Assembly: GCF_018069865.1 (NCBI RefSeq)
Contig: NZ_JAGQDG010000001.1
Location: 806,001 to 870,000, forward strand
Length of the DNA stretch: 64,000 nt
Reading direction: 5' to 3'
Source of the DNA: Ideonella paludis
GTDB lineage: Bacteria; Pseudomonadota; Gammaproteobacteria; Burkholderiales; Burkholderiaceae_C
Positions 1-64,000 of the stretch are shown piece by piece. The notes beneath the pieces are model-generated. The model searched no databases and was not told the origin of the DNA. It worked only from the letters and a program-made list of their open reading frames with translations. A program made the translations under genes and the position numbers. Every line of letters begins with the position of its first letter. Position 1 is the stretch's first letter.

Positions 1-12
1 CGCCTCTTATAT

Positions 13-41
13 CGCCCTGGTGACCACCCCGCACCAGGGCG
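13..41. repeat. Inverted repeat near the left window edge
   Basis: Perfect 10-bp inverted repeat (CGCCCTGGTG at 13-22 and CACCAGGGCG at 32-41) with a 9-nt loop. There is no T-run on either side, so it is not a standard intrinsic terminator. Bases 1-190 otherwise hold no gene that I can support. Confidence 0.4.
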
Positions 42-190
42 GGTGGAGGGGTGGCACGGCGTGTCCTGTGACGGTGAGGTGCTCACCGGTTTTGCGTCTC
101 TGGCAAGCCAGTCGGGCAATGACCCGCGACATTTAATGACTCACAACGCTAGAAGTGAGTGGCTGATGGCGAATCGCTGCAATTGGCCTG

Positions 191-703
191 CTAGACGGAC
201 GGGTCTGTTTCATTGTTGAACGCATGATTTTGAATGGCTTCTTGCCAGAGCCTAGCCAATTCACCCGGACGACTTGGCTGAGTTTCGTAAACGATGGCAC
301 CAGGAGGAATCTGAACCCATGAAGGCGCACTCCGTGTCCAGAGGTGCGCAACGGGTTCGAACTCTCGCGCGTTGTGCAGTGTGCCGGGGAACAGCCCAGC
401 CATGGTTGGCCGATCGGTCGGTAACGCCCAGAGCCTGGTGTCGCACTCGGCACAAGCCATGGCACGCCTCTGCTTGTGCTCCGAAATTTGAAATGTGATG
501 AGCTTTGCTTGACCTCGTGTAAGCCGGAGTGCCGAAAGATCGACCCACATGACGAGGCGCATTGCGCCCCCTGTTCGACGTTGGCAATCAGTGCAGTGAC
601 ACGCATAGAACGTGATGGGCAGTGCCATAAGTTCAAACTGCACCTGCCCACAAAGGCAAGCACCCGGCCATGGCGGCGGTGTAGTAGGAAGTCTCACATG
701 CAA
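191..703 (-). CDS. GFA / CENP-V family zinc-binding protein
   Basis: A 170-residue protein with the zinc-cysteine pattern of the glutathione-dependent formaldehyde-activating enzyme (GFA) fold: CLCGQVQFE near residue 17, CHCTDCQRRTG near residue 35, and a later CAECDTRLW near residue 82. Family members bind structural zinc through these CxC and CxxC pairs. Many of them do not act on formaldehyde, so the substrate is unknown. The length is typical of the family. It stands alone on the minus strand with no functional partner nearby. The family call is firm and the reaction is not known. Confidence 0.8.
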   Translation of the reverse strand: MHVRLPTTPPPWPGACLCGQVQFELMALPITFYACHCTDCQRRTGGAMRLVMWVDLSALRLTRGQAKLITFQISEHKQRRAMACAECDTRLWALPTDRPTMAGLFPGTLHNAREFEPVAHLWTRSAPSWVQIPPGAIVYETQPSRPGELARLWQEAIQNHAFNNETDPSV

Positions 704-765
704 CTCAAGCTTGATTTCATCAGGTCATCCAGCGCAGCGGACTGCAAGTCCACTTAATCCAAAGG

Positions 766-987
766 TTAAAGAGCACAAGGCAAAACAAGACCCACTCCCT
801 TTGTGCCGCCCTCCCAAACCGTGAATTCGGCGCCGACGGGAAAGTATTGCTTAGCTTCTGGAACCAGCAACTGGACTGTCGCTTGAAAGGAATCACCCGG
901 CGCAGATCCATTTGAATGATGGGTTGGGCATCTGCGCGCCTCACTGGCACGGGAGTTGCTGCGGCGGACGCGCAGTGTCTTCGTCAA
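766..987 (-). CDS. Possible small protein, uncertain start
   Basis: A 73-residue open frame whose last 40 residues look protein-like (FQATVQLLVPEAKQYFPVG, then an FTVWEGG stretch), reminiscent of small beta-barrel proteins related to the EF-Tu C-terminal domain. The first 30 residues are arginine/serine-rich and overlap the end of the preceding gene (941-1231) in another frame, so the true start may lie further in, or this may be the tail of a frameshifted gene. No Shine-Dalgarno sequence was identified. Weak call. Confidence 0.3.
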   Translation of the reverse strand: MTKTLRVRRSNSRASEARRCPTHHSNGSAPGDSFQATVQLLVPEAKQYFPVGAEFTVWEGGTKGVGLVLPCAL

Positions 988-1231
988 TCGTCTCGATCGG
1001 CCCGACCGTCACTTCGAGCTTGGACACACCTTTGTACTTCGGGTTGCGACGATGCTGGTTGACAGAGTTGAAGGCATCGATCGCACCCTTCTTGAATTCT
1101 TCAACAAGTTGCTCTTCGGTCCACCACTGATCGGGAAAGCGACGAATTGACCCAATGCCAGGCTCCTCAAAATGACCATGACTGGCGCTGTGGCCCCGGA
1201 CCACATATTTGCATTCATAGCACGTCGTCAT
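941..1231 (-). CDS. Hypothetical protein
   Basis: A 96-residue protein beginning MTTCYECKYVV, with a CxxC pair at the N-terminus, a central acidic helix (WWTEEQLVEEFKKGAIDAF), then a basic segment (NQHRRNPKYKG) and a valine-rich strand. The frame continues upstream to 1357, but that extension is cysteine-rich and unlike a natural N-terminus, so I chose the internal ATG at 1231. I do not recognise a family. Its neighbours are unrelated. Confidence 0.5.
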   Translation of the reverse strand: MTTCYECKYVVRGHSASHGHFEEPGIGSIRRFPDQWWTEEQLVEEFKKGAIDAFNSVNQHRRNPKYKGVSKLEVTVGPIETIDEDTARPPQQLPCQ

Positions 1232-1570
1232 TGAGCACTCGTCGAGTAGAACAAGTAGGTCAGGCTGATGCCCAACCGTGATCTGGGGCGACAGAATTGC
1301 TGCATAACAACAATACCTGTCTCTGCAACGCCAAGCGGCTGTCGATTGAAAAGACATTCCGTGGCGACAACTTGCGCCCTGTCTGCAGCAATTTCATTCA
1401 GCGCATTCGGCCACCAAAGACGGCATCCTCCCTTGTGGCCATTTTGATTGAGAGTTCTGGCCCCAAGCAAGCCTCGCTTGTACGACCCAACCTCACCGAG
1501 CACGGGCTCTTTGGCAGCCAAGACACCAACCCCAACAGCGCCTCCAACCGCAGGCCAGTGACGATGGACT

Positions 1571-1813
1571 TGCGCTGGTGCAGGCCGTGGCCCGGGGCGA
1601 TTTTGAGGTGCCGAGGCGCGCAGGGGAAGGGCGTGGCGCGTGGTTTCACGCGGTTCAAGAACATACTCGCCGTCACTGTTTGACCAAAGCGACCGGGCAA
1701 AGCCCGGGAGCGGAGGGAGTTTGACGGCGCACGCCCTGGACCGAGCACCGAGGGAAGTCGGCGCAAGCCGACCACCGGGACATGAGCCCCGGGCCACGGC
1801 CTGCGCCAGCGCA
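1571..1813. repeat. 28-bp near-perfect inverted repeat enclosing 187 bp
   Basis: The arm at 1571-1598 and the arm at 1786-1813 are reverse complements with a single mismatch (T versus C at the ninth base of the left arm). The arms are GC-rich and start TGCGCTGG on the left. They lie in a region with no supported gene. This is seen directly; whether it is an element end, a recombination scar or an RNA stem is unknown. Confidence 0.7.
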
Positions 1814-1817
1814 CGCA

Positions 1818-1843
1818 CCAGGCCCACGCACCAGGCCCACGCA
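1818..1843. repeat. 13-bp tandem duplication
   Basis: The unit CCAGGCCCACGCA occurs twice in direct succession (1818-1830 and 1831-1843), just outside the right arm of the 28-bp inverted repeat. Confidence 0.7.
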
Positions 1844-1928
1844 CGCAAGGCCTCACGCCAAACCGCAACCCAAACCACCGCAAAGGCAGCCCACCCAAAG
1901 CAGGCCGAGCGACATCGCCCCAGTAGCG

Positions 1929-4900
1929 CTAACCCGCCAGATGACCCGCCGCACCACCCACCGAAGGCCCGGCGGCCGCAGCCACCACCACCGGCGGCGG
2001 CACCGCCTGCAGCAGCGCCACCACGCCCGCCGGGTTGCGGGCCAGTTCCAGCGGCAGCAGGGTGAACCAGCGGCCGCTGGGGTCCCACTCGCGCAGGCGG
2101 CGGGCGGGGGCACCGATCTTGAAGGCGGCCACGCGGCGGCCAGACTCCATGGCGGCGCTCAGCACATAGCTGTAGGTCTCGGGCCAGATGGAGGGCAGCC
2201 AGATCAGGTCGGGGTTCTGGTCTTCAATGCGCTGGTTCAGTGTGGCTTCTTCATAGCGGCCCAACACCGTCACGCCGGCTTGGCGCAGCGCTTCGTCGTT
2301 GATGGAGTGGCCCAAGAGCGTGAAGCGCAGGCCCGCGCTGCGGGCCTCGGGGCTGGCGGCGGCTTGGCGCAGCACCTCATAGCCCTTGGGCTCGTTCAGG
2401 CCGCCGATGACCAAGACATGCTGCACGGCCGGTGGCGTGGACGTGTCGGTGGGCGCGGCCGGTGGCGTCTCATGCGGCTTGAGCATCATCTTCAGCGTGG
2501 GGTAATGCCGCGCCAGGCGCTGGGCCACGTCAATGTCCGGCACACGCACCTGCTTGGCTTGCTGCATCAGCGCCAGGCTGGCCGCACGCCAGTCGCCAAT
2601 CGCGCCCACGGTTTTGTCCAGGCCGTCGCGGTGCAGGCAGCGTGCGCAGCCCGTGGCGTCGGGCTCGCCGCAATACAGGCCACTGGCGTCGCTCAGGGTG
2701 ATGCGCGGGCAGATCAGGTGGTAGTCGTGCACCATCATCACCAGCGGCACCTTGAGCTTCTGGCACCACGCACCCACGCTGTCGCGCAGCGTGCTGGGCA
2801 GGTCCACCAGATGATGCAGTTGCACCTCGGCCAGCTCAAACGCAGCGAGCAAGCGCTCCAGCTCGCCGTCCAGTTGAGGGGAGAGCGCTTCCAGATTGGG
2901 CAGCGGGTTTTGGCCGGGCAGGGTCAGCGCCAGGCGGCCTGGGCGGCGAGACGGGCGCAGCCACAGCGTGCCCAAGCCGTGGCGGATGCGCAGGCGTTGC
3001 GCTTCTTCGCGCTCGTGCCGGGCGGTGCCACCGCCTCGGTTGTGGCTGATCATCAGCACGATCTTGTGGCCCACCACCTCGCGCAGGCGCGCCACATCCA
3101 AGCGCGCACGGGCCTCGCGCATCGGGTCTTTGGCGATCCAGTCGTCCACCTGGCGGCTGTAGTCAGGGTAGCGCTCGGCCAGCACGGCCATGGCGGCACG
3201 CACTCGCACCGCCGTCTCGGACGAGAAGGACACCGCGCCTTGGTGCACCACATAGACATCGGTGGCGATCAGATGCGTCCAGCCGGCTGCTTGAGCGCGC
3301 TGGCACCAGTCGTTCTCTTCGCCATAGCCGCGGCCAAAGCGGCCGGTGTCAAACAGGCCGATGGCGTCCATGCAACTGCGGCGCATCCACATGCAAAAAC
3401 CCACGCCGGTGGGGACGGTCACCACTTGGCCGCGGTTGGCCAAGGCCGCTAGGCGGTCCAGCTCGGCGGCGTCCTCGGGCGCCTCTTGGCCCTGGGGCAT
3501 GCGCGGGTAGCTGCAGATGGTGGCGTTGTTCGACAGCGGGGTGATGGACGCCGCTTCGGGGTGGGCTGCGCCGTGGGCCACCAGGCGGTCCAGCCAGCCA
3601 GGGAAGACTTGGGTGTCGGCGTTCAGCAGCACCACGTCCGACTCCCACTGCAGCGACATGCCCAGGTTGACGGTGGCCACAAAGCCTTGGTTCTTTGGGT
3701 TGCGCACCAGGCGGATCAGCTTCAGCGCGGCCAGCTCTCGCAGCATGGCGCTGAGCGCAGGGTCGGGGCTGCAATCGTCGATGACCAGCAGCTCAAACGG
3801 CGTGTCCACGGGGGAGGCCAACACACTCCAGAGACAGCGCAGCGTTTCTTGCACGCCGGCATACACCGGCACGATGACGTTGACGGCGCCACGGCCTGAG
3901 GCCGGCGGCTTGAGGGTGCGCCAGCGCTCCAGGTCCAGGTAGTTGCGCCCGCCGAGGGTCAGCGGGGGCATCCAGGGCAGGCGCAGGCCTTCGACCCCGG
4001 CAGAAACCGGCAGGCGGCGCAGCAGGTCATCCACGCGTGGGTCGGGGTGTTGGGCCTGCTGGGCGTGGGCCAGGCGCTGCAGCAGGGGCGGGCAGGCCAG
4101 GTGGCCTTCGGCCATGTCAGGGTGGGGCGTGCGCCCTTCGCGCCAGCCCCAGTTCATGTAATGCAGCCAGGGCTCGATCTTGGTGCTGGCCACATCGGGG
4201 TTGCGCAGCAGGTAATGCTGCGGCTGGAACCAAGCGCAGGGGTTCAGGCCCCGAAAGCGGCCGACCAGCCCGTAATGCAGCAGCCGGTTCACACCAGGGT
4301 GCAGGCGGCCCGGCAACTGGCCGGTGTAATAGCGCGCATCAAACAGCGCATTCGGCGCTAGAGACAGGGCATCGCCATGGCGGACATAGTGGCGCACGGC
4401 GCTTTGGCCCTGCCGCTCGTCAGGCGGGACTTGCTCGTCGTACAAGGCGCGGTCGAACAAGCCCAGCGCTTGGGTCAGCGAGACCTCCAGGTTCTCGGCG
4501 GCGCGCCTCAGGGCGGGCTTGCCCTTCAGCGCCAGCAGCATGTTCAGCGCGCGCTCGGCTCGCTCGGGCCGGCTCAGCCACTTGCCCATGCGGCCGCGTG
4601 GGCCCATGGCCATGGGGCGGCGCAGCGCGGCGCTGGGCAGCTTGGCCACCACACCGCGCTGGCGCAACCAGGGCTCAAAGCCACTGGCTTGGGCCTGGGC
4701 GTAGAGGGCGTCTCGCTGGCTGTCGTCCAAGGTCTCCAGGGCGTCGGCCCGCACCAGGTGCTCCATCGCCAGCAAGGTCTGGTGCTGGCGCTGGGTGGCG
4801 TCGTTCAGGGCCAGCGCATCGGCCAGGGCATTGGCCAGCTGGCTGCGCTCTAGTCGCCACGGTGCGCCACAGGCCACGCCGTCGACCAGCACCAGAATGT

Positions 4901-5648
4901 CGAGCTGTTCGGTGCCCGGCTGCTCGGGCCACAGTGTGCCCGGGACTTCAATCTCAAAGCCCAGCATCTCGTCGCTGAAGCCCAGCGCCTGGGCCACGTC
5001 TTGACGCGACACTCTGCGCACAGGCGCGGCCAGGGTCTGCTCGCCCACCCGCAGGCGGATGCTGGCGCGCTGTTGGGGCTTGTCGGCGGCCCAGCCCACC
5101 AGGCTCAAGCCGCGCCAGGATTCCACCTGGCCGGCGACATGGCCTTGCTGAGCTTGCTGAGTCACCTCCGCTTCAGCCAGGGCCGCTTGCAGCGGGCGGG
5201 CCACCGCCAAGTGAGCCTGTGCACTGGCGATTTGGTTGGTGCGCCGGATGGAGCCAGGCTGGGCTTCGACCTGAGCCAGCCATTCCGTCACGCTCTGAAT
5301 GCTGGGTCGCAAGCTGGGGTGGGGCAAGGCGGCTTTGTTCACCAGCACCTGCAGTTGGCCACCCCGCGCCAATGCGGGCCAGACCTCTTCCGGCAGGTCC
5401 ATCTCGAAGCCGGGGCGCTCTACCTTGACGCCCAGTGCCTGGCAAACGTCCTCCCGCGGCACCCGTCGCACTCGCACCATCAAGGTGGTGGCGCCGCAGC
5501 GCAGCTCCAACTGCTCGCGCCCAAAGTCCGCCGGGTCCAGCGCCCAGCCCACCAAGGTCAGGCCCTGAATGCGCTCCAAGGCCATTCGGGCGGCCGACGG
5601 TGCCGCATGGGTGGGAGTGGGTGGCAAGGGCGCAACGTTGTCCGGCAT
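1929..5648 (-). CDS. Large multidomain glycosyltransferase (GT2 plus C-terminal GT4-like)
   Basis: A 1239-residue protein, probably in surface polysaccharide synthesis. Two copies of an N-terminal beta-rich module (about residues 27-107 and 177-262) share a pattern of G..LVGWA, a VRR(V)xRxDV..ALG core and GFE(M/I)xxPxxxWP. A GT2 domain begins near residue 586 (VNVIVPVYAGVQETLRC, then LLVIDDCSPD, a NADTQVFPGW DxD-like site and GRGYGEENDWCQRA). From about residue 885 a GT-B-like region follows, with a cysteine cluster (YCGEPDATGCARC) and a C-terminal GT4-like Rossmann segment VLVIGGLNEPKGYEVL near residue 1078. No signal peptide is present, which fits a cytoplasmic enzyme. The sugar donor and product cannot be read from the sequence. 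The ATG at 5648 has no strong Shine-Dalgarno sequence. Confidence 0.82.
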   Translation of the reverse strand: MPDNVAPLPPTPTHAAPSAARMALERIQGLTLVGWALDPADFGREQLELRCGATTLMVRVRRVPREDVCQALGVKVERPGFEMDLPEEVWPALARGGQLQVLVNKAALPHPSLRPSIQSVTEWLAQVEAQPGSIRRTNQIASAQAHLAVARPLQAALAEAEVTQQAQQGHVAGQVESWRGLSLVGWAADKPQQRASIRLRVGEQTLAAPVRRVSRQDVAQALGFSDEMLGFEIEVPGTLWPEQPGTEQLDILVLVDGVACGAPWRLERSQLANALADALALNDATQRQHQTLLAMEHLVRADALETLDDSQRDALYAQAQASGFEPWLRQRGVVAKLPSAALRRPMAMGPRGRMGKWLSRPERAERALNMLLALKGKPALRRAAENLEVSLTQALGLFDRALYDEQVPPDERQGQSAVRHYVRHGDALSLAPNALFDARYYTGQLPGRLHPGVNRLLHYGLVGRFRGLNPCAWFQPQHYLLRNPDVASTKIEPWLHYMNWGWREGRTPHPDMAEGHLACPPLLQRLAHAQQAQHPDPRVDDLLRRLPVSAGVEGLRLPWMPPLTLGGRNYLDLERWRTLKPPASGRGAVNVIVPVYAGVQETLRCLWSVLASPVDTPFELLVIDDCSPDPALSAMLRELAALKLIRLVRNPKNQGFVATVNLGMSLQWESDVVLLNADTQVFPGWLDRLVAHGAAHPEAASITPLSNNATICSYPRMPQGQEAPEDAAELDRLAALANRGQVVTVPTGVGFCMWMRRSCMDAIGLFDTGRFGRGYGEENDWCQRAQAAGWTHLIATDVYVVHQGAVSFSSETAVRVRAAMAVLAERYPDYSRQVDDWIAKDPMREARARLDVARLREVVGHKIVLMISHNRGGGTARHEREEAQRLRIRHGLGTLWLRPSRRPGRLALTLPGQNPLPNLEALSPQLDGELERLLAAFELAEVQLHHLVDLPSTLRDSVGAWCQKLKVPLVMMVHDYHLICPRITLSDASGLYCGEPDATGCARCLHRDGLDKTVGAIGDWRAASLALMQQAKQVRVPDIDVAQRLARHYPTLKMMLKPHETPPAAPTDTSTPPAVQHVLVIGGLNEPKGYEVLRQAAASPEARSAGLRFTLLGHSINDEALRQAGVTVLGRYEEATLNQRIEDQNPDLIWLPSIWPETYSYVLSAAMESGRRVAAFKIGAPARRLREWDPSGRWFTLLPLELARNPAGVVALLQAVPPPVVVAAAAGPSVGGAAGHLAG

Positions 5649-5722
5649 TCGGGTTCACAGTGCTCAGAAAAGAGACTGATTCTCAGTCATAAGCGCGGCC
5701 TCGGGGGGTGGACAAGAATTTG

Positions 5723-7651
5723 ATGCGGCGCACAATACCGGCTTCGCATTGTCGAAGCAGTCCCTTGAAACCCTCCGATAAAGCCGCCCCAACCGGGGGC
5801 GCGTTGGCCACCCTGACCTTGGCTGCCCTGGGTGTCGTCTATGGCGACATCGGTACCAGCCCCCTGTATGCCCTCAAAGAGGTCTTCCATGCAGGCCATG
5901 TGCCGGCCACGGCCGACAATGTGTTGGGGGTGCTCAGCCTGATCTTCTGGACGATGACCATCATCGTCTCCTTGAAGTACGTGCTGCTCATTTTGCGGGC
6001 CGACAACAACGGCGAAGGCGGCCTGATCGCCATGCTGGCGCTGGCCACCACGGCCGTCAAAGAGCGGCCTGCCTTGCGCCGCACGCTGATGGTGGTGGGC
6101 TTGTTCGGCACCGCCATTTTTTATGGCGACGGGGTCATCACCCCGGCCATCTCCGTCCTCTCGGCGGTCGAGGGTTTGGAAGTCGCCGAGCCTGGACTGC
6201 ATGCGTTTGTGCTGCCCATCACCTTGCTGGTGCTGACGGGCTTGTTTGCCGTGCAACGCTTTGGCACGGGCGGCATTGGCAAGTTCTTTGGGCCCATCAC
6301 CTTGGTGTGGTTTTTCGTGCTGATTGCTTTGGGCATTCCGCATGTGTTGGCCAACCCGGCGGTGCTGGTGGCGCTGAACCCGGCCTATGCCGCGGGCTTT
6401 TTCGCACAGCAACCTTTGGTGGCTTTCATCGCGCTGGGCGCGGTGGTGTTGTGCGTCACCGGCGGCGAGGCGCTCTATGCCGACATGGGCCACTTTGGCA
6501 AGCGGCCCATTCGCATTGCGTGGTACGGCCTGGTCATGCCGGCCTTGGTGATCAACTATTTTGGCCAGGGGGCCATGTTGCTCAAAAACCCCCAGGCCGT
6601 AGAAAACCCCTTCTACCTGATGGCACCCGATTGGGCCCAACTGCCCTTGGTCTTTTTGGCCACGGCGGCCACGGTGATCGCCTCGCAGGCCTTGATCTCG
6701 GCCGCCTTCTCGGTCACCAAGCAAGCCATTCAGCTGGGCATCCTGCCCCGCATGACGGTGCGCCACACCTCGGTCAAAGACACCGGCCAGATCTACGTGC
6801 CCTTCGTCAACTGGGGCCTGTATGTTTTCATCGTGCTGGCCGTGGCCTTGTTCAAGAGCTCGTCCAACCTGGCCTCGGCCTACGGCATTGCGGTCACCCT
6901 GGACATGACCATCACCACCGTGATGACCTTCTTCGTCATCCGCTACGGCTGGCGCTATCCCTTGAGCCTCTGCCTGGCCGTCACGGGTTTCTTCCTGGTC
7001 ATTGATGTCACCTTCTTCCTCTCGAACATGCTCAAGCTGTTCAAGGGCGGCTGGTTCCCGCTGGTGCTGGGCATTGGCATGTTCTTGCTGATGCTGACCT
7101 GGAAGCAAGGCCGCCGCTTGATGCGCAATCGCGTGCGCGATGAGGCCATTGAACTCAACGGTTTCTTGGAGGCCATCTTCATCAGCCCGCCGGTGCGGGT
7201 GTCGGGCACGGCGGTGTTCCTGGTGGCGGAAGAAGGCCTCACGCCCAACGCGCTGATGCACAACCTCAAGCACAACAAGGTGCTGCACGAGTACAACCTG
7301 TTTGTCACCGTCAAGCACCACGAGGTGCCCTGGATCGGCTTCAACGAGCGCGTCAGCATGGCCTCGCTGGGCCACGATTGCTGGCAAGTCACCTTGAACT
7401 TCGGCTTCAAGAACGACCCGGACGTGCCCGAGGCGCTGCAATTGCTCAAGGGCCGCGGTGTGCCGCTGGACGATATGGACACCAGCTACTTCCTGAGCCG
7501 CGACACGGTGATCCCCACCTTCGGCGACGGCATGGCCTTGTGGCGCGAAAAGCTCTTTGCCAGCATGCACCGCAATGCGGCCGACATGGCCGACTTCCTG
7601 AACCTGCCGTCCAACCGCATCGTGGAGTTGGGAGCCAAGGTGGAGATCTGA
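5723..7651 (+). CDS. kup: Kup-type potassium uptake protein
   Basis: About 640 residues with the Kup/HAK signature near the N-terminus ([19 protein letters not shown]), the motif [13 protein letters not shown] and a dozen hydrophobic segments in the first 450 residues, followed by a soluble C-terminal domain ([13 protein letters not shown], then [15 protein letters not shown] at the end). It is a proton-coupled, low-affinity K+ importer in the inner membrane. The ATG at 5723 is used here; a GTG at 5708 in the same frame would add five residues and a TTG at 5762 would shorten it. The stop overlaps the start of the next gene (TGATG), so it heads an operon. Confidence 0.93.
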
Positions 7652-8817
7652 TGCAGCGCTTTTGGCGTGATGTGTCGGTGTCGGCCGCCGTGGCCGGCTT
7701 TGTGGCGGTGCTGGTGGGCTTCACCAGCTCCGCCGCCATCGTCTTTGCGGCCGCCCAGGCGCTCGGGGCCAATGCCGCGCAAACGGCGTCTTGGATGTGG
7801 GCCTTGGGCTTAGGCATGGGCTTCACCAGCTTGGGGCTCAGCCTCTGGTACCGCCAGCCGGTGCTTACCGCTTGGTCTACCCCAGGTGCGGCAGTGCTGG
7901 CCGTGAGCCAAGGCGTCAGCTTGCCTGAGGCCACCGGCGCCTTCATCGTCTGCGCGCTGCTCATCATGGCGGTAGGCTATAGCGGCGTTTTTGAGCGGCT
8001 GATGTCGCGCATCCCCGTCGCCTTGGCCAATGCGCTGCTGGCCGGTGTGCTGGCACGTTTTGCGCTGGATGCGGTGGGCGCCGTCAGCACCGCGCCGGTG
8101 CTGGTGCTCAGCATGACGGCCGCCTATTTGCTGGGGCGGCGCCTGTGGCCACGCTGGGCCGTGCCTGGCGTGTTGGCGGTGGGCATGGTGGTGGCGGCAG
8201 CGCTGGGGCAACTCCACCTCGGCAGCGTGAGCTGGGTGTGGGCCACGCCGGTGTGGGTCAGCCCGCAATGGAGCCTGGGTGCCATGGTCAGCGTGGCCTT
8301 GCCCTTGTTTGTGGTGACCATGGCCTCGCAAAACCTGCCCGGCGTCGCGGCCCAGCGCGCCTCGGGCTACAGCACCCCGGTCTCACCGGTGGTGGGCACC
8401 ACCGGCTTGGCCAGTTTGCTGCTGGCCCCCTTTGGCGGCTATGCGCTCAACCTGGCCGCCATCACCGCCGCCATCTGCATGGGCCGAGAAGCCCACCCGG
8501 ACCCCGCGCGCCGCTACACCGCCTCAGCCGCGGCCGGCGTGCTCTACATCGTCTTGGGCTTGGCCGGTGGCACCATCGTCAGCCTCTTGGCCGCCTTTCC
8601 CAAAGCCCTGGTGCTGGCCGTGGCCGGCTTGGCGCTGCTGGGCACCATTGCGGCGGGCTTGGCCTCGGCCATGAAGGACGACAGCCACCGCGACGCCGCC
8701 TTGTTGGCCTTCCTCGTCACCCTGTCTGGCATCACCGTGGCGGGCGTGGGCTCAGCCTTTTGGGGCGTGGTGGTGGGCGTGGTGGCGCAAGCGGTCTTGC
8801 ACGCACGCAAGGCCTGA
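7651..8817 (+). CDS. Benzoate/H+ symporter family protein (BenE-like)
   Basis: A 388-residue membrane protein with ten or more hydrophobic helices, beginning [20 protein letters not shown]. Features of the BenE family include VLVGFTSSAAIVFAAAQALG, the SWYRQPVLTAWSTPGAAVL-like segment, and ASQNLPGVAAQRASGY in the middle. Family members import benzoate or related aromatic acids with protons. No aromatic degradation gene is nearby, so the substrate is not assigned. It starts at the ATG overlapping the kup stop by one base, which suggests translational coupling. Confidence 0.85.
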   Translation: MQRFWRDVSVSAAVAGFVAVLVGFTSSAAIVFAAAQALGANAAQTASWMWALGLGMGFTSLGLSLWYRQPVLTAWSTPGAAVLAVSQGVSLPEATGAFIVCALLIMAVGYSGVFERLMSRIPVALANALLAGVLARFALDAVGAVSTAPVLVLSMTAAYLLGRRLWPRWAVPGVLAVGMVVAAALGQLHLGSVSWVWATPVWVSPQWSLGAMVSVALPLFVVTMASQNLPGVAAQRASGYSTPVSPVVGTTGLASLLLAPFGGYALNLAAITAAICMGREAHPDPARRYTASAAAGVLYIVLGLAGGTIVSLLAAFPKALVLAVAGLALLGTIAAGLASAMKDDSHRDAALLAFLVTLSGITVAGVGSAFWGVVVGVVAQAVLHARKA

Positions 8818-8826
8818 GGGGAAGAC

Positions 8827-9450
8827 ATGATCAAAGTACTCGGTCGCGCATCGTCCATCAACGTTCGCAAGGTCTTGTGGACCTGTGTCGAGTTGGGTCT
8901 GGACATCGTCCACGAGCCTTGGGGCGATCCTGGCTTGCCGCTGCAGTCACCGGCCTTCCTGGCCCACAACCCGCAAGGCTTGGTGCCGGTCTTGGTCGAT
9001 GGTGACACGGTGCTGACCGAGTCCAACACCATCTGCCGCTATCTCGCGACCCGCCAAGATCGCCATGACCTGCTGCCCGCCTCCCCACTGCAGCGGGCGC
9101 AGGTGGAGCAATGGATGGATTGGCAGGCCACCGAGTTGAACAATGCTTGGCGCTATGCCTTCATGGCCCTGGTGCGCCGCAGCCCGCTACACACCGACGA
9201 GGCTGCCATCGCCGCCAGCGTGCAGGAATGGAACCGCCAGATGAGCCTGTTGGATGCGGCCCTGGCCCACGGCGGGCCTTATGTGACGGGCGCGCATTTC
9301 ACGGTGGCCGATGTGGTGTTGGGCCTCTCCGCCCAGCGTTGGCACATGGCACCCATCGCTCATGCCGAGCTGCCACATGTCTTGGACTATCTGCGTCGCT
9401 TGAACGAGCGCCAAGGCTTTCAACAACACGGCAACAACGGCATGCCATGA
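8827..9450 (+). CDS. Glutathione S-transferase family protein
   Basis: A 207-residue protein with the two-domain GST layout. An N-terminal thioredoxin-like part (SSINVRKVLWTCVELGLD, NPQGLVPVLVDG with the cis-proline, and LTESNTICRYLA with the glutamate-serine pair that binds the gamma-glutamyl group) is followed by an all-helical domain ending VLDYLRRLNERQGFQQH. The catalytic residue is probably the early serine (ASSIN). It lies nine bases after the BenE-like gene and overlaps the next gene by ATGA, so it belongs to the operon. The substrate is unknown. Confidence 0.88.
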   Translation: MIKVLGRASSINVRKVLWTCVELGLDIVHEPWGDPGLPLQSPAFLAHNPQGLVPVLVDGDTVLTESNTICRYLATRQDRHDLLPASPLQRAQVEQWMDWQATELNNAWRYAFMALVRRSPLHTDEAAIAASVQEWNRQMSLLDAALAHGGPYVTGAHFTVADVVLGLSAQRWHMAPIAHAELPHVLDYLRRLNERQGFQQHGNNGMP

Positions 9451-10085
9451 GCCAAACACCGAGCACTCCACCGCCTGCTGCCATCGCTGCGGCGTGGGCG
9501 GTGGCCTGGGCCGATGCCGGCCTGCCTGGCTTGGGGCATGAGCTGCGCGACGCGCTCTGGGCCGCCTATGCCCAGCCGCAGCGCCGCTATCACACCCAGC
9601 AGCACCTCAGCGAGTGCTTGGCCCTGTGGGAGGCTTTGCGGCCCTATGCCGAGTACCCCGGTGAAGTGGGCCTGGCGCTGTGGTTCCATGACGCGGTGTA
9701 CGAGGTCAAAGCCAACGACAACGAACTGCGCAGTGCCGACTGGGCGCGCCAAGCCTTGTTGGCTGCTGGCGCAGAGGCCGCCATGGCCCAGCGCGTGCAC
9801 GCCTTGGTGATGGCGACCTGCCATGCCGCGCCCACCGCCACGGCGGATGAGGCACTGCTGGTGGACATCGACCTCGCCATCCTTGGCGCAGACGCTGCCC
9901 GCTTTGCCGAGTATGAGCGACAGGTGCGTGATGAGTACGCTTGGGTGCCTGGCTTTCTGTATCGCCGCAAACGGCGTGAGGTGATGCGGGGCTTTGCGCA
10001 GCGCCAGCCCCTGTATTTGACCTCGGCAGTGCGAGACCGCCTGGAGGCACAGGCCCGGCGCAACCTCGCTGCTTACTCAGCCTGA
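9447..10085 (+). CDS. Predicted HD-domain metal-dependent phosphohydrolase
   Basis: A 212-residue protein like the COG4339 group: RRYHTQQHLSECL supplies a first histidine near residue 50, LWFHDAVYEVKANDNE the HD pair near residue 75, and LVDIDLAILGAD a late aspartate. Family proteins hydrolyse phosphate esters with bound metal; the substrate is unknown. The start at 9447 overlaps the GST stop (ATGA). The 3' end overlaps the convergent mscS-like gene by 13 bp. A longer upstream reading of the same frame lies inside the GST gene and is rejected. Confidence 0.82.
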   Translation: MSQTPSTPPPAAIAAAWAVAWADAGLPGLGHELRDALWAAYAQPQRRYHTQQHLSECLALWEALRPYAEYPGEVGLALWFHDAVYEVKANDNELRSADWARQALLAAGAEAAMAQRVHALVMATCHAAPTATADEALLVDIDLAILGADAARFAEYERQVRDEYAWVPGFLYRRKRREVMRGFAQRQPLYLTSAVRDRLEAQARRNLAAYSA

Positions 10086-10993
10086 GACGGCGTTACGGTG
10101 CTCGCCGGGGGCGGCGACAAAGCCCGCCAGGTGTCCTTGAAGACGGCTTGCTCCACCGCATGTCGCTCCGTGCCTGGGCAGGCCACGCGAACCACCAGCA
10201 CCAGGTGCCCGGGCTCTGAGAAGTCCCAGGCCACCTTGGTTCTGCCGGAGGGCAGAGCGATGAAGTTCTCCTCCGACACTTTGCGGAAATGCGCCATCGC
10301 CTCATCACGCCAAGCGGCGGTGCAGCGATCAGCCGCTTGCAGCGCAGCAGCTTCGATCGGCGCCAAGTGGCCCACCCGTGCTTCAGGCACCGGGATGCGT
10401 ATGTGGTGCAGCACAAAGGCCCCCGTGGGCGTCACATTCTTCACTGGTGTGGTGAGCAAGAGGCCGTTGGGAAACTCGGCGACTTTGCCGGTTTGCTGGC
10501 CCAACTCATCCAACTCGGCCAAGGAGGTGGCGAACATATCGATGTCGATCACCCGCCCGCGCAGCTCGCCAAACTCAATCGCGTCGCCCACCTTGTAGGG
10601 GCTCACCACCGTGACATAGAGGTAGCCGTGCACACACATCACCAGCTCCTTGCTGACGATCAGCATGGCGCCGGCCACGGCGGCCAATGACAAGGCAAAT
10701 CCAGCAATGGTCGAGGCCCACACCGCCGCAATCACCAGCAACACCACACACCAGATGATGTTGCGCGCCCATACCAAGTGCAGGCGGCGCTTCTGGGCCG
10801 ACATCTCGCCCCGCGCCAAATAGCGCGCCCACAGGTGTGAGGCCAATAGCGCCAAGCTGATCAGCAGCAGGCTGACGATCACCTTCTCCCACTGACCGGG
10901 GATGGCGGTGAAGACCTGTTCAAGGGTGAGGCCGCGGGGGAAGTCTGGCATGAGGGGCGTCAAGACAAGCCCGGGGCCTGGCCCTGAAAGCAA
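10073..10993 (-). CDS. MscS-family mechanosensitive channel protein
   Basis: A 306-residue protein with three or so N-terminal membrane helices (VIVSLLLISLALLASHLW; NIIWCVVLLVIAAVWAS; a third, AGFALSLAAVAGAMLIVSKE, forming the pore-lining helix), then the MscS beta domain (YKVGDAIEFGELRGRVIDID, PNGLLLTTPVKN). The glycine/alanine-rich third helix and the VGDxIE..G..G.V motif are family hallmarks. It probably acts as an osmotic safety valve or small conductance channel. A second in-frame ATG at 10951 is a plausible start. The gene converges with the HD gene. Confidence 0.85.
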   Translation of the reverse strand: MLSGPGPGLVLTPLMPDFPRGLTLEQVFTAIPGQWEKVIVSLLLISLALLASHLWARYLARGEMSAQKRRLHLVWARNIIWCVVLLVIAAVWASTIAGFALSLAAVAGAMLIVSKELVMCVHGYLYVTVVSPYKVGDAIEFGELRGRVIDIDMFATSLAELDELGQQTGKVAEFPNGLLLTTPVKNVTPTGAFVLHHIRIPVPEARVGHLAPIEAAALQAADRCTAAWRDEAMAHFRKVSEENFIALPSGRTKVAWDFSEPGHLVLVVRVACPGTERHAVEQAVFKDTWRALSPPPASTVTPSQAE

Positions 10994-11044
10994 GACCGAG
11001 CCCCAGGCAGAACCACTGGGTAAGCAGACGCCATCATGCCTTGA

Positions 11045-12085
11045 TCATGAGCTGGTCGCCCGGCGCGTCTTCCAGAGCGAGAACAGCACGCCCCCCGCCA
11101 GCAAGCCGCCGGTCACGCCCAGGCTGATGGAGGCCGGCACCTTGCCGTCGAACAACCAGTCGCCCAAGAAGATCTTGGCCCCGATGAAGATCAGCACCAT
11201 GGCCAGGGCGTACTTGAGGTAGTGGAAGCGATGCACCACTGCCGCCAGCGCAAAGTACAGCGCCCGCAGGCCCAGGATGGCGAAGATATTGCTGGTGTAG
11301 ACGATGAACGGGTCCGGCGTGATGGCGAAGATGGCCGGCACGGAGTCGATGGCAAACACCAGGTCGGCGATCTCCACCAAGATCAAGCACAGCAGCAAGG
11401 GCGTGGCATACAACTCCATCTTGCCGGTTTGGGGGTGGGGCAGGCGCACGGTGAAGGCCTGGCCGTGCAGGTCATCGGTGACGCGCATGGTCTTGCGCAT
11501 CAGGCGCAGCACGGGGTTGTTGGCGATGTCTGGCTTGTGGTCCACCATCACCAGCATCTTCACGCCGGTCAGCAGCAGGATCACGCCAAACACATACATG
11601 ATCCAGACGAACTCCATCACCAGCGCCGCGCCCAGGCCGATCATGATGGCGCGCAAGACGATCACACCCAAAATGCCCCAGAACAAGACCCGGTGCTGGT
11701 ACTCACGCGGCACCGCAAAGTAGGTGAAGATCATCGAGATGATGAAGACGTTGTCCATGGCCAGCGTCTTCTCCACGAGATACCCCGTCATGTAGAGCTT
11801 GACCGCCGTCCAGGCGCGCTCGTCCGAGCTGGCGGCGGCGGCCATCTGCGGGTCCATCGCGCCGGCGTTGGGGTAATGGCTGTAGATGGCATACACCGCG
11901 CCCGCCCAGGCCAGCCCCAAGCCGATGTAGAGCGCAGACATCTTCAGGCTTTCCGACACCCCAATCTCTTGGGAGCCCCGGTGCATGACCCCCAGGTCAA
12001 AGGCCAGGATCGCCAGCACAGCCAGCAAAAAGGCCAGCCAGATCCACACCGGCATGCCCAACCAGACGATACCCATCACATCCAT
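11045..12085 (-). CDS. TerC family membrane protein
   Basis: A 346-residue inner-membrane protein with about nine helices. It shows the TerC pattern of acidic residues inside helices: LAFDLGVMHR, TGYLVEKTLAMDNVFI and IADLVFAIDSVPAIFAI. These aspartates are thought to bind metal; the TerC/Alx group is linked to manganese export and to tellurite resistance. A GGAGGC Shine-Dalgarno (complement of 12091-12096) stands about five bases before the ATG at 12085. A TerB-like gene lies divergently 460 bp away, which supports a Ter-type stress role. No yybP-ykoY manganese riboswitch was recognised upstream. Confidence 0.88.
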   Translation of the reverse strand: MDVMGIVWLGMPVWIWLAFLLAVLAILAFDLGVMHRGSQEIGVSESLKMSALYIGLGLAWAGAVYAIYSHYPNAGAMDPQMAAAASSDERAWTAVKLYMTGYLVEKTLAMDNVFIISMIFTYFAVPREYQHRVLFWGILGVIVLRAIMIGLGAALVMEFVWIMYVFGVILLLTGVKMLVMVDHKPDIANNPVLRLMRKTMRVTDDLHGQAFTVRLPHPQTGKMELYATPLLLCLILVEIADLVFAIDSVPAIFAITPDPFIVYTSNIFAILGLRALYFALAAVVHRFHYLKYALAMVLIFIGAKIFLGDWLFDGKVPASISLGVTGGLLAGGVLFSLWKTRRATSS

Positions 12086-12296
12086 GTCACGCCTCCATCA
12101 GGATGACCGTTAAGAGCCAAGCTTGTGTTGAGTGATGGCCCTGCCACCGAGGGCCACGCCACAGCTGCCAATGTGAGGGACAAGGGCGGTTCATTCAATT
12201 CGTAAAAAACGATATAACACTCACATTTATTCTGATTTTTCATGATGAGTTGCAGCCCCAGACTGACGACTCGCATCAAGCCTAGGAGGCCCATTC
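12086..12296. promoter_or_regulatory. Divergent promoter region between terC and the small basic ORF
   Basis: About 210 bp separating genes on opposite strands. Bases 12190-12245 are AT-rich relative to the flanks and contain TATAAC around 12214, a candidate -10 element. No clear operator was found. Confidence 0.35.
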
Positions 12297-12503
12297 ATGA
12301 AAGTCATCTTGAGACCCAGTGACCGCTCCAGCAGCCCCTGGTTGCGGCGTCAGTGGCAGCGTGTGCGTCAAGCCGTCAAGGCCCTGCTGCATCGGCTTCG
12401 CGCGGTGCTACGGCCGCAACGCATGGCGCCGGTTCACGTCCCCGTGCGCATCAGCGTGGACCCGCGCAAAATCTCGCGGTATGTGCCACCCCACCACCGC
12501 TGA
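12297..12503 (+). CDS. Small basic protein, unknown function
   Basis: A 68-residue, strongly basic protein (MKVILRPSDRSS..., with many arginines and a helix RRQWQRVRQAVKALLHRLRAV). An AGGAGG Shine-Dalgarno at 12284-12289 is seven bases before the ATG, which is the main support for it being real. It precedes the TerB-like gene by 44 bp on the same strand and probably shares its transcript. No family is recognised; nucleic-acid or membrane-surface binding is possible from charge alone. Confidence 0.5.
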   Translation: MKVILRPSDRSSSPWLRRQWQRVRQAVKALLHRLRAVLRPQRMAPVHVPVRISVDPRKISRYVPPHHR

Positions 12504-12547
12504 AGTTCCTCCACCCGAACCACTCATCATCCAGAAAGACCACCGCC

Positions 12548-12982
12548 ATGCGCTCCTACCCCCGCAACAGCCCGGAAGCCGCCGCCCGCATCGTGGCCCT
12601 TGTTCTGATCGCCGACGGCCATGTCTGCCGCTCCGAGTTTGAGGCCCTGGATCAACTCGACGCAGCCCGCGCCTTAGGCCTGCCCACAGGCGGCTTGCCG
12701 CAAGCGGTGCAGGCCTTGTGCGAAGACCTGCTGATGGGCAGCTACAGCGGCGGCTCACTCATCACGCAGTTGGATGAGGCGGCCTTGGCGGCGCTGATGG
12801 CCGAGGTGGACGACCCGGCCTTGCAGGCCAACGTGCTCGCGCTGGCCACCGCCGCAGCGCGTGCCGACCAGCACTTGGCCGAGGGCGAAGCCGTGGTCCT
12901 GGAGGCCGCACGGCGGTACTGGCGCTTGAGCGACGCTGCACCGGGCCTGCCTGTGCAGGAGCCGGTGCGCTTGGCCGCATGA
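12548..12982 (+). CDS. TerB-like protein
   Basis: A 144-residue, mainly helical protein starting MRSYPRNSPEAAARIVALV, with the TerB-like rhythm of a short helix followed by ADGHVCRSEFEALD and, in the second half, AAARADQHLAEGEAVVLEAA. This repeated ADxxxxxxE pattern is the acidic metal-binding feature of TerB/DjlA N-terminal-like domains. TerB is part of tellurite and stress gene sets and works next to TerC, whose gene lies divergently upstream. The ATG at 12548 is preferred because the frame upstream is arginine-rich and lacks a ribosome-binding site. Confidence 0.65.
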   Translation: MRSYPRNSPEAAARIVALVLIADGHVCRSEFEALDQLDAARALGLPTGGLPQAVQALCEDLLMGSYSGGSLITQLDEAALAALMAEVDDPALQANVLALATAAARADQHLAEGEAVVLEAARRYWRLSDAAPGLPVQEPVRLAA

Positions 12983-13024
12983 GGCCCGCCGGGCCGGCCA
13001 TCAAGGTCGGCGCCGGCGCTTCTC

Positions 13025-14602
13025 TCAAGGCTTCACAGTGGCGGTGTGGGTGGCTTTGTTGTTGGCCGCGATTGGGTCTGGCGTGCTGCTGCTGAGCGTG
13101 GCGGTGCTGTTGAGCTTGCCCTTGACCGTGTGTTGCACTTGAACCTGCACGCTGGCGCTGCCGCCGGCGGCCAAGCTGCCCAGCGTGCAGCTCAGCGGTT
13201 TGGTGTTGGTGCACTGGCCTTGGCTGGGCACGGCACTGAGCAAGTTGGTCTTGGTGGGCAGGGCCAGTTTCAACTTCAGCTTGGCTGCAGTGGCCTGGCC
13301 GGCGTTGGCCACAGTGATGTTGTAGGTCAGCGTTTGGCCCACGCGCACCGGCTCGGGGGTGGCGCTCAGGGCCACGCTGGCGTTGGCGGTGGCCGGGTCG
13401 CCGATCTTGGCGGTTTGGCCGCCGGCCAGCAGCACGCCGCCGTCGGGCGTGAAGGCCATGCCTGAGGAGTTGCTGCCGGGGGCGGTCACGGTCCAGCCGG
13501 TGCTGCCGTCGGCACGCACCTGGGTCAGCGCCATCTGGAACAAGGTGCTGGCGGCCAGGTAGGCGTTGTCATCGGCATCCAGCAGCATCTGCGCATGCAG
13601 CAGCAGCGAGTTGCTGGGCCCGTCCGCGTCTAGGTTTTGCCACAGCATTTGGCCTTGAGCATTGAACTTAGCAAAGGCCGCACCGGCTGTGCCGCTGTTG
13701 GGAAAGCCGCTGAACACGGCTTGGCCCGTGCGGTCGGCTTCCACGCGGAAGGCGGCCATGGGGTGGCTGGCGGTCCAGAGCGTGGCCCCGGTGGCGTCCA
13801 GCTTGCGCAACTGGCTGCCAGCGCTGCCATCGGGTTGGCCGTTGATCAGGTAGGACTCACCATTGGCAGTGGCCGCCACATCGCCCGCTGTGAGGCTGAC
13901 GTGCCCGGCGCTGGCCCAGACCAATTGCCCCGCAGAGCTGAGCTTGAGATAGCCGTTGCGGCTGCCGGTGACGCTGCGCCCGCTGACCAGCAAGCTGCCG
14001 TCTTGGCCCCACTTCATGTGCAGCGGTGCGCCGATGCCGGCGGTGTCGAAGTAGTCCCATCGCACCAGGCCGTTGGCGTCAAAGGATTTGACGCGGCTCA
14101 CCAAGCCCAGCGGCCCCATGCCCAGGCCCAGCACATAGCTGTTCCCGGCCGCATCCACCAGCACGCGGCGGGTGGAGGAGCCGTCAAAGCTGTTGTCAAA
14201 CACCTGGCGCCACAGCAGTTGGCCGTCCGGGCTGAACTTCATCAGCACGCTGGCGGCATTGACGGGCGAGGAGTAGCCGGAGCGAATGGTGCCACTGACC
14301 CAGACATGGCCCAGGGCATCGGTGGCCACACTGGTGGCCGCTTCATGGCGGGTGTTGTCGGTGTTGTCAAAGCGCCGCTCCCAGAGCAACTGGCCGCTGG
14401 CACTGCGCTTGCTCACCACGATGTCACCTGCTGGCGCATATTCCCAGGCGGCGGTATAGGCCTCGCCTTGCGGTGTCGCTGCCACGCCGACGCCGCCAGG
14501 GTCGGACACCCATTGCACGCCCACGGCTGCAGGGGTGGAGAAAGCACTGCCGCACAGTGCGGCCAGGGCTAAGAGGCGGGAGGGCAGAGGCGCGAAGCGC
14601 AT
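13025..14602 (-). CDS. Secreted beta-propeller-like protein with C-terminal DUF11
   Basis: A 525-residue exported protein. A signal peptide (RLLALAALCGSAFSTPAA) is followed by repeated strands with the pattern FDxxGxLxWxxxF..., for example GQLLWERRFDNTDNT, GQLLWRQVFDNSFDGS and NGLVRWDYFDTAG, spaced like the blades of an SBBP/PQQ-like propeller. From about residue 415 a DUF11 domain follows (ATPEPVRVGQTLTYNITVAN, ... LSCTLGSLAAGGSASVQVQV). DUF11 is common in surface proteins. There is no membrane anchor, so it is probably secreted or surface-associated. Function unknown. It is alone on its strand between a TerB-like gene and a Bug protein gene. Confidence 0.75.
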   Translation of the reverse strand: MRFAPLPSRLLALAALCGSAFSTPAAVGVQWVSDPGGVGVAATPQGEAYTAAWEYAPAGDIVVSKRSASGQLLWERRFDNTDNTRHEAATSVATDALGHVWVSGTIRSGYSSPVNAASVLMKFSPDGQLLWRQVFDNSFDGSSTRRVLVDAAGNSYVLGLGMGPLGLVSRVKSFDANGLVRWDYFDTAGIGAPLHMKWGQDGSLLVSGRSVTGSRNGYLKLSSAGQLVWASAGHVSLTAGDVAATANGESYLINGQPDGSAGSQLRKLDATGATLWTASHPMAAFRVEADRTGQAVFSGFPNSGTAGAAFAKFNAQGQMLWQNLDADGPSNSLLLHAQMLLDADDNAYLAASTLFQMALTQVRADGSTGWTVTAPGSNSSGMAFTPDGGVLLAGGQTAKIGDPATANASVALSATPEPVRVGQTLTYNITVANAGQATAAKLKLKLALPTKTNLLSAVPSQGQCTNTKPLSCTLGSLAAGGSASVQVQVQHTVKGKLNSTATLSSSTPDPIAANNKATHTATVKP

Positions 14603-14693
14603 GGTGTGGGGCGGTCAGTGCAGGGATGGCCCCAGTGTCTGCGCCCGTGCGCTTGCGCGCCACACCTAGGATTGCGCTGGCTCAAGCTTGGCG

Positions 14694-15668
14694 TCAATCC
14701 AGCGCCAAACCCAAGCGCTTGATGACCGGCGCCCAGCGCTCACGCTCGGCGTCGATCACCCGCTTGAAGTCGGCTGGGCTGCCGCCCACGGGGCTCAAGC
14801 CCTGGGCGTTCATGGTGGCGCGAACGGCCGGGTCTTGCAGCGCTAGGTTGACATCCGCATTGACCTTTTGCACCACGGCCTCGGGTGTGCCCGCAGGCAT
14901 CAACAGGCCGTTCCAGGCCAGCGACTCCACCTTCGGGAAGCCCATGGCCGCCATCGTGGGCAGCTCACGCAGGCTCTCCGGGTGCTGGCTGCTGCTGACA
15001 GCCAAGAGCCGCACCTTGCCATTGCGCACATGGGCCAGCATGGCCGGGGCCACCATGAAGGTGGCTTGCGTCTCGCCCTGGGCGACGGCCATGGCCGAGG
15101 GCGGCGAGCCGTTGAATGGCACATGCGTGGCGGTGAGCCCGGCCTCGGCCAAGAACAGCTCCATGGTCAGGTGCGCCGAGCTGCCCACGCCCAAGGACGA
15201 ATAGCTCCAGCCCTGCGGCTGCGCCTTGGCCCAGGCGATGAAGGCTTTGACATCTTGCGCCGGGACTTTGTCGGTGCTGACGGCCAGCACATTGGGCTGC
15301 GAGGTGGTCATCACCACCGGCACCAAGTCCTTCACCGGGTCATAAGGCACTTTTTTGTAGAGGAAGGGCGCATAAGCCACCGGCCCGTTGAAGCCCACCG
15401 CCAAGGTGTGGCCGTCGGTGGCCTTGGCCGCCACATCCACACCCAGCATGCCGCCGGCACCGGCCTTGTTCTCCACCACCACCGGCTGGCCCCAGCGGTC
15501 TTTGAGCTTGTCGGCCAAGAGCCGGGCAATGATGTCCAGCGAGCTGCCCGCCGGCGCGGGCACGACCACCCGCACGGTCTTGGTGGGCCACGCCACGCCT
15601 TGAGCAGCGGCGGGCCAAGGGCTGAGGGCAGCGCAGACGGCGGTGCCAAGAAGCAGACGGCGATGCAT
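14694..15668 (-). CDS. Bug/TctC family tripartite tricarboxylate-type binding protein
   Basis: A 324-residue periplasmic protein with a signal peptide (MHRRLLLGTAVCAALSPWPAAAQ) and the Bug-family order: WPTKTVRVVVPAPAGSSLDI after the signal, GQPVVVENKAGAGGMLG, ATDGHTLAVGFNG and VPFNGSPPSAMAVAQGE. Bug proteins bind carboxylates or other small metabolites in the periplasm and are massively expanded in Burkholderiales; most are orphans without TctAB partners, as here. The frame extends upstream to 15818, but the ATG at 15668 is followed at once by the signal peptide and was chosen. Ligand unknown. Confidence 0.9.
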   Translation of the reverse strand: MHRRLLLGTAVCAALSPWPAAAQGVAWPTKTVRVVVPAPAGSSLDIIARLLADKLKDRWGQPVVVENKAGAGGMLGVDVAAKATDGHTLAVGFNGPVAYAPFLYKKVPYDPVKDLVPVVMTTSQPNVLAVSTDKVPAQDVKAFIAWAKAQPQGWSYSSLGVGSSAHLTMELFLAEAGLTATHVPFNGSPPSAMAVAQGETQATFMVAPAMLAHVRNGKVRLLAVSSSQHPESLRELPTMAAMGFPKVESLAWNGLLMPAGTPEAVVQKVNADVNLALQDPAVRATMNAQGLSPVGGSPADFKRVIDAERERWAPVIKRLGLALD

Positions 15669-15682
15669 GAAAACCTCGTCAA

Positions 15683-16186
15683 TCAGGGATGGAGTTGGAG
15701 TTTGAAGTATCCGCCACCGGCCAAGGGCTGGGTGGGTGGAGTGGAGGTGCCCGTTCCAGCCAAGCAAAACTTCAGCAGATAGTTCAACACCCATTTGGCC
15801 TGAGAAGCATCGCGCCAAGTGCCTTCGGTCAACACGGGGGTCAAGAGGGGAGTCTCGATGTCCTTGGGCCTGAGCAGCAAAGAGAACACATCACCGCCGT
15901 CCTCCTTGATCAAGGAGGCATCGGTCAGCGCCAGGTGAACCCTCTGCTTGCTGGGGCGCAGCATCGAGTCGCGGGTGATCACCTCCAACTCGCAGTTTTG
16001 GTGCAACTGGTAGGCTCGTTGAGGCTCCAAGTGTGGCCTCGCGCCAATGGTGTTCAAGGCCGCCAGGGCCTCGGTCTGGCTCATCTGCAGATGCAGATTC
16101 AAGCTCTGTTCTTCCTCGGAGTAGCCTTCCGAGCAGGCGAACAGCGTCGGGATCAACAAACCGATCAAAAGCAAGGGTCTGGTCAT
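15683..16186 (-). CDS. Predicted lipoprotein, unknown function
   Basis: A 167-residue protein with a lipobox (LLIGLLIPTLFACSE; cysteine at residue 18), so it is probably anchored in a membrane. The mature part contains a QMSQTEALAALNTIGA helix followed by an NCELEVITRDS strand, similar in layout to BamE/SmpA-like small lipoproteins, though this is only a resemblance. It ends 14 bp before the start of the Bug protein gene on the same strand and could be co-transcribed with it. Confidence 0.6.
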   Translation of the reverse strand: MTRPLLLIGLLIPTLFACSEGYSEEEQSLNLHLQMSQTEALAALNTIGARPHLEPQRAYQLHQNCELEVITRDSMLRPSKQRVHLALTDASLIKEDGGDVFSLLLRPKDIETPLLTPVLTEGTWRDASQAKWVLNYLLKFCLAGTGTSTPPTQPLAGGGYFKLQLHP

Positions 16187-16314
16187 GGTGGGGCTCGTGG
16201 CTGCCCAGGGTCTGAGCCGGGGTCAGCGGGGGGGCGGGGCACTGCGGACAGGCGCAGGTGCCAGACGAGGAGACGAGGCCGTGACGCGGCGTGTGGCCGC
16301 GCAGCCGCGGGGGA

Positions 16315-16659
16315 TCAGCGCTGGGGCTGCGGTGGCCGCGACAAGCGGCCGCGTGGGACCCCGTCGGGCTCGGCCAAAGGCCCCTCGCAAGGTCGGTCCG
16401 CCGTCATCAGCGCCCAGGCCTTCGGGATGACATGGGGTATGAACTCGGCCAGCTCACAGGAAGCGTCTTGGGCCGAAGTGTCGAGGGTCGGTGCTGGAGA
16501 TGCGCTCACCTGCGCGGCGTCCGCCAGGATGGCGGCCGACATCATCCCGCTCGCAGCGGCCGCACCCACGGTGGGGGCGGCCTGCACGGGCGCTTGCGCG
16601 AAGGCGGGCACACCCCACCAGCAGCACACAACACAGAACAGGACGAAGCACAGACGCAT
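16315..16659 (-). CDS. Small exported hypothetical protein
   Basis: A 114-residue frame beginning MRLCFVLFCVVCCWWGVP with a cleavable-looking signal ending AFAQA, then a low-complexity alanine-rich mature part containing ASCELAEFIPHVIPKAWAL. The upstream extension to 16770 lacks a signal-like start and overlaps the gdhA terminator, so the ATG at 16659 is chosen. No family or clear Shine-Dalgarno was recognised. Confidence 0.4.
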   Translation of the reverse strand: MRLCFVLFCVVCCWWGVPAFAQAPVQAAPTVGAAAASGMMSAAILADAAQVSASPAPTLDTSAQDASCELAEFIPHVIPKAWALMTADRPCEGPLAEPDGVPRGRLSRPPQPQR

Positions 16660-16725
16660 GGCGGCGGGATTGTAGTGAAGCTCTGCCGCTTGGCGCATGT
16701 CAGGCGGTGTCGTTGGCTGCGCCCA

Positions 16726-16762
16726 CAAAAAAGCCGCCGCAGGCGGGTGGCCCACGGCGGCT
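16726..16762 (-). terminator. Intrinsic terminator of gdhA
   Basis: On the minus strand AGCCGCCG (complement of 16755-16762) and CGGCGGCT (complement of 16732-16739) form an 8-bp stem, directly followed by a run of six T. It lies about 60 bp after the gdhA stop codon. Confidence 0.8.
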
Positions 16763-16820
16763 GTCAACACGGTGCCCCAGCACCGCGCTCTTGCTCAACT
16801 GTGCAGACTGATCTGGAGGA

Positions 16821-18095
<1,275 letters not shown>

Positions 18096-18312
18096 GGGAA
18101 GGGATCTCCTGGCTGTAGAAGGGCGTTGGCGCAGGCCTTGTGAGCCAGCGTCAGTGCATGGGTGCGCACTCTAGACGGGCTGGGGCCGAATTTGTCACCG
18201 TCCATCATGCAAGATATGCATAAGGTCCGTAAGGGGCTTTATGTCGCATGGGTGTTCACCCTGATTGGCGCGCACCGTCATGCCCTGCGTTGGGCCTCAT
18301 TACACTGCCGTC
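18096..18312. promoter_or_regulatory. Divergent gdhA / proC promoter region
   Basis: 217 bp between the two starts. It includes ATGCA and ATGCAT close together (around 18207-18221, within CATGCAAGATATGCAT), a small symmetric motif that could bind a regulator. No specific operator is assigned. Both flanking genes act in glutamate-proline metabolism. Confidence 0.35.
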
Positions 18313-19155
18313 ATGAGCACTTTTGACACTCCTTCTGTGGCCCCCTTGCGGGTGGCGTTCATCGGCGGCGGCAATATGGCGCGTGCCATCTTGGGGGGCC
18401 TGCTGCAAGCGGGCTGGCCGGCGGATTCACTGCAGGTGGTGGAGCCCTTTGCGGACACGGCCGAGGCCCTGCGGCGCGACTTCAACATCCGCGTTCATGC
18501 AGCCGTTGGCGCGTCGTTGGCGGAGGCCCAGATCGTGGTCTGGGCCGTCAAGCCCCAACTGTTTCAAGAGGCCGCAGCGCCCTGCCGGGCGCATATCAGC
18601 GGTGCCTTGCAGCTCTCGGTGATGGCCGGCTTGCGCAGCGAGGCCATTGCCCGCGCCAGCGGCAGCTCCCGCGTGGTGCGCTGCATGCCCAACACCCCGG
18701 CCTTGATTGGCCAGGGCATGACGGGCTTGTTCGCCAGCGCCGCCGTCACGGCTGCCGAGCGTGACGCCGCGCAAGCCCTGCTGGCCACCACCGGCAAGAC
18801 CTTGTGGGTGGAGCGCGAAGAGCTGCTTGATGCCGTGACCGCCTTGTCCGGCTCAGGCCCGGCCTATGTGTTTTACCTGCTGGAAGCCATGACGGAAGCC
18901 GGCGTGGCCCAAGGCTTGAGCGCCGAGCAAGCCTATGCCCTGGCGCAGCAAACCGTGGTGGGCGCTGGCGCTTTGGCCCAGCAAAGCAGTGAGCCCGCCG
19001 CCGTGCTGCGCCAGCGTGTGACCTCCAAGGGCGGCACCACCCATGCCGCCATCACCGCCTTGGACGACGCGGGGGTCAAAGCCAGTTTTGTGGCCGCTTT
19101 GGGGGCGGCCGGCCGCCGGGCCAAAGAGCTGGGCGACGAATTCGGCCAAGCCTGA
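18313..19155 (+). CDS. proC: Pyrroline-5-carboxylate reductase
   Basis: A 280-residue cytoplasmic enzyme that reduces 1-pyrroline-5-carboxylate to proline with NAD(P)H. The N-terminal Rossmann site is VAFIGGGNMARAILGGLL. The middle has VVWAVKPQLFQE and RVVRCMPNTPALIGQGMTGL. The C-terminal signature DAVTALSGSGPAYVFYLLEA is followed by LRQRVTSKGGTTHAAI. The ATG at 18313 begins MSTFDTPSVAPLRVAF and gives the usual family length; an upstream ATG at 18265 adds an unlikely extension. It is divergent from gdhA, which makes the glutamate pool that feeds proline synthesis. Confidence 0.95.
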   Translation: MSTFDTPSVAPLRVAFIGGGNMARAILGGLLQAGWPADSLQVVEPFADTAEALRRDFNIRVHAAVGASLAEAQIVVWAVKPQLFQEAAAPCRAHISGALQLSVMAGLRSEAIARASGSSRVVRCMPNTPALIGQGMTGLFASAAVTAAERDAAQALLATTGKTLWVEREELLDAVTALSGSGPAYVFYLLEAMTEAGVAQGLSAEQAYALAQQTVVGAGALAQQSSEPAAVLRQRVTSKGGTTHAAITALDDAGVKASFVAALGAAGRRAKELGDEFGQA

Positions 19156-19173
19156 GGCCTTGCCACGATCCCC

Positions 19174-19189
19174 CTGTCAAGGTTGACAG
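19174..19189. promoter_or_regulatory. Palindromic operator-like site upstream of the repeat peptide gene
   Basis: CTGTCAA at 19174-19180 and TTGACAG at 19183-19189 form a perfect 7-bp inverted repeat with a 2-bp centre, of a size suited to a dimeric regulator. It also contains TTGACA (19183-19188), a consensus -35 hexamer, although no good -10 element lies 17 bp further on. It stands 72 bp before the start of the peptide gene. Confidence 0.45.
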
Positions 19190-19261
19190 TGCCGCCGTGC
19201 GCGCCCCCTTGCTGCAATGCAGGGGTGCGCGATGTTGCGCACGTTTGAACTGGGAGATTGA

Positions 19262-19432
19262 ATGACAACAGCGAACCCATGCGCACCGCGCGAATTGAGC
19301 CTCAGCGAGCTGAGCCATGTGGCGGGCGGCGCCGCCGAATCCCTGGAGGGTTTTGTCCTGTCCGAAGGCTTTGTGCTGTCTGAGTCGGTGACCCCCGTCG
19401 TCGGCACCGAAGGCTTCGTTCTGTCGGAGTAA
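19262..19432 (+). CDS. Double-glycine-leader peptide with EGFVLSE repeats (putative RiPP or bacteriocin-type precursor)
   Basis: A 56-residue ORF, MTTANPCAPR then ELSLSELSHVAGG (residues 11-23), which matches the double-glycine leader pattern LSxxELxxVxGG cut by C39-peptidase ABC exporters. After the GG at 22-23 comes a 33-residue, glutamate-rich core with no lysine, arginine or cysteine. It contains the heptapeptide EGFVLSE three times (29-35, 35-41 and 50-56, the first two sharing a glutamate), with an SVTPVVGT linker before the last copy. A GGGAG ribosome-binding site lies six bases before the ATG. It sits between proC and a lipoprotein gene with its own upstream palindrome. No maturase, immunity or C39 transporter gene is in the window, so it is an orphan. 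It may instead be a self-standing exported peptide. Confidence 0.7.
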   Translation: MTTANPCAPRELSLSELSHVAGGAAESLEGFVLSEGFVLSESVTPVVGTEGFVLSE

Positions 19433-19457
19433 GGCGCCCCTTAGGCGCGACTGCGCC

Positions 19458-19481
19458 CTGGCCCACTGCACGGTGGGCCAG
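19458..19481. terminator. Hairpin after the repeat peptide gene
   Basis: CTGGCCCAC at 19458-19466 and GTGGGCCAG at 19473-19481 form a perfect 9-bp stem with a 6-nt loop, 25 bp after the stop of the peptide gene. The T-run is poor, so it may be a weak terminator, an RNA-stabilising stem or an attenuation element before the lipoprotein gene. Confidence 0.5.
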
Positions 19482-19642
19482 TTGCCCCTGCTGGGCCGCT
19501 CACAGCCGCTCTCCTTTCCACTGTTTTGAGGAAGACGTTGCCGCGACGGGTTTCTAAAGTTCTGACGACAAACAACGTTCAATAAGCCGCTGAGTTGGGC
19601 GCAAGCAGCCGAACTCGGCAGGTGTCGTCGGAGAACCCACGC

Positions 19643-21382
19643 ATGCGCTCAAGCCCCATTTCTCTCCTCTTTGCCCGAGATCTGGGCCGCCATGCCAGGC
19701 GTCCCGTCGGTCAGCGCTTGGCGGTCATCGCCCTTGCCGCAGCCCTGGCCGCTTGCGGTGGCGGTGGCGGAGGCTCGGACCCCGCCTCTGGTGGTGGCAC
19801 AGGCGGCGGCACAGGCGGGGGAACGGGCGGCGGGACGGGCGGGGGCACCGGTGGCGGTGGCACCTTGGTGCTGCCCACCGTGGCCATCAGCACCCTCAGC
19901 TCCAACACCCTGACGCAGCCCGGTACCGTGCTGGCCGGCAGCCGCACCGATGACCTGACGCCCCTGATCTCCGGCAGCTTGAGTGCGGCCTTGGCAGAGG
20001 GCCAAAAGCTCAAGGTCTATGACGGCGACACGGCCCTCTCCACCAGCCCCACCGTGCAGGGCCAGACCTGGACCCTGACGCCCAGCCTTGATCTGGCAGA
20101 GGGCGTCCACCGCTTCAGCGCCGAAGTTGTCGGGGCCGATGGCAAAGCCGGCACGCGGAGTGCTGTTTATGAGGTGACGGTGGCGGTGGCCCGTTGGCAA
20201 AGCATCAGCCCTGCGCAAGGCCTGCGCGCCACACCGCTGGCCCTGCGGCTGAGCGGCAGCGCATGGCCCGCCCAAGGCTGGAGCGTGGAGCCGCTGGACG
20301 ATGCCCGCGCCACCTGCGCCGCGCCCACCGGTGTGAGTGACACCGGCCTGGATGTCAGCTGCACCTTCTTCCAACTGGGTGAGCGCAAAGTGGCGCTCAA
20401 GCTCAACGGCCAGACCGTGGCACAACCCAGCGTGACGGTGAACAGCAATGTCAGCGCTGTGAGCTGGTCCTCGCCCAGCAGCGGAGGCTTTGGCACGGGC
20501 ACGGTGCTGCTCGGTGAGCAGGTGCAGTTCAAGCTCAGCGGCACCCAACTGCTGGCCGACACCGATTGGCTGCTGAGTGTGGACGGCTGCAGCAGCGCGC
20601 CCACGGAGGTGGGCACAGGCAGCGCCACCGAGCGCGTCTTTGCCTGCACGCTCAGCGCCAGTGCAGGCGCGGGCCAAAAGGCGGGCACGCTGCGCTTTGG
20701 CGGGGCCAGTGGCCCGGTCTTGGCAGCGTGGCAATTGCCGGTGGCTGTGCCCCCGGTGGTGGCCCCAGCGCCCAAGTTGCCGCACAGCGGTGTGACGGCC
20801 AGTCAGTGCTACACCAGCGGCGGTGGCACCGTCTTGTCAGCCTGCAGCAGTGCCAGTGCTGTGGCCCTGAATGGCCAGCAGGACGGCCATCGCACCAGCG
20901 TCAACGCCATGAGCTTCAGCCGCGTCGGCAGCTACACCTTGGAAGAGTGCGTCAAGGACGATGTGACCGGCCTGGTGTGGGAGGGCAAGGCCACCAGCGG
21001 CTTGCGTGCCGGCAGCACCTTGGTCAACCACATTGGCTTTGACCGACCCGACCTGGGCGTGGTCTCGACCAGCTACTACGTGGCGGCCGCCAACACCCAG
21101 CGCCTGTGCGGTTATGCAGACTGGCGGCTGCCCACATTGCATGAGCTGCAGTCCATTGCCGACTACAGCAAGGCCTCGCCCGGCCCGGTGCTGGCCTCTG
21201 CGTGGCTGGTGAACACCAATACCAGCAGCGGCGTCTACTGGTCGGCCACTCCGGAGGCCGGCAGCACCACGGGCCAATGGGTGCTGGACTTCCGCGATGG
21301 ATTGGGCTTCACCACCCCACGCCAAAACGCCAACGGAGACGGCTATCTGCTGCCCGTGCGACTGGTGCGCGGCGCACCGTGA
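19643..21382 (+). CDS. Lipoprotein with glycine-rich linker and C-terminal DUF1566 domain
   Basis: A 579-residue exported protein. The signal ends in a lipobox (LAAALAACGGG), followed by an imperfect GGGTGGGT linker of about 30 residues. The middle has Ig-like beta regions with a paired-cysteine pattern. The C-terminal 150 residues form a DUF1566 (Lcl C-terminal) module: LEECVKDDVTGLVWEGKA, CGYADWRLPTLHELQSIADY, YWSATPEAGS and DGYLLPVRLVR. This module has a C-type-lectin/FGE-like fold and occurs in surface proteins. The start at 19643 follows a GGAG site and gives a proper signal peptide. It is paired with another DUF1566 gene 20 bp downstream. Confidence 0.8.
   Translation: MRSSPISLLFARDLGRHARRPVGQRLAVIALAAALAACGGGGGGSDPASGGGTGGGTGGGTGGGTGGGTGGGGTLVLPTVAISTLSSNTLTQPGTVLAGSRTDDLTPLISGSLSAALAEGQKLKVYDGDTALSTSPTVQGQTWTLTPSLDLAEGVHRFSAEVVGADGKAGTRSAVYEVTVAVARWQSISPAQGLRATPLALRLSGSAWPAQGWSVEPLDDARATCAAPTGVSDTGLDVSCTFFQLGERKVALKLNGQTVAQPSVTVNSNVSAVSWSSPSSGGFGTGTVLLGEQVQFKLSGTQLLADTDWLLSVDGCSSAPTEVGTGSATERVFACTLSASAGAGQKAGTLRFGGASGPVLAAWQLPVAVPPVVAPAPKLPHSGVTASQCYTSGGGTVLSACSSASAVALNGQQDGHRTSVNAMSFSRVGSYTLEECVKDDVTGLVWEGKATSGLRAGSTLVNHIGFDRPDLGVVSTSYYVAAANTQRLCGYADWRLPTLHELQSIADYSKASPGPVLASAWLVNTNTSSGVYWSATPEAGSTTGQWVLDFRDGLGFTTPRQNANGDGYLLPVRLVRGAP
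19796..19862 (+). repeat. Glycine-rich GGNGGC simple repeat
   Basis: Imperfect 12-bp units encode the GGGT-type linker of the lipoprotein, just after its lipobox. Such a tract can vary in length between strains. Confidence 0.6.
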
Positions 21383-21402
21383 AGCAGCCTTTGGAGACCC
21401 TC

Positions 21403-21903
21403 ATGATGATCAAGCAAACCCTCTCCGCCCTGAGCCTGGCCCTGCTCACGCTCGGCACCCAAGCCGCCTGCCCCACCTGGTCCAGCGCCAGCCGCTTTGA
21501 GCTGCATGACAGCGAAGTGATCGATCTGCGCACTGGCTTGGTGTGGCAGCGGTGCAGTGCCGGTCAAAGCTGGAATGGCAGCACCTGCGCCGGCACGGCC
21601 AGTACCTACAGTCAGGCCGAAGCGCTGAGCTTGGCCAAGCAGGCCAACCCCAGCGACAGCCCCGCTGGTTGGCGCTTGCCGAACGTGAAAGAGCTGGCCA
21701 GCTTGGCCGACTTGGGCTGCACGGCCCCGGCCATCGACACGGCGGTGTTTCCGGGCACGCCAGCCGCCGCCGCTTGGTCTGCCACGCCCAATGCCACCCG
21801 CTCCAACATCGCTTGGAAGGTGGACTTCAGCCAAGGCAGCGTGAGCAATCTCTCGGGCATCGGCAACCCCTTCCACGTGCGCCTGGTGCGCTCGGCGCGC
21901 TAA
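21403..21903 (+). CDS. Exported DUF1566 domain protein
   Basis: A 166-residue protein: a signal peptide (IKQTLSALSLALLTLGTQAA) and then a single DUF1566 module with the same landmarks as the end of the upstream lipoprotein (DLRTGLVWQRCSAGQ, AGWRLPNVKELASLADLGC, AAWSATPNAT, NPFHVRLVRSA). A GGAG site six bases before the ATG at 21403 sets the start. It is 20 bp after the lipoprotein gene and probably co-transcribed. The pair may form a surface recognition set; the ligand is unknown. It converges on ubiA. Confidence 0.78.
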   Translation: MMIKQTLSALSLALLTLGTQAACPTWSSASRFELHDSEVIDLRTGLVWQRCSAGQSWNGSTCAGTASTYSQAEALSLAKQANPSDSPAGWRLPNVKELASLADLGCTAPAIDTAVFPGTPAAAAWSATPNATRSNIAWKVDFSQGSVSNLSGIGNPFHVRLVRSAR

Positions 21904-21918
21904 GCGGGCCTTGTTCCG

Positions 21919-22821
21919 TCAGCGCAGCGCCAAGGCCAGCGCAATGCCTGCAAACACCGCCAAGCCCACCCAGTGGTTGAGGCGGAAGGCCTTGAAGCAG
22001 CCCTCGCGGCTGCGGTCTTTGATCAAGGTGTAGTGCCACAAGGCTTGTGCTGCGCCCAGCGCGGTGCCCAGCAAGGCCACGTGGCCCAGGCCCAGCAGTT
22101 GGCTGAGCCAGGCCCAACTGCCCAGGTAGACCCCGTAAAAGGCCATCACGCCCACCACATCAAAGCGGCCCAGCGTGATGGCCGAGGTTTGGATGCCGAC
22201 GCGCAGGTCGTCGTCGCGGTCGACCATGGCGTACTCGGTGTCATAAGCCAGCACCCAAAACAGGTTGCCCAGCAGCAGCCACCAAGCGTGCGGCGGAACG
22301 GCGGCATTCACCGCGTCCAGGCTCCACTCTTGCCCGCCCTGCACGGCGGAAAAGGCCATCGGAATGCCAAAGCTGAAGGCCACGCCCAGCACGGCCTGGG
22401 GCATGGACACCACCCGCTTGGCCCAGGGGTAGGCGATGGCGATCAGCAAGGCGGGCACCGACAAGATGATGGTGGGCGGGTTGGTGGTGAGCACCAGCCC
22501 AAAGGCCAGCAAGGCCAAGCCAGCGCCCAAGAGCAAAGCCTCTTTCACCGAGACTTGGCCGCTGGTGACGGGCCGCTGTGCCGTGCGTTTGACATGCTTG
22601 TCAAAGTCGCGGTCGGCCACGTCGTTGATGCAGCACCCGGCCGAGCGCATCAGCACCGTGCCCGCCGTGAACACGGCCAGCAAATGCCAGCCTGGAAAGC
22701 CATCGGCGGCCATCCACAGCGCCGCCAAGGTGGGCCACAGCAGCAAGAGCCAGCCGGCGGGGCGGTCCCAGCGGATCAGGTTGAGATAAAGGGCAAATCG
22801 GGTGGGCGAGGGAGCAGTCAT
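21919..22821 (-). CDS. ubiA: 4-hydroxybenzoate polyprenyltransferase
   Basis: A 300-residue inner-membrane enzyme of ubiquinone synthesis that attaches the polyprenyl chain to 4-hydroxybenzoate. The two Asp-rich loops of the UbiA superfamily are present: [15 protein letters not shown] near residue 67 and [19 protein letters not shown] near residue 185. About nine hydrophobic helices flank them. Start [24 protein letters not shown] at 22821 gives the normal length; the same frame is open much further upstream, but that part is not UbiA-like and overlaps the HD-GYP gene. Confidence 0.95.
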
Positions 22822-22935
22822 GGTGGAGCCCGGTGTGGTGCGCGCCGCATTATCAGCGGCTGAAGCACCCCCCTCTGGCGGATTGCATTGTGAGCCGTGC
22901 GCCGCTACCCTGGGCTGGCTGTCATCCGGTCGTTT

Positions 22936-24075
22936 ATGGATCTTCAAGACATCCCGCACCTTCCTGCCTTGCACCCCGGGGTACCGGCTCAACCGCCTGA
23001 AGGCCTTGATGAGCGCATCCGCGTCTTGCATCAACGCATCTGCGCTGCGGCTCCAGGTGTAGCCCGCGTGGCTTGTGCGCTGTATGAGCCCGACACGGGC
23101 TTGCTCAAGACCTTGGCCCACAGCACCTGTGAGGGCAAACCCCTGACGGGCTACCAATTTGCCTTGGCCCAAAGCCCCAGCCTGCTGAACCTGGCGCGCG
23201 AGCGGCGCACCCGGGTCATCGACGATATTCCCGGCATGTTGCCCGGCCAGTCTGAGCACAGCCGCTGGCTGCGAGAGCAGGGCTATCAAAGCTCCTACAC
23301 CGTGCCCTTGGAGCACCAAGGCGAGTTTGACGGCTTTGTGTTTTTTGACTCGCGCGAGCCCGCCTACTTTAGCCCGTCGGTGACGGCCCAACTCGACATC
23401 TATGGTCACCTCGTGGCGCTGATGATCAGCCACGAGCTGCTGTCCATCCGCGCCTTGGTGGGCTCAGTCAAGCTGGCCCGGGAGTTTGCCCATCTGCGCG
23501 ATGTTGAAACAGGCGTGCACCTGGACCGCATGGCCCACTATGTCCGCCTGATCGCCCAGGGCGTGGCTGCGCGGCACCGGCTCAGCGACGAGTTCATCGA
23601 GTTGCTGTTCTTGTTCGCGCCCCTTCACGACCTGGGCAAAGTCGGCGTGGCCGACGAAGTCTTGCTCAAGCCGGGGGCGCTCAGCCCTGATGAGCGCCGC
23701 GCCATGCAGGCCCATGTGGACAAAGGCTGCGCCATGGTGGCGCGCCTCGTGCGCGTCTTCAGGCTGGAGGCCATGTCCGGGGTCAGCATCTTGCGCAACC
23801 TGGTGGCCGGCCACCACGAGCTGATGGATGGCTCTGGCTACCCTTTGGGCCTGCGCGGTGAGGCCATTCCCATCGAGGCCCGCATCGTGGCCGTGGCCGA
23901 TATCTTTGATGCCCTCACCAGCCAGCGCCCCTACAAAGAGGCCTGGCCTTTGCAGCGCGCCTACGACACCCTTGAACAGATGGCCCAACAGGGCCGGCTC
24001 GATGCCGATTGCGTGCGTGCACTGCAAGACGGCGCCGTCAATGTGATGGGCATCATGGCGCGCTTTGCCGAGTGA
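22936..24075 (+). CDS. HD-GYP domain protein with N-terminal GAF-like sensor
   Basis: A 379-residue protein. Residues about 20-170 form a GAF-like sensor region ([37 protein letters not shown]). The C-terminal half is an HD-GYP phosphodiesterase domain: [32 protein letters not shown] with the HD pair, [14 protein letters not shown] for the HHE and GYP motifs, and [21 protein letters not shown]. Such proteins hydrolyse cyclic di-GMP and lower its level, often favouring motility. The sensor ligand is unknown. The ATG at 22936 is used; a GTG at 22897 is an alternative. It is divergent from ubiA and convergent with the SRPBCC gene. Confidence 0.88.
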
Positions 24076-24088
24076 GCGGCCCGCAGGC

Positions 24089-24628
24089 TCACGCCCCTTC
24101 GACCACCTTTTTGAGCTTGGCCAAGCCGCGCTCAAAGTCGGGGCCGATCATTGCGTCCATGCTCACAAACACGCTCATCACCTTTGAGACAAACGGCATG
24201 GGGCCGGTCATGCGCCACACCATCTCGGTCTCGGCGCCCTTGGGGCTCAGCGTGTATTCAGCCATGTTCTGGCTGGCAAAGGGCTCGATGAAATCCAGCT
24301 TGATCAGCACCTTGGTCGGCGGCTCGGCGCGCTTGATCTCCATGCGGCCCTCGCCCACCTCGCTATTGCCCTTCCAGACATAGACCGAGCCTTCGCCACT
24401 GGCCGGGCCCGAGAAGCTGCGCGTCATGGCCGGGTCCAGGTGCTCCCAGGGCGACCATTTGCCGAATTGCTGAAAGTCCGCCAGCAGCGGGTAGATTGCA
24501 TCGGGCGCGGCCTTGATGCTGATGCGCCGCTCCACCGCAAACGTGTCGGCCTTGGTCAGGGCCAGGCCTACGACCACCACCACGGCCAGCGCCAGCAGGC
24601 CGCCGATGCGTTTGATCCAAGTCCACAT
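24089..24628 (-). CDS. SRPBCC (START-like) family protein with N-terminal membrane helix
   Basis: A 179-residue protein with one membrane anchor (IGGLLALAVVVVVGLALT) and then an SRPBCC-type ligand-cavity domain, similar to polyketide-cyclase-like proteins: VERRISIKAAPDAIYPLLAD, FGKWSPWEHLDPAM, TEMVWRMTGPMPF and a final amphipathic helix (FERGLAKLKKVVEG). These proteins bind hydrophobic ligands; the ligand here is unknown. It is convergent with the HD-GYP gene, 13 bp apart. Confidence 0.8.
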   Translation of the reverse strand: MWTWIKRIGGLLALAVVVVVGLALTKADTFAVERRISIKAAPDAIYPLLADFQQFGKWSPWEHLDPAMTRSFSGPASGEGSVYVWKGNSEVGEGRMEIKRAEPPTKVLIKLDFIEPFASQNMAEYTLSPKGAETEMVWRMTGPMPFVSKVMSVFVSMDAMIGPDFERGLAKLKKVVEGA

Positions 24629-24745
24629 GTCAGTGCTCCTCAGCTAGGGGACAGCCCGCTCAAGGGCCAGCCCCATTCTGAGCGCAAGCGGGGGCGGCTG
24701 CGCCCCTGCGGACAAGGGGGATACCCTCGGTCTGCTCCGCAGGCC

Positions 24746-25402
24746 TCACGCCGCCAAGCGCGGCCCCTCGCGGTGCGGTGAGCACTGCCGCAGCGAGCCC
24801 ACCAGCGGCGGCAAGCAGGCCACTTGCTGCACCAGGTCGCGGATGCTGGCCACGCCTGTCTTGGAGCGCACGCTGGCCACTTGGGTGCGCACGGTGGCGA
24901 TCTTCACGCCATGCTGCTCGGCGATCTCCTGCGGCGTCTGGCCTTGGCACAGGGCCAGCAAGACCTGCTCTTCACAGCGCGAGAGCTGGTAGGCCCGCGC
25001 AAAGGCCTGAGCCGCCAGTGCGCTGACCATCTGCCGCCGCGCCAACACCACCAGCACCGCCCCCGTCTGGCCCTGGCCCGCCCGCAGCGGCACCACCGAC
25101 AAGCGCACCCCACCGCGCGCCGCGCCCACCACCACCATGCGGCGCAGGCCCCGGCTGGCGGCGTCCTGCAAGGCCTCGCGCAGCGGCGTGGCGTCGCGTG
25201 GGTCCCGGGCAAACAGGTGCTGCTGGTGCATCAGCAGCGGGTGGTTCTCATCCAGCTCGGACTCCGCCGCATGGTTCATGTGCAGCAGCTCCAACTGCGG
25301 ATTGAGCAACAGCAAGCCGTAGTCCACCTCGTCCAACACGCCCGCCAAGATGTCCAAGTGCCGGTCACTTTGCCGACGGCGCTCCACCATGTGCATCAAC
25401 AT
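24746..25402 (-). CDS. LuxR-type transcriptional regulator (PAS-like sensor)
   Basis: A 218-residue regulator. The N-terminal half (ILAGVLDEVDYGLLLLNPQLELLHMN) looks like a PAS-type sensor. The C-terminal part is a LuxR/FixJ helix-turn-helix (SRCEEQVLLALCQGQTPQEIAEQHGVKIATVRTQVASV; four-helix DNA-binding layout). No receiver domain is present. A GAGGGG site precedes the ATG at 25402. It lies downstream of, and on the same strand as, another LuxR-type gene with a palindrome between them. Its target is unknown. Confidence 0.8.
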   Translation of the reverse strand: MLMHMVERRRQSDRHLDILAGVLDEVDYGLLLLNPQLELLHMNHAAESELDENHPLLMHQQHLFARDPRDATPLREALQDAASRGLRRMVVVGAARGGVRLSVVPLRAGQGQTGAVLVVLARRQMVSALAAQAFARAYQLSRCEEQVLLALCQGQTPQEIAEQHGVKIATVRTQVASVRSKTGVASIRDLVQQVACLPPLVGSLRQCSPHREGPRLAA

Positions 25403-25486
25403 ACATCACCCCTCTTGTTGAGAATCACTGCGCCAACTCACTGGTTGACGGTGAAGTGATCATCAAGAAAGAGGAGGGCTGTGTGA

Positions 25487-25504
25487 CCTACCTGCACAGG
25501 TAGG
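25487..25504. repeat. Palindrome between two LuxR-type genes
   Basis: CCTACCTG (25487-25494) and CAGGTAGG (25497-25504) are perfect inverted repeats separated by CA. The site overlaps the stop codon of the upstream LuxR-type gene and lies 85 bp before the start of the next. The ACCTG and CAGGT half-sites resemble lux-box ends, but the spacing is far shorter than in a real lux box. Confidence 0.5.
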
Positions 25505-26555
25505 ATTGGGCGCTCGCCGCCTGCGCCAGCAGCTTGGCCACGGCGGTGCGCTCGTGCACGTCCAGGCGCTGGAACACCTGCTTGACGTGATAGCTGGCGG
25601 TGTTCAGCGACACGCCCATGTGCTCGGCAATGGCTTGGTTGCTGTGGCCCTGGGCCATCATCACCGCGACCTCGCGCTGCTGGGGCGAGAGGCCCAGCGC
25701 TGCGGCGCCCTCGGCCAGGCGCAGCGGCTCGACCGACAAGCGCGACACCCGCAGCGCCGTGGCTGCCGCGCCCTGCGGGCCGCTGAGCGCCTGGCGGCGA
25801 AACACAAACTGCCCCCAGGCTGAATCAACCCGGTGCACCGCCTGCGGGCTGGCCAGCAGCGCGGCCAACAAGCTGGCCACAAAGCGCGGCAGGCGCTCGG
25901 CGTCCTCGTGCGCGCGGGCGGGCGACAGCACATCGCCCTGCGCCAGCCGCACCAGGCGCGGCCAGTGCTCGTCGGCCAGCAGCTCCCGCCCCTGCTCGTC
26001 CAGCACCGCCAGGCCTTCTTCCACCACATGCTCCTGAGCCGCCTGCGCTGGCGTGGGCGTCGGCACGGCCAAGGCCTCGCCCAAGTAGTGCAGCACCTCG
26101 GTCAGCGTGGCTTCGTCCTCGTCCGAAAACGGCGGCTGCTGGGGCCCCCGGTACAAACTGAGCTGCCCCAGCGCCACACCCTGGTGCCGCACCACCGCAT
26201 ACAAAAAATGCTCCACCCCCAGCGGCGCCAACACCTCTTGGTAATAGGCGCTGGCCCGCTCGGCGGCCGTCACACTGCGCCGGCTGGTGGGCTTCTCAGC
26301 CGCCAAGCGCTGCTGATACTGCGCCCGAAACTGCGTGTCGTTGTGCCTGTCGTGATACCGCGCCATGGCCTCATGCGGCAGCATGCGTTCGGGGTAGAAA
26401 TTGGTGATGCTGCCCCGCTCATCACAATAAAAAAACGCCCCGTGGTCCGCAGGCACCCAAGCGCGCAACACCGGCAATAAAGACGGCAGCAGCAGCGGGC
26501 CGGGCAGGCCCAGGCTGCAGAGTTGGCGCAGGGTGGTGCGGGTGGCGGGGGTCAC
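25488..26555 (-). CDS. LuxR-type transcriptional regulator
   Basis: About 355 residues. The N-terminal 170 residues are GAF/autoinducer-like (VLRAWVPADHGAFFYCDERGS, YAVVRHQGVALGQLSLYRGP). The C-terminus is a LuxR helix-turn-helix (LSPQQREVAVMMAQGHSN, then AIAEHMGVSLNTASYHVKQVF). A GTG at 26555 overlaps the stop of the upstream PAP2-like gene (GTGA), which suggests translational coupling, and it is preferred over the ATG at 26600, whose extra residues read out of frame through that gene's 3' end. The regulator is much more GC-rich than the gene it is coupled to. Confidence 0.82.
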   Translation of the reverse strand: MTPATRTTLRQLCSLGLPGPLLLPSLLPVLRAWVPADHGAFFYCDERGSITNFYPERMLPHEAMARYHDRHNDTQFRAQYQQRLAAEKPTSRRSVTAAERASAYYQEVLAPLGVEHFLYAVVRHQGVALGQLSLYRGPQQPPFSDEDEATLTEVLHYLGEALAVPTPTPAQAAQEHVVEEGLAVLDEQGRELLADEHWPRLVRLAQGDVLSPARAHEDAERLPRFVASLLAALLASPQAVHRVDSAWGQFVFRRQALSGPQGAAATALRVSRLSVEPLRLAEGAAALGLSPQQREVAVMMAQGHSNQAIAEHMGVSLNTASYHVKQVFQRLDVHERTAVAKLLAQAASAQSYLCR

Positions 26556-27529
26556 GGTTTCGTGCGCATGAGGCCGTCGACGCACTGGGATGTCAGCCAT
26601 TTTAAATCATCGAGATTCGTGGAGCTCGACGCTAACTCAATCACAGCCTTGGTGAATCTCAAACCCACCATAAATCCGACCTGTGTATCTTCCGTCCAAT
26701 GCAGATTGGCATATTCACGCAAAAGCCCAATCCGATATGAGGCTTTGACAAACTTCTCTCCAACGGCCGGACCCTTTCCGGCGGATATCGCCAGAAAATA
26801 CAGTAGCCCCGCCAGGGCGCCGGCCCCCGCAGCATGACCGCTTGGGAAGGTGTTGTGCGGCGGAATTTTCAAACCATGTTTGATCGGATATTTTTTCGCA
26901 TCCAATTCGCAAGGGCGCAAAAACCCTTTGTTTTTGCTCTTGGCGCTGAAGACCACTTCAGCCAATGGTATTTGTATCGCATTCCAAATATTAAAGGCAT
27001 TCGATGTAAACGCAACGCGTTCTGAATCGGTGAACCACTTCCAGTGATGTATGAAGTACCGCAGAATAAAAAAATCTCCCAACTGGTCTTGATTGAATAT
27101 TTCGTTGTCGAACTCATTCGACGAGTTAATTAACCTTGGTTGAGCTGCTATGTCTTCCTTCCAAACCACCAAAGGATTTGTGCTCGTCTCTATATTTATC
27201 TCTAATGAATTCGAGCTGCCGATTGAATTGACCTTTATGGATTTGGAAATCCGCATCGCCATTCGAAAACCTAGATAATTTTTGTCATCTCTGAGCCCCA
27301 AGGTCTCAAGTGAGGCTTCTTGCCAAGCTCTCTTCATTAATTCAGTTGATGATTTTGCTAAATTTGCGATGTTATATAACATTGGCGCGATTTTTTCTTC
27401 CCAATACTGCCTCTCAATGGGTGTGCCGTCTGCCTCTGCTTGAAAGGTGTCATAACCTGTGGAACTTGAACTGTCTTGCACAAACTCCGCATATTTCGAC
27501 AGTGACAGAGGTGGAATGAATATGGACAT
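26552..27529 (-). CDS. PAP2 / vanadium-haloperoxidase-like protein
   Basis: A 325-residue protein with the phosphate/vanadate pocket of the PAP2 superfamily: KIPPHNTFPSGHAAGAGALAG (PSGH motif near residue 225) and, 45 residues later, REYANLHWTEDTQVG (HWxxD). The lysine/arginine of the first motif is probably in the preceding KHGLK segment. The N-terminal 200 residues are mainly helical, as in vanadium-dependent haloperoxidases rather than the short membrane phosphatases. No signal peptide was seen. The activity, halide oxidation or phosphatase, cannot be decided. The base composition is distinctly AT-rich against its neighbours, which suggests horizontal transfer. Confidence 0.7.
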   Translation of the reverse strand: MSIFIPPLSLSKYAEFVQDSSSSTGYDTFQAEADGTPIERQYWEEKIAPMLYNIANLAKSSTELMKRAWQEASLETLGLRDDKNYLGFRMAMRISKSIKVNSIGSSNSLEINIETSTNPLVVWKEDIAAQPRLINSSNEFDNEIFNQDQLGDFFILRYFIHHWKWFTDSERVAFTSNAFNIWNAIQIPLAEVVFSAKSKNKGFLRPCELDAKKYPIKHGLKIPPHNTFPSGHAAGAGALAGLLYFLAISAGKGPAVGEKFVKASYRIGLLREYANLHWTEDTQVGFMVGLRFTKAVIELASSSTNLDDLKWLTSQCVDGLMRTKP

Positions 27530-27570
27530 TTCAGTTGCTCCTACATTTATCTACTTTGAAAACATTTGAC

Positions 27571-29379
27571 TTAGTCAAATGGCATGCCAGATTTATAGAG
27601 CGCAGTGGCTATGCGCTGTGTAAGTGTATTTTGTTCGCTGGTTCTGTGCTTGACGAATGCTTGCACGCAAGCACTAGGGCGAAGGGTCATGTATTTATTT
27701 GCAAAATACTTAGCCGAATCCAAGTCGCCCGATTCCCAGTGACAGGCAATCAAAAGCGCCATGGCCGGCAGGTGCGATCCATTCAGTCGGACGGCTTCTT
27801 TTGCTTGATGAAGAGCATCTTCGATTTGATTGGCACGGAAGTGCGCAAATGCCAAACTTGTTTGTCGCAGTGGAAGTTGAGGGTCGAGGGGAGATACCTC
27901 AATTGCGATGTGAGCGCAGTTGATAGAAAATGTTGGCTGAGCACTACTTGGATCGACCTCACTGCAGGAGGCGTAGTACCAAACATCACCATCGTTAGGA
28001 AATATTTGTGTCAGTTGAGAGGCTGTGAATGGATCGGAATCTGTAGGGATTCTGAAAAGTTCGGTGATATGTCTTTTCAGACCCAGCGAGCCTGCATGCT
28101 CGTTATCTACGTCAATCGCTGAAGATAAGTAATTAAGAGATGTAGTAGGGACCCTGTCCAGGGGCAAAAATCCATGGATTCCTGATAAGAAAAACAAGTT
28201 GCCCAGAGAAAATAAAACTTCGGCACAGCGTGGATGTCTTTGAGCTAGATGCTCAAGAATCTGGCTTGCCTTCTCGCTTGCGCTTTTAGTGGTTTGATGG
28301 ATTAAGCCGACTGCCGCCAACAGCAGCGCATACCCCGGCAGCGAATGCAACGCACTGTCATGCGCAATGCGGACCTCGCGGGCCAGCAGGGTGGTGGCGA
28401 GGTCGCGGGCCATGTCGGCGGCCAGGCCTTCTTGGCTGGCGACCCAGGCTTGAGGCGGGGCGGCCATATCTTGCTGCCAGATGGCTTGCTGGCGGCGCAC
28501 GTCGGTGCAGCGCAGGCTGATCACAGGGGTGCTGTCGCTGTGGCCCCAGGCCACTTGCACCACATAGTCGGCCAGACGCTGCTCGCCCTGGGCGTCGAGC
28601 TGCTGCAGGCCTTGGGCCGTCAGGCGCCGGGTGCTGAGCGCCGAGATCACGCGCCACGAGGTGACGCGGCTGGCGGCTGCGGTCAGCTCGGTCACGACCA
28701 GTTGGCAGACGGTGTTCCAGTCGGGGTTGGCATAGTTTTGTGCCGCCACAAACGCAACCCTCGGCAGCAAAGACTCGGGCGCCCAGCGCAGCAGGTTGCG
28801 CGGCGCATCACCCACCGGCTGCAGTTGATACACCCGCACTGGGTCGTCTTGCCCTGGCAGCAGGCGCTCACCTTTGTCGCAGACGCTGGCATGCAGCCCA
28901 TCCGTCAGTTCGTCCCTCACCTCCGCTGTACACAGCGTCTCACCCGGCTGAGCCAAGGCGGCCAAGCGGTGGGTCAGCTGCACCCCCGCGCCATAGAGGT
29001 CGATGCCGTCGGCCAGCACTTCGGCGTGGTGCAGGCCCATGCGCAGCACGATGTGCTGGTCCCCGGGGCGGCCTTGGTTGGCGGCGTCCGCGCGGCGGTG
29101 GCATTCAAAGGCAGCAGCGGCAGCGCCCGTCACGGACTCAAACTCCAACATCAGGCCGTCACCACGGCGTTGCACCAGCGTGCCTTGGTGGGCGGGCAGG
29201 ACGTCTTGCACCAAGGTTTGCACCAGGCTGCGCCAGCGCTGCGTGGTCTCCCACTCATGGCGCTGCATCAGCCGCACCGACTCCACCATGTCCGCCACCA
29301 GCAGCACGCGGCGCTGGGCATTCAGCCCAAAGCCGAGGTCGGCAAAGTCGGTGGGCAAGGTGGAGTCGGGCGCAGTCAT
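27571..29379 (-). CDS. Class III adenylate/guanylate cyclase-domain protein with TPR-like C-terminus
   Basis: A 602-residue protein. Residues about 22-190 are a class III cyclase domain: VLLVADMVESVRLMQ carries the first metal aspartate, VQRRGDGLMLEFE the second, and YGAGVQLTHRLAAL is the late helix (the usual Asn is Gln here, the Arg is kept). The middle is a linker found in bacterial cyclase-TPR proteins. Residues from about 350 onward form helical repeats (LAQRHPRCAEVLFSLGNLFF, ANQIEDALHQAKEAVRLNG). The base composition changes within the gene: GC-rich down to about 28330, AT-rich beyond. It may produce cAMP or act as a sensor; activity is unproven. It ends 42 bp before the PAP2-like gene. 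Confidence 0.78.
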   Translation of the reverse strand: MTAPDSTLPTDFADLGFGLNAQRRVLLVADMVESVRLMQRHEWETTQRWRSLVQTLVQDVLPAHQGTLVQRRGDGLMLEFESVTGAAAAAFECHRRADAANQGRPGDQHIVLRMGLHHAEVLADGIDLYGAGVQLTHRLAALAQPGETLCTAEVRDELTDGLHASVCDKGERLLPGQDDPVRVYQLQPVGDAPRNLLRWAPESLLPRVAFVAAQNYANPDWNTVCQLVVTELTAAASRVTSWRVISALSTRRLTAQGLQQLDAQGEQRLADYVVQVAWGHSDSTPVISLRCTDVRRQQAIWQQDMAAPPQAWVASQEGLAADMARDLATTLLAREVRIAHDSALHSLPGYALLLAAVGLIHQTTKSASEKASQILEHLAQRHPRCAEVLFSLGNLFFLSGIHGFLPLDRVPTTSLNYLSSAIDVDNEHAGSLGLKRHITELFRIPTDSDPFTASQLTQIFPNDGDVWYYASCSEVDPSSAQPTFSINCAHIAIEVSPLDPQLPLRQTSLAFAHFRANQIEDALHQAKEAVRLNGSHLPAMALLIACHWESGDLDSAKYFANKYMTLRPSACVQAFVKHRTSEQNTLTQRIATALYKSGMPFD

Positions 29380-29389
29380 GGTGCGGGCC

Positions 29390-29977
29390 TCAGGCCGTGC
29401 CTGTCATCCTCAATGCAGGGGAGGGGCCGAGCTTGAAGAGCTGCTGTGGCTCATCAAAGTGTTTAAGGTAGTACGGCCCCAGGTCTTCCAGCAGCGCGCG
29501 CCAGGCGGGGCTGGCTTGGGCTTGGGTGGGCGCAGACAGCAGGGTCTCGCCAGGGCCTGCCACGGCCGCAATGCGGGCGGCCAAGTTGACGCCGTGGCCA
29601 AACAGGGCGCTGCCATCACTCAGCACCTGGCCATGGTGGGCGCCGATGCGCAGGGCCAAGGTGGCTGAGGTGGGGTGGCCCGGCTCGGCGGGGCACAGGG
29701 CTTGGCTGGCTTGGGCCCAGCTCAGGGCGGCGTGTGGGTCTGCAAACAGCAGCAAGAGCCCATCGCCTTGGCGCTCAACCACGCGCCCTTGCGGCGGCTG
29801 CACCAAGGCCGCCGCGCGGCTCAACAACTGCCGCTGCGCGGCAATGCCTGCGGCCAGCAATGACAGGGCTTGCCCCGTCTGTACCTGCGCCGCCACCAGG
29901 GCAAACACGATGGTGCCCTCCACAGGCACCAGTGCCCCCTTGTTGCCCAAGCCGTCCACTGCCCACTCCTCGATCAC
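29390..29977 (-). CDS. Degenerate class III cyclase-domain protein
   Basis: A 195-residue single-domain cyclase homologue: VERQGDGLLLLFADPHAALSWA (GDG loop), LRIGAHHGQVLSDG and FGHGVNLAARIAAVAGPGETL (Asn and Arg kept). The strand that should carry the first metal aspartate reads IVFALVAAQVQTG, with no aspartate, so catalysis by this chain alone is unlikely. It might pair with the 602-residue cyclase, whose gene starts 10 bp downstream on the same strand, as a regulatory partner. That pairing is an inference. Confidence 0.68.
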   Translation of the reverse strand: MIEEWAVDGLGNKGALVPVEGTIVFALVAAQVQTGQALSLLAAGIAAQRQLLSRAAALVQPPQGRVVERQGDGLLLLFADPHAALSWAQASQALCPAEPGHPTSATLALRIGAHHGQVLSDGSALFGHGVNLAARIAAVAGPGETLLSAPTQAQASPAWRALLEDLGPYYLKHFDEPQQLFKLGPSPALRMTGTA

Positions 29978-30124
29978 TTTGTCTGTTTGACAACAGGATA
30001 GAGAAACTTCGTGACAAGTTCTAGTCTTTTAGAGGGGGTTGAGGGGTGGGGAAACCCGGGCACTAGTTCATCTGCATCCGAGCCAGAGAGCGGCCCACGA
30101 CGGAAATGTAAGGGCCTGTCTAGC

Positions 30125-30757
30125 CTATCGCAGTCGCGTGCCCGAGACGCTATAGGCCGCTGTTTGCCCATTGTGGACTTGCCAGCCGTCACCAAAGTCA
30201 ACAGCAAAGGTTCCTACGGCACCGATGCTGTTGAGGTTCCAGCCCGCACCGGTATCAGCCGTCTTCTTACCAGTCTTCACGACGATCCAGTATTGATTGC
30301 CAGCTGTCACATTCACCTTCCGCTTGACCTTCACCATGGACGTTACGCAGCAGGTGCCCAAGTTCGGCAAGTCGGTGATGGCGGCTTGGTACAGCACAGC
30401 GCCGGGCGCACCTGCAGCATCGGAGTTCAAGCTGACGGTCGCGCCATTGGTACCAAACTGATAACCCACCGCGACCGTAATTGCTTTTACGGCGTAGCTC
30501 TTTGAGGGATTAAAAGCCATGGCCGCGTGCTCCCGGCCAAGCATAGAGTCAACCCCAGATACTCCGAATGCGCCGCCGTCATATGCCCAGGCCGCATTTG
30601 GATTGAATGTGTTGACGAACTCCTCCAGGCCTTGTTGATGGGTGACTTCGCGAGGCCTCTGTTGGGGTTCGGTTGCAGCAGCATTGGTTGCCAACGCCGA
30701 CCCGCAAATGCCGACGGCGACAAGAATTGCGCCGAATGTCCTCGACTTCTTCGTCAT
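30125..30757 (-). CDS. Exported hypothetical protein (choice-of-anchor-type beta domain)
   Basis: A 210-residue protein starting MTKKSRTFGAILVAVGICGSALATNAAA, a standard Sec signal. The mature part has a beta-sandwich look: MAFNPSKSYAVKAITVAVG, SDAAGAPGAVLYQAAI and NVTAGNQYWIVVKTG, the pattern of choice-of-anchor R-type domains in secreted proteins. No PEP-CTERM or other anchor is visible at the C-terminus. GAGGAGAGAG before the ATG at 30757 supports the start. It ends up next to prfC but is unrelated. Confidence 0.65.
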   Translation of the reverse strand: MTKKSRTFGAILVAVGICGSALATNAAATEPQQRPREVTHQQGLEEFVNTFNPNAAWAYDGGAFGVSGVDSMLGREHAAMAFNPSKSYAVKAITVAVGYQFGTNGATVSLNSDAAGAPGAVLYQAAITDLPNLGTCCVTSMVKVKRKVNVTAGNQYWIVVKTGKKTADTGAGWNLNSIGAVGTFAVDFGDGWQVHNGQTAAYSVSGTRLR

Positions 30758-30798
30758 ATCTCTCTCCTCAGTGATGAACTTGGTACGGAAACAGGGAC

Positions 30799-32427
30799 TC
30801 ACCCTTCCATCCGCTGCTGAAACACCAGCCCCGCGTGCTCGCGCAGCGCGTGGAATTTGATCTTGGGCCAGTTGGCTTCAATGGCGCGCAGCTCGCCGGC
30901 GTACTCCAGCAGCAGGGTGGGGGCATCGACAGCGTCCAGGGCCATGCGGTGGCTGTTGGCGTCGATAAAACGCTTCAGCTCCTTCTCGCCGCCGTCGGCT
31001 TCGTCGCAGGTGACCCAGCGGGCCACGTTGAAGCGGGCCGGCATCACGCGGGCCTTCACGCCGTATTCATGCTCCAGGCGGTGGGCCACCACTTCAAACT
31101 GCAATTGGCCCACGGCGCCCAGCAGCAGCAATGAGGCCGCCATGGGGCGGAAGACCTGGATCGCGCCTTCTTCACCCAGTTGGGTCAGGCCGGCGCGCAG
31201 TTGCTTGGTTTTGAGCGGGTCGGCCACTTCCACGCTGCGGAAGAGCTCGGGTGCGAAGAAGGGCAGGCCGGTGAACTGCAGGGCCTCGCCCTCGGTCAGG
31301 GTGTCGCCCAGTTGCAGCACGCCGTGGTTGGGAATACCTATGATGTCGCCTGCATAGGCCTCGTCCAGCAGCTCGCGCTTCTGGCTCATGAAGGTCACCA
31401 CCGAGTTGGGCCGCAGGCTCTTGCCCGAGCGCACCACCTTCAAGTTCATGCCGCGCTCAAACTTGCCCGAGGCCACCCGCAAGAAGGCGATGCGGTCGCG
31501 GTGCGCCGGGTCCATATTGGCCTGGATCTTGAACACCACGCCGCTGAACTTGGCCTCGTCGGGCTCGACCACGCGCTGAATGGCCTGGCGCGGCCCCGGC
31601 GAGGGCGCCAAGCCCACCAGCGCATCCAGCACCTCTTGCACGCCAAAGTTGTTGACGGCCGAGCCAAAGAACATGGGCGTTTGCTTGCCGGCCAAAAAGT
31701 CTTCCAGCACAAACTCGGGTGCGGCCTCGCGCACCAGCTCGATCTCGCCTTGGGCCTGCTCAAACTGCATGCCAAAGCGCTGGGCGTACTCGGGGTGGTC
31801 CAGGCCGTCCAGCACTTCTTCGTCACCGGCCACGCGGTCCTCGCCAGGGCTGAAGACGCGCATCTGCTGCTTGCGCAGGTCCATCACGCCGTGAAAGTGC
31901 TTGCCCATGCCCACCGGCCAGGTGAAGGGCACCACCGTCATGCCCAGCTCGCGCTCGATCTCGTCCATCAGCGCCAGGGGCTCTTGCACCTCGCGGTCCA
32001 TCTTGTTCACAAATGTCAGGATGGGCGTGTTGCGGGCGCGGCAGACCTGCAGCAAGCGGCGGGTTTGCGGCTCGACGCCGTTGGCCGCGTCGATCACCAT
32101 CAGCGCCGCGTCCACGGCGGTGAGCACGCGGTAGGTGTCTTCCGAGAAGTCTTGGTGGCCGGGGGTGTCCAGCAGGTTGATGGTGCAGTCGCGGTACTCC
32201 ATCTGCATCACGCTGGAGGCCACCGAGATGCCCCGCTGCTTTTCAATCTCCATCCAGTCAGAGGTGGCATGGCGGCTGGCCTTGCGGGCCTTCACCGAGC
32301 CCGCGATCTGGATCGCGCCCGAGAACAGCAGCAGCTTTTCCGTCAGCGTGGTCTTGCCCGCGTCAGGGTGGGAAATGATGGCAAAGGTGCGACGGCGGCG
32401 CACCTGATCGGCGAGTTCGGCGGACAT
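30799..32427 (-). CDS. prfC: Peptide chain release factor 3
   Basis: A 542-residue GTPase that recycles release factors RF1/RF2 from the ribosome after termination. GTPase motifs: ISHPDAGKTTLTEKLL (P-loop, residue 19 on), the switch I region (QRGISVASSVMQM), LLDTPGHQDFSEDTYR (G3) and FVNKMDRE (G4). The order of domains and the length match RF3 rather than EF-G. It is a single gene, close to but not in an operon with its neighbours. Loss is usually tolerated. Confidence 0.95.
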   Translation of the reverse strand: MSAELADQVRRRRTFAIISHPDAGKTTLTEKLLLFSGAIQIAGSVKARKASRHATSDWMEIEKQRGISVASSVMQMEYRDCTINLLDTPGHQDFSEDTYRVLTAVDAALMVIDAANGVEPQTRRLLQVCRARNTPILTFVNKMDREVQEPLALMDEIERELGMTVVPFTWPVGMGKHFHGVMDLRKQQMRVFSPGEDRVAGDEEVLDGLDHPEYAQRFGMQFEQAQGEIELVREAAPEFVLEDFLAGKQTPMFFGSAVNNFGVQEVLDALVGLAPSPGPRQAIQRVVEPDEAKFSGVVFKIQANMDPAHRDRIAFLRVASGKFERGMNLKVVRSGKSLRPNSVVTFMSQKRELLDEAYAGDIIGIPNHGVLQLGDTLTEGEALQFTGLPFFAPELFRSVEVADPLKTKQLRAGLTQLGEEGAIQVFRPMAASLLLLGAVGQLQFEVVAHRLEHEYGVKARVMPARFNVARWVTCDEADGGEKELKRFIDANSHRMALDAVDAPTLLLEYAGELRAIEANWPKIKFHALREHAGLVFQQRMEG

Positions 32428-32547
32428 GGGCAGTGCGTGGCCGCAAGAGCGGCGTCGAAAAGAGGGAGCACCCGAGACGACAGCCGTCCACGGCCGCCAT
32501 CACGGGTGCTGAGCCCACATTATCGGTGCCTCAGTGCGCCGCGGGCC

Positions 32548-33075
32548 TCACCGGGCCTTCTTGGGCTTCACGATGGAGTGAAGGACCAGTGGAGAACAGG
32601 GCTCAAAGGGGGCGCAGGAAAAGTCTTGGTTGAAGACATAGCCTTGCATGGCCGCGGTCACCGTGGCGTCGCCGGAGTCGCCGCGGACCAGGGTCGAACC
32701 AGGGTAGAGGGCCTTCACCTGGTCGGCCGTCATGGAGTCCACCGCACCTGCTGTGGTGGGCCATTGAATGGCGCGGCCACCTTGGTTGATGTCAATGCTC
32801 GACACCTTGTTCTTGGCGTCGAAATTCAGCGTGACTGTCGGCGTGTCCAAGAGCGTCCCGGAGCCATCTTGGGGTTGAAAGGAGCATCGGCTCACTTTGC
32901 CTCGGCAGTCACGATTGACGCTAACGGCTTGCTTGCGGGTCATGCCCAAGAACACATAGTTGTCAGTCAGACCCTTGCCTTCGATGATCTGCCACTGCTG
33001 GATGGGCGTGGACTGGGCTTGGGCTACACCGGCCAGCATCAAGGTGGCCAGGGTGAGGGTGCTGCGAATGCTCAT
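32548..33075 (-). CDS. Periplasmic protein of a five-member paralogous family (copy 1)
   Basis: A 175-residue exported protein (start MSIRSTLTLATLMLAGVAQAQ at 33075). The mature protein has the family pattern: WQIIEGKGLTDNYVFLGMTRKQ, a CRGKVSRC cysteine pair, a VTLNFDAKNKVSSIDI strand, then IQWPTTAG and MTADQVKALYPGSTL, and a late CAPFEPC pair. Function unknown. The two segments LGxxRKQ and MTxxQVxALYPGST resemble the start of BamE/SmpA-like folds, which is only an inference. It forms a run of three with the next two genes upstream of katG. Confidence 0.7.
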   Translation of the reverse strand: MSIRSTLTLATLMLAGVAQAQSTPIQQWQIIEGKGLTDNYVFLGMTRKQAVSVNRDCRGKVSRCSFQPQDGSGTLLDTPTVTLNFDAKNKVSSIDINQGGRAIQWPTTAGAVDSMTADQVKALYPGSTLVRGDSGDATVTAAMQGYVFNQDFSCAPFEPCSPLVLHSIVKPKKAR

Positions 33076-33112
33076 GAAAGTCTCCTCGGTGTTGTGCACA
33101 GAGTGGAGGGCG

Positions 33113-33631
33113 TCAGCCGCCCTTGCTGGGCTTCACGATGGTGTGCGTCACTGTCACGGGGCAGGGCTCAAAAGGGGCGCAGCTGGCCGCTTTGGTGAAC
33201 TGATAGCCCTGGCGTGCTGCGTTGACCTGGACGCCCTGGCCCAAGTCCGTCAAGACAGAGCGCGGGTAGAGCGCCTGCACTTGGTCGCCAGTCATGTCGT
33301 CTGTGGCACCGGCGGTGGTGGGCCACTTGATCGCGCTGTCGCTGCTCGTGACTTCAATCCGAATGACCTTGGACTTGTCGTTGAAGGTCAGCACGATGAT
33401 GGGCGTGTCGCCGCGGTTCAGCGCCCTGAACGAGCATTGAAAGCGGTTGAGTTTGCAATTCCCGGAGGCGTCCAGGCTGATCGCTTGCTTGCGGCTCATG
33501 CCCAGAAACACATAGTTGTCGGTCAGGCCTTTGCCTTCAATGATCTGCCATTGCTCGACCGGTGTGGATTGCGCTTGGGCGGCCCCGGCAAGCAAGAGGG
33601 TGGTGATGGCGAATGCGTGGCGAATGCGCAT
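33113..33631 (-). CDS. Periplasmic protein of a five-member paralogous family (copy 2)
   Basis: A 172-residue exported protein (signal MRIRHAFAITTLLLAGAAQAQ), close to copy 1: WQIIEGKGLTDNYVFLGMSRKQ, IVLTFNDKSKVIRIEV, IKWPTTAG, MTGDQVQALYPRSVL and a CAPFEPC pair near the C-terminus. The high similarity and head-to-tail placement point to tandem duplication. Function unknown; the cysteines suggest disulfides in the periplasm. Confidence 0.7.
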   Translation of the reverse strand: MRIRHAFAITTLLLAGAAQAQSTPVEQWQIIEGKGLTDNYVFLGMSRKQAISLDASGNCKLNRFQCSFRALNRGDTPIIVLTFNDKSKVIRIEVTSSDSAIKWPTTAGATDDMTGDQVQALYPRSVLTDLGQGVQVNAARQGYQFTKAASCAPFEPCPVTVTHTIVKPSKGG

Positions 33632-33710
33632 GGGTTGAACTCCTGGGTGGTGGATGAAGCCGATGCCCGCAGGCGCAAGGCACTGCAGGCATCAGCGGGC
33701 GATGGAGGCT

Positions 33711-34256
33711 TCAGGGCTTGCTGGCTTTGCCCACTTCTGAGACGGTGGAGAAGGTGCAACCCGTGTCACCGCACAGCGTGTAGGTCTGGTACAGGTAGTT
33801 GCCGTTCTTGGTGCGCACGTAGCCGTCAGCGGGGCTCTTGGTGGGGTCGGTGGTGGACGACAGCGTTGAGCCCTTGTAGATGGCGTGGACTTGCGCCAGC
33901 GTCATGCCGTCCATGGCGCCCTTGCGGCTGGCCCACTTGTGCGGGGCGGTGTCTTGATAAAAGCGCAGGTAGAACACCTTGCCAGCCTCATCCAAGTGAA
34001 CGGTGACCAAGCCGGTGGTGGGGGAGCTGAGGACTTCGCAGTAGGCGGGCGTCAAGCAATGCATCTGGGGTGCATTGGCCATCAGCTTGTTGCGGCTCAT
34101 GCCCAAGGTGATGTACTTGGCATTGGTGTCCGCGTCCACCAGGCCCACGCCTTCCACAATTTCAAGGTTCTCGTAATTGATGGTGGGTGCAGCTTGCACA
34201 CTGGCCGCGGCCAGCAGCAGGGTGGCCAAGGCGGTCAGGGGGGTGCGAATGTTCAT
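33711..34256 (-). CDS. Periplasmic protein of a five-member paralogous family (copy 3, divergent)
   Basis: A 181-residue exported protein (signal MNIRTPLTALATLLLAAASVQA). It keeps the family frame in weaker form: LEIVEGVGLVDADT, YITLGMSRNKLM, CLTPAYCEV (cysteine pair), VTVHLDEAGKVFYLRF, HKWASRKGA and MTLAQVHAIYKGSTL, with a second cysteine pair (LCGDTGC) near the end. It is the first gene of the three-gene run, divergent from katG across about 350 bp. Function unknown. Confidence 0.65.
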   Translation of the reverse strand: MNIRTPLTALATLLLAAASVQAAPTINYENLEIVEGVGLVDADTNAKYITLGMSRNKLMANAPQMHCLTPAYCEVLSSPTTGLVTVHLDEAGKVFYLRFYQDTAPHKWASRKGAMDGMTLAQVHAIYKGSTLSSTTDPTKSPADGYVRTKNGNYLYQTYTLCGDTGCTFSTVSEVGKASKP

Positions 34257-36814
<2,558 letters not shown>

Positions 36815-36838
36815 TCCCGCAGCGACGTGACGAGGACA

Positions 36839-36871
36839 GGGCCGGTGCGCGCAGGCGCACCGGCCCTTTTT
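36839..36871 (+). terminator. Intrinsic terminator of katG
   Basis: GGGCCGGTGCGC (36839-36850) and GCGCACCGGCCC (36855-36866) form a perfect 12-bp stem with a 4-nt loop, followed by five T. It lies 24 bp after the katG stop and just before the end of the convergent acyl-CoA synthetase gene, which it could also serve. Confidence 0.9.
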
Positions 36872-36878
36872 CATGGTG

Positions 36879-38510
36879 TCAAGGCGTGGCCTTGAGCAAG
36901 TGGTCCGCGTACTGCTCCCGCAGCTTGATCTTCTGCATCTTGCCCGTCGCCCCCAACGGGATGGCGTCGACAAACACCACGTCGTCGGGTGTCCACCACT
37001 TGGCGATCTTGCCCTCGTAAAAGGCCAGCAAGTCCTCGCGGCTGACCTCTTGCCCGGGCTTCTTCACCACCACCAGCAGCGGGCGCTCGTCCCACTTGGG
37101 GTGCTTGGCAGCGATGCAGGCGGCCATGGCCACGGCGGGGTGGGCCATGGCGATGTTTTCCAGGTCGATGGAGCCGATCCACTCGCCGCCGGACTTGATC
37201 ACGTCCTTGCTGCGGTCGGTGATCTGCATAAAGCCTTCGGCGTCGATGGTGGCCACGTCCCCGGTGGGGAACCAGCCATCGCGCAGCGGGTTGCCGCCTT
37301 CGCCCTTGAAGTACTGGCTGATGATCCAAGGGCCCCGCACCAGCAGCTCGCCGCTGGCTTTGCCATCGCGCGGCAGCTCTTGCCCGTCTTCGCCTACCAC
37401 CTTCATGTCCACGCCATAGACGGCGCGGCCCTGCTTGGCCTGCACCGCCAGCTTGCCCTCAAAGGGCAGGGCATCGTGCACCGGCTTGAGCGCGCAGACG
37501 GTGCCCAGCGGGCTCATCTCCGTCATGCCCCAGGCGTGCAGCACATGCACCTTGTACTTCTCTTCAAAGGTTTTCATCATGGCCGGTGGGCAGGCCGAGC
37601 CGCCAATCACCGTGCGGTTCATGCTGGAGAAGCGCAGGCCCTGCGCCTCCATAAAGCCCAGCAGGCCTTGCCACACCGTGGGCACGCCGGCCGACATGCT
37701 GACCTTCTCGCTCTCCATCAGCCCGTGCAGCGAGGCACCGTCAAGGTGCGGCCCGGGGAACACCAGCTTGGCGCCCACCATGCAGGCGATGTACGGAATG
37801 CCCCAGGCGTTGACGTGGAACATCGGCACCACGGGCAAGATGACATCGCGCGCGCCGCAGTTCAGCGCATCAGGCGCGGCACCGGCCAGGGTGTGCAGCA
37901 GAGTGGAGCGGTGGCTGTAGAGCGCGCCCTTGGGGTTGCCGGTGGTGCCCGAGGTGTAGCACAGCGTGGCCGCAGTGTTCTCGTCAAAGCTGGGCCAGGC
38001 ATAGTCGGGCGAGGCCTGGGCCAGCAGGTCTTCATAGCACAGCAGACCAGGGATCTTGCTCGTGGCCGGGAAGTGCTCGCGCCCACACAGCGCCACAAAA
38101 TGCTTGATGGTCTTGACACGCCCGGCCACGGCCTCGACCAAGGGCAGGAAGGTCAGGTCAAAGCACAGCACCTGGTCTTCGGCATGGTCGGCAATCCACA
38201 CGACTTGGTCGGGGTGCAGGCGGGGGTTGAGCGTGTGCAGCACCGCGCCCGAGCCCGAGACGCCGTAATACAGCTCCATGTGGCGGTAGCCATTCCAGGC
38301 CAGCGTGGCCACCCGCTCGCCATGCTGCACGCCCAAGGCCCCCAGAGCATTGGCCACTCGGCGCGAGCGCTCGGCCATGTCCCGGAAGTGGTAGCGGTGA
38401 ACATCGCCCTCCACCCGGCGCGAGACGATTTCCTGCTCGCCATGGTGGCGCTCGGCATGGGTCAGCAAACTGGAGATCAGCAATTGCTGCTGCATCATCA
38501 AACCGTTCAT
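36879..38510 (-). CDS. Medium/long-chain acyl-CoA synthetase
   Basis: A 543-residue AMP-forming ligase that activates fatty acids to acyl-CoA via acyl-adenylate. The P-loop-like signature is [20 protein letters not shown] near residue 177. Others are [16 protein letters not shown] (A5), [19 protein letters not shown] (A7), [16 protein letters not shown] (A8) and a C-terminal catalytic lysine in [15 protein letters not shown]. The organisation matches alkyl/long-chain CoA ligases such as AlkK. It is followed (upstream in coordinates) by katG's terminator. Likely role: fatty acid catabolism together with the thiolase-like and CaiB-like genes nearby. Confidence 0.9.
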
Positions 38511-38612
38511 CGGGGCTCCTTGGGCTCAAAAAAGTGGCGGACGGCGCTGTGCGTCGCACTGGCTTCAGGTTGCCATATCTGGGGCCGCACGGGCCTAGCA
38601 AAAACCAGTGCC

Positions 38613-38775
38613 AGAACCTGTCCGCACATGGACGAGTGGAGGATGGCTGAGTGATTTGGGATGGCGGGCAAGGCGCAATACCGCAGCCATGCCCTGCGGC
38701 ATGGTGAGGATTTGCAACGCCGCCCGACGCCCAAAGCACCAGCCAGCCGACCACGGCCACTTGCGGACAGGTTCT
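38613..38775. mobile_element. MITE-like element with 14-bp terminal inverted repeats
   Basis: AGAACCTGTCCGCA at 38613-38626 and its exact reverse complement at 38762-38775 bound a 163-bp segment that encodes no transposase and lies between two minus-strand genes. The size and perfect termini fit a miniature inverted-repeat element mobilised by a transposase elsewhere. No target duplication is obvious: the flanks read CC on the left and AGCC on the right. The right end supplies the stop codon of the CaiB-like gene. Confidence 0.7.
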
Positions 38776-39805
38776 AGCCCAGGGGCAGGAACTTGGGCGC
38801 CGTGGCGGCAAACCACGCGCCGCTCTCTGTGCGCTCATACACCCCGCGCGCTTGCAGGTGCGGGTGCTGGGCGGCTTCATCCAAGCTCAGCACGGGCGCG
38901 GCGCAGGCGTCGGTGCCGGCCAGCAGTTCTTCCCAATGCGCGCGGGGCTGGCTGGCAAACAGGGCGGTCAGGCGGGCTTTCAGCGCGGGCCATTGGGCGG
39001 TGTCGTATTGGGTCTGGGGTGACACATCGCTGAGCCCTAAGCGGGTCAGCAACTCGGCATAGAACTGCGGCTCCAGCGCCCCGACGGTGAAGAAGCCGCC
39101 ATCGGCGCAGGCATAGGTGTCGTAAAAGGGCGAGTCATGAAAGGGGCTGGGGCCTGGGCCACCCAGTTGGCCGCTGGCGGCAATCCACTGGCCGATATTG
39201 CCCAGCATGGCCACGATGTCCACGATGGCGGCATCGACCACCCGGCCTTGGCCGCTGCGTTGGGCGTCCAGCAGCGCGCAGACCATGCCAAAGGCCAGGC
39301 CCAGCGCGCCGGTGGCGTCGCCCACCAAGGTGGGCGGCACCTGCGGCGTCTGCCCGGCGGGCAGGCCCAGGGCCATCATGCCGCTCAGCGCCACATAGTT
39401 GATGTCGTGGCCGGCGGTGTGGGCCAGCGGGCCGCTCTGGCCCCAGCCCGTCATGCGGCCATAGACCAGCTTGGGGTTCACGGCGGCGCAGTCGGCGGGG
39501 CCTAGCCCCAGGCGCTCCATCACGCCGGGCCGCAGGCCTTCAATCAGGCCATCGGCCTGGGCCACCAGGGCCAGGGCTTGGGCGCGGTGGTCGGGGTTTT
39601 TCAAGTCCAGCCGCACGGTGGTTTTGCCTGCGTCCAGCAGGTCATTGCCCATGCCCAGTTGCGCCGCCACCGCGCCGGTGCTGGGCCGCGCAATGCGGGT
39701 GATGCGCGCGCCCATGCCTTGCAGCATGCGGGCGGCCAGGGGGCCGGGGCCGAGGCCTTCGAACTCGATGAGGTGCAGGTGCTGGAGGGGCAGGGCTTGA
39801 GGCAT
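38774..39805 (-). CDS. CaiB/BaiF family CoA-transferase or racemase, C-terminally shortened
   Basis: About 343 residues, similar to alpha-methylacyl-CoA racemase: GPGPLAARMLQGMGARITRI, VRLDLKNPDHRAQALAL, GRMTGWGQSGPLAHTAGHDI and VGDATGALGLAFGMVCALL, where the aspartate is the family's catalytic residue. It would epimerise 2-methyl-branched acyl-CoA for beta-oxidation. The ATG at 39805 or the upstream one at 39847 may be used. The C-terminus stops at PKFLPLG with a TAG formed by the end of the adjacent MITE-like element, some residues earlier than usual for the family, so the last segment was probably lost on insertion. Activity may survive. Confidence 0.82.
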   Translation of the reverse strand: MPQALPLQHLHLIEFEGLGPGPLAARMLQGMGARITRIARPSTGAVAAQLGMGNDLLDAGKTTVRLDLKNPDHRAQALALVAQADGLIEGLRPGVMERLGLGPADCAAVNPKLVYGRMTGWGQSGPLAHTAGHDINYVALSGMMALGLPAGQTPQVPPTLVGDATGALGLAFGMVCALLDAQRSGQGRVVDAAIVDIVAMLGNIGQWIAASGQLGGPGPSPFHDSPFYDTYACADGGFFTVGALEPQFYAELLTRLGLSDVSPQTQYDTAQWPALKARLTALFASQPRAHWEELLAGTDACAAPVLSLDEAAQHPHLQARGVYERTESGAWFAATAPKFLPLG

Positions 39806-39894
39806 GAGATGGGCGCAGTGGGTGAGGGCGTGGTGAAGCGTCGCCAAGGCTGACCCATGCTAGCGCAGCGAAGCCGGGCCCTACACTGCCAGCC

Positions 39895-41166
39895 ATGAAG
39901 TCGCCTGTCTGTCGCCTTGGGCTCAGCGCAGCGGCCGTGCTGGCGCTGGCTGCTTGCACCACGCCTGCCCCGCTGCCCTCGCCCGTGCCGCCGCCGCTGC
40001 CTCGCCCTGGTGTGGAGGGGCCTGCGCCCACCCCGGCGCCGCGGCCAGCACCTGTGCCCCAGCCCAGCCCGCCGCCCCAGCCCCCTGCGCCACCCGTCAA
40101 GCCGCCAGAGCCCCCGCCGGCCCCGGCCGTCACAGCCGCCGAAGTGCGCACTGTGGCGCTGCGCCTCTTGCCGCCCACCCTGGCCGACCGCAAAGGCTGG
40201 GCCGAGGACATTGCGGTGAGCTTTGCCGCCTTGGCCATTCCCGCGCAGGCGCACAAGGTGTGCGCGCTGGCGGCGGTGATCGAGCAAGAGTCCACCTGGC
40301 AGGCCGACCCGCCCGTGGCCAACCTCAGCCGGATCGCGCAGCAAGAGCTGGAGAAAAAGCGCGAGCGCCTGGGTGTGCCCAAGCTGGTGTTTGACCTGGC
40401 CTTGGACAAAACCTCGCGCACCGGCCAGACCTACCGCCAGCGCTTGCAGCGCCTCAAAACCGAGCAAGAGCTGTCGCTGCTGTTTGAAGACATGGCCAGC
40501 GAGATCCCGTTTGGTGGCCGCCTCTTTGAGGGCCAGAACCCTGTGCGCACCGGCGGCTCCACCCAAGTCAGCATCAGCTTTGCGGCCGAGCAGATGCGCC
40601 AGCGCGCCTACCCCTGGCAGCCTGCGGGCACGGCCCGCGAGGAGGTGTTCAAGCGTCGTGGCGGCGTGTACTTTGGGGCGGCCATGCTGCTGGACTATCC
40701 GGTGTCCTACAACCGCATGCTCTACCGCTTTGCCGACTACAACGCCGGCCGCTACAGCAGCCGCAACGCCGCTGTGCAAAGCCTGCTGGCCCAGCTGACC
40801 GGCCGCAGCCTGGTGCCTGATGGCGACCTGCTGCGCTACAGCGGCGAGGTGGCCCAGCCGCCCCAGAGCCAGCCCAGCGAGGCCTGGCGCGCCTTAGAGG
40901 CCTTGCAGTTCCTGGGCCTGGGTGCGCGGCAGGTGGCGCAAGACCTGATGCAAGAAAAGCGCTTTGAGTTTGAGCAGACGCCCACTTATCTCCGGCTGTA
41001 TGAACTGGCCCAGCGCAAAGGGCTTTCGCCAGAGCGCGAGCGCCTGCCCGACATTCAGCTCAACAGCCCCAAGATCAGCCGCAAGCTGACCACGGCCTGG
41101 TTTGCCGAGCGCTGCGAAGCCCGCTATCGCGCCTGCTTGGCGCGGGAGACGGGCCGGGCGCCCTGA
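39895..41166 (+). CDS. DUF1615 family lipoprotein
   Basis: A 423-residue exported protein: signal plus lipobox (AAAVLALAACTTP), then a proline-rich linker of about 55 residues, then a globular domain typical of DUF1615: VCALAAVIEQESTWQADPPV, SEIPFGGRLFEGQNPVRT, YRFADYNAGRYSSRNAAVQ and the C-terminal RKLTTAWFAERCEARY. The E..S.W and FADYNAGRY.SRN segments recall lytic-transglycosylase-like folds (inference). It probably sits in the outer membrane facing the periplasm. Divergent from the CaiB-like gene and convergent with the thiolase-like gene. Confidence 0.8.
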   Translation: MKSPVCRLGLSAAAVLALAACTTPAPLPSPVPPPLPRPGVEGPAPTPAPRPAPVPQPSPPPQPPAPPVKPPEPPPAPAVTAAEVRTVALRLLPPTLADRKGWAEDIAVSFAALAIPAQAHKVCALAAVIEQESTWQADPPVANLSRIAQQELEKKRERLGVPKLVFDLALDKTSRTGQTYRQRLQRLKTEQELSLLFEDMASEIPFGGRLFEGQNPVRTGGSTQVSISFAAEQMRQRAYPWQPAGTAREEVFKRRGGVYFGAAMLLDYPVSYNRMLYRFADYNAGRYSSRNAAVQSLLAQLTGRSLVPDGDLLRYSGEVAQPPQSQPSEAWRALEALQFLGLGARQVAQDLMQEKRFEFEQTPTYLRLYELAQRKGLSPERERLPDIQLNSPKISRKLTTAWFAERCEARYRACLARETGRAP

Positions 41167-41171
41167 GCGCC

Positions 41172-42392
41172 TCACGCTGCTCGCTCGTACAGCGTCACCA
41201 CGCAAGCACCCCCCAGCCCCAGGTTGTGCTGCAGCGCCAAGCGCGCACCGTCCACCTGCCGCGCGCCGGCCTGGCCGCGCAATTGCTGGACCAGCTCGGT
41301 GCATTGCGCCAGCCCCGTGGCGCCCAGCGGGTGGCCTTTAGAGAGCAGGCCGCCCGACGGGTTGGTGACATAACGGCCACCATAAGTGTTGTCGCCGTCG
41401 TCCACAAACTTCTCGGCCCCGCCCACCGGGCACAGGCCCAGGGCCTCGTAAGTCAGCAGTTCGTTTTGGGCAAAGCAGTCGTGCAACTCCACCACCTGCA
41501 CATCTTCGGGGCCTACGCCTGCCGCCTCATAGACCTGCTGGGCGGCGCTGCGGGCCATGCTGAAGCCCACCACCTCGCGCATGTCGCGGCTCTCAAAGGT
41601 GGCGGGGGTGTCGGTGGCCATCGCTTGGGCGCGGATGCGCACATCGCGGCGCAGGCCATGCTTGTGTGCAAAAGCCTCGGAACACACCAAGGCTGCAGCC
41701 GCGCCGCAGGTGGGCGGGCAGGCCATCAGCCGGGTCATCACCCCGGGCCAGAGCATGGGCGCGGCCATCACCTCTTCGGTCGTCACCACCTTTTGGAACA
41801 AGGCCAGCGGGTTGTTGGCGGCGTGGCGGCTGGCCTTGGCGCGGATCTTGGCAAAGGTGGTCAGCGGCGTGCCCCACTGCTGCATATGGGCCAGGCCCGC
41901 ACCACCAAAATAGCGCAGGGCCAGCGGGATCTCGGCATGGCCCACCAGGGTGTCGGTCTCGCGGTCAAACCACTCAAAGGGGCTGGGCCGGTCGGTGAAC
42001 TGCGCGCCCAGGGCGCCGGGCGTCATGTGCTCAAAGCCCAGCGCCAGGGCACAGTCCACCGCACCGCTCTGCACCGCTTGGCGCGCCAGGTAGAGCGCGG
42101 TCGAGCCGGTGGAGCAGTTGTTGTTGACGTTGATGATGGGCAGGCCCGTCAGGCCCACTTCATAGAGCGCGCGCTGCCCAGCGGTGGAGTCGCCATAGAC
42201 ATAGCCCACATAGGCCTGTTGGATCAACTCATAACCTAAGCCTGCATCGGCCAGGCAGGCCTGGACGGCGGCAGCGGCCATCTCCGGGTAGGGGCGGTGG
42301 GCGCCGGGCTTGGCAAAAGGGATCATGCCCACCCCGGCCACCAGCACCGGGCGCGCTGCTGCCGCAGCAGCCTGTGTTGAAGCAATGGTCAT
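41172..42392 (-). CDS. Thiolase-family lipid-transfer protein (SCP-x type)
   Basis: A 406-residue member of the thiolase superfamily, SCP-x-like branch, which cleaves branched-chain or steroid 3-ketoacyl-CoA. Landmarks: VGMIPFAKPGAHRPYPEMAA, NNNCSTGSTALYLARQAV with the nucleophilic cysteine near residue 93, VVELHDCFAQNELLTYEALG with a His and GLLSKGHPLGATGLAQCTEL with the second histidine. The final cysteine lies in LGLGGACVVTLYE. No SCP2 domain is attached. With the CaiB-like racemase and acyl-CoA synthetase it suggests branched-chain fatty acid breakdown. Confidence 0.85.
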   Translation of the reverse strand: MTIASTQAAAAAARPVLVAGVGMIPFAKPGAHRPYPEMAAAAVQACLADAGLGYELIQQAYVGYVYGDSTAGQRALYEVGLTGLPIINVNNNCSTGSTALYLARQAVQSGAVDCALALGFEHMTPGALGAQFTDRPSPFEWFDRETDTLVGHAEIPLALRYFGGAGLAHMQQWGTPLTTFAKIRAKASRHAANNPLALFQKVVTTEEVMAAPMLWPGVMTRLMACPPTCGAAAALVCSEAFAHKHGLRRDVRIRAQAMATDTPATFESRDMREVVGFSMARSAAQQVYEAAGVGPEDVQVVELHDCFAQNELLTYEALGLCPVGGAEKFVDDGDNTYGGRYVTNPSGGLLSKGHPLGATGLAQCTELVQQLRGQAGARQVDGARLALQHNLGLGGACVVTLYERAA

Positions 42393-42464
42393 CGCGTGTC
42401 TCCTGTGCCTTCAGCCTACCACCACCGATGGGGGTGGGCTGTCGTTCAGGAGACGGTGCTGGGC

Positions 42465-42986
42465 TCAAGGCTGCTTGGGAATGACTTCCATCGTGCCGTT
42501 GTAGAAGGTGAAGCAGTCCTCGAACACATGGCGGTCTTCAAAGCGCAGGCCGTCTTTGGGGGCATCCACCAGGCAAACGCCACCGCCGCATTGAACCGTG
42601 CTGCCTGGGTAAGCGGCTTGGACATTGAAGAACCGGTCGTAGAAATGCACGCCCTTGCTGGTGGGCCAGGTGAAGGGGATGGGCTCATTCTGGCAAGTTT
42701 GGGTACTCTGCGCCGCGAAGCGGATCCGGTTCACTTTGTTCTTCGCATTGAAGAACACGGTGATGTCCTGCGCGCTCGGTTCAATCCGGAATGTGCACTC
42801 CGTAGCGGGCTTCTTGCAGGACTTGGACCGCTGGATCAATTGCTTGCGTGGTTGACCCAAATACACCGCGTTGTCCGTCAGACCGTGGCCTTCGATGATC
42901 ACCCATTGCTCGGGTGGGGTGGCTTGTGCAGAGGCGCCCCCCAAAGCGAGTGCCGCAAAACCGAGAACGGAAAAAAGCTTGTTCAT
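42465..42986 (-). CDS. Periplasmic protein of a five-member paralogous family (copy 4)
   Basis: A 173-residue exported protein (signal MNKLFSVLGFAALALGGASA). Family frame: ATPPEQWVIIEGHGLTDN, VYLGQPRKQLIQRSKSCKK, CTFRIEPS, ITVFFNAKNKVNRIRF, FTWPTSKG and AAYPGSTVQC, ending FYNGTMEVIPKQP. The stretch from VIIEGHG to the IEPSAQ region is almost identical to copy 5, at both DNA and protein level. Function unknown. It lies 72 bp downstream of the thiolase-like gene's start side on the same strand. Confidence 0.7.
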   Translation of the reverse strand: MNKLFSVLGFAALALGGASAQATPPEQWVIIEGHGLTDNAVYLGQPRKQLIQRSKSCKKPATECTFRIEPSAQDITVFFNAKNKVNRIRFAAQSTQTCQNEPIPFTWPTSKGVHFYDRFFNVQAAYPGSTVQCGGGVCLVDAPKDGLRFEDRHVFEDCFTFYNGTMEVIPKQP

Positions 42987-43100
42987 ATCGACTCCGTCAA
43001 AAAGTGAGTGGTGAGTGGGCGCTGTGGTGTGCTACTGCGCCGCTCATGCAGCAGCAGTCACACGCACCGTCGCCCTTCAGCGCGTTGAGCCCCAAGGCGC

Positions 43101-43628
43101 TCATGGTTGTTTGGGGATGACCTCGAACGTTCCGTCGTAGAACAGGTCACATTCGTCATTGGTATGCCGCATCTCAAAGCGCAAACCGTGTGTTTGCGCC
43201 TCTGTCGTGCAATAGCCAAAGCTGCACTGCCATGTGCTGCCCGGATACAAGTCGGCCACCCCAGGTACCCCCCACGTGAAGTCAGCCCCTTTGGAGGTGG
43301 GCCAGGTGAAGGGCAAAGGCACAGACTGGCAGTTTTGCACCGCCACCGCAGCGGCGCGGAACCGGATGCGCTCAACCTTGCTCTTGGCATTGAAAAACAC
43401 GGTGATGTCCTGCGCGCTCGGTTCAATCCGGAAGGTGCACTCCGTAGCGGGCTTCTTGCAGGACTTGGACCGCTGGATCAATTGCTTGCGTGGTTGACCC
43501 AAATACACCGCGTTATCCGTCAAGCCATGGCCTTCGATGATCTCCCATTGCTCCGGTGGGGTCGCTTGCGCAGCCAAGGTCACCGTGGTGAGAGCCAGCG
43601 CACTCAAGGCGTGAAATGTCTTCCTCAT
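43101..43628 (-). CDS. Periplasmic protein of a five-member paralogous family (copy 5)
   Basis: A 175-residue exported protein (signal MRKTFHALSALALTTVTLAAQ; start at 43628, since the longer frame to 43766 has no signal). It has the same frame as copy 4, with EIIEGHGLTDNAVYLGQPRKQ, ITVFFNAKSKVERIRF, FTWPTSKG, DLYPGSTWQC and a final FEVIPKQP. Three cysteine pairs are shared with copy 4. The two genes are tandem, 114 bp apart. Function unknown. Confidence 0.7.
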   Translation of the reverse strand: MRKTFHALSALALTTVTLAAQATPPEQWEIIEGHGLTDNAVYLGQPRKQLIQRSKSCKKPATECTFRIEPSAQDITVFFNAKSKVERIRFRAAAVAVQNCQSVPLPFTWPTSKGADFTWGVPGVADLYPGSTWQCSFGYCTTEAQTHGLRFEMRHTNDECDLFYDGTFEVIPKQP

Positions 43629-43895
43629 ATCAACTCCAAAGATAAGTTGGTTTCTTCGCTGAAAGGTGGCTTGTCTCAGCAGGCCATCCATAGCGTGAGT
43701 ACCCTTTGGGGCATATGTGGTTGCAGGCGGTTTGGGCCTTGCGGCACAAAGAGTCGAACGGCTCAATGAACTTTCTGCGACAGCACTGTCGCGCTGAGCA
43801 AATGGAGCCCAGTCATTGGCTCATCTTGAACGTTCTGAATGCTGCTATTGAAAAGATACCAACCGTTGACAAAACGGGAAGTCCTGTCAGAGGAA

Positions 43896-44117
43896 TTAGA
43901 TCTGCCTCTTGGCGCGGCGCGCTGCAAGATTTGCAAGATATTTGTCGGCTTCACCAGACTCGATGATCTCGAACGCTTTGGCCTTGGCTTCATTGACTGA
44001 CATGAACCTTTGCTTCCCGGGCTGCCAGTCGACTCTCAGCAGGTAGGCGCCATCTTTCGGCACAACCTCAAGATGGATTTTCTTCTGGCGAATGTGGTGC
44101 ACGTTGCCCGGCCCCAT
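43896..44117 (-). CDS. Small hypothetical protein downstream of the HNH pseudogene
   Basis: A 73-residue basic protein (MGPGNVHHIRQKKIHLEVV, then VDWQPGKQRFMSVNEAKAKAFEIIESGEADKYLANLAARRAKRQ). No known family. It starts 3 bp after the end of the broken HNH gene and probably belonged to its transcript. Codon use is less GC-rich than the flanking genes. Confidence 0.55.
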   Translation of the reverse strand: MGPGNVHHIRQKKIHLEVVPKDGAYLLRVDWQPGKQRFMSVNEAKAKAFEIIESGEADKYLANLAARRAKRQI

Positions 44118-44120
44118 GCT

Positions 44121-44581
44121 CTAGCGCGGTGAGCTTACGAAGCGCTTCAGTCGGTCTGCGTACCGTCGCTTGGATTCCATGAAGCCGCTTGCGACCCGAA
44201 TTGATGTCAGGTGATCGCAGCAAATCTCTCCGACCTCCATCGGGCGCCGCTTTGGGTGCTGAACCATGAATACGTAGCGAATGGGAGTTCCGCAGCACTC
44301 GCAGGTTCCGGTGAGTTCATCGAGGTCATCCCAACCGACGGCTCCCATCCGAACTTTGGCGGGATGAAGCCGTGGAGCGCTGCGTGGCATCCTGAACAGA
44401 TGGTCTCGCAGATATCAAATGGATACTCCCAAGGATTGTGCCCCGGAAGGTACTACCTATGGTGAACCTGTAGGATCGCGCCATCGCACTTGCTGCGACC
44501 GCAAATAAGGCACGCGCCTCCGTCCAGCCGGACGACCTCGGCGCGAAAGGCGGCCCATTCAGCGGTGCGGTAGGGATGCAC
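44121..44581 (-). pseudogene. HNH endonuclease gene broken by an amber codon and a frameshift
   Basis: Reading from a GTG at 44581, the frame gives HPYRTAEWAAFRAEVVRLDGG, CLICGRSKC, then LQVHH. An in-frame TAG follows at 44453-44455 where the family has an aromatic residue, and the same frame continues YLPGHNPWEYPFDICETIC, SGCHAALHGFIPPKFGWE. The HH, NPWEYP and CxxCH...H landmarks are those of a group of HNH nucleases. After KFGWEP the reading shifts by two bases into GWDDLDELTGTCECCGTPIRY and FMVQHPKRRPMEVGEICCDHLT, a C-terminal zinc-type region ending KRFVSSPR. The shifted tail is open from 44390. Two lesions make a pseudogene likely. Confidence 0.72.
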
Positions 44582-44597
44582 GGGTTAGCAAATAAAA

Positions 44598-44620
44598 CGT
44601 TTGGAATGAGTGGTTACAGG
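44598..44620 (-). other. Possible remnant of an attC left half
   Basis: After the stop of the 187-residue gene, the minus strand reads TGTAACCACTCATTCCAAACG, which resembles the left arm of integron attC sites (TAAC, five bases, ATTCNAANCG). No matching right arm was found before the HNH pseudogene, so it may be a truncated site. Weak on its own; supported by the clear attC one gene away. Confidence 0.3.
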
Positions 44621-44658
44621 ACGGCGCAGCCGACTGGACATCCTCTCGATGGATTAGC

Positions 44659-45222
44659 TTAGAGGGCACTGGCAGGGGACGGGCCTAGGTAAATCTCAGG
44701 CCGAAGTAGTGGCTTCGTGACTGCATGAAGGCAAAGGAGCCGAGATCCCAGCGCTCGGCCGTGATACTCAACGTCCGCCCTTGGCTCAGCATAGACACCC
44801 GCCCAGCACAAGATCGCGTCACCAGCCAACTCATAGGCTTTGACTTTCTTTTCATCTATTCCGCGATAGCGCTCGTTGGAGAGGGTGATTGGCGGTGGTG
44901 CGGAGCAGAACCACTCAAGCGTTCGCAGGTCCTTCTCGTAGTCGGGAGCCGCGCGTGGCATGTACTTGAGCTCGACAACACCAATGATCCGTTGACTGTT
45001 ACAGATCACGATGTCTGGTATGCGAGTCGTGCCATCGGATGCTGTGAAGGTTGGCTCGATGAAAAGCCGACGATCAAGGTCGCCAAACACCTCAAGAAGC
45101 CTGTGGCAAAAATGGACTTGAAGACCACGTTCCGAGTTAATCAGCTTCTGCGGATAGCTCTCGGAAAGGGTTCTAGTCCAAGCGTCTGCGATGTTCTCTC
45201 GAAGCAACTTCCGTTCGGACAT
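44659..45222 (-). CDS. PD-(D/E)XK-like nuclease-fold protein
   Basis: A 187-residue protein. Near the middle RIPDIVICNSQRIIGVVELKY has the D...ExK spacing of the PD-(D/E)XK nuclease fold. The N-terminus is helical (LLRENIADAWTRTLSESYPQ) with an HFCHRLLEVFGD helix ahead of the core. No known family name. It starts 25 bp inside a probable integron cassette boundary (45247) and is less GC-rich than the chromosome around it. It is plausibly a restriction or defence nuclease, with no partner methylase visible. Confidence 0.6.
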   Translation of the reverse strand: MSERKLLRENIADAWTRTLSESYPQKLINSERGLQVHFCHRLLEVFGDLDRRLFIEPTFTASDGTTRIPDIVICNSQRIIGVVELKYMPRAAPDYEKDLRTLEWFCSAPPPITLSNERYRGIDEKKVKAYELAGDAILCWAGVYAEPRADVEYHGRALGSRLLCLHAVTKPLLRPEIYLGPSPASAL

Positions 45223-45241
45223 TGGTGACCTCTAAAGCCCA

Positions 45242-45339
45242 GGGTAACCGGAGCCGAAGGCGGGGGGCACCAACACTGGCCACGAAAATGCCGAAGGCAT
45301 GGCCAGTGTTGGCGTCCGCGTTGAACCGACAGTTAGCCT
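45242..45339 (-). other. Integron attC-like recombination site
   Basis: Minus strand, in order: R'' AGGCTAAC (complement of 45332-45339), a 5-base spacer, L'' GTTCAACGCGG, a central perfect 13-bp inverted repeat (CCAACACTGGCCA at 45270-45282 on the plus strand, with its mate at 45300-45312), L' CCGCCTTCGGC, which pairs with L'' with two mismatches and two G-T pairs, and R' GTTACCCT (complement of 45241-45248), one base from a perfect match to R''. Size and symmetry fit attC sites. It lies directly after the stop of the DUF6602-like gene, as in gene cassettes. Confidence 0.72.
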
Positions 45340-46201
45340 GGTGACAATTGATAGGGCCTTGCTCATGCTGTTGCCCAACTCATGTAGTCGTTGAAATGCG
45401 CGCCAATGTCGTGGAACGAGTAGTTTCGCTCGCCCAAGGTGTAATAGGCGTCTTGAACAAGCGTGTAGTAGAGATCAGAGAGCGGCGTGTGACTCGGAAT
45501 GAACATAGGGAAGTACCCATCAAGACGCGGTCCGCGGCCACTTTCTTCCGGGAATGGTGGCTCCAAGTGAAGTGTTCCACCAACTCCGCCCATCGCTTCT
45601 GCGTCCCTTGGATTGCAGCGCAGGATGATGCAGTCCATCTGGGCTTTTTCTGGCGTTGACGCATTAAAGAATGCAGCCTCGAGAGTCTCCAGTCTTTGCT
45701 CCGTGCGATAGCCCAACAGCGTTTGTCGAGGTGCTCCCCACCCATCCGGCGTATCGAAGTCCTTGATCTGCTGCGTGAGAGCAGCGACTTTCTGCGAGTT
45801 CGCAACGCTCTTTCGTATGTCTTTGGTTGTTAGGTTGGTCTTGAGTTCATAGATGTGAACAACTGAATTCAACATCAGTAGTGCTGAACCATCTATGTTC
45901 TCGGAGAGAAGTGGATACCGCGAGTCGAAAACGATGGCATCAAGTTGTGGAGAAATATCCCCGCTTGGCGTAACAAAGTGGCCAGAAGTTGCGCGAAGAG
46001 TATTGGGTAAATAGCGCTGCAAGAATTCTATGAACGGTTGTTCACCGTTCTTGCCGATTGTTTGGGAGTTGCTAGACGATGCCAGCGCACGCTCCACGCA
46101 CAACAAAATTGACGCCTCTTCTTGCGACATTACTTGATTTGGCGTGCCGTGGTAATGCTTGTATGTCTTCATGCAGCGGTGGAGGTGCTGTAGGAGGCTA
46201 A
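45248..46201 (-). mobile_element. Putative integron gene cassette carrying the DUF6602-like gene
   Basis: The cassette would run from the T after the G in GTTAGCCT (complement of 46195-46202) to the G of GTTACCC (complement of 45242-45248). Its first bases, TTAGCCT, are the exact complement of the R'' box AGGCTAAC at its far end (45332-45339), as expected when a circular cassette is opened at G^TTRRRY. It holds one ORF that begins 30 bases from its start and ends just before the attC. No integrase gene is in the window. Confidence 0.65.
45363..46172 (-). CDS. DUF6602-like PD-(D/E)XK nuclease-fold protein
   Basis: A 269-residue protein with NGEQPFIEFLQRYLPNTLRA followed by SGHFVTPSGDISPQLDAIVFD and, 25 residues later, VVHIYELKTNLT. 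The QLD...YELK spacing gives the D...ExK site of the nuclease fold, in the style of DUF6602 proteins, which often occur next to defence genes. Later parts are helical and end HFNDYMSWATA. Base composition is well below the flanking genes. It is the only ORF of a probable integron cassette. A role in phage or plasmid defence is an inference. Confidence 0.65.
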   Translation of the reverse strand: MKTYKHYHGTPNQVMSQEEASILLCVERALASSSNSQTIGKNGEQPFIEFLQRYLPNTLRATSGHFVTPSGDISPQLDAIVFDSRYPLLSENIDGSALLMLNSVVHIYELKTNLTTKDIRKSVANSQKVAALTQQIKDFDTPDGWGAPRQTLLGYRTEQRLETLEAAFFNASTPEKAQMDCIILRCNPRDAEAMGGVGGTLHLEPPFPEESGRGPRLDGYFPMFIPSHTPLSDLYYTLVQDAYYTLGERNYSFHDIGAHFNDYMSWATA

Positions 46202-46202
46202 C

Positions 46203-46569
46203 TTTTTTGTGTGGCGACAGATGCCTTTCGCCCGAAAAAACCCTGTCACCAGCAACAGGCTGGGTGACCAGCCACTAAGTACGTGTCGATGCTGATGAAT
46301 TGCGCGTTGAACGGGGTAAACACAAAGCATTAACAAATCGGCATTCTGGCGCAGTGCTTGGCAGCACTATAGCCCCAGGCAGTCACTGTAGGCACGCTTT
46401 GAAAGGTGAACTGAATAGCCAGTAACCCTCAGTTTGAGCCAAGCGCAAGCCAGCAGTCCGAGAAGCCGGTGACGCTGCTGGCCCTGGAGTGTTCCTTGGG
46501 GCCTGCCGGCGTGGCGCCACTACTCCGCGCTACAGTCCGCAAGACACCCCACTTGAGCCAGCCCCATCC
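46203..46569. other. Intergenic stretch between the cassette and the acyl-CoA dehydrogenase gene
   Basis: About 370 bp with no supported gene. It includes a short hairpin (AGTGCT / AGCACT at 46353-46368) and, near 46315, GCGTTGAAC, which resembles an attC arm but lacks a partner. The promoter of the plus-strand acd operon must lie near its right end. No attI and no integrase were seen. Confidence 0.4.
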
Positions 46570-47718
46570 ATGCCCCCACCTCGCCTGCTTCAACACCCTT
46601 GGATGGACGCCGATGTGTCCAGCTTTCGCGACCAAGTGCGGCGCTATATCGAGGCCGAGATGGCCCCGCACCTGGATGGTTGGCGCCGCGCGGGCGACAT
46701 CCCGCCGGCGGTCTGGCAAGGCTTGGGCGCTTTGGGCTTTTTGCTGCCCGAGATGCCCGAGGCCTATGGCGGCAGCGGCGTGAGCCTGGCCTGGCAGTTG
46801 GTGGTGCAAGACGAGCTGGCCCGCGCCGAGGTGCCGGCCATCTCGGCCGTGCACAGCATCGCGGCGCATTACATCTTGGCCTATGGCAGCGAGGCGCAAA
46901 AGCAGCGTTGGCTGCCCAAGCTCTGCAGCGGTGAATGGCTGGCTGCCATCGCCATGACCGAGCCCGGCTGCGGCTCTGACCTCAAGGCCTTGCGCACCCG
47001 TGCGCGGCGCGACGGTGAGGACTATGTGATCGACGGCGCCAAGACCTTCATCACCGGCGGGGCCAACTGCAGCTTGCTGGTGCTGGCCTGCCGCACCGGC
47101 GGCGAGGGGGCCAAGGGTGTGTCTTTGGTGGTGTTGGAAACGAAGGGCTTGCCAGGCTTCAAGGTGGGCCGCCGCTTAGAAAAGCTGGGCCAGCATGCGG
47201 CGGACACGGCCGAGCTGTTTTTTGATGGCGTGCGTGTGCCCGCCCATCATTTGCTGGGCGACGTAGAGGGCCAAGGCTTTGGACAACTGATGAGCCAACT
47301 GCCTTACGAGCGCATGTTGATTGCGGTGCCTGCGGTGGCCGCCATCGAGCAGGCGCTGGCGCTGAGCGTGGCCTACACCCGCGAGCGCCAGGCTTTTGGC
47401 CAGACGGTGTTCGACTTTCAGAACACCCGCTTCAAGCTGGCCGAGGTGGCCACCACGGCCCATATTGGCCGCAGCTTTGTGAATGACTGCATCCAGCGCC
47501 TGGTGGACGGCACGCTGGACCACGAGGCCGCCTACATGGCCAAGTGCTGGACGACGGACCAGCAATGCCACGTCATGGACGAATGCCTGCAGCTCTTTGG
47601 CGGCTATGGCTATATGACCGAGTACCCGATTGCCCGCATGTGGGCAGACGCCCGGGTGCAGCGCATTTATGGCGGCACCAATGAGATCATGAAAGACCTG
47701 ATCGCACGAGGCCTGTGA
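46570..47718 (+). CDS. Acyl-CoA dehydrogenase
   Basis: A 382-residue FAD enzyme that introduces the alpha-beta double bond into acyl-CoA. Signatures: WLAAIAMTEPGCGSDLKAL (acyl/FAD binding), GAKTFITGGANCSLLV, YTRERQAFGQTVFDFQN and a C-terminal DARVQRIYGGTNEIMKDLI. The usual C-terminal catalytic Glu position (YEGT) is Gly here; the glutamate in LPYERMLIA near residue 245 is the likely base, as in isovaleryl- and long-chain-type dehydrogenases. Start at 46570 (MPPPRLLQHPWMDADVSSF) gives the family length. The stop overlaps the next start (TGATG). Confidence 0.92.
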   Translation: MPPPRLLQHPWMDADVSSFRDQVRRYIEAEMAPHLDGWRRAGDIPPAVWQGLGALGFLLPEMPEAYGGSGVSLAWQLVVQDELARAEVPAISAVHSIAAHYILAYGSEAQKQRWLPKLCSGEWLAAIAMTEPGCGSDLKALRTRARRDGEDYVIDGAKTFITGGANCSLLVLACRTGGEGAKGVSLVVLETKGLPGFKVGRRLEKLGQHAADTAELFFDGVRVPAHHLLGDVEGQGFGQLMSQLPYERMLIAVPAVAAIEQALALSVAYTRERQAFGQTVFDFQNTRFKLAEVATTAHIGRSFVNDCIQRLVDGTLDHEAAYMAKCWTTDQQCHVMDECLQLFGGYGYMTEYPIARMWADARVQRIYGGTNEIMKDLIARGL

Positions 47719-48359
47719 TGACCTATCTGCCCAAACACTTTGAAGTGGCCGACTTGGCCGCCTGCCAAGCCCTGGCCCAAGCCCACCCGCTGGCCACCTG
47801 GGTGATGCCGCATGACGGTGAGCTGCTGGTCAACCACATCCCTTGGTTGCTCGACATGGAGCGCGGCGAGCACGGCACCCTGGTGGGCCATGTGGCGCGG
47901 GCCAACCCGGTCTGGCAGGTGGTGGGCGAGGCCATTGGCGTGGCGGTGTTTCAAGGCAGCGAGGCCTACATCAGCCCCAACTGGTACCCCAGCAAGCAAG
48001 CCCACGGCAAGGCCGTGCCGACCTGGAACTACGAGGTCGTGCATGCCCATGGCGTGGCCCGCATGTTTGAAGACCGCGAGCGCCTGCGCGCCTTGGTGGC
48101 GGCCTTAACGGCTCGCCATGAGGCGCACCAAGCGCAGCCCTGGCAGCTCAGCGATGCACCGGCCGACTACATCGAGCTGATGCTCGACGCGATTGTGGGC
48201 ATCGAAATCCCGGTCACCCGCTGGGTGGGCAAGCGCAAAGCCAGCCAAAACCGCCCGCGCGCCGACCGCGAGGGCGTGGCCCAAGGCCTGCGCGCGCGCG
48301 CCTGGCCGCTGGATACGGCCATGGCCGCCTTGGTGGAACCCGAGCCCCGCCGTGACTGA
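47718..48359 (+). CDS. PaiB-like FMN-binding split-barrel protein
   Basis: A 213-residue protein of the PaiB / negative transcriptional regulator family: MTYLPKHFEVADLAACQAL at the start, HDGELLVNHIPWLLDMERG, LVGHVARANPVWQVV, YISPNWYPSKQAHGKAVPTW and YEVVHAHGVARMFEDRERL. This fold binds flavin; the Bacillus PaiB is reported to affect sporulation and protease genes, but whether this homologue regulates transcription is unclear. It overlaps the acyl-CoA dehydrogenase stop and the next gene's start, so all three are one operon. Confidence 0.88.
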   Translation: MTYLPKHFEVADLAACQALAQAHPLATWVMPHDGELLVNHIPWLLDMERGEHGTLVGHVARANPVWQVVGEAIGVAVFQGSEAYISPNWYPSKQAHGKAVPTWNYEVVHAHGVARMFEDRERLRALVAALTARHEAHQAQPWQLSDAPADYIELMLDAIVGIEIPVTRWVGKRKASQNRPRADREGVAQGLRARAWPLDTAMAALVEPEPRRD

Positions 48360-49089
48360 CGCGGTGCGTGCAAGCCCCAGCCTGTCGGCGCGTTTCTTCC
48401 GCTGGCATCGCTGGCTCGGTTATGTGGTGGCCCTGCAGGTGCTGGCCTGGGTCTTGGGCGGCGCCTTGTTTGCGTGGTTGCCGTTTCAGGCCTGGGTCAA
48501 GAGTGCAGAGGCCGTCCGCAAGCCCAGCCTGAGCCTGCCCGCCGATTGGGCGCAGGCTTTGGCGCGCAGCCCGCTGGCGGGCCAGCCGGTGCAAGGCCTC
48601 TCGGCCGTGGCCACCGCCAGCGGCCCGGCCTTCAAGCTGCGCACGGCGCAGGGTGAGCAGTGGCTGTTGGCCAGCGGTGGCCCGCTGCCTGCACCCACCG
48701 CAGACGACATCGGCCGCTTTGCGACCAGCCTCTACAAAGGCCACGGCAGGCTGCAGGCCGTGGAGAGGCTGGCGCAGGTGCCCACACAATGGCTGATGGT
48801 GCGTGAGCTGGGCGCAAAGCGCGATGTGTGGGTGGCGCGCTTTGATGATGGGCTGCAGACCCGGCTTTACTTCAGCGGCGCCCAAGGCGAGTTCATCACC
48901 GCGCGCAGCGACGCCTGGGTGCTCTACGACTTCTTCTGGCGCCTGCATGTGATGGACTACAGCGAAGGTGAGGACTTCAACCACCCGCTGATCAAGGGCG
49001 CCTCGCTGCTGGCCTTGGGCCTGGTGCTGACCGGCCTGGTGATGCTGGGCTTGGCCCTGCGGCGGGCGTGGCGCCGCCGGGCGCATTGA
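48352..49089 (+). CDS. PepSY-type membrane protein
   Basis: A 245-residue protein with an N-terminal membrane helix (RWLGYVVALQVLAWVLGGALFA), a periplasmic part of about 160 residues of PepSY-associated type (RLYFSGAQGEFITARSDAWV, YDFFWRLHVMDYSEGEDFNH) and a second helix near the end (LLALGLVLTGLVMLGLAL). Such proteins occur with iron or flavin-linked reductases in the membrane. The GTG at 48352 starts it 8 bases inside the PaiB-like gene, giving tight coupling. No enzymatic motif of its own. Confidence 0.78.
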   Translation: MTDAVRASPSLSARFFRWHRWLGYVVALQVLAWVLGGALFAWLPFQAWVKSAEAVRKPSLSLPADWAQALARSPLAGQPVQGLSAVATASGPAFKLRTAQGEQWLLASGGPLPAPTADDIGRFATSLYKGHGRLQAVERLAQVPTQWLMVRELGAKRDVWVARFDDGLQTRLYFSGAQGEFITARSDAWVLYDFFWRLHVMDYSEGEDFNHPLIKGASLLALGLVLTGLVMLGLALRRAWRRRAH

Positions 49090-49605
49090 TCAGTCTTCCA
49101 GCAGCGAGCGCAGCATCCAGGCGGTTTGCTCATGCACCGCCAGGCGTTGCGTCAGCAGGTCGGCGGTGGGCTCGTCGCTGGCCTCGTCCACCAGGGCATA
49201 GAGGCCGCGCGCCGTGCGGGCCACGGCTTCATGGCCCTCCATCAGCGTGCGCACCATGGCCAGGGCCTTGGGGGCGGCGGCCGGTGCGTCGGGCACCGAG
49301 CTGAGCGCGGCGAACTCGGCATAGCTGCCCGGCGCGCGGTGGCCCAGCGAGCGGATGCGCTCGGCAATCGGGTCCACCGCATTCCACAGCTCGGTGTACT
49401 GCGCCATGAACATGGTGTGCAGGGTGTTGAACATCGGCCCCGTCACGTTCCAGTGGAAGTTGTGCGTGGTCAGGTAGAGCGTGTAGGTGTCCGCCAGCAG
49501 GTGCGACAAACCCTGCGCAATGGCGGCGCGGTCTTTCTCACTGATGCCAATTTGCGGGGCGATGCCCGTGGCTTGGGCGGGGTGCTTGGATTTGGACTTG
49601 GCCAT
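49090..49605 (-). CDS. dps: Dps-family DNA-binding ferritin-like protein
   Basis: A 171-residue ferritin-like protein of starved or oxidatively stressed cells. It stores iron, and many members coat DNA. The ferroxidase ligands are in [21 protein letters not shown] (His, His) and [22 protein letters not shown] (Asp, Glu). The N-terminus is lysine-rich ([12 protein letters not shown]), which could bind DNA. The start at 49605 is preferred to a longer frame. A possible small membrane gene and two inverted repeats lie just upstream. katG responds to the same stress elsewhere in the window. Confidence 0.92.
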
Positions 49606-49654
49606 GGTGTGCTCCTTGAGTTGAAAGAATGACGGACAGTTTGAACGGCCGGGG

Positions 49655-49783
49655 TCAGGGCGCTGCCACACCCACGACCAGTGGCCCCAGCCACATCAAG
49701 CTGCCTGCACCGGTGATGGCCAGCCCCACAGCGCGGCGCAGGCGCAGGGCGACTGGGGGGCGGGTGTAGAGGCGTTGGGGCAT
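49655..49783 (-). CDS. Small membrane protein candidate upstream of dps
   Basis: A 42-residue [23 protein letters not shown] followed by a hydrophobic helix ([21 protein letters not shown]). A GGAGAG site lies five bases before the ATG. The gene ends 49 bp before the dps start on the same strand. The basic N-terminus and single helix fit a small inner-membrane protein. No family known. Confidence 0.45.
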
Positions 49784-49826
49784 GAGTCTCTCCGGTGTCT
49801 GAACGATGGAGGGATTTTGTCTTTTG

Positions 49827-49868
49827 GCTATTGAATTTGCCAATTCAATAGCTCTATGGCATCCATAG
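49827..49868. promoter_or_regulatory. Two adjacent inverted repeats upstream of the dps side
   Basis: GCTATTGAATT (49827-49837) and AATTCAATAGC (49842-49852) form a perfect 11-bp inverted repeat around TGCC. Immediately after it, CTATGG (49854-49859) and CCATAG (49863-49868) form a second one. They lie upstream of the small membrane gene and dps on the minus strand. A regulator site or a dispersed intergenic repeat are both possible. Confidence 0.5.
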
Positions 49869-50003
49869 CCTTTGACGGAGGTGCCGTGCTCATCAAGCTT
49901 GAGGGTGCGTGAAAACACGCCAAAACCTATGGTTTCGGCCTCGAAGCCCCCTGGCGATTCCCGCTGCTGGTGGGGCCCTCGCTACTGCCCCACGGAGTGC
50001 CCG

Positions 50004-50972
50004 ATGCCCCCTCTCGAAGCCCTAGAGTTATTGGCCGATATCGACCAGCCCCATGCGTTGACCGCTGACGCGCCAGCCCTGCGCTGGCAGCAGACCTTGG
50101 CGGCGCTGGCCCAGGCCGGCGGGCCCACCCCCGAGCAATACCCGATGCTGGAGAACCTGATGCAGCAAGTGCACGAGGCCCACCTCGCGGGTGACTTGAG
50201 CGCGGAGACCCTGCACGCCCTGCGTCATTCCGTGGGCGCGGCCATGGGCCTGGGCACGCTGCAAGGCCGCAGTTGGCTCAAGCCCTATGGCTATGCCGGG
50301 GACTTTCAGCTCATCGACGACATCTACCAGCAGGCGTGCAGCCCCAACCCCCACTTGCGTGCCTGGGACGATTTTTTCCACACCCAAGCTGCGGCCAAGG
50401 CGGTGCGCAACCGCAAGGCTTACTTCAAGGCCTTGGTCCAGTCCGCCGCCCAGGCGAAAGGGGGCCGCCCCTTGAAGGTGCTGAATGTGGCCAGCGGCCC
50501 ATGCCGCGATGTGGCCGAGCTGCTGGCTGAATGCCCCGAGCTCGACGTGCACATCACCTGCGTGGACCTCGATGAGCAGGCCATCGCCCATGCCCGGCGG
50601 CTGTGCGACGCTTGGCCCGACCAAGTGCGCTTTGTCCGTGGCAATGCCTTGCGCCTCGTGTTGCCTGAGCGCTTTGACTTGGTGTGGAGCGCCGGCCTTT
50701 TGGACTACTTCTCAGACCCGCTCTTTGTGCGCCTGATGCGCAAGTTCATCAGCCTGGCCCAGCCCGATGGTGAAGTCGTGGTGGGCAACTTCAGCGCCGA
50801 CAACCCTAGCATGGCCTACCAAGCCTGGGGCGACTGGCTGCTGATTCACCGCAGCCCAGAGCAGCTCCGCGCCCTGGCCGCGCAAGCCGGTGTCACCAAC
50901 AGCCACGTCGAGGCCGAGCCCGAGGGCGTTAACCTGTTCTTGAGGATGCGGGCCAGCGCCACCTCAGCGTGA
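50004..50972 (+). CDS. Class I SAM-dependent methyltransferase
   Basis: A 322-residue protein. A helical N-terminal part holds WLKPYGYAGDFQLIDDIYQQ and WDDFFHTQAAAKAVRNRKAYF, a pattern seen in enzymes annotated for 3-hydroxypalmitate methyl ester-type (PhcB-like) methylation. The SAM motif is LKVLNVASGPCRDVAELLAE, then ITCVDLDEQAIAHARRL (acidic residue after the second strand) and FDLVWSAGLLDYF. The reaction cannot be assigned; a quorum-type methyl ester is only a possibility. Start at 50004 is chosen because the frame upstream lacks the domain. Convergent with the RDD gene. Confidence 0.75.
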   Translation: MPPLEALELLADIDQPHALTADAPALRWQQTLAALAQAGGPTPEQYPMLENLMQQVHEAHLAGDLSAETLHALRHSVGAAMGLGTLQGRSWLKPYGYAGDFQLIDDIYQQACSPNPHLRAWDDFFHTQAAAKAVRNRKAYFKALVQSAAQAKGGRPLKVLNVASGPCRDVAELLAECPELDVHITCVDLDEQAIAHARRLCDAWPDQVRFVRGNALRLVLPERFDLVWSAGLLDYFSDPLFVRLMRKFISLAQPDGEVVVGNFSADNPSMAYQAWGDWLLIHRSPEQLRALAAQAGVTNSHVEAEPEGVNLFLRMRASATSA

Positions 50973-50992
50973 GGCCTGATGGCGCCGCCAAC

Positions 50993-51961
50993 TCAAGACC
51001 CGGCCAGCCACTCCGCAGGCGAGGCATTGCGCTGCTCGCAGTGCTCGCTCGTCGCGATGCCGATGTCGTAGCCATGGCAGAGCCGCACATTCAGCACATC
51101 CTTTTGTTGACCTTCCGGGAAGGCTTGCAAGGCGGCTTGCGCAATGGCTTGCAGGCGGGCCGGCGTGCCGACATCGGGTGTGCGGGAGGCCGCCTTCACC
51201 GACAGGTAGCGCCACTGGCGCCGCTCCGTCTGGCTGCTTTGCGTGAAGCCCTCGCCAATGCCCACCTGGGCGTGCGTCACGCCGGGCTGTGCCATCACGG
51301 CTTCTTGCACGGGCTGAATCGCTGCCAGGTCTGCACCTTGCAGGCTCGCCCACCGCTGAATGCCCCAGGGCGCGAGGCCTGAGGCCACACAGAGCAAGGC
51401 GCACATCGAGAGCGAAAGCTTCGTCAGGGGCTGGCTGCGCGGTGCTTCTCGTTGAACTGCAGGCACCACCACGGTGGACAGCCATACATCGTGCACCAAC
51501 TGCCGGCTGGGACGGTTAAAGACCGCCAGATAGAGCTGGCTCAGGGCGAGGCCCAGCATCAAGGCGGTCAAGGGATAGATGAGCCAGGAGCTCAGCAGAC
51601 TGGGCGGAAAGGCGGCGCCATTCAAGAACCAAGGCAGCCCGACGGGCACAAAGCGCAAGCCCGCCTGCCAGGGCGTGAGCAACTGGCCCGAGCTGCTCAG
51701 CACACGGATGCCCATGATGCGCTTGCCCAGGCTTTGGCCCTGGCCCCAATGGCTGTCGAAGAAAGCAAAGTACTGGCAGGCCACCAGGAAGCCAAAGACG
51801 CGCCCCCACGGCCCCATGGCGGTCAGCGCATTGGCGATGAGCAGCCCGAGCACCCAGCCCACCAGGCCCAGCGCTAAAAAATCCAACACCCAGGCGGCCA
51901 AGCGCCGCCAAAAGCCCGCAAAACCGGGTGCCTCCGGTGCAGGTTGTTCTGCGTTTGTCAT
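50993..51961 (-). CDS. RDD family membrane protein
   Basis: A 322-residue inner-membrane protein. The RDD signature starts with FWRRLAAWVLDFLALGLVG (the R..D pattern in the first helix) and GQGQSLGKRIMGIRVLSSSG, with a third helix and NRPSRQLVHDVWLSTVVVP (the late HD). After the RDD domain a further helix anchors a soluble C-terminal region of about 130 residues with two late cysteines. RDD proteins have proposed transport or ion roles. The start at 51961 follows an AGGAG site; a GTG at 51970 overlaps the SulP stop. Confidence 0.8.
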   Translation of the reverse strand: MTNAEQPAPEAPGFAGFWRRLAAWVLDFLALGLVGWVLGLLIANALTAMGPWGRVFGFLVACQYFAFFDSHWGQGQSLGKRIMGIRVLSSSGQLLTPWQAGLRFVPVGLPWFLNGAAFPPSLLSSWLIYPLTALMLGLALSQLYLAVFNRPSRQLVHDVWLSTVVVPAVQREAPRSQPLTKLSLSMCALLCVASGLAPWGIQRWASLQGADLAAIQPVQEAVMAQPGVTHAQVGIGEGFTQSSQTERRQWRYLSVKAASRTPDVGTPARLQAIAQAALQAFPEGQQKDVLNVRLCHGYDIGIATSEHCEQRNASPAEWLAGS

Positions 51962-51966
51962 CGTCC

Positions 51967-53649
51967 TCACTCCTCGTCGTTGATTCTTATATCTACCGCC
52001 TGATGCAAACTCAGATAGATTTTTCCATGCGCCTGCTGGCTCCAGCCCACGGCGGCCAAGCGGTCCATCACCGGGCCTTTGACCTCGGCCAGGTCGAGGC
52101 GGGCGCCGCGGTCGTGCAGGGCGGTGTCCAGGGCGGCCAGGGCGGTCAGGCCGCTGAAGTCGATGGTGTTGACCGGGCTCATTTGCAGCACCACGCGGCG
52201 GGTGTGCTCATCGACATGGGCCATCACCAGCTCAGTCAGGCCGCGCGCGTTGGTGAACAGCAGGCTCTCGTCAATGCGCAGCGCCACCACGCCGGGGGTT
52301 TCGTCGACCTCGTGGCGCTCAATATTGCGGTAGTGCTCGGTGCCGGGCACGCGGCCGATGCGGGCGACATGCGGGTCGGTGGTGCGCTGCAAGAGCAGGG
52401 CCACCGAGAGCGCCACGCCCACCGACAAGGCCAGCTCCATGCTGGCGAGCAAGGTCAAACCCGCTGCCCCCACCATCACCCAAAACTCCTCGCGCGAGAA
52501 GCGCCAGGCTTGGCGAAACGGGGCCAGGTCCAGCATGGACGAGGCGGCGATGACGATGGTGGCGGCCAGCACCGCGCGCGGCAAACTGGCCAGGGGCTCC
52601 GCCAGCAAGGTGGCGGCCAGTGCCATCAACAAGGCCACCATCACGCCCACCCAGCGGCTGCGTGCGCCCGCGTCAAAGGCCACGGCGCTGCGCGAAAGGC
52701 CGCCCGCCACGGGCATGCCGCCGCTGCAGGCCGCCACCAAATTGGCGGCGCCCAGGCCCGCCAGCTCACGCCGGGGGATGATGGTTTCTTTGCGGCGGGC
52801 GGCCAAGCTGCCCGCCACGGCCAGGTTCTCCACGGCGGCCATCAGGGCCAGCAAAGCCGCACTGGGCAGCATCACGCGCCACAGTGGGGCCGGCACTTCG
52901 GGCCAGCCCAGGCTGAGGTGCAAAGCGGGCAGTGTGCCCACCACCGCCACACCCGGGCTGGACAAGCCCATCTGAATCAGCAACGCGACCACCATCACGG
53001 CCAAGGGAGCCGCTTTCACGATCAAGCCGGCCTGGGCCGTGGTGCAGCCCAGGTGCTGTCGCAGCCACGCCGTTGCATGCTCACGCAGCAGGAAGAGCAG
53101 GCCCAGTGCGCCCAGGCCAAAGGCCATGCTGACGGCGTGCCAGGGCCGAGCGGCGCCCCACCACTGTGTGGCCACCGTCATCAGGCTGACGCCGCCACTG
53201 CTGGCGCCGGCCAGCACGGGCAGTTGGGTCACCACAATGGTCAAGGCCGCCCCAGTCATGAAGCCATGCAGCACGGGCACCGAGAGCAGTGCCACCAGGG
53301 TGTCCAGGCGCAGCACCGCGCCCAGCAGCAAGAGTGCCCCCATCTCGGCGGCCAAGACCAAGGCGGCAGCACTGACCGAGGTGCCCTCGGGGGCCACGCT
53401 CATCACATGGCCCAGGGCCTGCGCGCACATCAGCGACAGCACACCGCCGGGCCCCATCACCGTGACAGGGCTGGAGCCCAAGGCTGCATAAGCCAAGGCG
53501 GGGAGCACGCTGGCCGCCAGCCCCACCGAGGGCGGCAGCCCCGCCAGCATGGCGTAGGCCAAGCTCTGCGGGATCAACAGCAGGGTGATGATGGCGGCGG
53601 CGAGCAGGTCGTCGCGCCAAGTGGGGTGGGCGGAAGCGGCGGAGGGCAC
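51967..53649 (-). CDS. SulP-family anion transporter with STAS domain
   Basis: A 560-residue transporter. The SulP core has about twelve helices, with LLAAAIITLLLIPQSLAYAML and the ALGSSPVTVMGPGGVLSLMC segment near the start. A C-terminal STAS domain is present (VVALRIDESLLFTNARGLTE, VVLQMSPVNTIDFSGLTALA). It moves sulfate, bicarbonate or another anion across the inner membrane; the specific anion is not readable. The start codon is GTG at 53649. The RDD gene start touches its stop, and the NCS2 gene lies 49 bp upstream, all on one strand. Confidence 0.88.
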   Translation of the reverse strand: MPSAASAHPTWRDDLLAAAIITLLLIPQSLAYAMLAGLPPSVGLAASVLPALAYAALGSSPVTVMGPGGVLSLMCAQALGHVMSVAPEGTSVSAAALVLAAEMGALLLLGAVLRLDTLVALLSVPVLHGFMTGAALTIVVTQLPVLAGASSGGVSLMTVATQWWGAARPWHAVSMAFGLGALGLLFLLREHATAWLRQHLGCTTAQAGLIVKAAPLAVMVVALLIQMGLSSPGVAVVGTLPALHLSLGWPEVPAPLWRVMLPSAALLALMAAVENLAVAGSLAARRKETIIPRRELAGLGAANLVAACSGGMPVAGGLSRSAVAFDAGARSRWVGVMVALLMALAATLLAEPLASLPRAVLAATIVIAASSMLDLAPFRQAWRFSREEFWVMVGAAGLTLLASMELALSVGVALSVALLLQRTTDPHVARIGRVPGTEHYRNIERHEVDETPGVVALRIDESLLFTNARGLTELVMAHVDEHTRRVVLQMSPVNTIDFSGLTALAALDTALHDRGARLDLAEVKGPVMDRLAAVGWSQQAHGKIYLSLHQAVDIRINDEE

Positions 53650-53698
53650 CCGGCAATTGTGCGGCGAGTGAAGCGCCTCCTCCGGGCCCTCGCGAAAA

Positions 53699-54979
53699 TC
53701 AGCGGCTCTTCTTCAACACCGCATGCAGCAAGATCGCCCCAAAGGTGGCGGTGCCGATGCCACCCAGCGCGAAGTCGCCGAACTTCAGGGTGAAGTCGCC
53801 GGTGCCCAAGATGAGGGTGACGGCCGCGACGATGAGGTTGCGGTTGTCGGAAAAATCCACCTTGTTCTCGACCCAGATCTTGGCCCCGGCCACGGCGATC
53901 AGGCCAAAGACCACGATGGAGATGCCGCCCATCACGGCCAGCGGAATGGTCTGGATCAGCGCGCCGAACTTGGGCGAGAAGCCCAGCAGGATGGCGATCA
54001 AGCCCGCCACCACAAACATGGCGGTGGAGTAGATCTTGGTGGCGGCCATCACGCCGATGTTCTCGGCATAGGTGGTCACGCCCGTGCCGCCGGCACTGCC
54101 CGAGACCATGGTGGCCAGGCCATCGCCCACAAAGGCGCGGCCCATGTACTTGTCCAGGTCTTGGCCGGTCATGGCGGAGACGGCCTTCACGTGGCCCAGG
54201 TTTTCGGCCACCAGAATGATGGCCACGGGCGCGATCAAGAGCATGGCCTTGGCATCGAACACCGGGGCGGCAAACTGAGGCAGGCCAAACCAGTCGGCGC
54301 TGGCCAGCGTCGTCAAGTCAATCGGTTTGCCCAGCCCCAGGCCGTTGGTCAGCAGCGCATAGATCAGGCTGGCGGCGATCAGGCCCACCAAAATCAGCAA
54401 GCGCTGTGTCATGCCGCTGGTGCGCACGGCCACCAGGCCCACACACAAAAAGGTGATGGCCTGCATCCACTTGTCAAAGTCGGTCGGGGCCATGTTCTTG
54501 ATGGGCACTTGGGCCAGGTTCAGGCCGATCACGGCCACCACCGCGCCGGTCACCACCGGCGGCATCAGCGACTCAATCCAACGGGTTCCGATGGCTTGCA
54601 CCAGCAGGCCGATCGCGGCCACCGCCGCGCCGCAGGCGATGATGCCGCCCAGCGCTACGCCCAAGTTGGGGTTAGGCCCTTGGCCGGCATAGCCGCTGGC
54701 CGCAATCACCACGCCGATGAAGGCAAAGCTGGAGCCCAGATAGCTGGGCACCCGGCCTCCCACCACCACAAAGAAGAGCAGGGTGCCAATGCCCGACATC
54801 AGGATGGCGATGTTGGGGTTGAAGCCCATCAAGAGGGGGGCCAACACCGTCGCGCCAAACATGGCGATGACATGCTGCACGCCCATGGCAGCAGTTTGCG
54901 GCCAGGGCAGGCGCTCGTCAGGGGCCACCACGCGGCCAGGCTCGGCCGTCACTTCGCGCCACGATGTCAACAGTCCCAT
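53699..54979 (-). CDS. NCS2-family nucleobase transporter (uracil permease-like)
   Basis: A 426-residue inner-membrane carrier of the UraA/RutG type. Markers include LPWPQTAAMGVQHVIAMFGA, MSGIGTLLFFVVVGGRVPSY, PVVTGAVVAVIGLNLAQVPI, VAIILVAENLGHVKAVSAM with the substrate-site glutamate, and GDGLATMVSGSAGGTGVTTY near the second re-entrant part. It imports uracil or a related pyrimidine with protons. AAGGAG six bases before the ATG at 54979 sets the start. Confidence 0.88.
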   Translation of the reverse strand: MGLLTSWREVTAEPGRVVAPDERLPWPQTAAMGVQHVIAMFGATVLAPLLMGFNPNIAILMSGIGTLLFFVVVGGRVPSYLGSSFAFIGVVIAASGYAGQGPNPNLGVALGGIIACGAAVAAIGLLVQAIGTRWIESLMPPVVTGAVVAVIGLNLAQVPIKNMAPTDFDKWMQAITFLCVGLVAVRTSGMTQRLLILVGLIAASLIYALLTNGLGLGKPIDLTTLASADWFGLPQFAAPVFDAKAMLLIAPVAIILVAENLGHVKAVSAMTGQDLDKYMGRAFVGDGLATMVSGSAGGTGVTTYAENIGVMAATKIYSTAMFVVAGLIAILLGFSPKFGALIQTIPLAVMGGISIVVFGLIAVAGAKIWVENKVDFSDNRNLIVAAVTLILGTGDFTLKFGDFALGGIGTATFGAILLHAVLKKSR

Positions 54980-54992
54980 CCTCAACTCCTTG

Positions 54993-56756
54993 TTATGCGG
55001 CAGCGCCTTCGCGCCAGCCCTTGGGCACCGCGCCGATCAGGCGGCGGGTGTAGTCTTGCTTGGGGTGGTGCAGGATCTCTTCGGCGCTGGCTTGTTCCAC
55101 CACCTCGCCATCCTTCATCACCAGCACTTCGTCAGAGATGAAGCGCACCACGGCCAAGTCGTGGCTGATGAAGATATAGGCCAAGCCGAGTTCGTCTTGC
55201 AGGTCTTTGAGCAGGTTCAGCACCTGGGCTTGCACCGACACATCGAGCGCGCTCACAGCTTCGTCCAGCACCAGCACCTCGGGGTTGAGTGTCAGGCAGC
55301 GGGCAATCGCCACGCGCTGGCGCTGGCCGCCGGAGAACTCGTGCGGGTACTTCTGCATCACGGAGGGGTCCAGCCCCACCTTGACCAGCAGGGCTTTGGC
55401 ACGCTCTTCGCGCTCGGCGTCGTTGGCGCCAATGCCGTGGATCTGCATAGGCTCCAGCAGCGTTTGGCCAATGGTGAAGCGCGGGTTGAGCGAGGCATAG
55501 GGGTTTTGGAAGACCACCTGGATGCGCCGCCGCATGGGCAGCCAGCCTTGCTTGCTCAAGGTCATCAAGTCGGTGGCGCCCTCAGCACCATGGAAGACGG
55601 CCTGCCCGCCGGTGGGGCCGCCGTTGGGCTCATGCAGGCGCAGCAGCGCCAAGCCCATGGTGGTTTTGCCCGAGCCGGACTCGCCCACCACACCCAGGGT
55701 GTGGCCCTTGCGCAGCTTGAAGCTCACGCCACGGCCTTCACGGCCCACGGCCTTGAACTCCTTGCGGCCAAACACGCCACTCTTGAGCCAGAAGCTCTTG
55801 GTCAGCGCGGTGGCTTCAATCACCACCGGGGCGTTCGGATCTTTGGCTTTGGCCACCGCCTCTACCCGCTGCTCGCCGCGCTCGGCGGCGGCTTGGGCGG
55901 CGATGTGGTCGTCGATCACCATCAGCCGCGCCGGGTTCTCGGTGAGGCTGGGGCGGCAGGCCAACAAGGCCTTGGTGTAGGGGTCTTGCGGGGCTTGGAA
56001 GATTTGGCTGACCGGGCCTTGCTCGCGGATCAGGCCGTGGCGCATCACCACCACGCGGTCAGAGATCTCGCCCACCACGCCCAAGTCATGGCTGATGAAC
56101 AGCATGCTCATGTGGTGGGTGTCTTTGAGCTTGGCCATCAACTCCATGATCTGGCGTTGAATGGTCACGTCCAGCGCCGTCGTGGGTTCGTCGGCGATCA
56201 AGAGCTTGGGCGAGCAAGACAGCGCCATCGCAATCATCACCCGCTGTTGCTGGCCGCCCGACATCTCGTGCGGATAGGCATTCAGACGGCGCTTGGGCTC
56301 GGGCATGCCCACCTCGGCCAGCAGCTCTTCAGCGCGGGCCCAGGCCTGGCGGGGGCTCATGCCCATGTGCTTGATCAGCGGCTCGCACAACTGCTGGCCC
56401 ACGGTAAAGACCGGGTTGAGCGAGGTCATCGGGTCTTGGAAGACGCAGGCGATCTCTTTGCCGCGAATGCTCTGCAGCTCTGGCAGCGAGGCGGCCAGCA
56501 GGTCCCGGCCCTGGAAGCTGATGGCGCCATGCCGCTCGGCATTGCTGGGCAGCAGGTTCAGGATGGACATGGCCGTCACGCTCTTGCCCGAGCCCGACTC
56601 GCCCACCAGGGCGACCGTGGTGTTCTCGGGCACGTCAAAGCTGACGCCTACTTGTTGGCCATTGACCTCGCGGCCCACGGCCAGCGAGCGTTGCATCACG
56701 CCACCCACGGCGCCCATGCGGAAGGTGACCTTCAGGTCTTTGATACTCAGCAACAT
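54993..56756 (-). CDS. Peptide ABC transporter, fused dual ATPase (YejF-like)
   Basis: A 587-residue protein with two complete ABC ATPase modules. The first has [18 protein letters not shown] (Walker A), [16 protein letters not shown] (signature) and [17 protein letters not shown] (Walker B). The second has [36 protein letters not shown] and [17 protein letters not shown]. This one-chain layout is that of YejF, which powers uptake of peptides. It is the third gene of a minus-strand unit with permeases ABC-E and ABC-B, 5 bp after the YejE-like gene. Start at 56756 begins [12 protein letters not shown]; the longer frame overlaps the permease. Confidence 0.92.
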
Positions 56757-56761
56757 GGGAC

Positions 56762-57850
56762 TCACTCCAATCCGCGCAGCTTGGGGTCCAGCGCATCGCG
56801 CAGGGCGTCGGTGAACAGCGAGAACGCCGTCACGAACACGGCCATGAAGGCGGTGGCCGCAGCCAACTGCCACCAGTGGCCCAGGATCAATTCACTTTGG
56901 GCCTCCGCCAGCATGGTGCCCCAGGAGACCTGGTCCACCGCCACGCCCAGGCCCAGGTAGCTCAGGATGACTTCGGCCTTGATGGCGCTGACCACATGCA
57001 GGGACAACTGAACCAAGATCACGTGGCTGATGTTGGGCAGGATGTGGCGGAACATGCGCGAGCTGTTGCTGGCGCCAATCGCCTCGGCCGAGCGCACATA
57101 GTCGCGGCTGCGGTGCTTCATGAACTCGGCGCGCACCAGGCGGTAAATGCCGGTCCAGGTGGTCAGGCCCAGGATGATCACAATCGTCCAGATGCCCTTG
57201 GGGATGATGGCATCGGCGCGGTTCAGCACCGCGGCAAAGGTGAAGATCAGCAAGATGCCGGGAATGGCGGTGAAGACGTTGTAGACCCACTCCAAGAAGT
57301 CGCCCACCTTGCCGCCAAAAAAGCCGCTCAAAGCGCCCAGCAGGGTGCCGATCACGGTGGCCATCAGCGCGGCCAGCACACCGGCCATGATGGAGACTTC
57401 GGCGCCCTTGATGGCCTTGTCCAGCACATCGCGGCCCAGGCGGTCGGCGCCAAAGGGCAGGGTCTCGGCCTTGACGGTGTCCACCGTCTTGAACTGCTTG
57501 GCCCGCTCTTCCCACTCTTTGTAGCGCGGGGCCAGCGGGTCGATGTCGGAGAGGTCCACATTCGGGCCTGTAGGCGCGGCGATGGCAGCCACTTGCTCTT
57601 TGGCCGCCGGGCCCATGAAGGTGGGTGGCGCATTGGGCACGCCCACTTCTTGCTGCCAATGCTTGGCCACCAAGCCACTCATGGCCGCAATGACCAGCAG
57701 CAAGAACGCGGCAACGATGACCAGCGAGGTGAGGCCGACCTTGTCGGTCTTGAAGCGCTTCCAGGCGGCGCCCCACACCCCTTGCGAGGCACCAGCGCCG
57801 ACGATGCCGCCCGCGCCCGTTTGTGTGTTGACTGTTGTTGTTGCGCTCAT
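56762..57850 (-). CDS. Peptide ABC transporter permease (YejE/DppC-like)
   Basis: A 362-residue permease with six membrane helices. After the first helix comes a periplasmic segment of about 70 residues that is longer than in DppC, as in YejE. The coupling motif for the ATPase, SAEAIGASNSSRMFRHILPN (EAA loop), is near residue 266. It overlaps the YejB-like gene by 4 bp (ATGA), so the complex is made together. It forms the membrane channel with YejB. Confidence 0.9.
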   Translation of the reverse strand: MSATTTVNTQTGAGGIVGAGASQGVWGAAWKRFKTDKVGLTSLVIVAAFLLLVIAAMSGLVAKHWQQEVGVPNAPPTFMGPAAKEQVAAIAAPTGPNVDLSDIDPLAPRYKEWEERAKQFKTVDTVKAETLPFGADRLGRDVLDKAIKGAEVSIMAGVLAALMATVIGTLLGALSGFFGGKVGDFLEWVYNVFTAIPGILLIFTFAAVLNRADAIIPKGIWTIVIILGLTTWTGIYRLVRAEFMKHRSRDYVRSAEAIGASNSSRMFRHILPNISHVILVQLSLHVVSAIKAEVILSYLGLGVAVDQVSWGTMLAEAQSELILGHWWQLAAATAFMAVFVTAFSLFTDALRDALDPKLRGLE

Positions 57851-58785
57851 TTCAGCACCACCCGTGGGTCGACCAGCTTGTAGAGAACGTCGGTGAGCAG
57901 GTTCACCACCATGGTGATGACCGCCAGATACACCGTGACGGCTTGAATGACGGGGTAGTCACTGCGGTTCACGGCGCCCAACACCTCGCGGCCCAGGCCG
58001 GGGATGGAGAAGAAGACCTCAATCAGGAAAGAGCCCACAAAAATACCCGGCAGCGAAGTGCCGATATTGGTGAGGATGGGGATCATCGCGTTGCGCAGCA
58101 CGTGCTTGAGCAGCACGGTTTGCTCGGTCATGCCCTTGGCGCGGGCGGTGCGCACATAGTCGTGCCCGATCTCATCCAAGAAGAAGGTGCGGTAGAGCCG
58201 GGTCTGCGGGGCCAGGCCCACCATCACGGCCAACAAAATCGGCAGTGGGCTGTAGACGGCCAGGTTGGTCCAGAAGCTGTCACTCCAGCCTTGCACCGGG
58301 AACCATCCCAACTGGAAGGCAAACACATACTGGCCCACGATCACGTAGACCAAGAAAGAGATGGACAGCGCCACCGTGGAGATGATCATGATGCTGCGGT
58401 CGGTCAGCGAGCCGCGCACATAGGCCACACCCAAGGCCAGCGGAATGGCCAGCAGCGCATCCAGCACCAAGATGGGCACCATCACCGTCAGCGTGGCGGG
58501 CAGGCGCTTGGCAAAGATGTCGCTCACTGCTTCATTGGTGGCCCAGCTGCGGCCCCAATCGAAGGTGACGATCTGCTTGATGAAGATCCAAAGCTGCTCA
58601 ATCACCGGCTTGTTCAAGCCGAGTTGATCGCGTATGGCGTCCACCTGTTCTTTGGAGGCGTTCAAGCCCCCTAAGATTTCGGCAGGGTCGCCGCCAAAGT
58701 ACTTGAAGAGGAAAAACACCAGCAGGATGACGCCCAACAAAGTGGGAATCATTTGCCACAGGCGTCGTATCAGGTAGGCCGCCAT
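57847..58785 (-). CDS. Peptide ABC transporter permease (YejB/DppB-like)
   Basis: A 312-residue permease with six helices and the DppB/OppB N-terminus (MAAYLIRRLWQMIPTLLGVI, FFLFKYFGGDPAEILGG). The EAA coupling loop is YVRTARAKGMTEQTVLLKHV near residue 222. It is somewhat shorter than typical E. coli YejB. First gene of the minus-strand transport unit, divergent from the three binding-protein genes. Confidence 0.9.
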   Translation of the reverse strand: MAAYLIRRLWQMIPTLLGVILLVFFLFKYFGGDPAEILGGLNASKEQVDAIRDQLGLNKPVIEQLWIFIKQIVTFDWGRSWATNEAVSDIFAKRLPATLTVMVPILVLDALLAIPLALGVAYVRGSLTDRSIMIISTVALSISFLVYVIVGQYVFAFQLGWFPVQGWSDSFWTNLAVYSPLPILLAVMVGLAPQTRLYRTFFLDEIGHDYVRTARAKGMTEQTVLLKHVLRNAMIPILTNIGTSLPGIFVGSFLIEVFFSIPGLGREVLGAVNRSDYPVIQAVTVYLAVITMVVNLLTDVLYKLVDPRVVLK

Positions 58786-58914
58786 GCCAGAGGCTCCGGT
58801 TCTCGGAAGTTCAACAAACAGCAAGCCCTGGCAGCTTGTGGCTCACAGGGCTTGAGAAACAGGCGCGAGTCTAGTGCAATTGCTGTGCCAATCTCCCCGG
58901 CGTTTGCCCTGAAT

Positions 58915-58961
58915 CCCTAAGAAGACGATGGGCAGAACAGGGTCTGCCCGCGTCTTAAGGG
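58915..58961. repeat. Long imperfect hairpin in the divergent transporter promoter region
   Basis: GGGCAGA (58930-58936) and TCTGCCC (58943-58949) form a perfect 7-bp stem around ACAGGG; it is extended outward by AAGACG (58922-58927) with CGTCTT (58951-58956) and by CCCT (58915-58918) with AAGGG (58957-58961), with small bulges. It could be an operator or an RNA stem in a leader. Confidence 0.55.
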
Positions 58962-58977
58962 CCGGCCAAAGGGGCGA

Positions 58978-58993
58978 CCCCTGACATCAGGGG
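58978..58993. promoter_or_regulatory. Palindrome in the divergent transporter promoter region
   Basis: CCCCTGA at 58978-58984 and TCAGGGG at 58987-58993 form a perfect inverted repeat with a 2-bp centre, of operator size, 17 bp from the long hairpin. Confidence 0.45.
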
Positions 58994-59183
58994 GGCTCAG
59001 ACGGGAGTGGCCTTGGCGTGGCTGGGGTTTCGCGGGGTGGGCGCGGCGCCGGCTGGCAAGTAGACTGCGCGCTTTCGCATCCACTTTTGGCATGGTGCGC
59101 GCCCACGACATGCGCGCACGCCTGCGCCCACGGGCTGCTCACAAAGCAGCTTGTCGGCATCTCTTGCACTTGAAAGCACTACC

Positions 59184-61022
59184 GTGAAGCGTCTTCTGTC
59201 TGCGGCCACCGTTGTGGTTGGCCTCTGTGGTTTGAGTGGTTGGGCCTGGGCAGGGCCCGAGGCGGCACCTGCGAAGGGCAGCCCCGACGAGAAGGTCTTG
59301 CGTTATTCCTTCCGCATCGCCGAAACCGGCTTCGACCCGGTGCAGATCTCCGACCTGTATTCCCGCACGGTGGCCGCCAGCATTTTTGATGCGCCGCTGC
59401 AATGGGAGTTCTTGGCCCGCCCCTTCCGCTATCGGCTCAACACCTTGTCGGAGATGCCCACGGTCAGCGCCGACTACAAGACCTTCACCTTCAAGGTCAA
59501 ACCTGGCATTTACTTTGCGCCCGCCCCAGAGTTCAAGGGCGTGAAGCGCGAGCTGGTGGCTGCGGACTATGTCTATAGCTGGAAGCGCCACTACGACCCG
59601 ATGTGGAAGAGCACCAACCTCTACATCCTGGAGAACTTCAAGATCCTGGGCCTCTCCGAGCTGCGCAAAGAGCTGATGGCCGCCAAAAAGCCTTTCGACT
59701 ACGACCGTGAGGTCGAGGGTCTGAAGGTCATCGACAAATACACCTTCCAGGTCAAAACAGCCGAGCCCATGCCGCGCTTGGTCGAGCAGTTCACCGATGG
59801 CTCCACCTGGGGTGCTGTGGCCCGCGAGGTCATTGAGGCGCATGGCCTCAAAGCCATGGAGCACCCGGTGGGCACCGGGCCCTTCATGCTGGGCCAGTGG
59901 CGGCGCTCATCCCGCATCGAGCTGGTCAAAAACCCCCATTACCGCGAAGAGTTCTACAGTGAAGAAGCCCCGGCGGGCGACGCGCAAGCCGAGGCGGCAG
60001 TGGCCAAACTCAAGGGCAAACGCCTGCCGCTGATCGACCGCGTGGAGATTGCCATCATTGAAGAAAACCAGCCGCGCTGGCTGGCCTTTTTGAATGGCGA
60101 GCATGACATCCTGGAGGAGGTGCCGGCCGAGTTCGCCACCATGGTGTTGCCCAACAACCAACTGGCGCCTAACCTGCAGAAAAAGGGCATCCAGATGGTG
60201 CGCTACCCGCGCGCCGATGTCGCCGTCACCTACTTCAATATGGAAGACCCGGTGGTGGGCGGCTACGAGCCCGACAAAGTGGCGCTGCGCCGCGCGATCT
60301 CGCTGGGCGTGGACTTGGACACCGAGATCCGCTTGGTGCGCAAGGGCCAGGCGGTGGCCTCACAGGGCCCCATCGCACCGGGCACCTGGGGCTTCCAGAA
60401 GGATTTCAAGTCGGAGATGAGTGACTATGACCCAGCACGCGCCAAAGCCTTGCTGGAGATGGCCGGCTATGTCGACAAGAACGGTGACGGATGGCGTGAT
60501 CTTCCGGATGGATCTGCGCTGGAGTTGAACATTGCGACTCAGCCCGATCAGCTCTCGCGCCAATTGGCCGAGCTGTGGAAGAAGAACATGAACCGGCTGG
60601 GCATCAAGACCCGCTTCACCCCCGCCAAATGGCCGGAGAACCTGAAGGCCGCCAATGCGGGCAAGCTGCAGATGTGGGGCGTGGGCTGGAGCGCGGGCGT
60701 GCCCGATGGCGATACCTTCTTGGCGTTGGGCGATGGCAAGAGTAAGGGTCAGGCCAATAAGTCGCGCTTTGACCTGCCCGAGTTCAACCGCCTCTATGCG
60801 CTGCAAAAGACCTTGCCCAACGGTCCCGAGCGCATGGCCGCCATGACCCAGGCCCAACGCCTGATGGTGGCCTATGCGCCCTACAAGCTGCACGTCCATC
60901 GCATCTTTTCGGACCTCTCTCAGCCCTGGGTCATTGGCTACCACCGTAACGTCTTCTTGCGCGAGAGCTGGAAGTGGATAGACATTGACCTGGAAAAGCG
61001 CCGCCAAGCGCTGGGGAAGTGA
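59184..61022 (+). CDS. Peptide-type ABC substrate-binding protein (family 5), copy 1
   Basis: A 612-residue exported binding protein of family 5 (YejA/DppA/OppA type). The signal is VKRLLSAATVVVGLCGLSGWAWA, starting at the GTG at 59184. Markers: VLRYSFRIAETGFDPVQISD, VGTGPFMLGQWRRSSRIELV, LIDRVEIAIIEENQPRWLAF and VALRRAISLGVDLDTEIRLV. The size of about 600 residues is typical of YejA rather than DppA. It delivers peptides or other ligands to the permeases encoded divergently. First of three tandem paralogues; the next begins one base after its stop. Confidence 0.9.
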   Translation: MKRLLSAATVVVGLCGLSGWAWAGPEAAPAKGSPDEKVLRYSFRIAETGFDPVQISDLYSRTVAASIFDAPLQWEFLARPFRYRLNTLSEMPTVSADYKTFTFKVKPGIYFAPAPEFKGVKRELVAADYVYSWKRHYDPMWKSTNLYILENFKILGLSELRKELMAAKKPFDYDREVEGLKVIDKYTFQVKTAEPMPRLVEQFTDGSTWGAVAREVIEAHGLKAMEHPVGTGPFMLGQWRRSSRIELVKNPHYREEFYSEEAPAGDAQAEAAVAKLKGKRLPLIDRVEIAIIEENQPRWLAFLNGEHDILEEVPAEFATMVLPNNQLAPNLQKKGIQMVRYPRADVAVTYFNMEDPVVGGYEPDKVALRRAISLGVDLDTEIRLVRKGQAVASQGPIAPGTWGFQKDFKSEMSDYDPARAKALLEMAGYVDKNGDGWRDLPDGSALELNIATQPDQLSRQLAELWKKNMNRLGIKTRFTPAKWPENLKAANAGKLQMWGVGWSAGVPDGDTFLALGDGKSKGQANKSRFDLPEFNRLYALQKTLPNGPERMAAMTQAQRLMVAYAPYKLHVHRIFSDLSQPWVIGYHRNVFLRESWKWIDIDLEKRRQALGK

Positions 61023-61023
61023 G

Positions 61024-62814
61024 ATGGACCGCCGTACGTTTTCGGGCTTAGCCCTGGGCTCGGCTGTCACCGGCCCGCTGTGGGCGCAGCCTGCTGCCGC
61101 AGCCAAGAAGAAGGTCTTGCGCTATGCCTTCAGGGCCCCGGAGTCCACCCTAGACCCGGTCAAGGCCTCGGACATTTATTCGCGCACCATCACCGCCCAT
61201 ATTTTTGAATCGCTCTACACCTACGACCACCTCGCGCGGCCGGTGAAGTTCAAGCCCTTGCTGGCCGCGGGCATGCCGGAGCATGACGAGGGCTATCGGG
61301 TCTGGCGCGTCAAGCTGCGCTCGGGCATCTACTTCCCCAGCGATGCGGCCTTCAAAGGGCAGCGCCGCGAGGTGGTGGCCGAGGACTTGGTCTATGCGAT
61401 GAAGCGCTTTGCGGACCCCAAGAACGTCAGCCCGGTCTGGGGTTTCATCGACAGCTTCAAGTTCCTGGGCTTGGCCGAGCTGCGCCAAAAGGCCATGGAC
61501 CAGAAGACCGCCTTTGACTACGACACGCCCATCCCGGGCGTGCGGGCGCTGGACAAGACCACCATTGAATACCGCATGGCGCAGCCGCGTCCGCGCTTCA
61601 TTGAGTTTTTGGCCGCCAGTGACTTGTTCGGTGCGGTGGCCCGTGAGGTGGTCGAGCACTACGGCGCGGACATCGATAAACACCCCGTCGGCACCGGCCC
61701 TTTCAAGCTGACCGAATGGCGGCGTGCGTCCCTGATCGTGCTGGAGCGCAACCCCGAGTACCGCGAGCACTTCTACGACGCCGAGCCCGCGCCCGATGAC
61801 GCGGAAGGCCAGGCCATGCTGGCCAAGTTCAAAGGCCGGCGCCTGCCCATGATCGACCGCGTCGAGCTGTCCATCATTCAAGAGAGTCAGCCGCGCTGGC
61901 TGTCCTTCTTGAACGAAGAACACAACCTCATTCAAGAGGTGCCACCGGAGTTCATCAGCCAGGCTATGCCCAATGGCCAGATTGCACCGCACCTCCAGAA
62001 GCGGGGCGTGAGGGGCCAGCGCGTCTTGATGCCCGACAACGCCTACACCATGTTCAACCTGGAGGATGAGGTGGTGGGCGGCTACACGCCGGAGCGCGTG
62101 GCGCTGCGCCGCGCCATTGCGCTGGGCATGGATGTGGAGCGCGAGATTCGCCTGACCCAACATGGCCAGGCGGTGATCGCCCAGGCCTCGGTCGCACCGC
62201 AGACCACCTCTTACGACCCTCAGTTCCGCTCGGCCATGAGCGAGTACAACCCCACCAAGGCCAAGGCCCTGCTGGAGATGTACGGCTATGTGGACCGCAA
62301 TGGGGACGGCTGGCGTGAGCAGCCTAACGGCCAACCCTTGGTCTTGAACTGGAGCATGGAGGACGACCAGCGTGGCCGTCAGCGTTCAGAGATTTGGCTC
62401 AAGGACATGAAGGCCATTGGCTTGAAGGTGGAGTTCAAAACCGGCAAATGGCCCGAGTTGCTGAAGGCCGCCCGAGCCGGTAACTTTCAAGTCTGGCAGG
62501 TGGGTGGGCAATCGGCCTCTCCCGACAGCCAGGGCTCTTTGCAGCGCTATGACGGCAGCCAGGTGGGTGGGCAGAACCTGGCCCGCTTCAAGCGGCCGGA
62601 GATGGATGCGATCTACACCAAGCTCTCTGAAATGCCCGATGGACCAGAGCGCGACAAGCTGTTTGTGGAAGCCTTTCGCATCGGCACGGTGTGGATGCCC
62701 TACAAGATCCGCTATCACTCGGTGCGGGCCGACCTCTTCCACAAAGGCGTCACGGGCTATCGCCGCCCCGTGTTCTGGCAAGAGTTTTGGCACTACGTGG
62801 ACGTCGAGTCCTGA
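61024..62814 (+). CDS. Peptide-type ABC substrate-binding protein (family 5), copy 2
   Basis: A 596-residue paralogue of copy 1. The N-terminus MDRRTFSGLALGSAVTGPLW has a twin-arginine motif, so it is probably exported by Tat, unlike copy 1, which has a Sec-type signal. Shared markers: VLRYAFRAPESTLDPVKASD, VGTGPFKLTEWRRASLIVLE, MIDRVELSIIQESQPRWLSF and VALRRAIALGMDVEREIRLT. One base separates it from copy 1. The ligand may differ from copy 1; the sequences diverge in the middle. Confidence 0.9.
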   Translation: MDRRTFSGLALGSAVTGPLWAQPAAAAKKKVLRYAFRAPESTLDPVKASDIYSRTITAHIFESLYTYDHLARPVKFKPLLAAGMPEHDEGYRVWRVKLRSGIYFPSDAAFKGQRREVVAEDLVYAMKRFADPKNVSPVWGFIDSFKFLGLAELRQKAMDQKTAFDYDTPIPGVRALDKTTIEYRMAQPRPRFIEFLAASDLFGAVAREVVEHYGADIDKHPVGTGPFKLTEWRRASLIVLERNPEYREHFYDAEPAPDDAEGQAMLAKFKGRRLPMIDRVELSIIQESQPRWLSFLNEEHNLIQEVPPEFISQAMPNGQIAPHLQKRGVRGQRVLMPDNAYTMFNLEDEVVGGYTPERVALRRAIALGMDVEREIRLTQHGQAVIAQASVAPQTTSYDPQFRSAMSEYNPTKAKALLEMYGYVDRNGDGWREQPNGQPLVLNWSMEDDQRGRQRSEIWLKDMKAIGLKVEFKTGKWPELLKAARAGNFQVWQVGGQSASPDSQGSLQRYDGSQVGGQNLARFKRPEMDAIYTKLSEMPDGPERDKLFVEAFRIGTVWMPYKIRYHSVRADLFHKGVTGYRRPVFWQEFWHYVDVES

Positions 62815-62840
62815 CCCTTTGGTTCACCCGCAGACGCGCT

Positions 62841-64000
62841 ATGGATAGACGTACATTTTCTGGGCTGGCCCTGGGCTCAGCCCTTGTCGGCCCTGGCTTG
62901 TCAGAGGCCTTGGCGCAAGCCAAGCCGGGCCCCAAAGTCTTGCGCTATGCCTTTCCGGTGGCCGAGACGGGCTTTGACCCGGTGCAGGTCTCAGACACCT
63001 ACTCACGCACGGTCACCGACCACATTTTTGAAGGCCTCTACCAGTACGACTACTTGGCGCGTCCCTACAAGGTCAAGCCTTGTTTGGCTGACGGCATGCC
63101 TGAAGTCTCCGAGGACTTTCGCACCTGGACCATTCGGCTCAAGCGCGGCGTCTTTTTTGCCCAAGACGCCGCCTTTAAAGGCCAGCGGCGCGAGGTGGTG
63201 GCGCAGGACTTCGTCTACGCCTTCAAGCGCTATTACGACCCCAAGACCAAGAGCCCGAACTTCCCGACTTTGCGGGAAGCGGGGATTCTGGGCTTGGAGG
63301 CCCTGCGCGAAGCGGCACTCAAGAGCCAGCGGTTTGACTATGACGCTCCGGTGGAAGGCCTGCAGGCCTTGGACAGCCACACCTTGCGCATCAAGCTGGC
63401 AGCCCCGCGGCCGCGCTTCCTCTATTACCTGGCGGCCGGTGATATCTACGGTGCGGTCGCGCGCGAGGTGGTCGAGCATTACGGCGACAACATCATGGCC
63501 CATCCGGTGGGCACCGGTCCGTTCAAGCTGGTGATCTGGCGGCGGGGCTCCTTGATCGTCTTGGAGCGTAACCCTGATTATCGGGAGGCCTACTTTGACG
63601 CTGAGCCCAACGCCGATGATGAGGAAGGCCAAGCTTGGCTGAAGCAGCTCAAGGGCCGGCGTCTGCCCATCATCGACCGCGTAGAGGTTTCGATCATCGA
63701 GGAATCCCAACCACGCTGGTTGGCCTTCTTGAATCGACAGTTTGATTTGGTGGCCGTGCCCTTGGAGTTTTCTTCGGTGGCCGTGCCGCAGGGCCGGCTG
63801 GCGCCCAATTTGGCCAAACAGGGCGTTCGTCTGGGGCGCCAACTGCTGCCTGATCGGGTGCTGTATTACTTCAATATGGAAGACCCGGTGGTGGGCGGCT
63901 ATACCCCTGAAAGGGTGGCGCTGCGCCGCGCCATTGGCCTGGCCACTGACCTGGCTGCAGAGATCCGCTTGGTGCGGCGCGACCAAGCCATCCCGGCGCA
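62841..64000 (+). CDS. Peptide-type ABC substrate-binding protein (family 5), copy 3, partial
   Basis: Starts MDRRTFSGLALGSALVGPGL, almost the same twin-arginine start as copy 2, and continues through VLRYAFPVAETGFDPVQVSD, VGTGPFKLVIWRRGSLIVLE, IIDRVEVSIIEESQPRWLAF and VALRRAIGLATDLAAEIRLV. About 386 codons are visible and no stop occurs before the window edge, so the gene runs on past 64000. It is 26 bp after copy 2. The third tandem paralogue. Confidence 0.9.
   Translation, partial: MDRRTFSGLALGSALVGPGLSEALAQAKPGPKVLRYAFPVAETGFDPVQVSDTYSRTVTDHIFEGLYQYDYLARPYKVKPCLADGMPEVSEDFRTWTIRLKRGVFFAQDAAFKGQRREVVAQDFVYAFKRYYDPKTKSPNFPTLREAGILGLEALREAALKSQRFDYDAPVEGLQALDSHTLRIKLAAPRPRFLYYLAAGDIYGAVAREVVEHYGDNIMAHPVGTGPFKLVIWRRGSLIVLERNPDYREAYFDAEPNADDEEGQAWLKQLKGRRLPIIDRVEVSIIEESQPRWLAFLNRQFDLVAVPLEFSSVAVPQGRLAPNLAKQGVRLGRQLLPDRVLYYFNMEDPVVGGYTPERVALRRAIGLATDLAAEIRLVRRDQAIPA

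What the first reader, a model, noticed from the sequence alone, without database searches (positions are those of the whole stretch)
19262..19432. Orphan double-glycine-leader peptide with three EGFVLSE repeats
A 56-residue ORF encodes a leader ELSLSELSHVAGG that matches the GG-leader rule (LSxxELxxVxGG), followed by a core made of three copies of EGFVLSE plus a short linker. Such leaders direct export and cleavage by C39-peptidase ABC transporters in bacteriocin and RiPP systems. The core has no Cys, Lys or Arg and no obvious modification motif, so it differs from common microcins. No transporter, maturase or immunity gene is within the window, which suggests either trans-acting machinery elsewhere or a new type of exported repeat peptide. 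A ribosome-binding site, an upstream palindrome and a downstream hairpin support a real gene.
Basis: partly seen in the sequence, partly recalled or inferred. Interest (0 to 1): 0.85.

Follow-up and report, generated by a model that had tools for sequence, protein, structure and literature searches.

The report
LuxR-controlled exported repeat peptide
A tiny gene encodes an export-tagged peptide with a thrice-repeated motif, and its promoter matches that of a distant operon carrying a LuxR-type sensor, a second export-tagged peptide and the peptide exporter, so the two look like parts of one secreted-peptide system whose purpose is still unknown.

Summary
ORF 19262-19432 encodes 56 aa: a double-glycine leader plus three GFVLSE hexads (two of the EGFVLSE copies share a Glu). 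The frame is under purifying selection: dN/dS about 0.25 against a same-genus ortholog, and all differences among the three DNA repeats are synonymous.

It is not a lone orphan. About 85 kb away on the same contig lies an operon: LuxR-type regulator (only PF03472 hit in the genome), second GG-leader peptide with a duplicated LPYRGW core, HlyD, C39-peptidase ABC exporter (only PF03412 hit). Both peptide genes share a promoter design: a 16-bp palindrome CTGTCAN4TGACAG, 20 nt, then YGNTNNAAT. The exact palindrome occurs at only these two places in the 4.8-Mb genome. A matrix from 28 operon promoters of other genomes singles out the window site (27.2 bits; next best 0.14; shuffles at most 8.0).

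Best reading: a satellite substrate of a LuxR-solo-controlled C39 export system. The LuxR-peptide pair recurs across the family; luxI was not found in this genome or in 70 of 80 LuxR-bearing genomes. I found no description in the open-licence papers searched. LuxR binding, cleavage and export are inferred; the core's function is unknown.

The parts
19262..19432 (+). 56-aa double-glycine leader peptide; predicted leader residues 1-23, core residues 24-56 with three GFVLSE hexads
   Evidence: ortholog in G159; dN/dS about 0.25; synonymous-only repeat differences
19174..19189 (.). LuxR-type box CTGTCAAGGTTGACAG
   Evidence: one of two exact CTGTCAN4TGACAG places in the genome; top of the window with the 45-nt matrix
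19210..19218 (+). extended -10-like element TGCTGCAAT, 20 nt after the box
   Evidence: same offset (36 from box start) as in operon promoters of relatives
19225..19242 (+). hairpin GTGCGC...GCGCAC near the predicted transcript start
   Evidence: identical block in G159; a stem at a similar offset in many operon leaders, but stem P<0.05 in only 7 of 32 and 0.28 for this one
19252..19256 (+). ribosome-binding site GGGAG
   Evidence: read from the sequence
19444..19481 (+). two adjacent hairpins after the stop codon, possible terminator (no run of T)
   Evidence: predicted fold; the same layout is predicted after the G159 ortholog

Best explanation
The gene is a satellite of a LuxR-solo / C39-exporter system. 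Shown: a coding gene under purifying selection with a GG leader; a promoter of the same 45-nt design as the LuxR-peptide-HlyD-C39 operon of the same genome and as LuxR-linked peptide genes of relatives; a single C39-ABC hit and a single autoinducer-binding LuxR hit in the genome; no luxI hit. Inferred: the LuxR protein, with its (perhaps non-AHL) ligand, binds the box centred about 43 nt before the transcription start and activates both peptide genes, as class II LuxR promoters do; the C39 domain cuts after Gly23; the ABC/HlyD pair, with an outer-membrane partner that I did not look for, exports the 33-residue acidic core. Outside the cell the core acts as a co-regulated secreted effector. I lean to an antagonist or self-assembling peptide rather than the pheromone itself, because the operon already encodes the recurrent PxxxW peptide that would suit that role (about 0.4 for this last step).
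For: Exact palindrome at only two places in the genome, both before GG-peptide genes, reversed-pattern control 0. Matrix from 28 foreign operon promoters (own genome and G159 left out): window site 27.2 bits, next 0.14, maximum of 20 shuffled windows 8.0; own operon 29.4, G159 operon 46.6, G159 satellite 29.9. One C39 hit, one PF03472 hit, domains confirmed. Ortholog and selection. 29 of the 30 best LuxR loci carry a GG- or GA-leader ORF just downstream (my reading). luxI absent in 70 of 80.
Against: No binding, cleavage or export was shown. The satellite was found in 2 of 16 genus genomes and in no other genome of a 150-genome family sample. Its core shares no motif with the operon cores. In G159 the exporter ORF carries HlyD and ABC domains but no C39 domain. 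40 box sites apart from the main operons in other genomes gave no convincing GG peptide. The third GG peptide of the genome lacks the promoter (best -0.2 bits). The own operon's -10-like element begins CG, not TG.
Confidence: 0.75

Rival explanations
1. Peptide quorum sensing: exported peptides of this system (the operon's PxxxW peptide, perhaps also the window core) are themselves ligands of the LuxR protein after re-entry, forming a positive loop.
For: LuxR and peptide genes adjacent in 29 of 30 loci read; no luxI in 70 of 80; the W57 position is Trp in 3 of 26 and the Y61 position Tyr in 3 of 26 aligned homologs; short cores with a recurrent, often duplicated motif; the LuxR homolog PipR responded to the tripeptide Ser-His-Ser at relatively high concentration (PMC4981722, abstract and passages).
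Against: Four other AHL-pocket positions are invariant and the own LuxR keeps W57; PipR's better-supported ligand is an ethanolamine derivative (PMC10134790 passage); no importer was looked for; the window core lacks PxxxW.
Confidence: 0.3
2. Signal-triggered antagonism: the LuxR solo senses an outside signal (AHLs of other species or a host compound) and switches on bacteriocin-like GG peptides, of which the window peptide is one.
For: GG leader plus C39 exporter is the class II microcin layout (recalled); LuxR solo; D70, P71, W85 and G113 kept in 26 of 26; parallel change of all three hexads in G159.
Against: No immunity-like gene seen beside the peptide by eye; the core is acidic and lacks Lys and Arg, unusual for pore-forming peptides (recalled); no family match.
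Confidence: 0.35
3. The hexad core is functionally tied to the GFLLSE/GFILSE arrays at the C-termini of subtilases (PF00082) of relatives, for example as a shared assembly or binding motif, or descends from such a tail.
For: The best match outside the ortholog in a 150-genome family sample is such a tail (E 1.7e-4), and both loci of the genome-contig scan are such tails; same period of six; three genus genomes (G150, G151, G161) carry such arrays.
Against: No such array was reported in G000 or G159 at E<=5; the G159 hexads are less like the tails; low-complexity matches can arise by chance; no context link seen.
Confidence: 0.12
4. A chance ORF with no product.
For: Found in 2 of 16 genus genomes only.
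Against: dN/dS about 0.25, synonymous-only repeat differences, conserved promoter, 0 of 53,859 shuffled ORFs with either feature.
Confidence: 0.02

Closest known systems
Double-glycine leader peptides exported by C39-peptidase ABC transporters (class II microcins, streptococcal GG pheromones and bacteriocins; recalled, related papers seen only in listings)
   Same: GG leader, a C39-ABC plus HlyD in the genome, small unannotated gene
   Different: Encoded about 85 kb from the exporter, under a LuxR-type promoter, with a GFVLSE repeat core; no immunity gene seen; activity unknown
LuxR solos (PMC4338825, PMC10134790; passages only)
   Same: Autoinducer-binding plus GerE domains, no luxI hit in the genome
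   Different: Linked to a GG peptide and its exporter; this context was not met in the passages found by my terms
PipR/OryR plant-responsive LuxR solos (PMC4981722, PMC10134790; passages)
   Same: Changes at the W57 and Y61 positions, linked target gene with an inverted repeat upstream, possible non-AHL ligand
   Different: Other substitutions (mostly Tyr/Phe at W57), no proline iminopeptidase neighbour in the stretches read; the output is an exported peptide
NHLP-type bacteriocin exporter (TIGR03796)
   Same: Best NCBIfam model for the ABC protein (508 bits)
   Different: Below the model's cut-off of 853 bits; no NHLP precursor family matched

Membership tests
GG-leader peptide exported by a C39 transporter | Leader fitting LSxxELxxVxGG directly before the core | tested here: met
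   LSLSELSHVAGG; the only strict match among 504 window ORFs
GG-leader peptide exported by a C39 transporter | A C39-peptidase ABC transporter in the genome | tested here: met
   One hit, E 1.2e-35; C39, ABC_membrane and ABC_tran over cut-off
GG-leader peptide exported by a C39 transporter | Cleavage after GG and export | not testable with these tools
   Needs mass spectrometry
Class II microcin / bacteriocin | Immunity gene beside the precursor | tested here: inconclusive
   None recognised by eye among the ORFs; no systematic search
Class II microcin / bacteriocin | Antibacterial activity | not testable with these tools
   No assay
AHL LuxI/LuxR quorum sensing | LuxR-type regulator with autoinducer-binding and GerE domains | tested here: met
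AHL LuxI/LuxR quorum sensing | luxI-type AHL synthase (PF00765) in the genome | tested here: not met
   No match at E<=0.001 in the own genome; 10 of 80 LuxR-bearing genomes have one
AHL LuxI/LuxR quorum sensing | All six AHL-pocket residues conserved | tested here: not met
   D70, P71, W85, G113 in 26 of 26; W57 in 3 of 26; Tyr at the Y61 position in 3 of 26; own LuxR keeps W57, not Y61 (residue roles recalled)
Known RiPP classes | Match to a curated precursor family | tested here: not met
   0 NCBIfam families at E<=1; 0 Pfam families at E<=0.01
Satellite of the LuxR-GG peptide-C39 system (proposed here) | 45-nt promoter: box, 20 nt, YGNTNNAAT | tested here: met
   27.2 bits, best in the window

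The most novel reading that the evidence does not exclude
A Gram-negative peptide-signalling system in which a LuxR-type receptor without luxI senses a GG-leader, C39-exported peptide (PxxxW motif, often duplicated), is spread across a bacterial family, and in this lineage also drives a second, repeat-built secreted peptide (GFVLSE x3) from a remote satellite locus.
Probability: 0.3. Interest if true: 0.88.

Novelty: new variant of a known kind. Interest (0 to 1): 0.66.

Why it matters
Few LuxR solos have a known ligand or a linked output (general knowledge). A recurrent link of a LuxR solo to a GG peptide, with an exporter beside it where checked and an extra peptide under the same promoter design, gives a directly testable candidate for peptide signalling, or for signal-triggered peptide warfare, in Gram-negative bacteria. 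The 45-nt promoter signature separates the operons and satellites from bare box sites by sequence alone.

Tried and rejected
Chance ORF: rejected. Satellites in other genomes: from the truncated listing I fetched 40 CTGTMAN4TGACAG sites lying apart from the main LuxR operons (not all such sites; two, L169 and L181, lie beside LuxR paralogs). Six of 40 gave regex hits, none a convincing GG peptide by eye. With the full promoter 2 of 40 scored above 15 bits (L151 21.9, L171 16.7), neither followed by a GG peptide. Box sites in the genus: 15 sites in 8 of 16 genomes; 5 of 15 precede GG peptides (two each in G000 and G159, one in G152); the loci of the other 10 score below 0 with the full promoter. 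Third GG peptide of the genome as a regulon member: rejected, best -0.2 bits. Diverged satellites downstream of proC in 16 genus genomes: found only in the own genome; regex hits in four others (L187, L189, L190, L198) were not GG peptides by eye; the scan did not reach the G159 peptide, because only the first part of proC was matched there, and that peptide is known. LuxR on plasmids: one 32% hit. Papers: full-text searches and term look-ups in PMC5872303, PMC4338825, PMC10134790 and PMC4981722 (passages only) showed no description of this operon; only open-licence papers are held, so it may be in print elsewhere. No structure prediction was run.

Full report
OBSERVATION. The ORF at 19262-19432 is as described. 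Leader and core divide at Gly23. Two of the three EGFVLSE copies share a Glu, so the unit is the hexad GFVLSE. Of 504 window ORFs of 30-120 aa, 1 has a strict GG leader and 2 have a 6-mer three or more times; among 53,859 such ORFs in 60 Markov-shuffled windows there were 0 and 0 (motif chosen after the fact). The three repeats differ at five third-codon positions, at least seven changes, all synonymous (P 1.3e-4 under a simple random-change model).

ORTHOLOG. Of 16 genomes of the genus, G000 (own) and G159 hold it (64% identity over residues 1-56; the next best rows, E 0.015-0.06, are subtilase repeats). A 150-genome family sample gave no other ortholog; 42 of 150 had some match at E<=1, the best (E 1.7e-4) a subtilase tail. 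dS is about 0.97 and dN about 0.25 in the annotated frame; in four of the five other frames dN exceeds dS, and one antisense frame gives 0.84 and 0.28, as its codon positions would lead one to expect. All three hexads changed in parallel in G159 (GIVLAE, VFVIAE, VFVLAE). In both genomes the gene follows proC; in G159 another ORF lies between. The stretch after proC in the other genus genomes shows no such peptide.

THE MISSING MACHINERY. The genome has one C39 hit, C11:740270, about 85 kb from the peptide on the same contig. There (L002) lie, in order: a LuxR-type regulator (L002 5845-6591; Autoind_bind and GerE over cut-off; the only PF03472 hit in the genome), a second GG-leader peptide (6692-6898...LQCVAGG|LAASAGESTELPYRGWSSGGNDSLPYRGW), HlyD (6923-8203) and the C39-ABC (8091-10376). 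A third GG-leader peptide, with two WExFPFV units, is on contig C17.

SHARED PROMOTER. CTGTCAN4TGACAG occurs at two places in the genome, before the operon peptide and before the window peptide (reversed control 0). In relatives the operon box is mostly CTGTMAGANNTGACAG, followed after 20 nt by YGNTNNAAT; the own operon and L102 have CG instead of TG. I collected 28 foreign promoters (27 of the 29 foreign loci L085-L113, L087 and L089 failing the pattern, plus L052; own genome and G159 left out; the collecting pattern already contained the box and the -10) and built a 45-nt matrix. In the window it gives the peptide promoter 27.2 bits and everything else 0.14 or less; the maximum of 20 shuffled windows was 8.0. 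Own operon 29.4, G159 operon 46.6, G159 satellite 29.9; the training sites score 39.8-60.5, so the window site is weaker than they are. Of 40 box sites apart from the main operons in other genomes, 38 score below 15 bits. If transcription starts about 7 nt after the -10, the box is centred near -43, the geometry of class II LuxR activation (recalled). A hairpin near the predicted transcript start is seen in the window gene, its ortholog and many operon leaders, but stem P<0.05 holds in only 7 of 32; for the window gene the stem has P 0.28, while 0 of 100 shuffles reach its folding energy.

HOW WIDESPREAD. The LuxR protein has matches at E<=1e-12 in 132 of 399 family genomes, 56 of 141 genera (this includes more distant LuxR proteins). 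Of the 30 best loci, 29 carry a GG- or GA-leader ORF just downstream (my reading; L089 does not). In 27 of those 29 the core contains PxxxW (for example APKSTW, SPVKGW, LPYRGW; not L094 and L099), and in 9 of 29 the motif appears twice (L084, L091, L100, L102, L103, L104, L106, L111, L113). HlyD-like ORFs follow in many of these loci (seen by eye, not counted). C39 beside the LuxR gene was checked only in the genus: yes in G000, G152, G153 and G076, no in G159. CTGTMAN4TGACAG was found in 73 of 80 LuxR-bearing genomes; the reversed control has 12 hits in all 80 by my count. luxI (PF00765) had no match in 70 of 80, the own genome included.

THE RECEPTOR. The closest solved relatives by sequence are LasR and QscR (QscR for the entry named quorum-sensing control repressor). 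In 26 members aligned (of 32 tried), D70, P71, W85 and G113 are invariant, the W57 position is Tyr or Phe in 21 and Trp in 3, and the Y61 position is Tyr in 3 (numbering carried over by the LasR alignment, residue roles recalled). The own LuxR keeps W57 but not Y61. This fits a ligand other than a classical AHL without proving it.

MECHANISM. Best: LuxR-dependent co-expression of two GG peptides, C39 cleavage and export of a 33-aa acidic repeat peptide. The coding gene and the shared promoter are well supported; binding, cleavage, export and role are inferred. Whether the system is peptide quorum sensing, signal-triggered antagonism or something else is open.

AGAINST. The satellite was found in two genomes; its core is unlike the operon cores; in G159 the exporter ORF (949 aa, HlyD and ABC domains in one frame) lacks C39, by real loss or by an assembly error; no immunity gene was recognised by eye.

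KNOWN OR NOT. GG peptides with C39 exporters and LuxR solos are each known. Full-text searches and term look-ups in four papers (passages, not whole texts) did not show this combination.

Noticed in passing
G000:C17:569345-569470 (L023 minus strand 1471-1710; outside the window): A third GG-leader peptide in the same genome, with two WExFPFV units (MNTPTMTQPQELDLSQLQQVAGGVQSVEAQPQWEVFPFVSVPPSLEWESFPFV), convergent with a TPR protein; it lacks the LuxR promoter.
   Followed up: partly
L004, L025, L026, L027, L041, L042 (relatives): Subtilases (PF00082 checked for one, L046) end in long GFLLSE/GFILSE hexad arrays that resemble the window core.
   Followed up: partly
G096:C20:409536-413773; also G066:C143, G225:C1, G355:C1, G210:C1: Several copies of the LuxR gene lie close together, up to five in about 4 kb in G096.
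   Followed up: no
L054, L060, L061, L062 (G154, G153, G157, G158): An exact CTGTCAN4TGACAG palindrome stands upstream of a secreted-protein-like ORF (MNKFALRAVAAAALALSLG-type start) in four genus genomes, without the LuxR-operon promoter layout.
   Followed up: no
L171 (G098:C22:553500-555200): A box with a 16.7-bit promoter score precedes an ORF that by eye resembles a C39-like domain of a type I exporter (not scanned).
   Followed up: no
L114 6128-8977 (G159): HlyD and ABC domains in one 949-aa frame without the C39 domain; real loss or assembly error.
   Followed up: partly
window 19595-21382 (+): Next ORF downstream has a lipoprotein-like start with a Gly/Thr-rich repeat linker (antisense reading 19711-20013 gives a proline repeat); not identified.
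   Followed up: no
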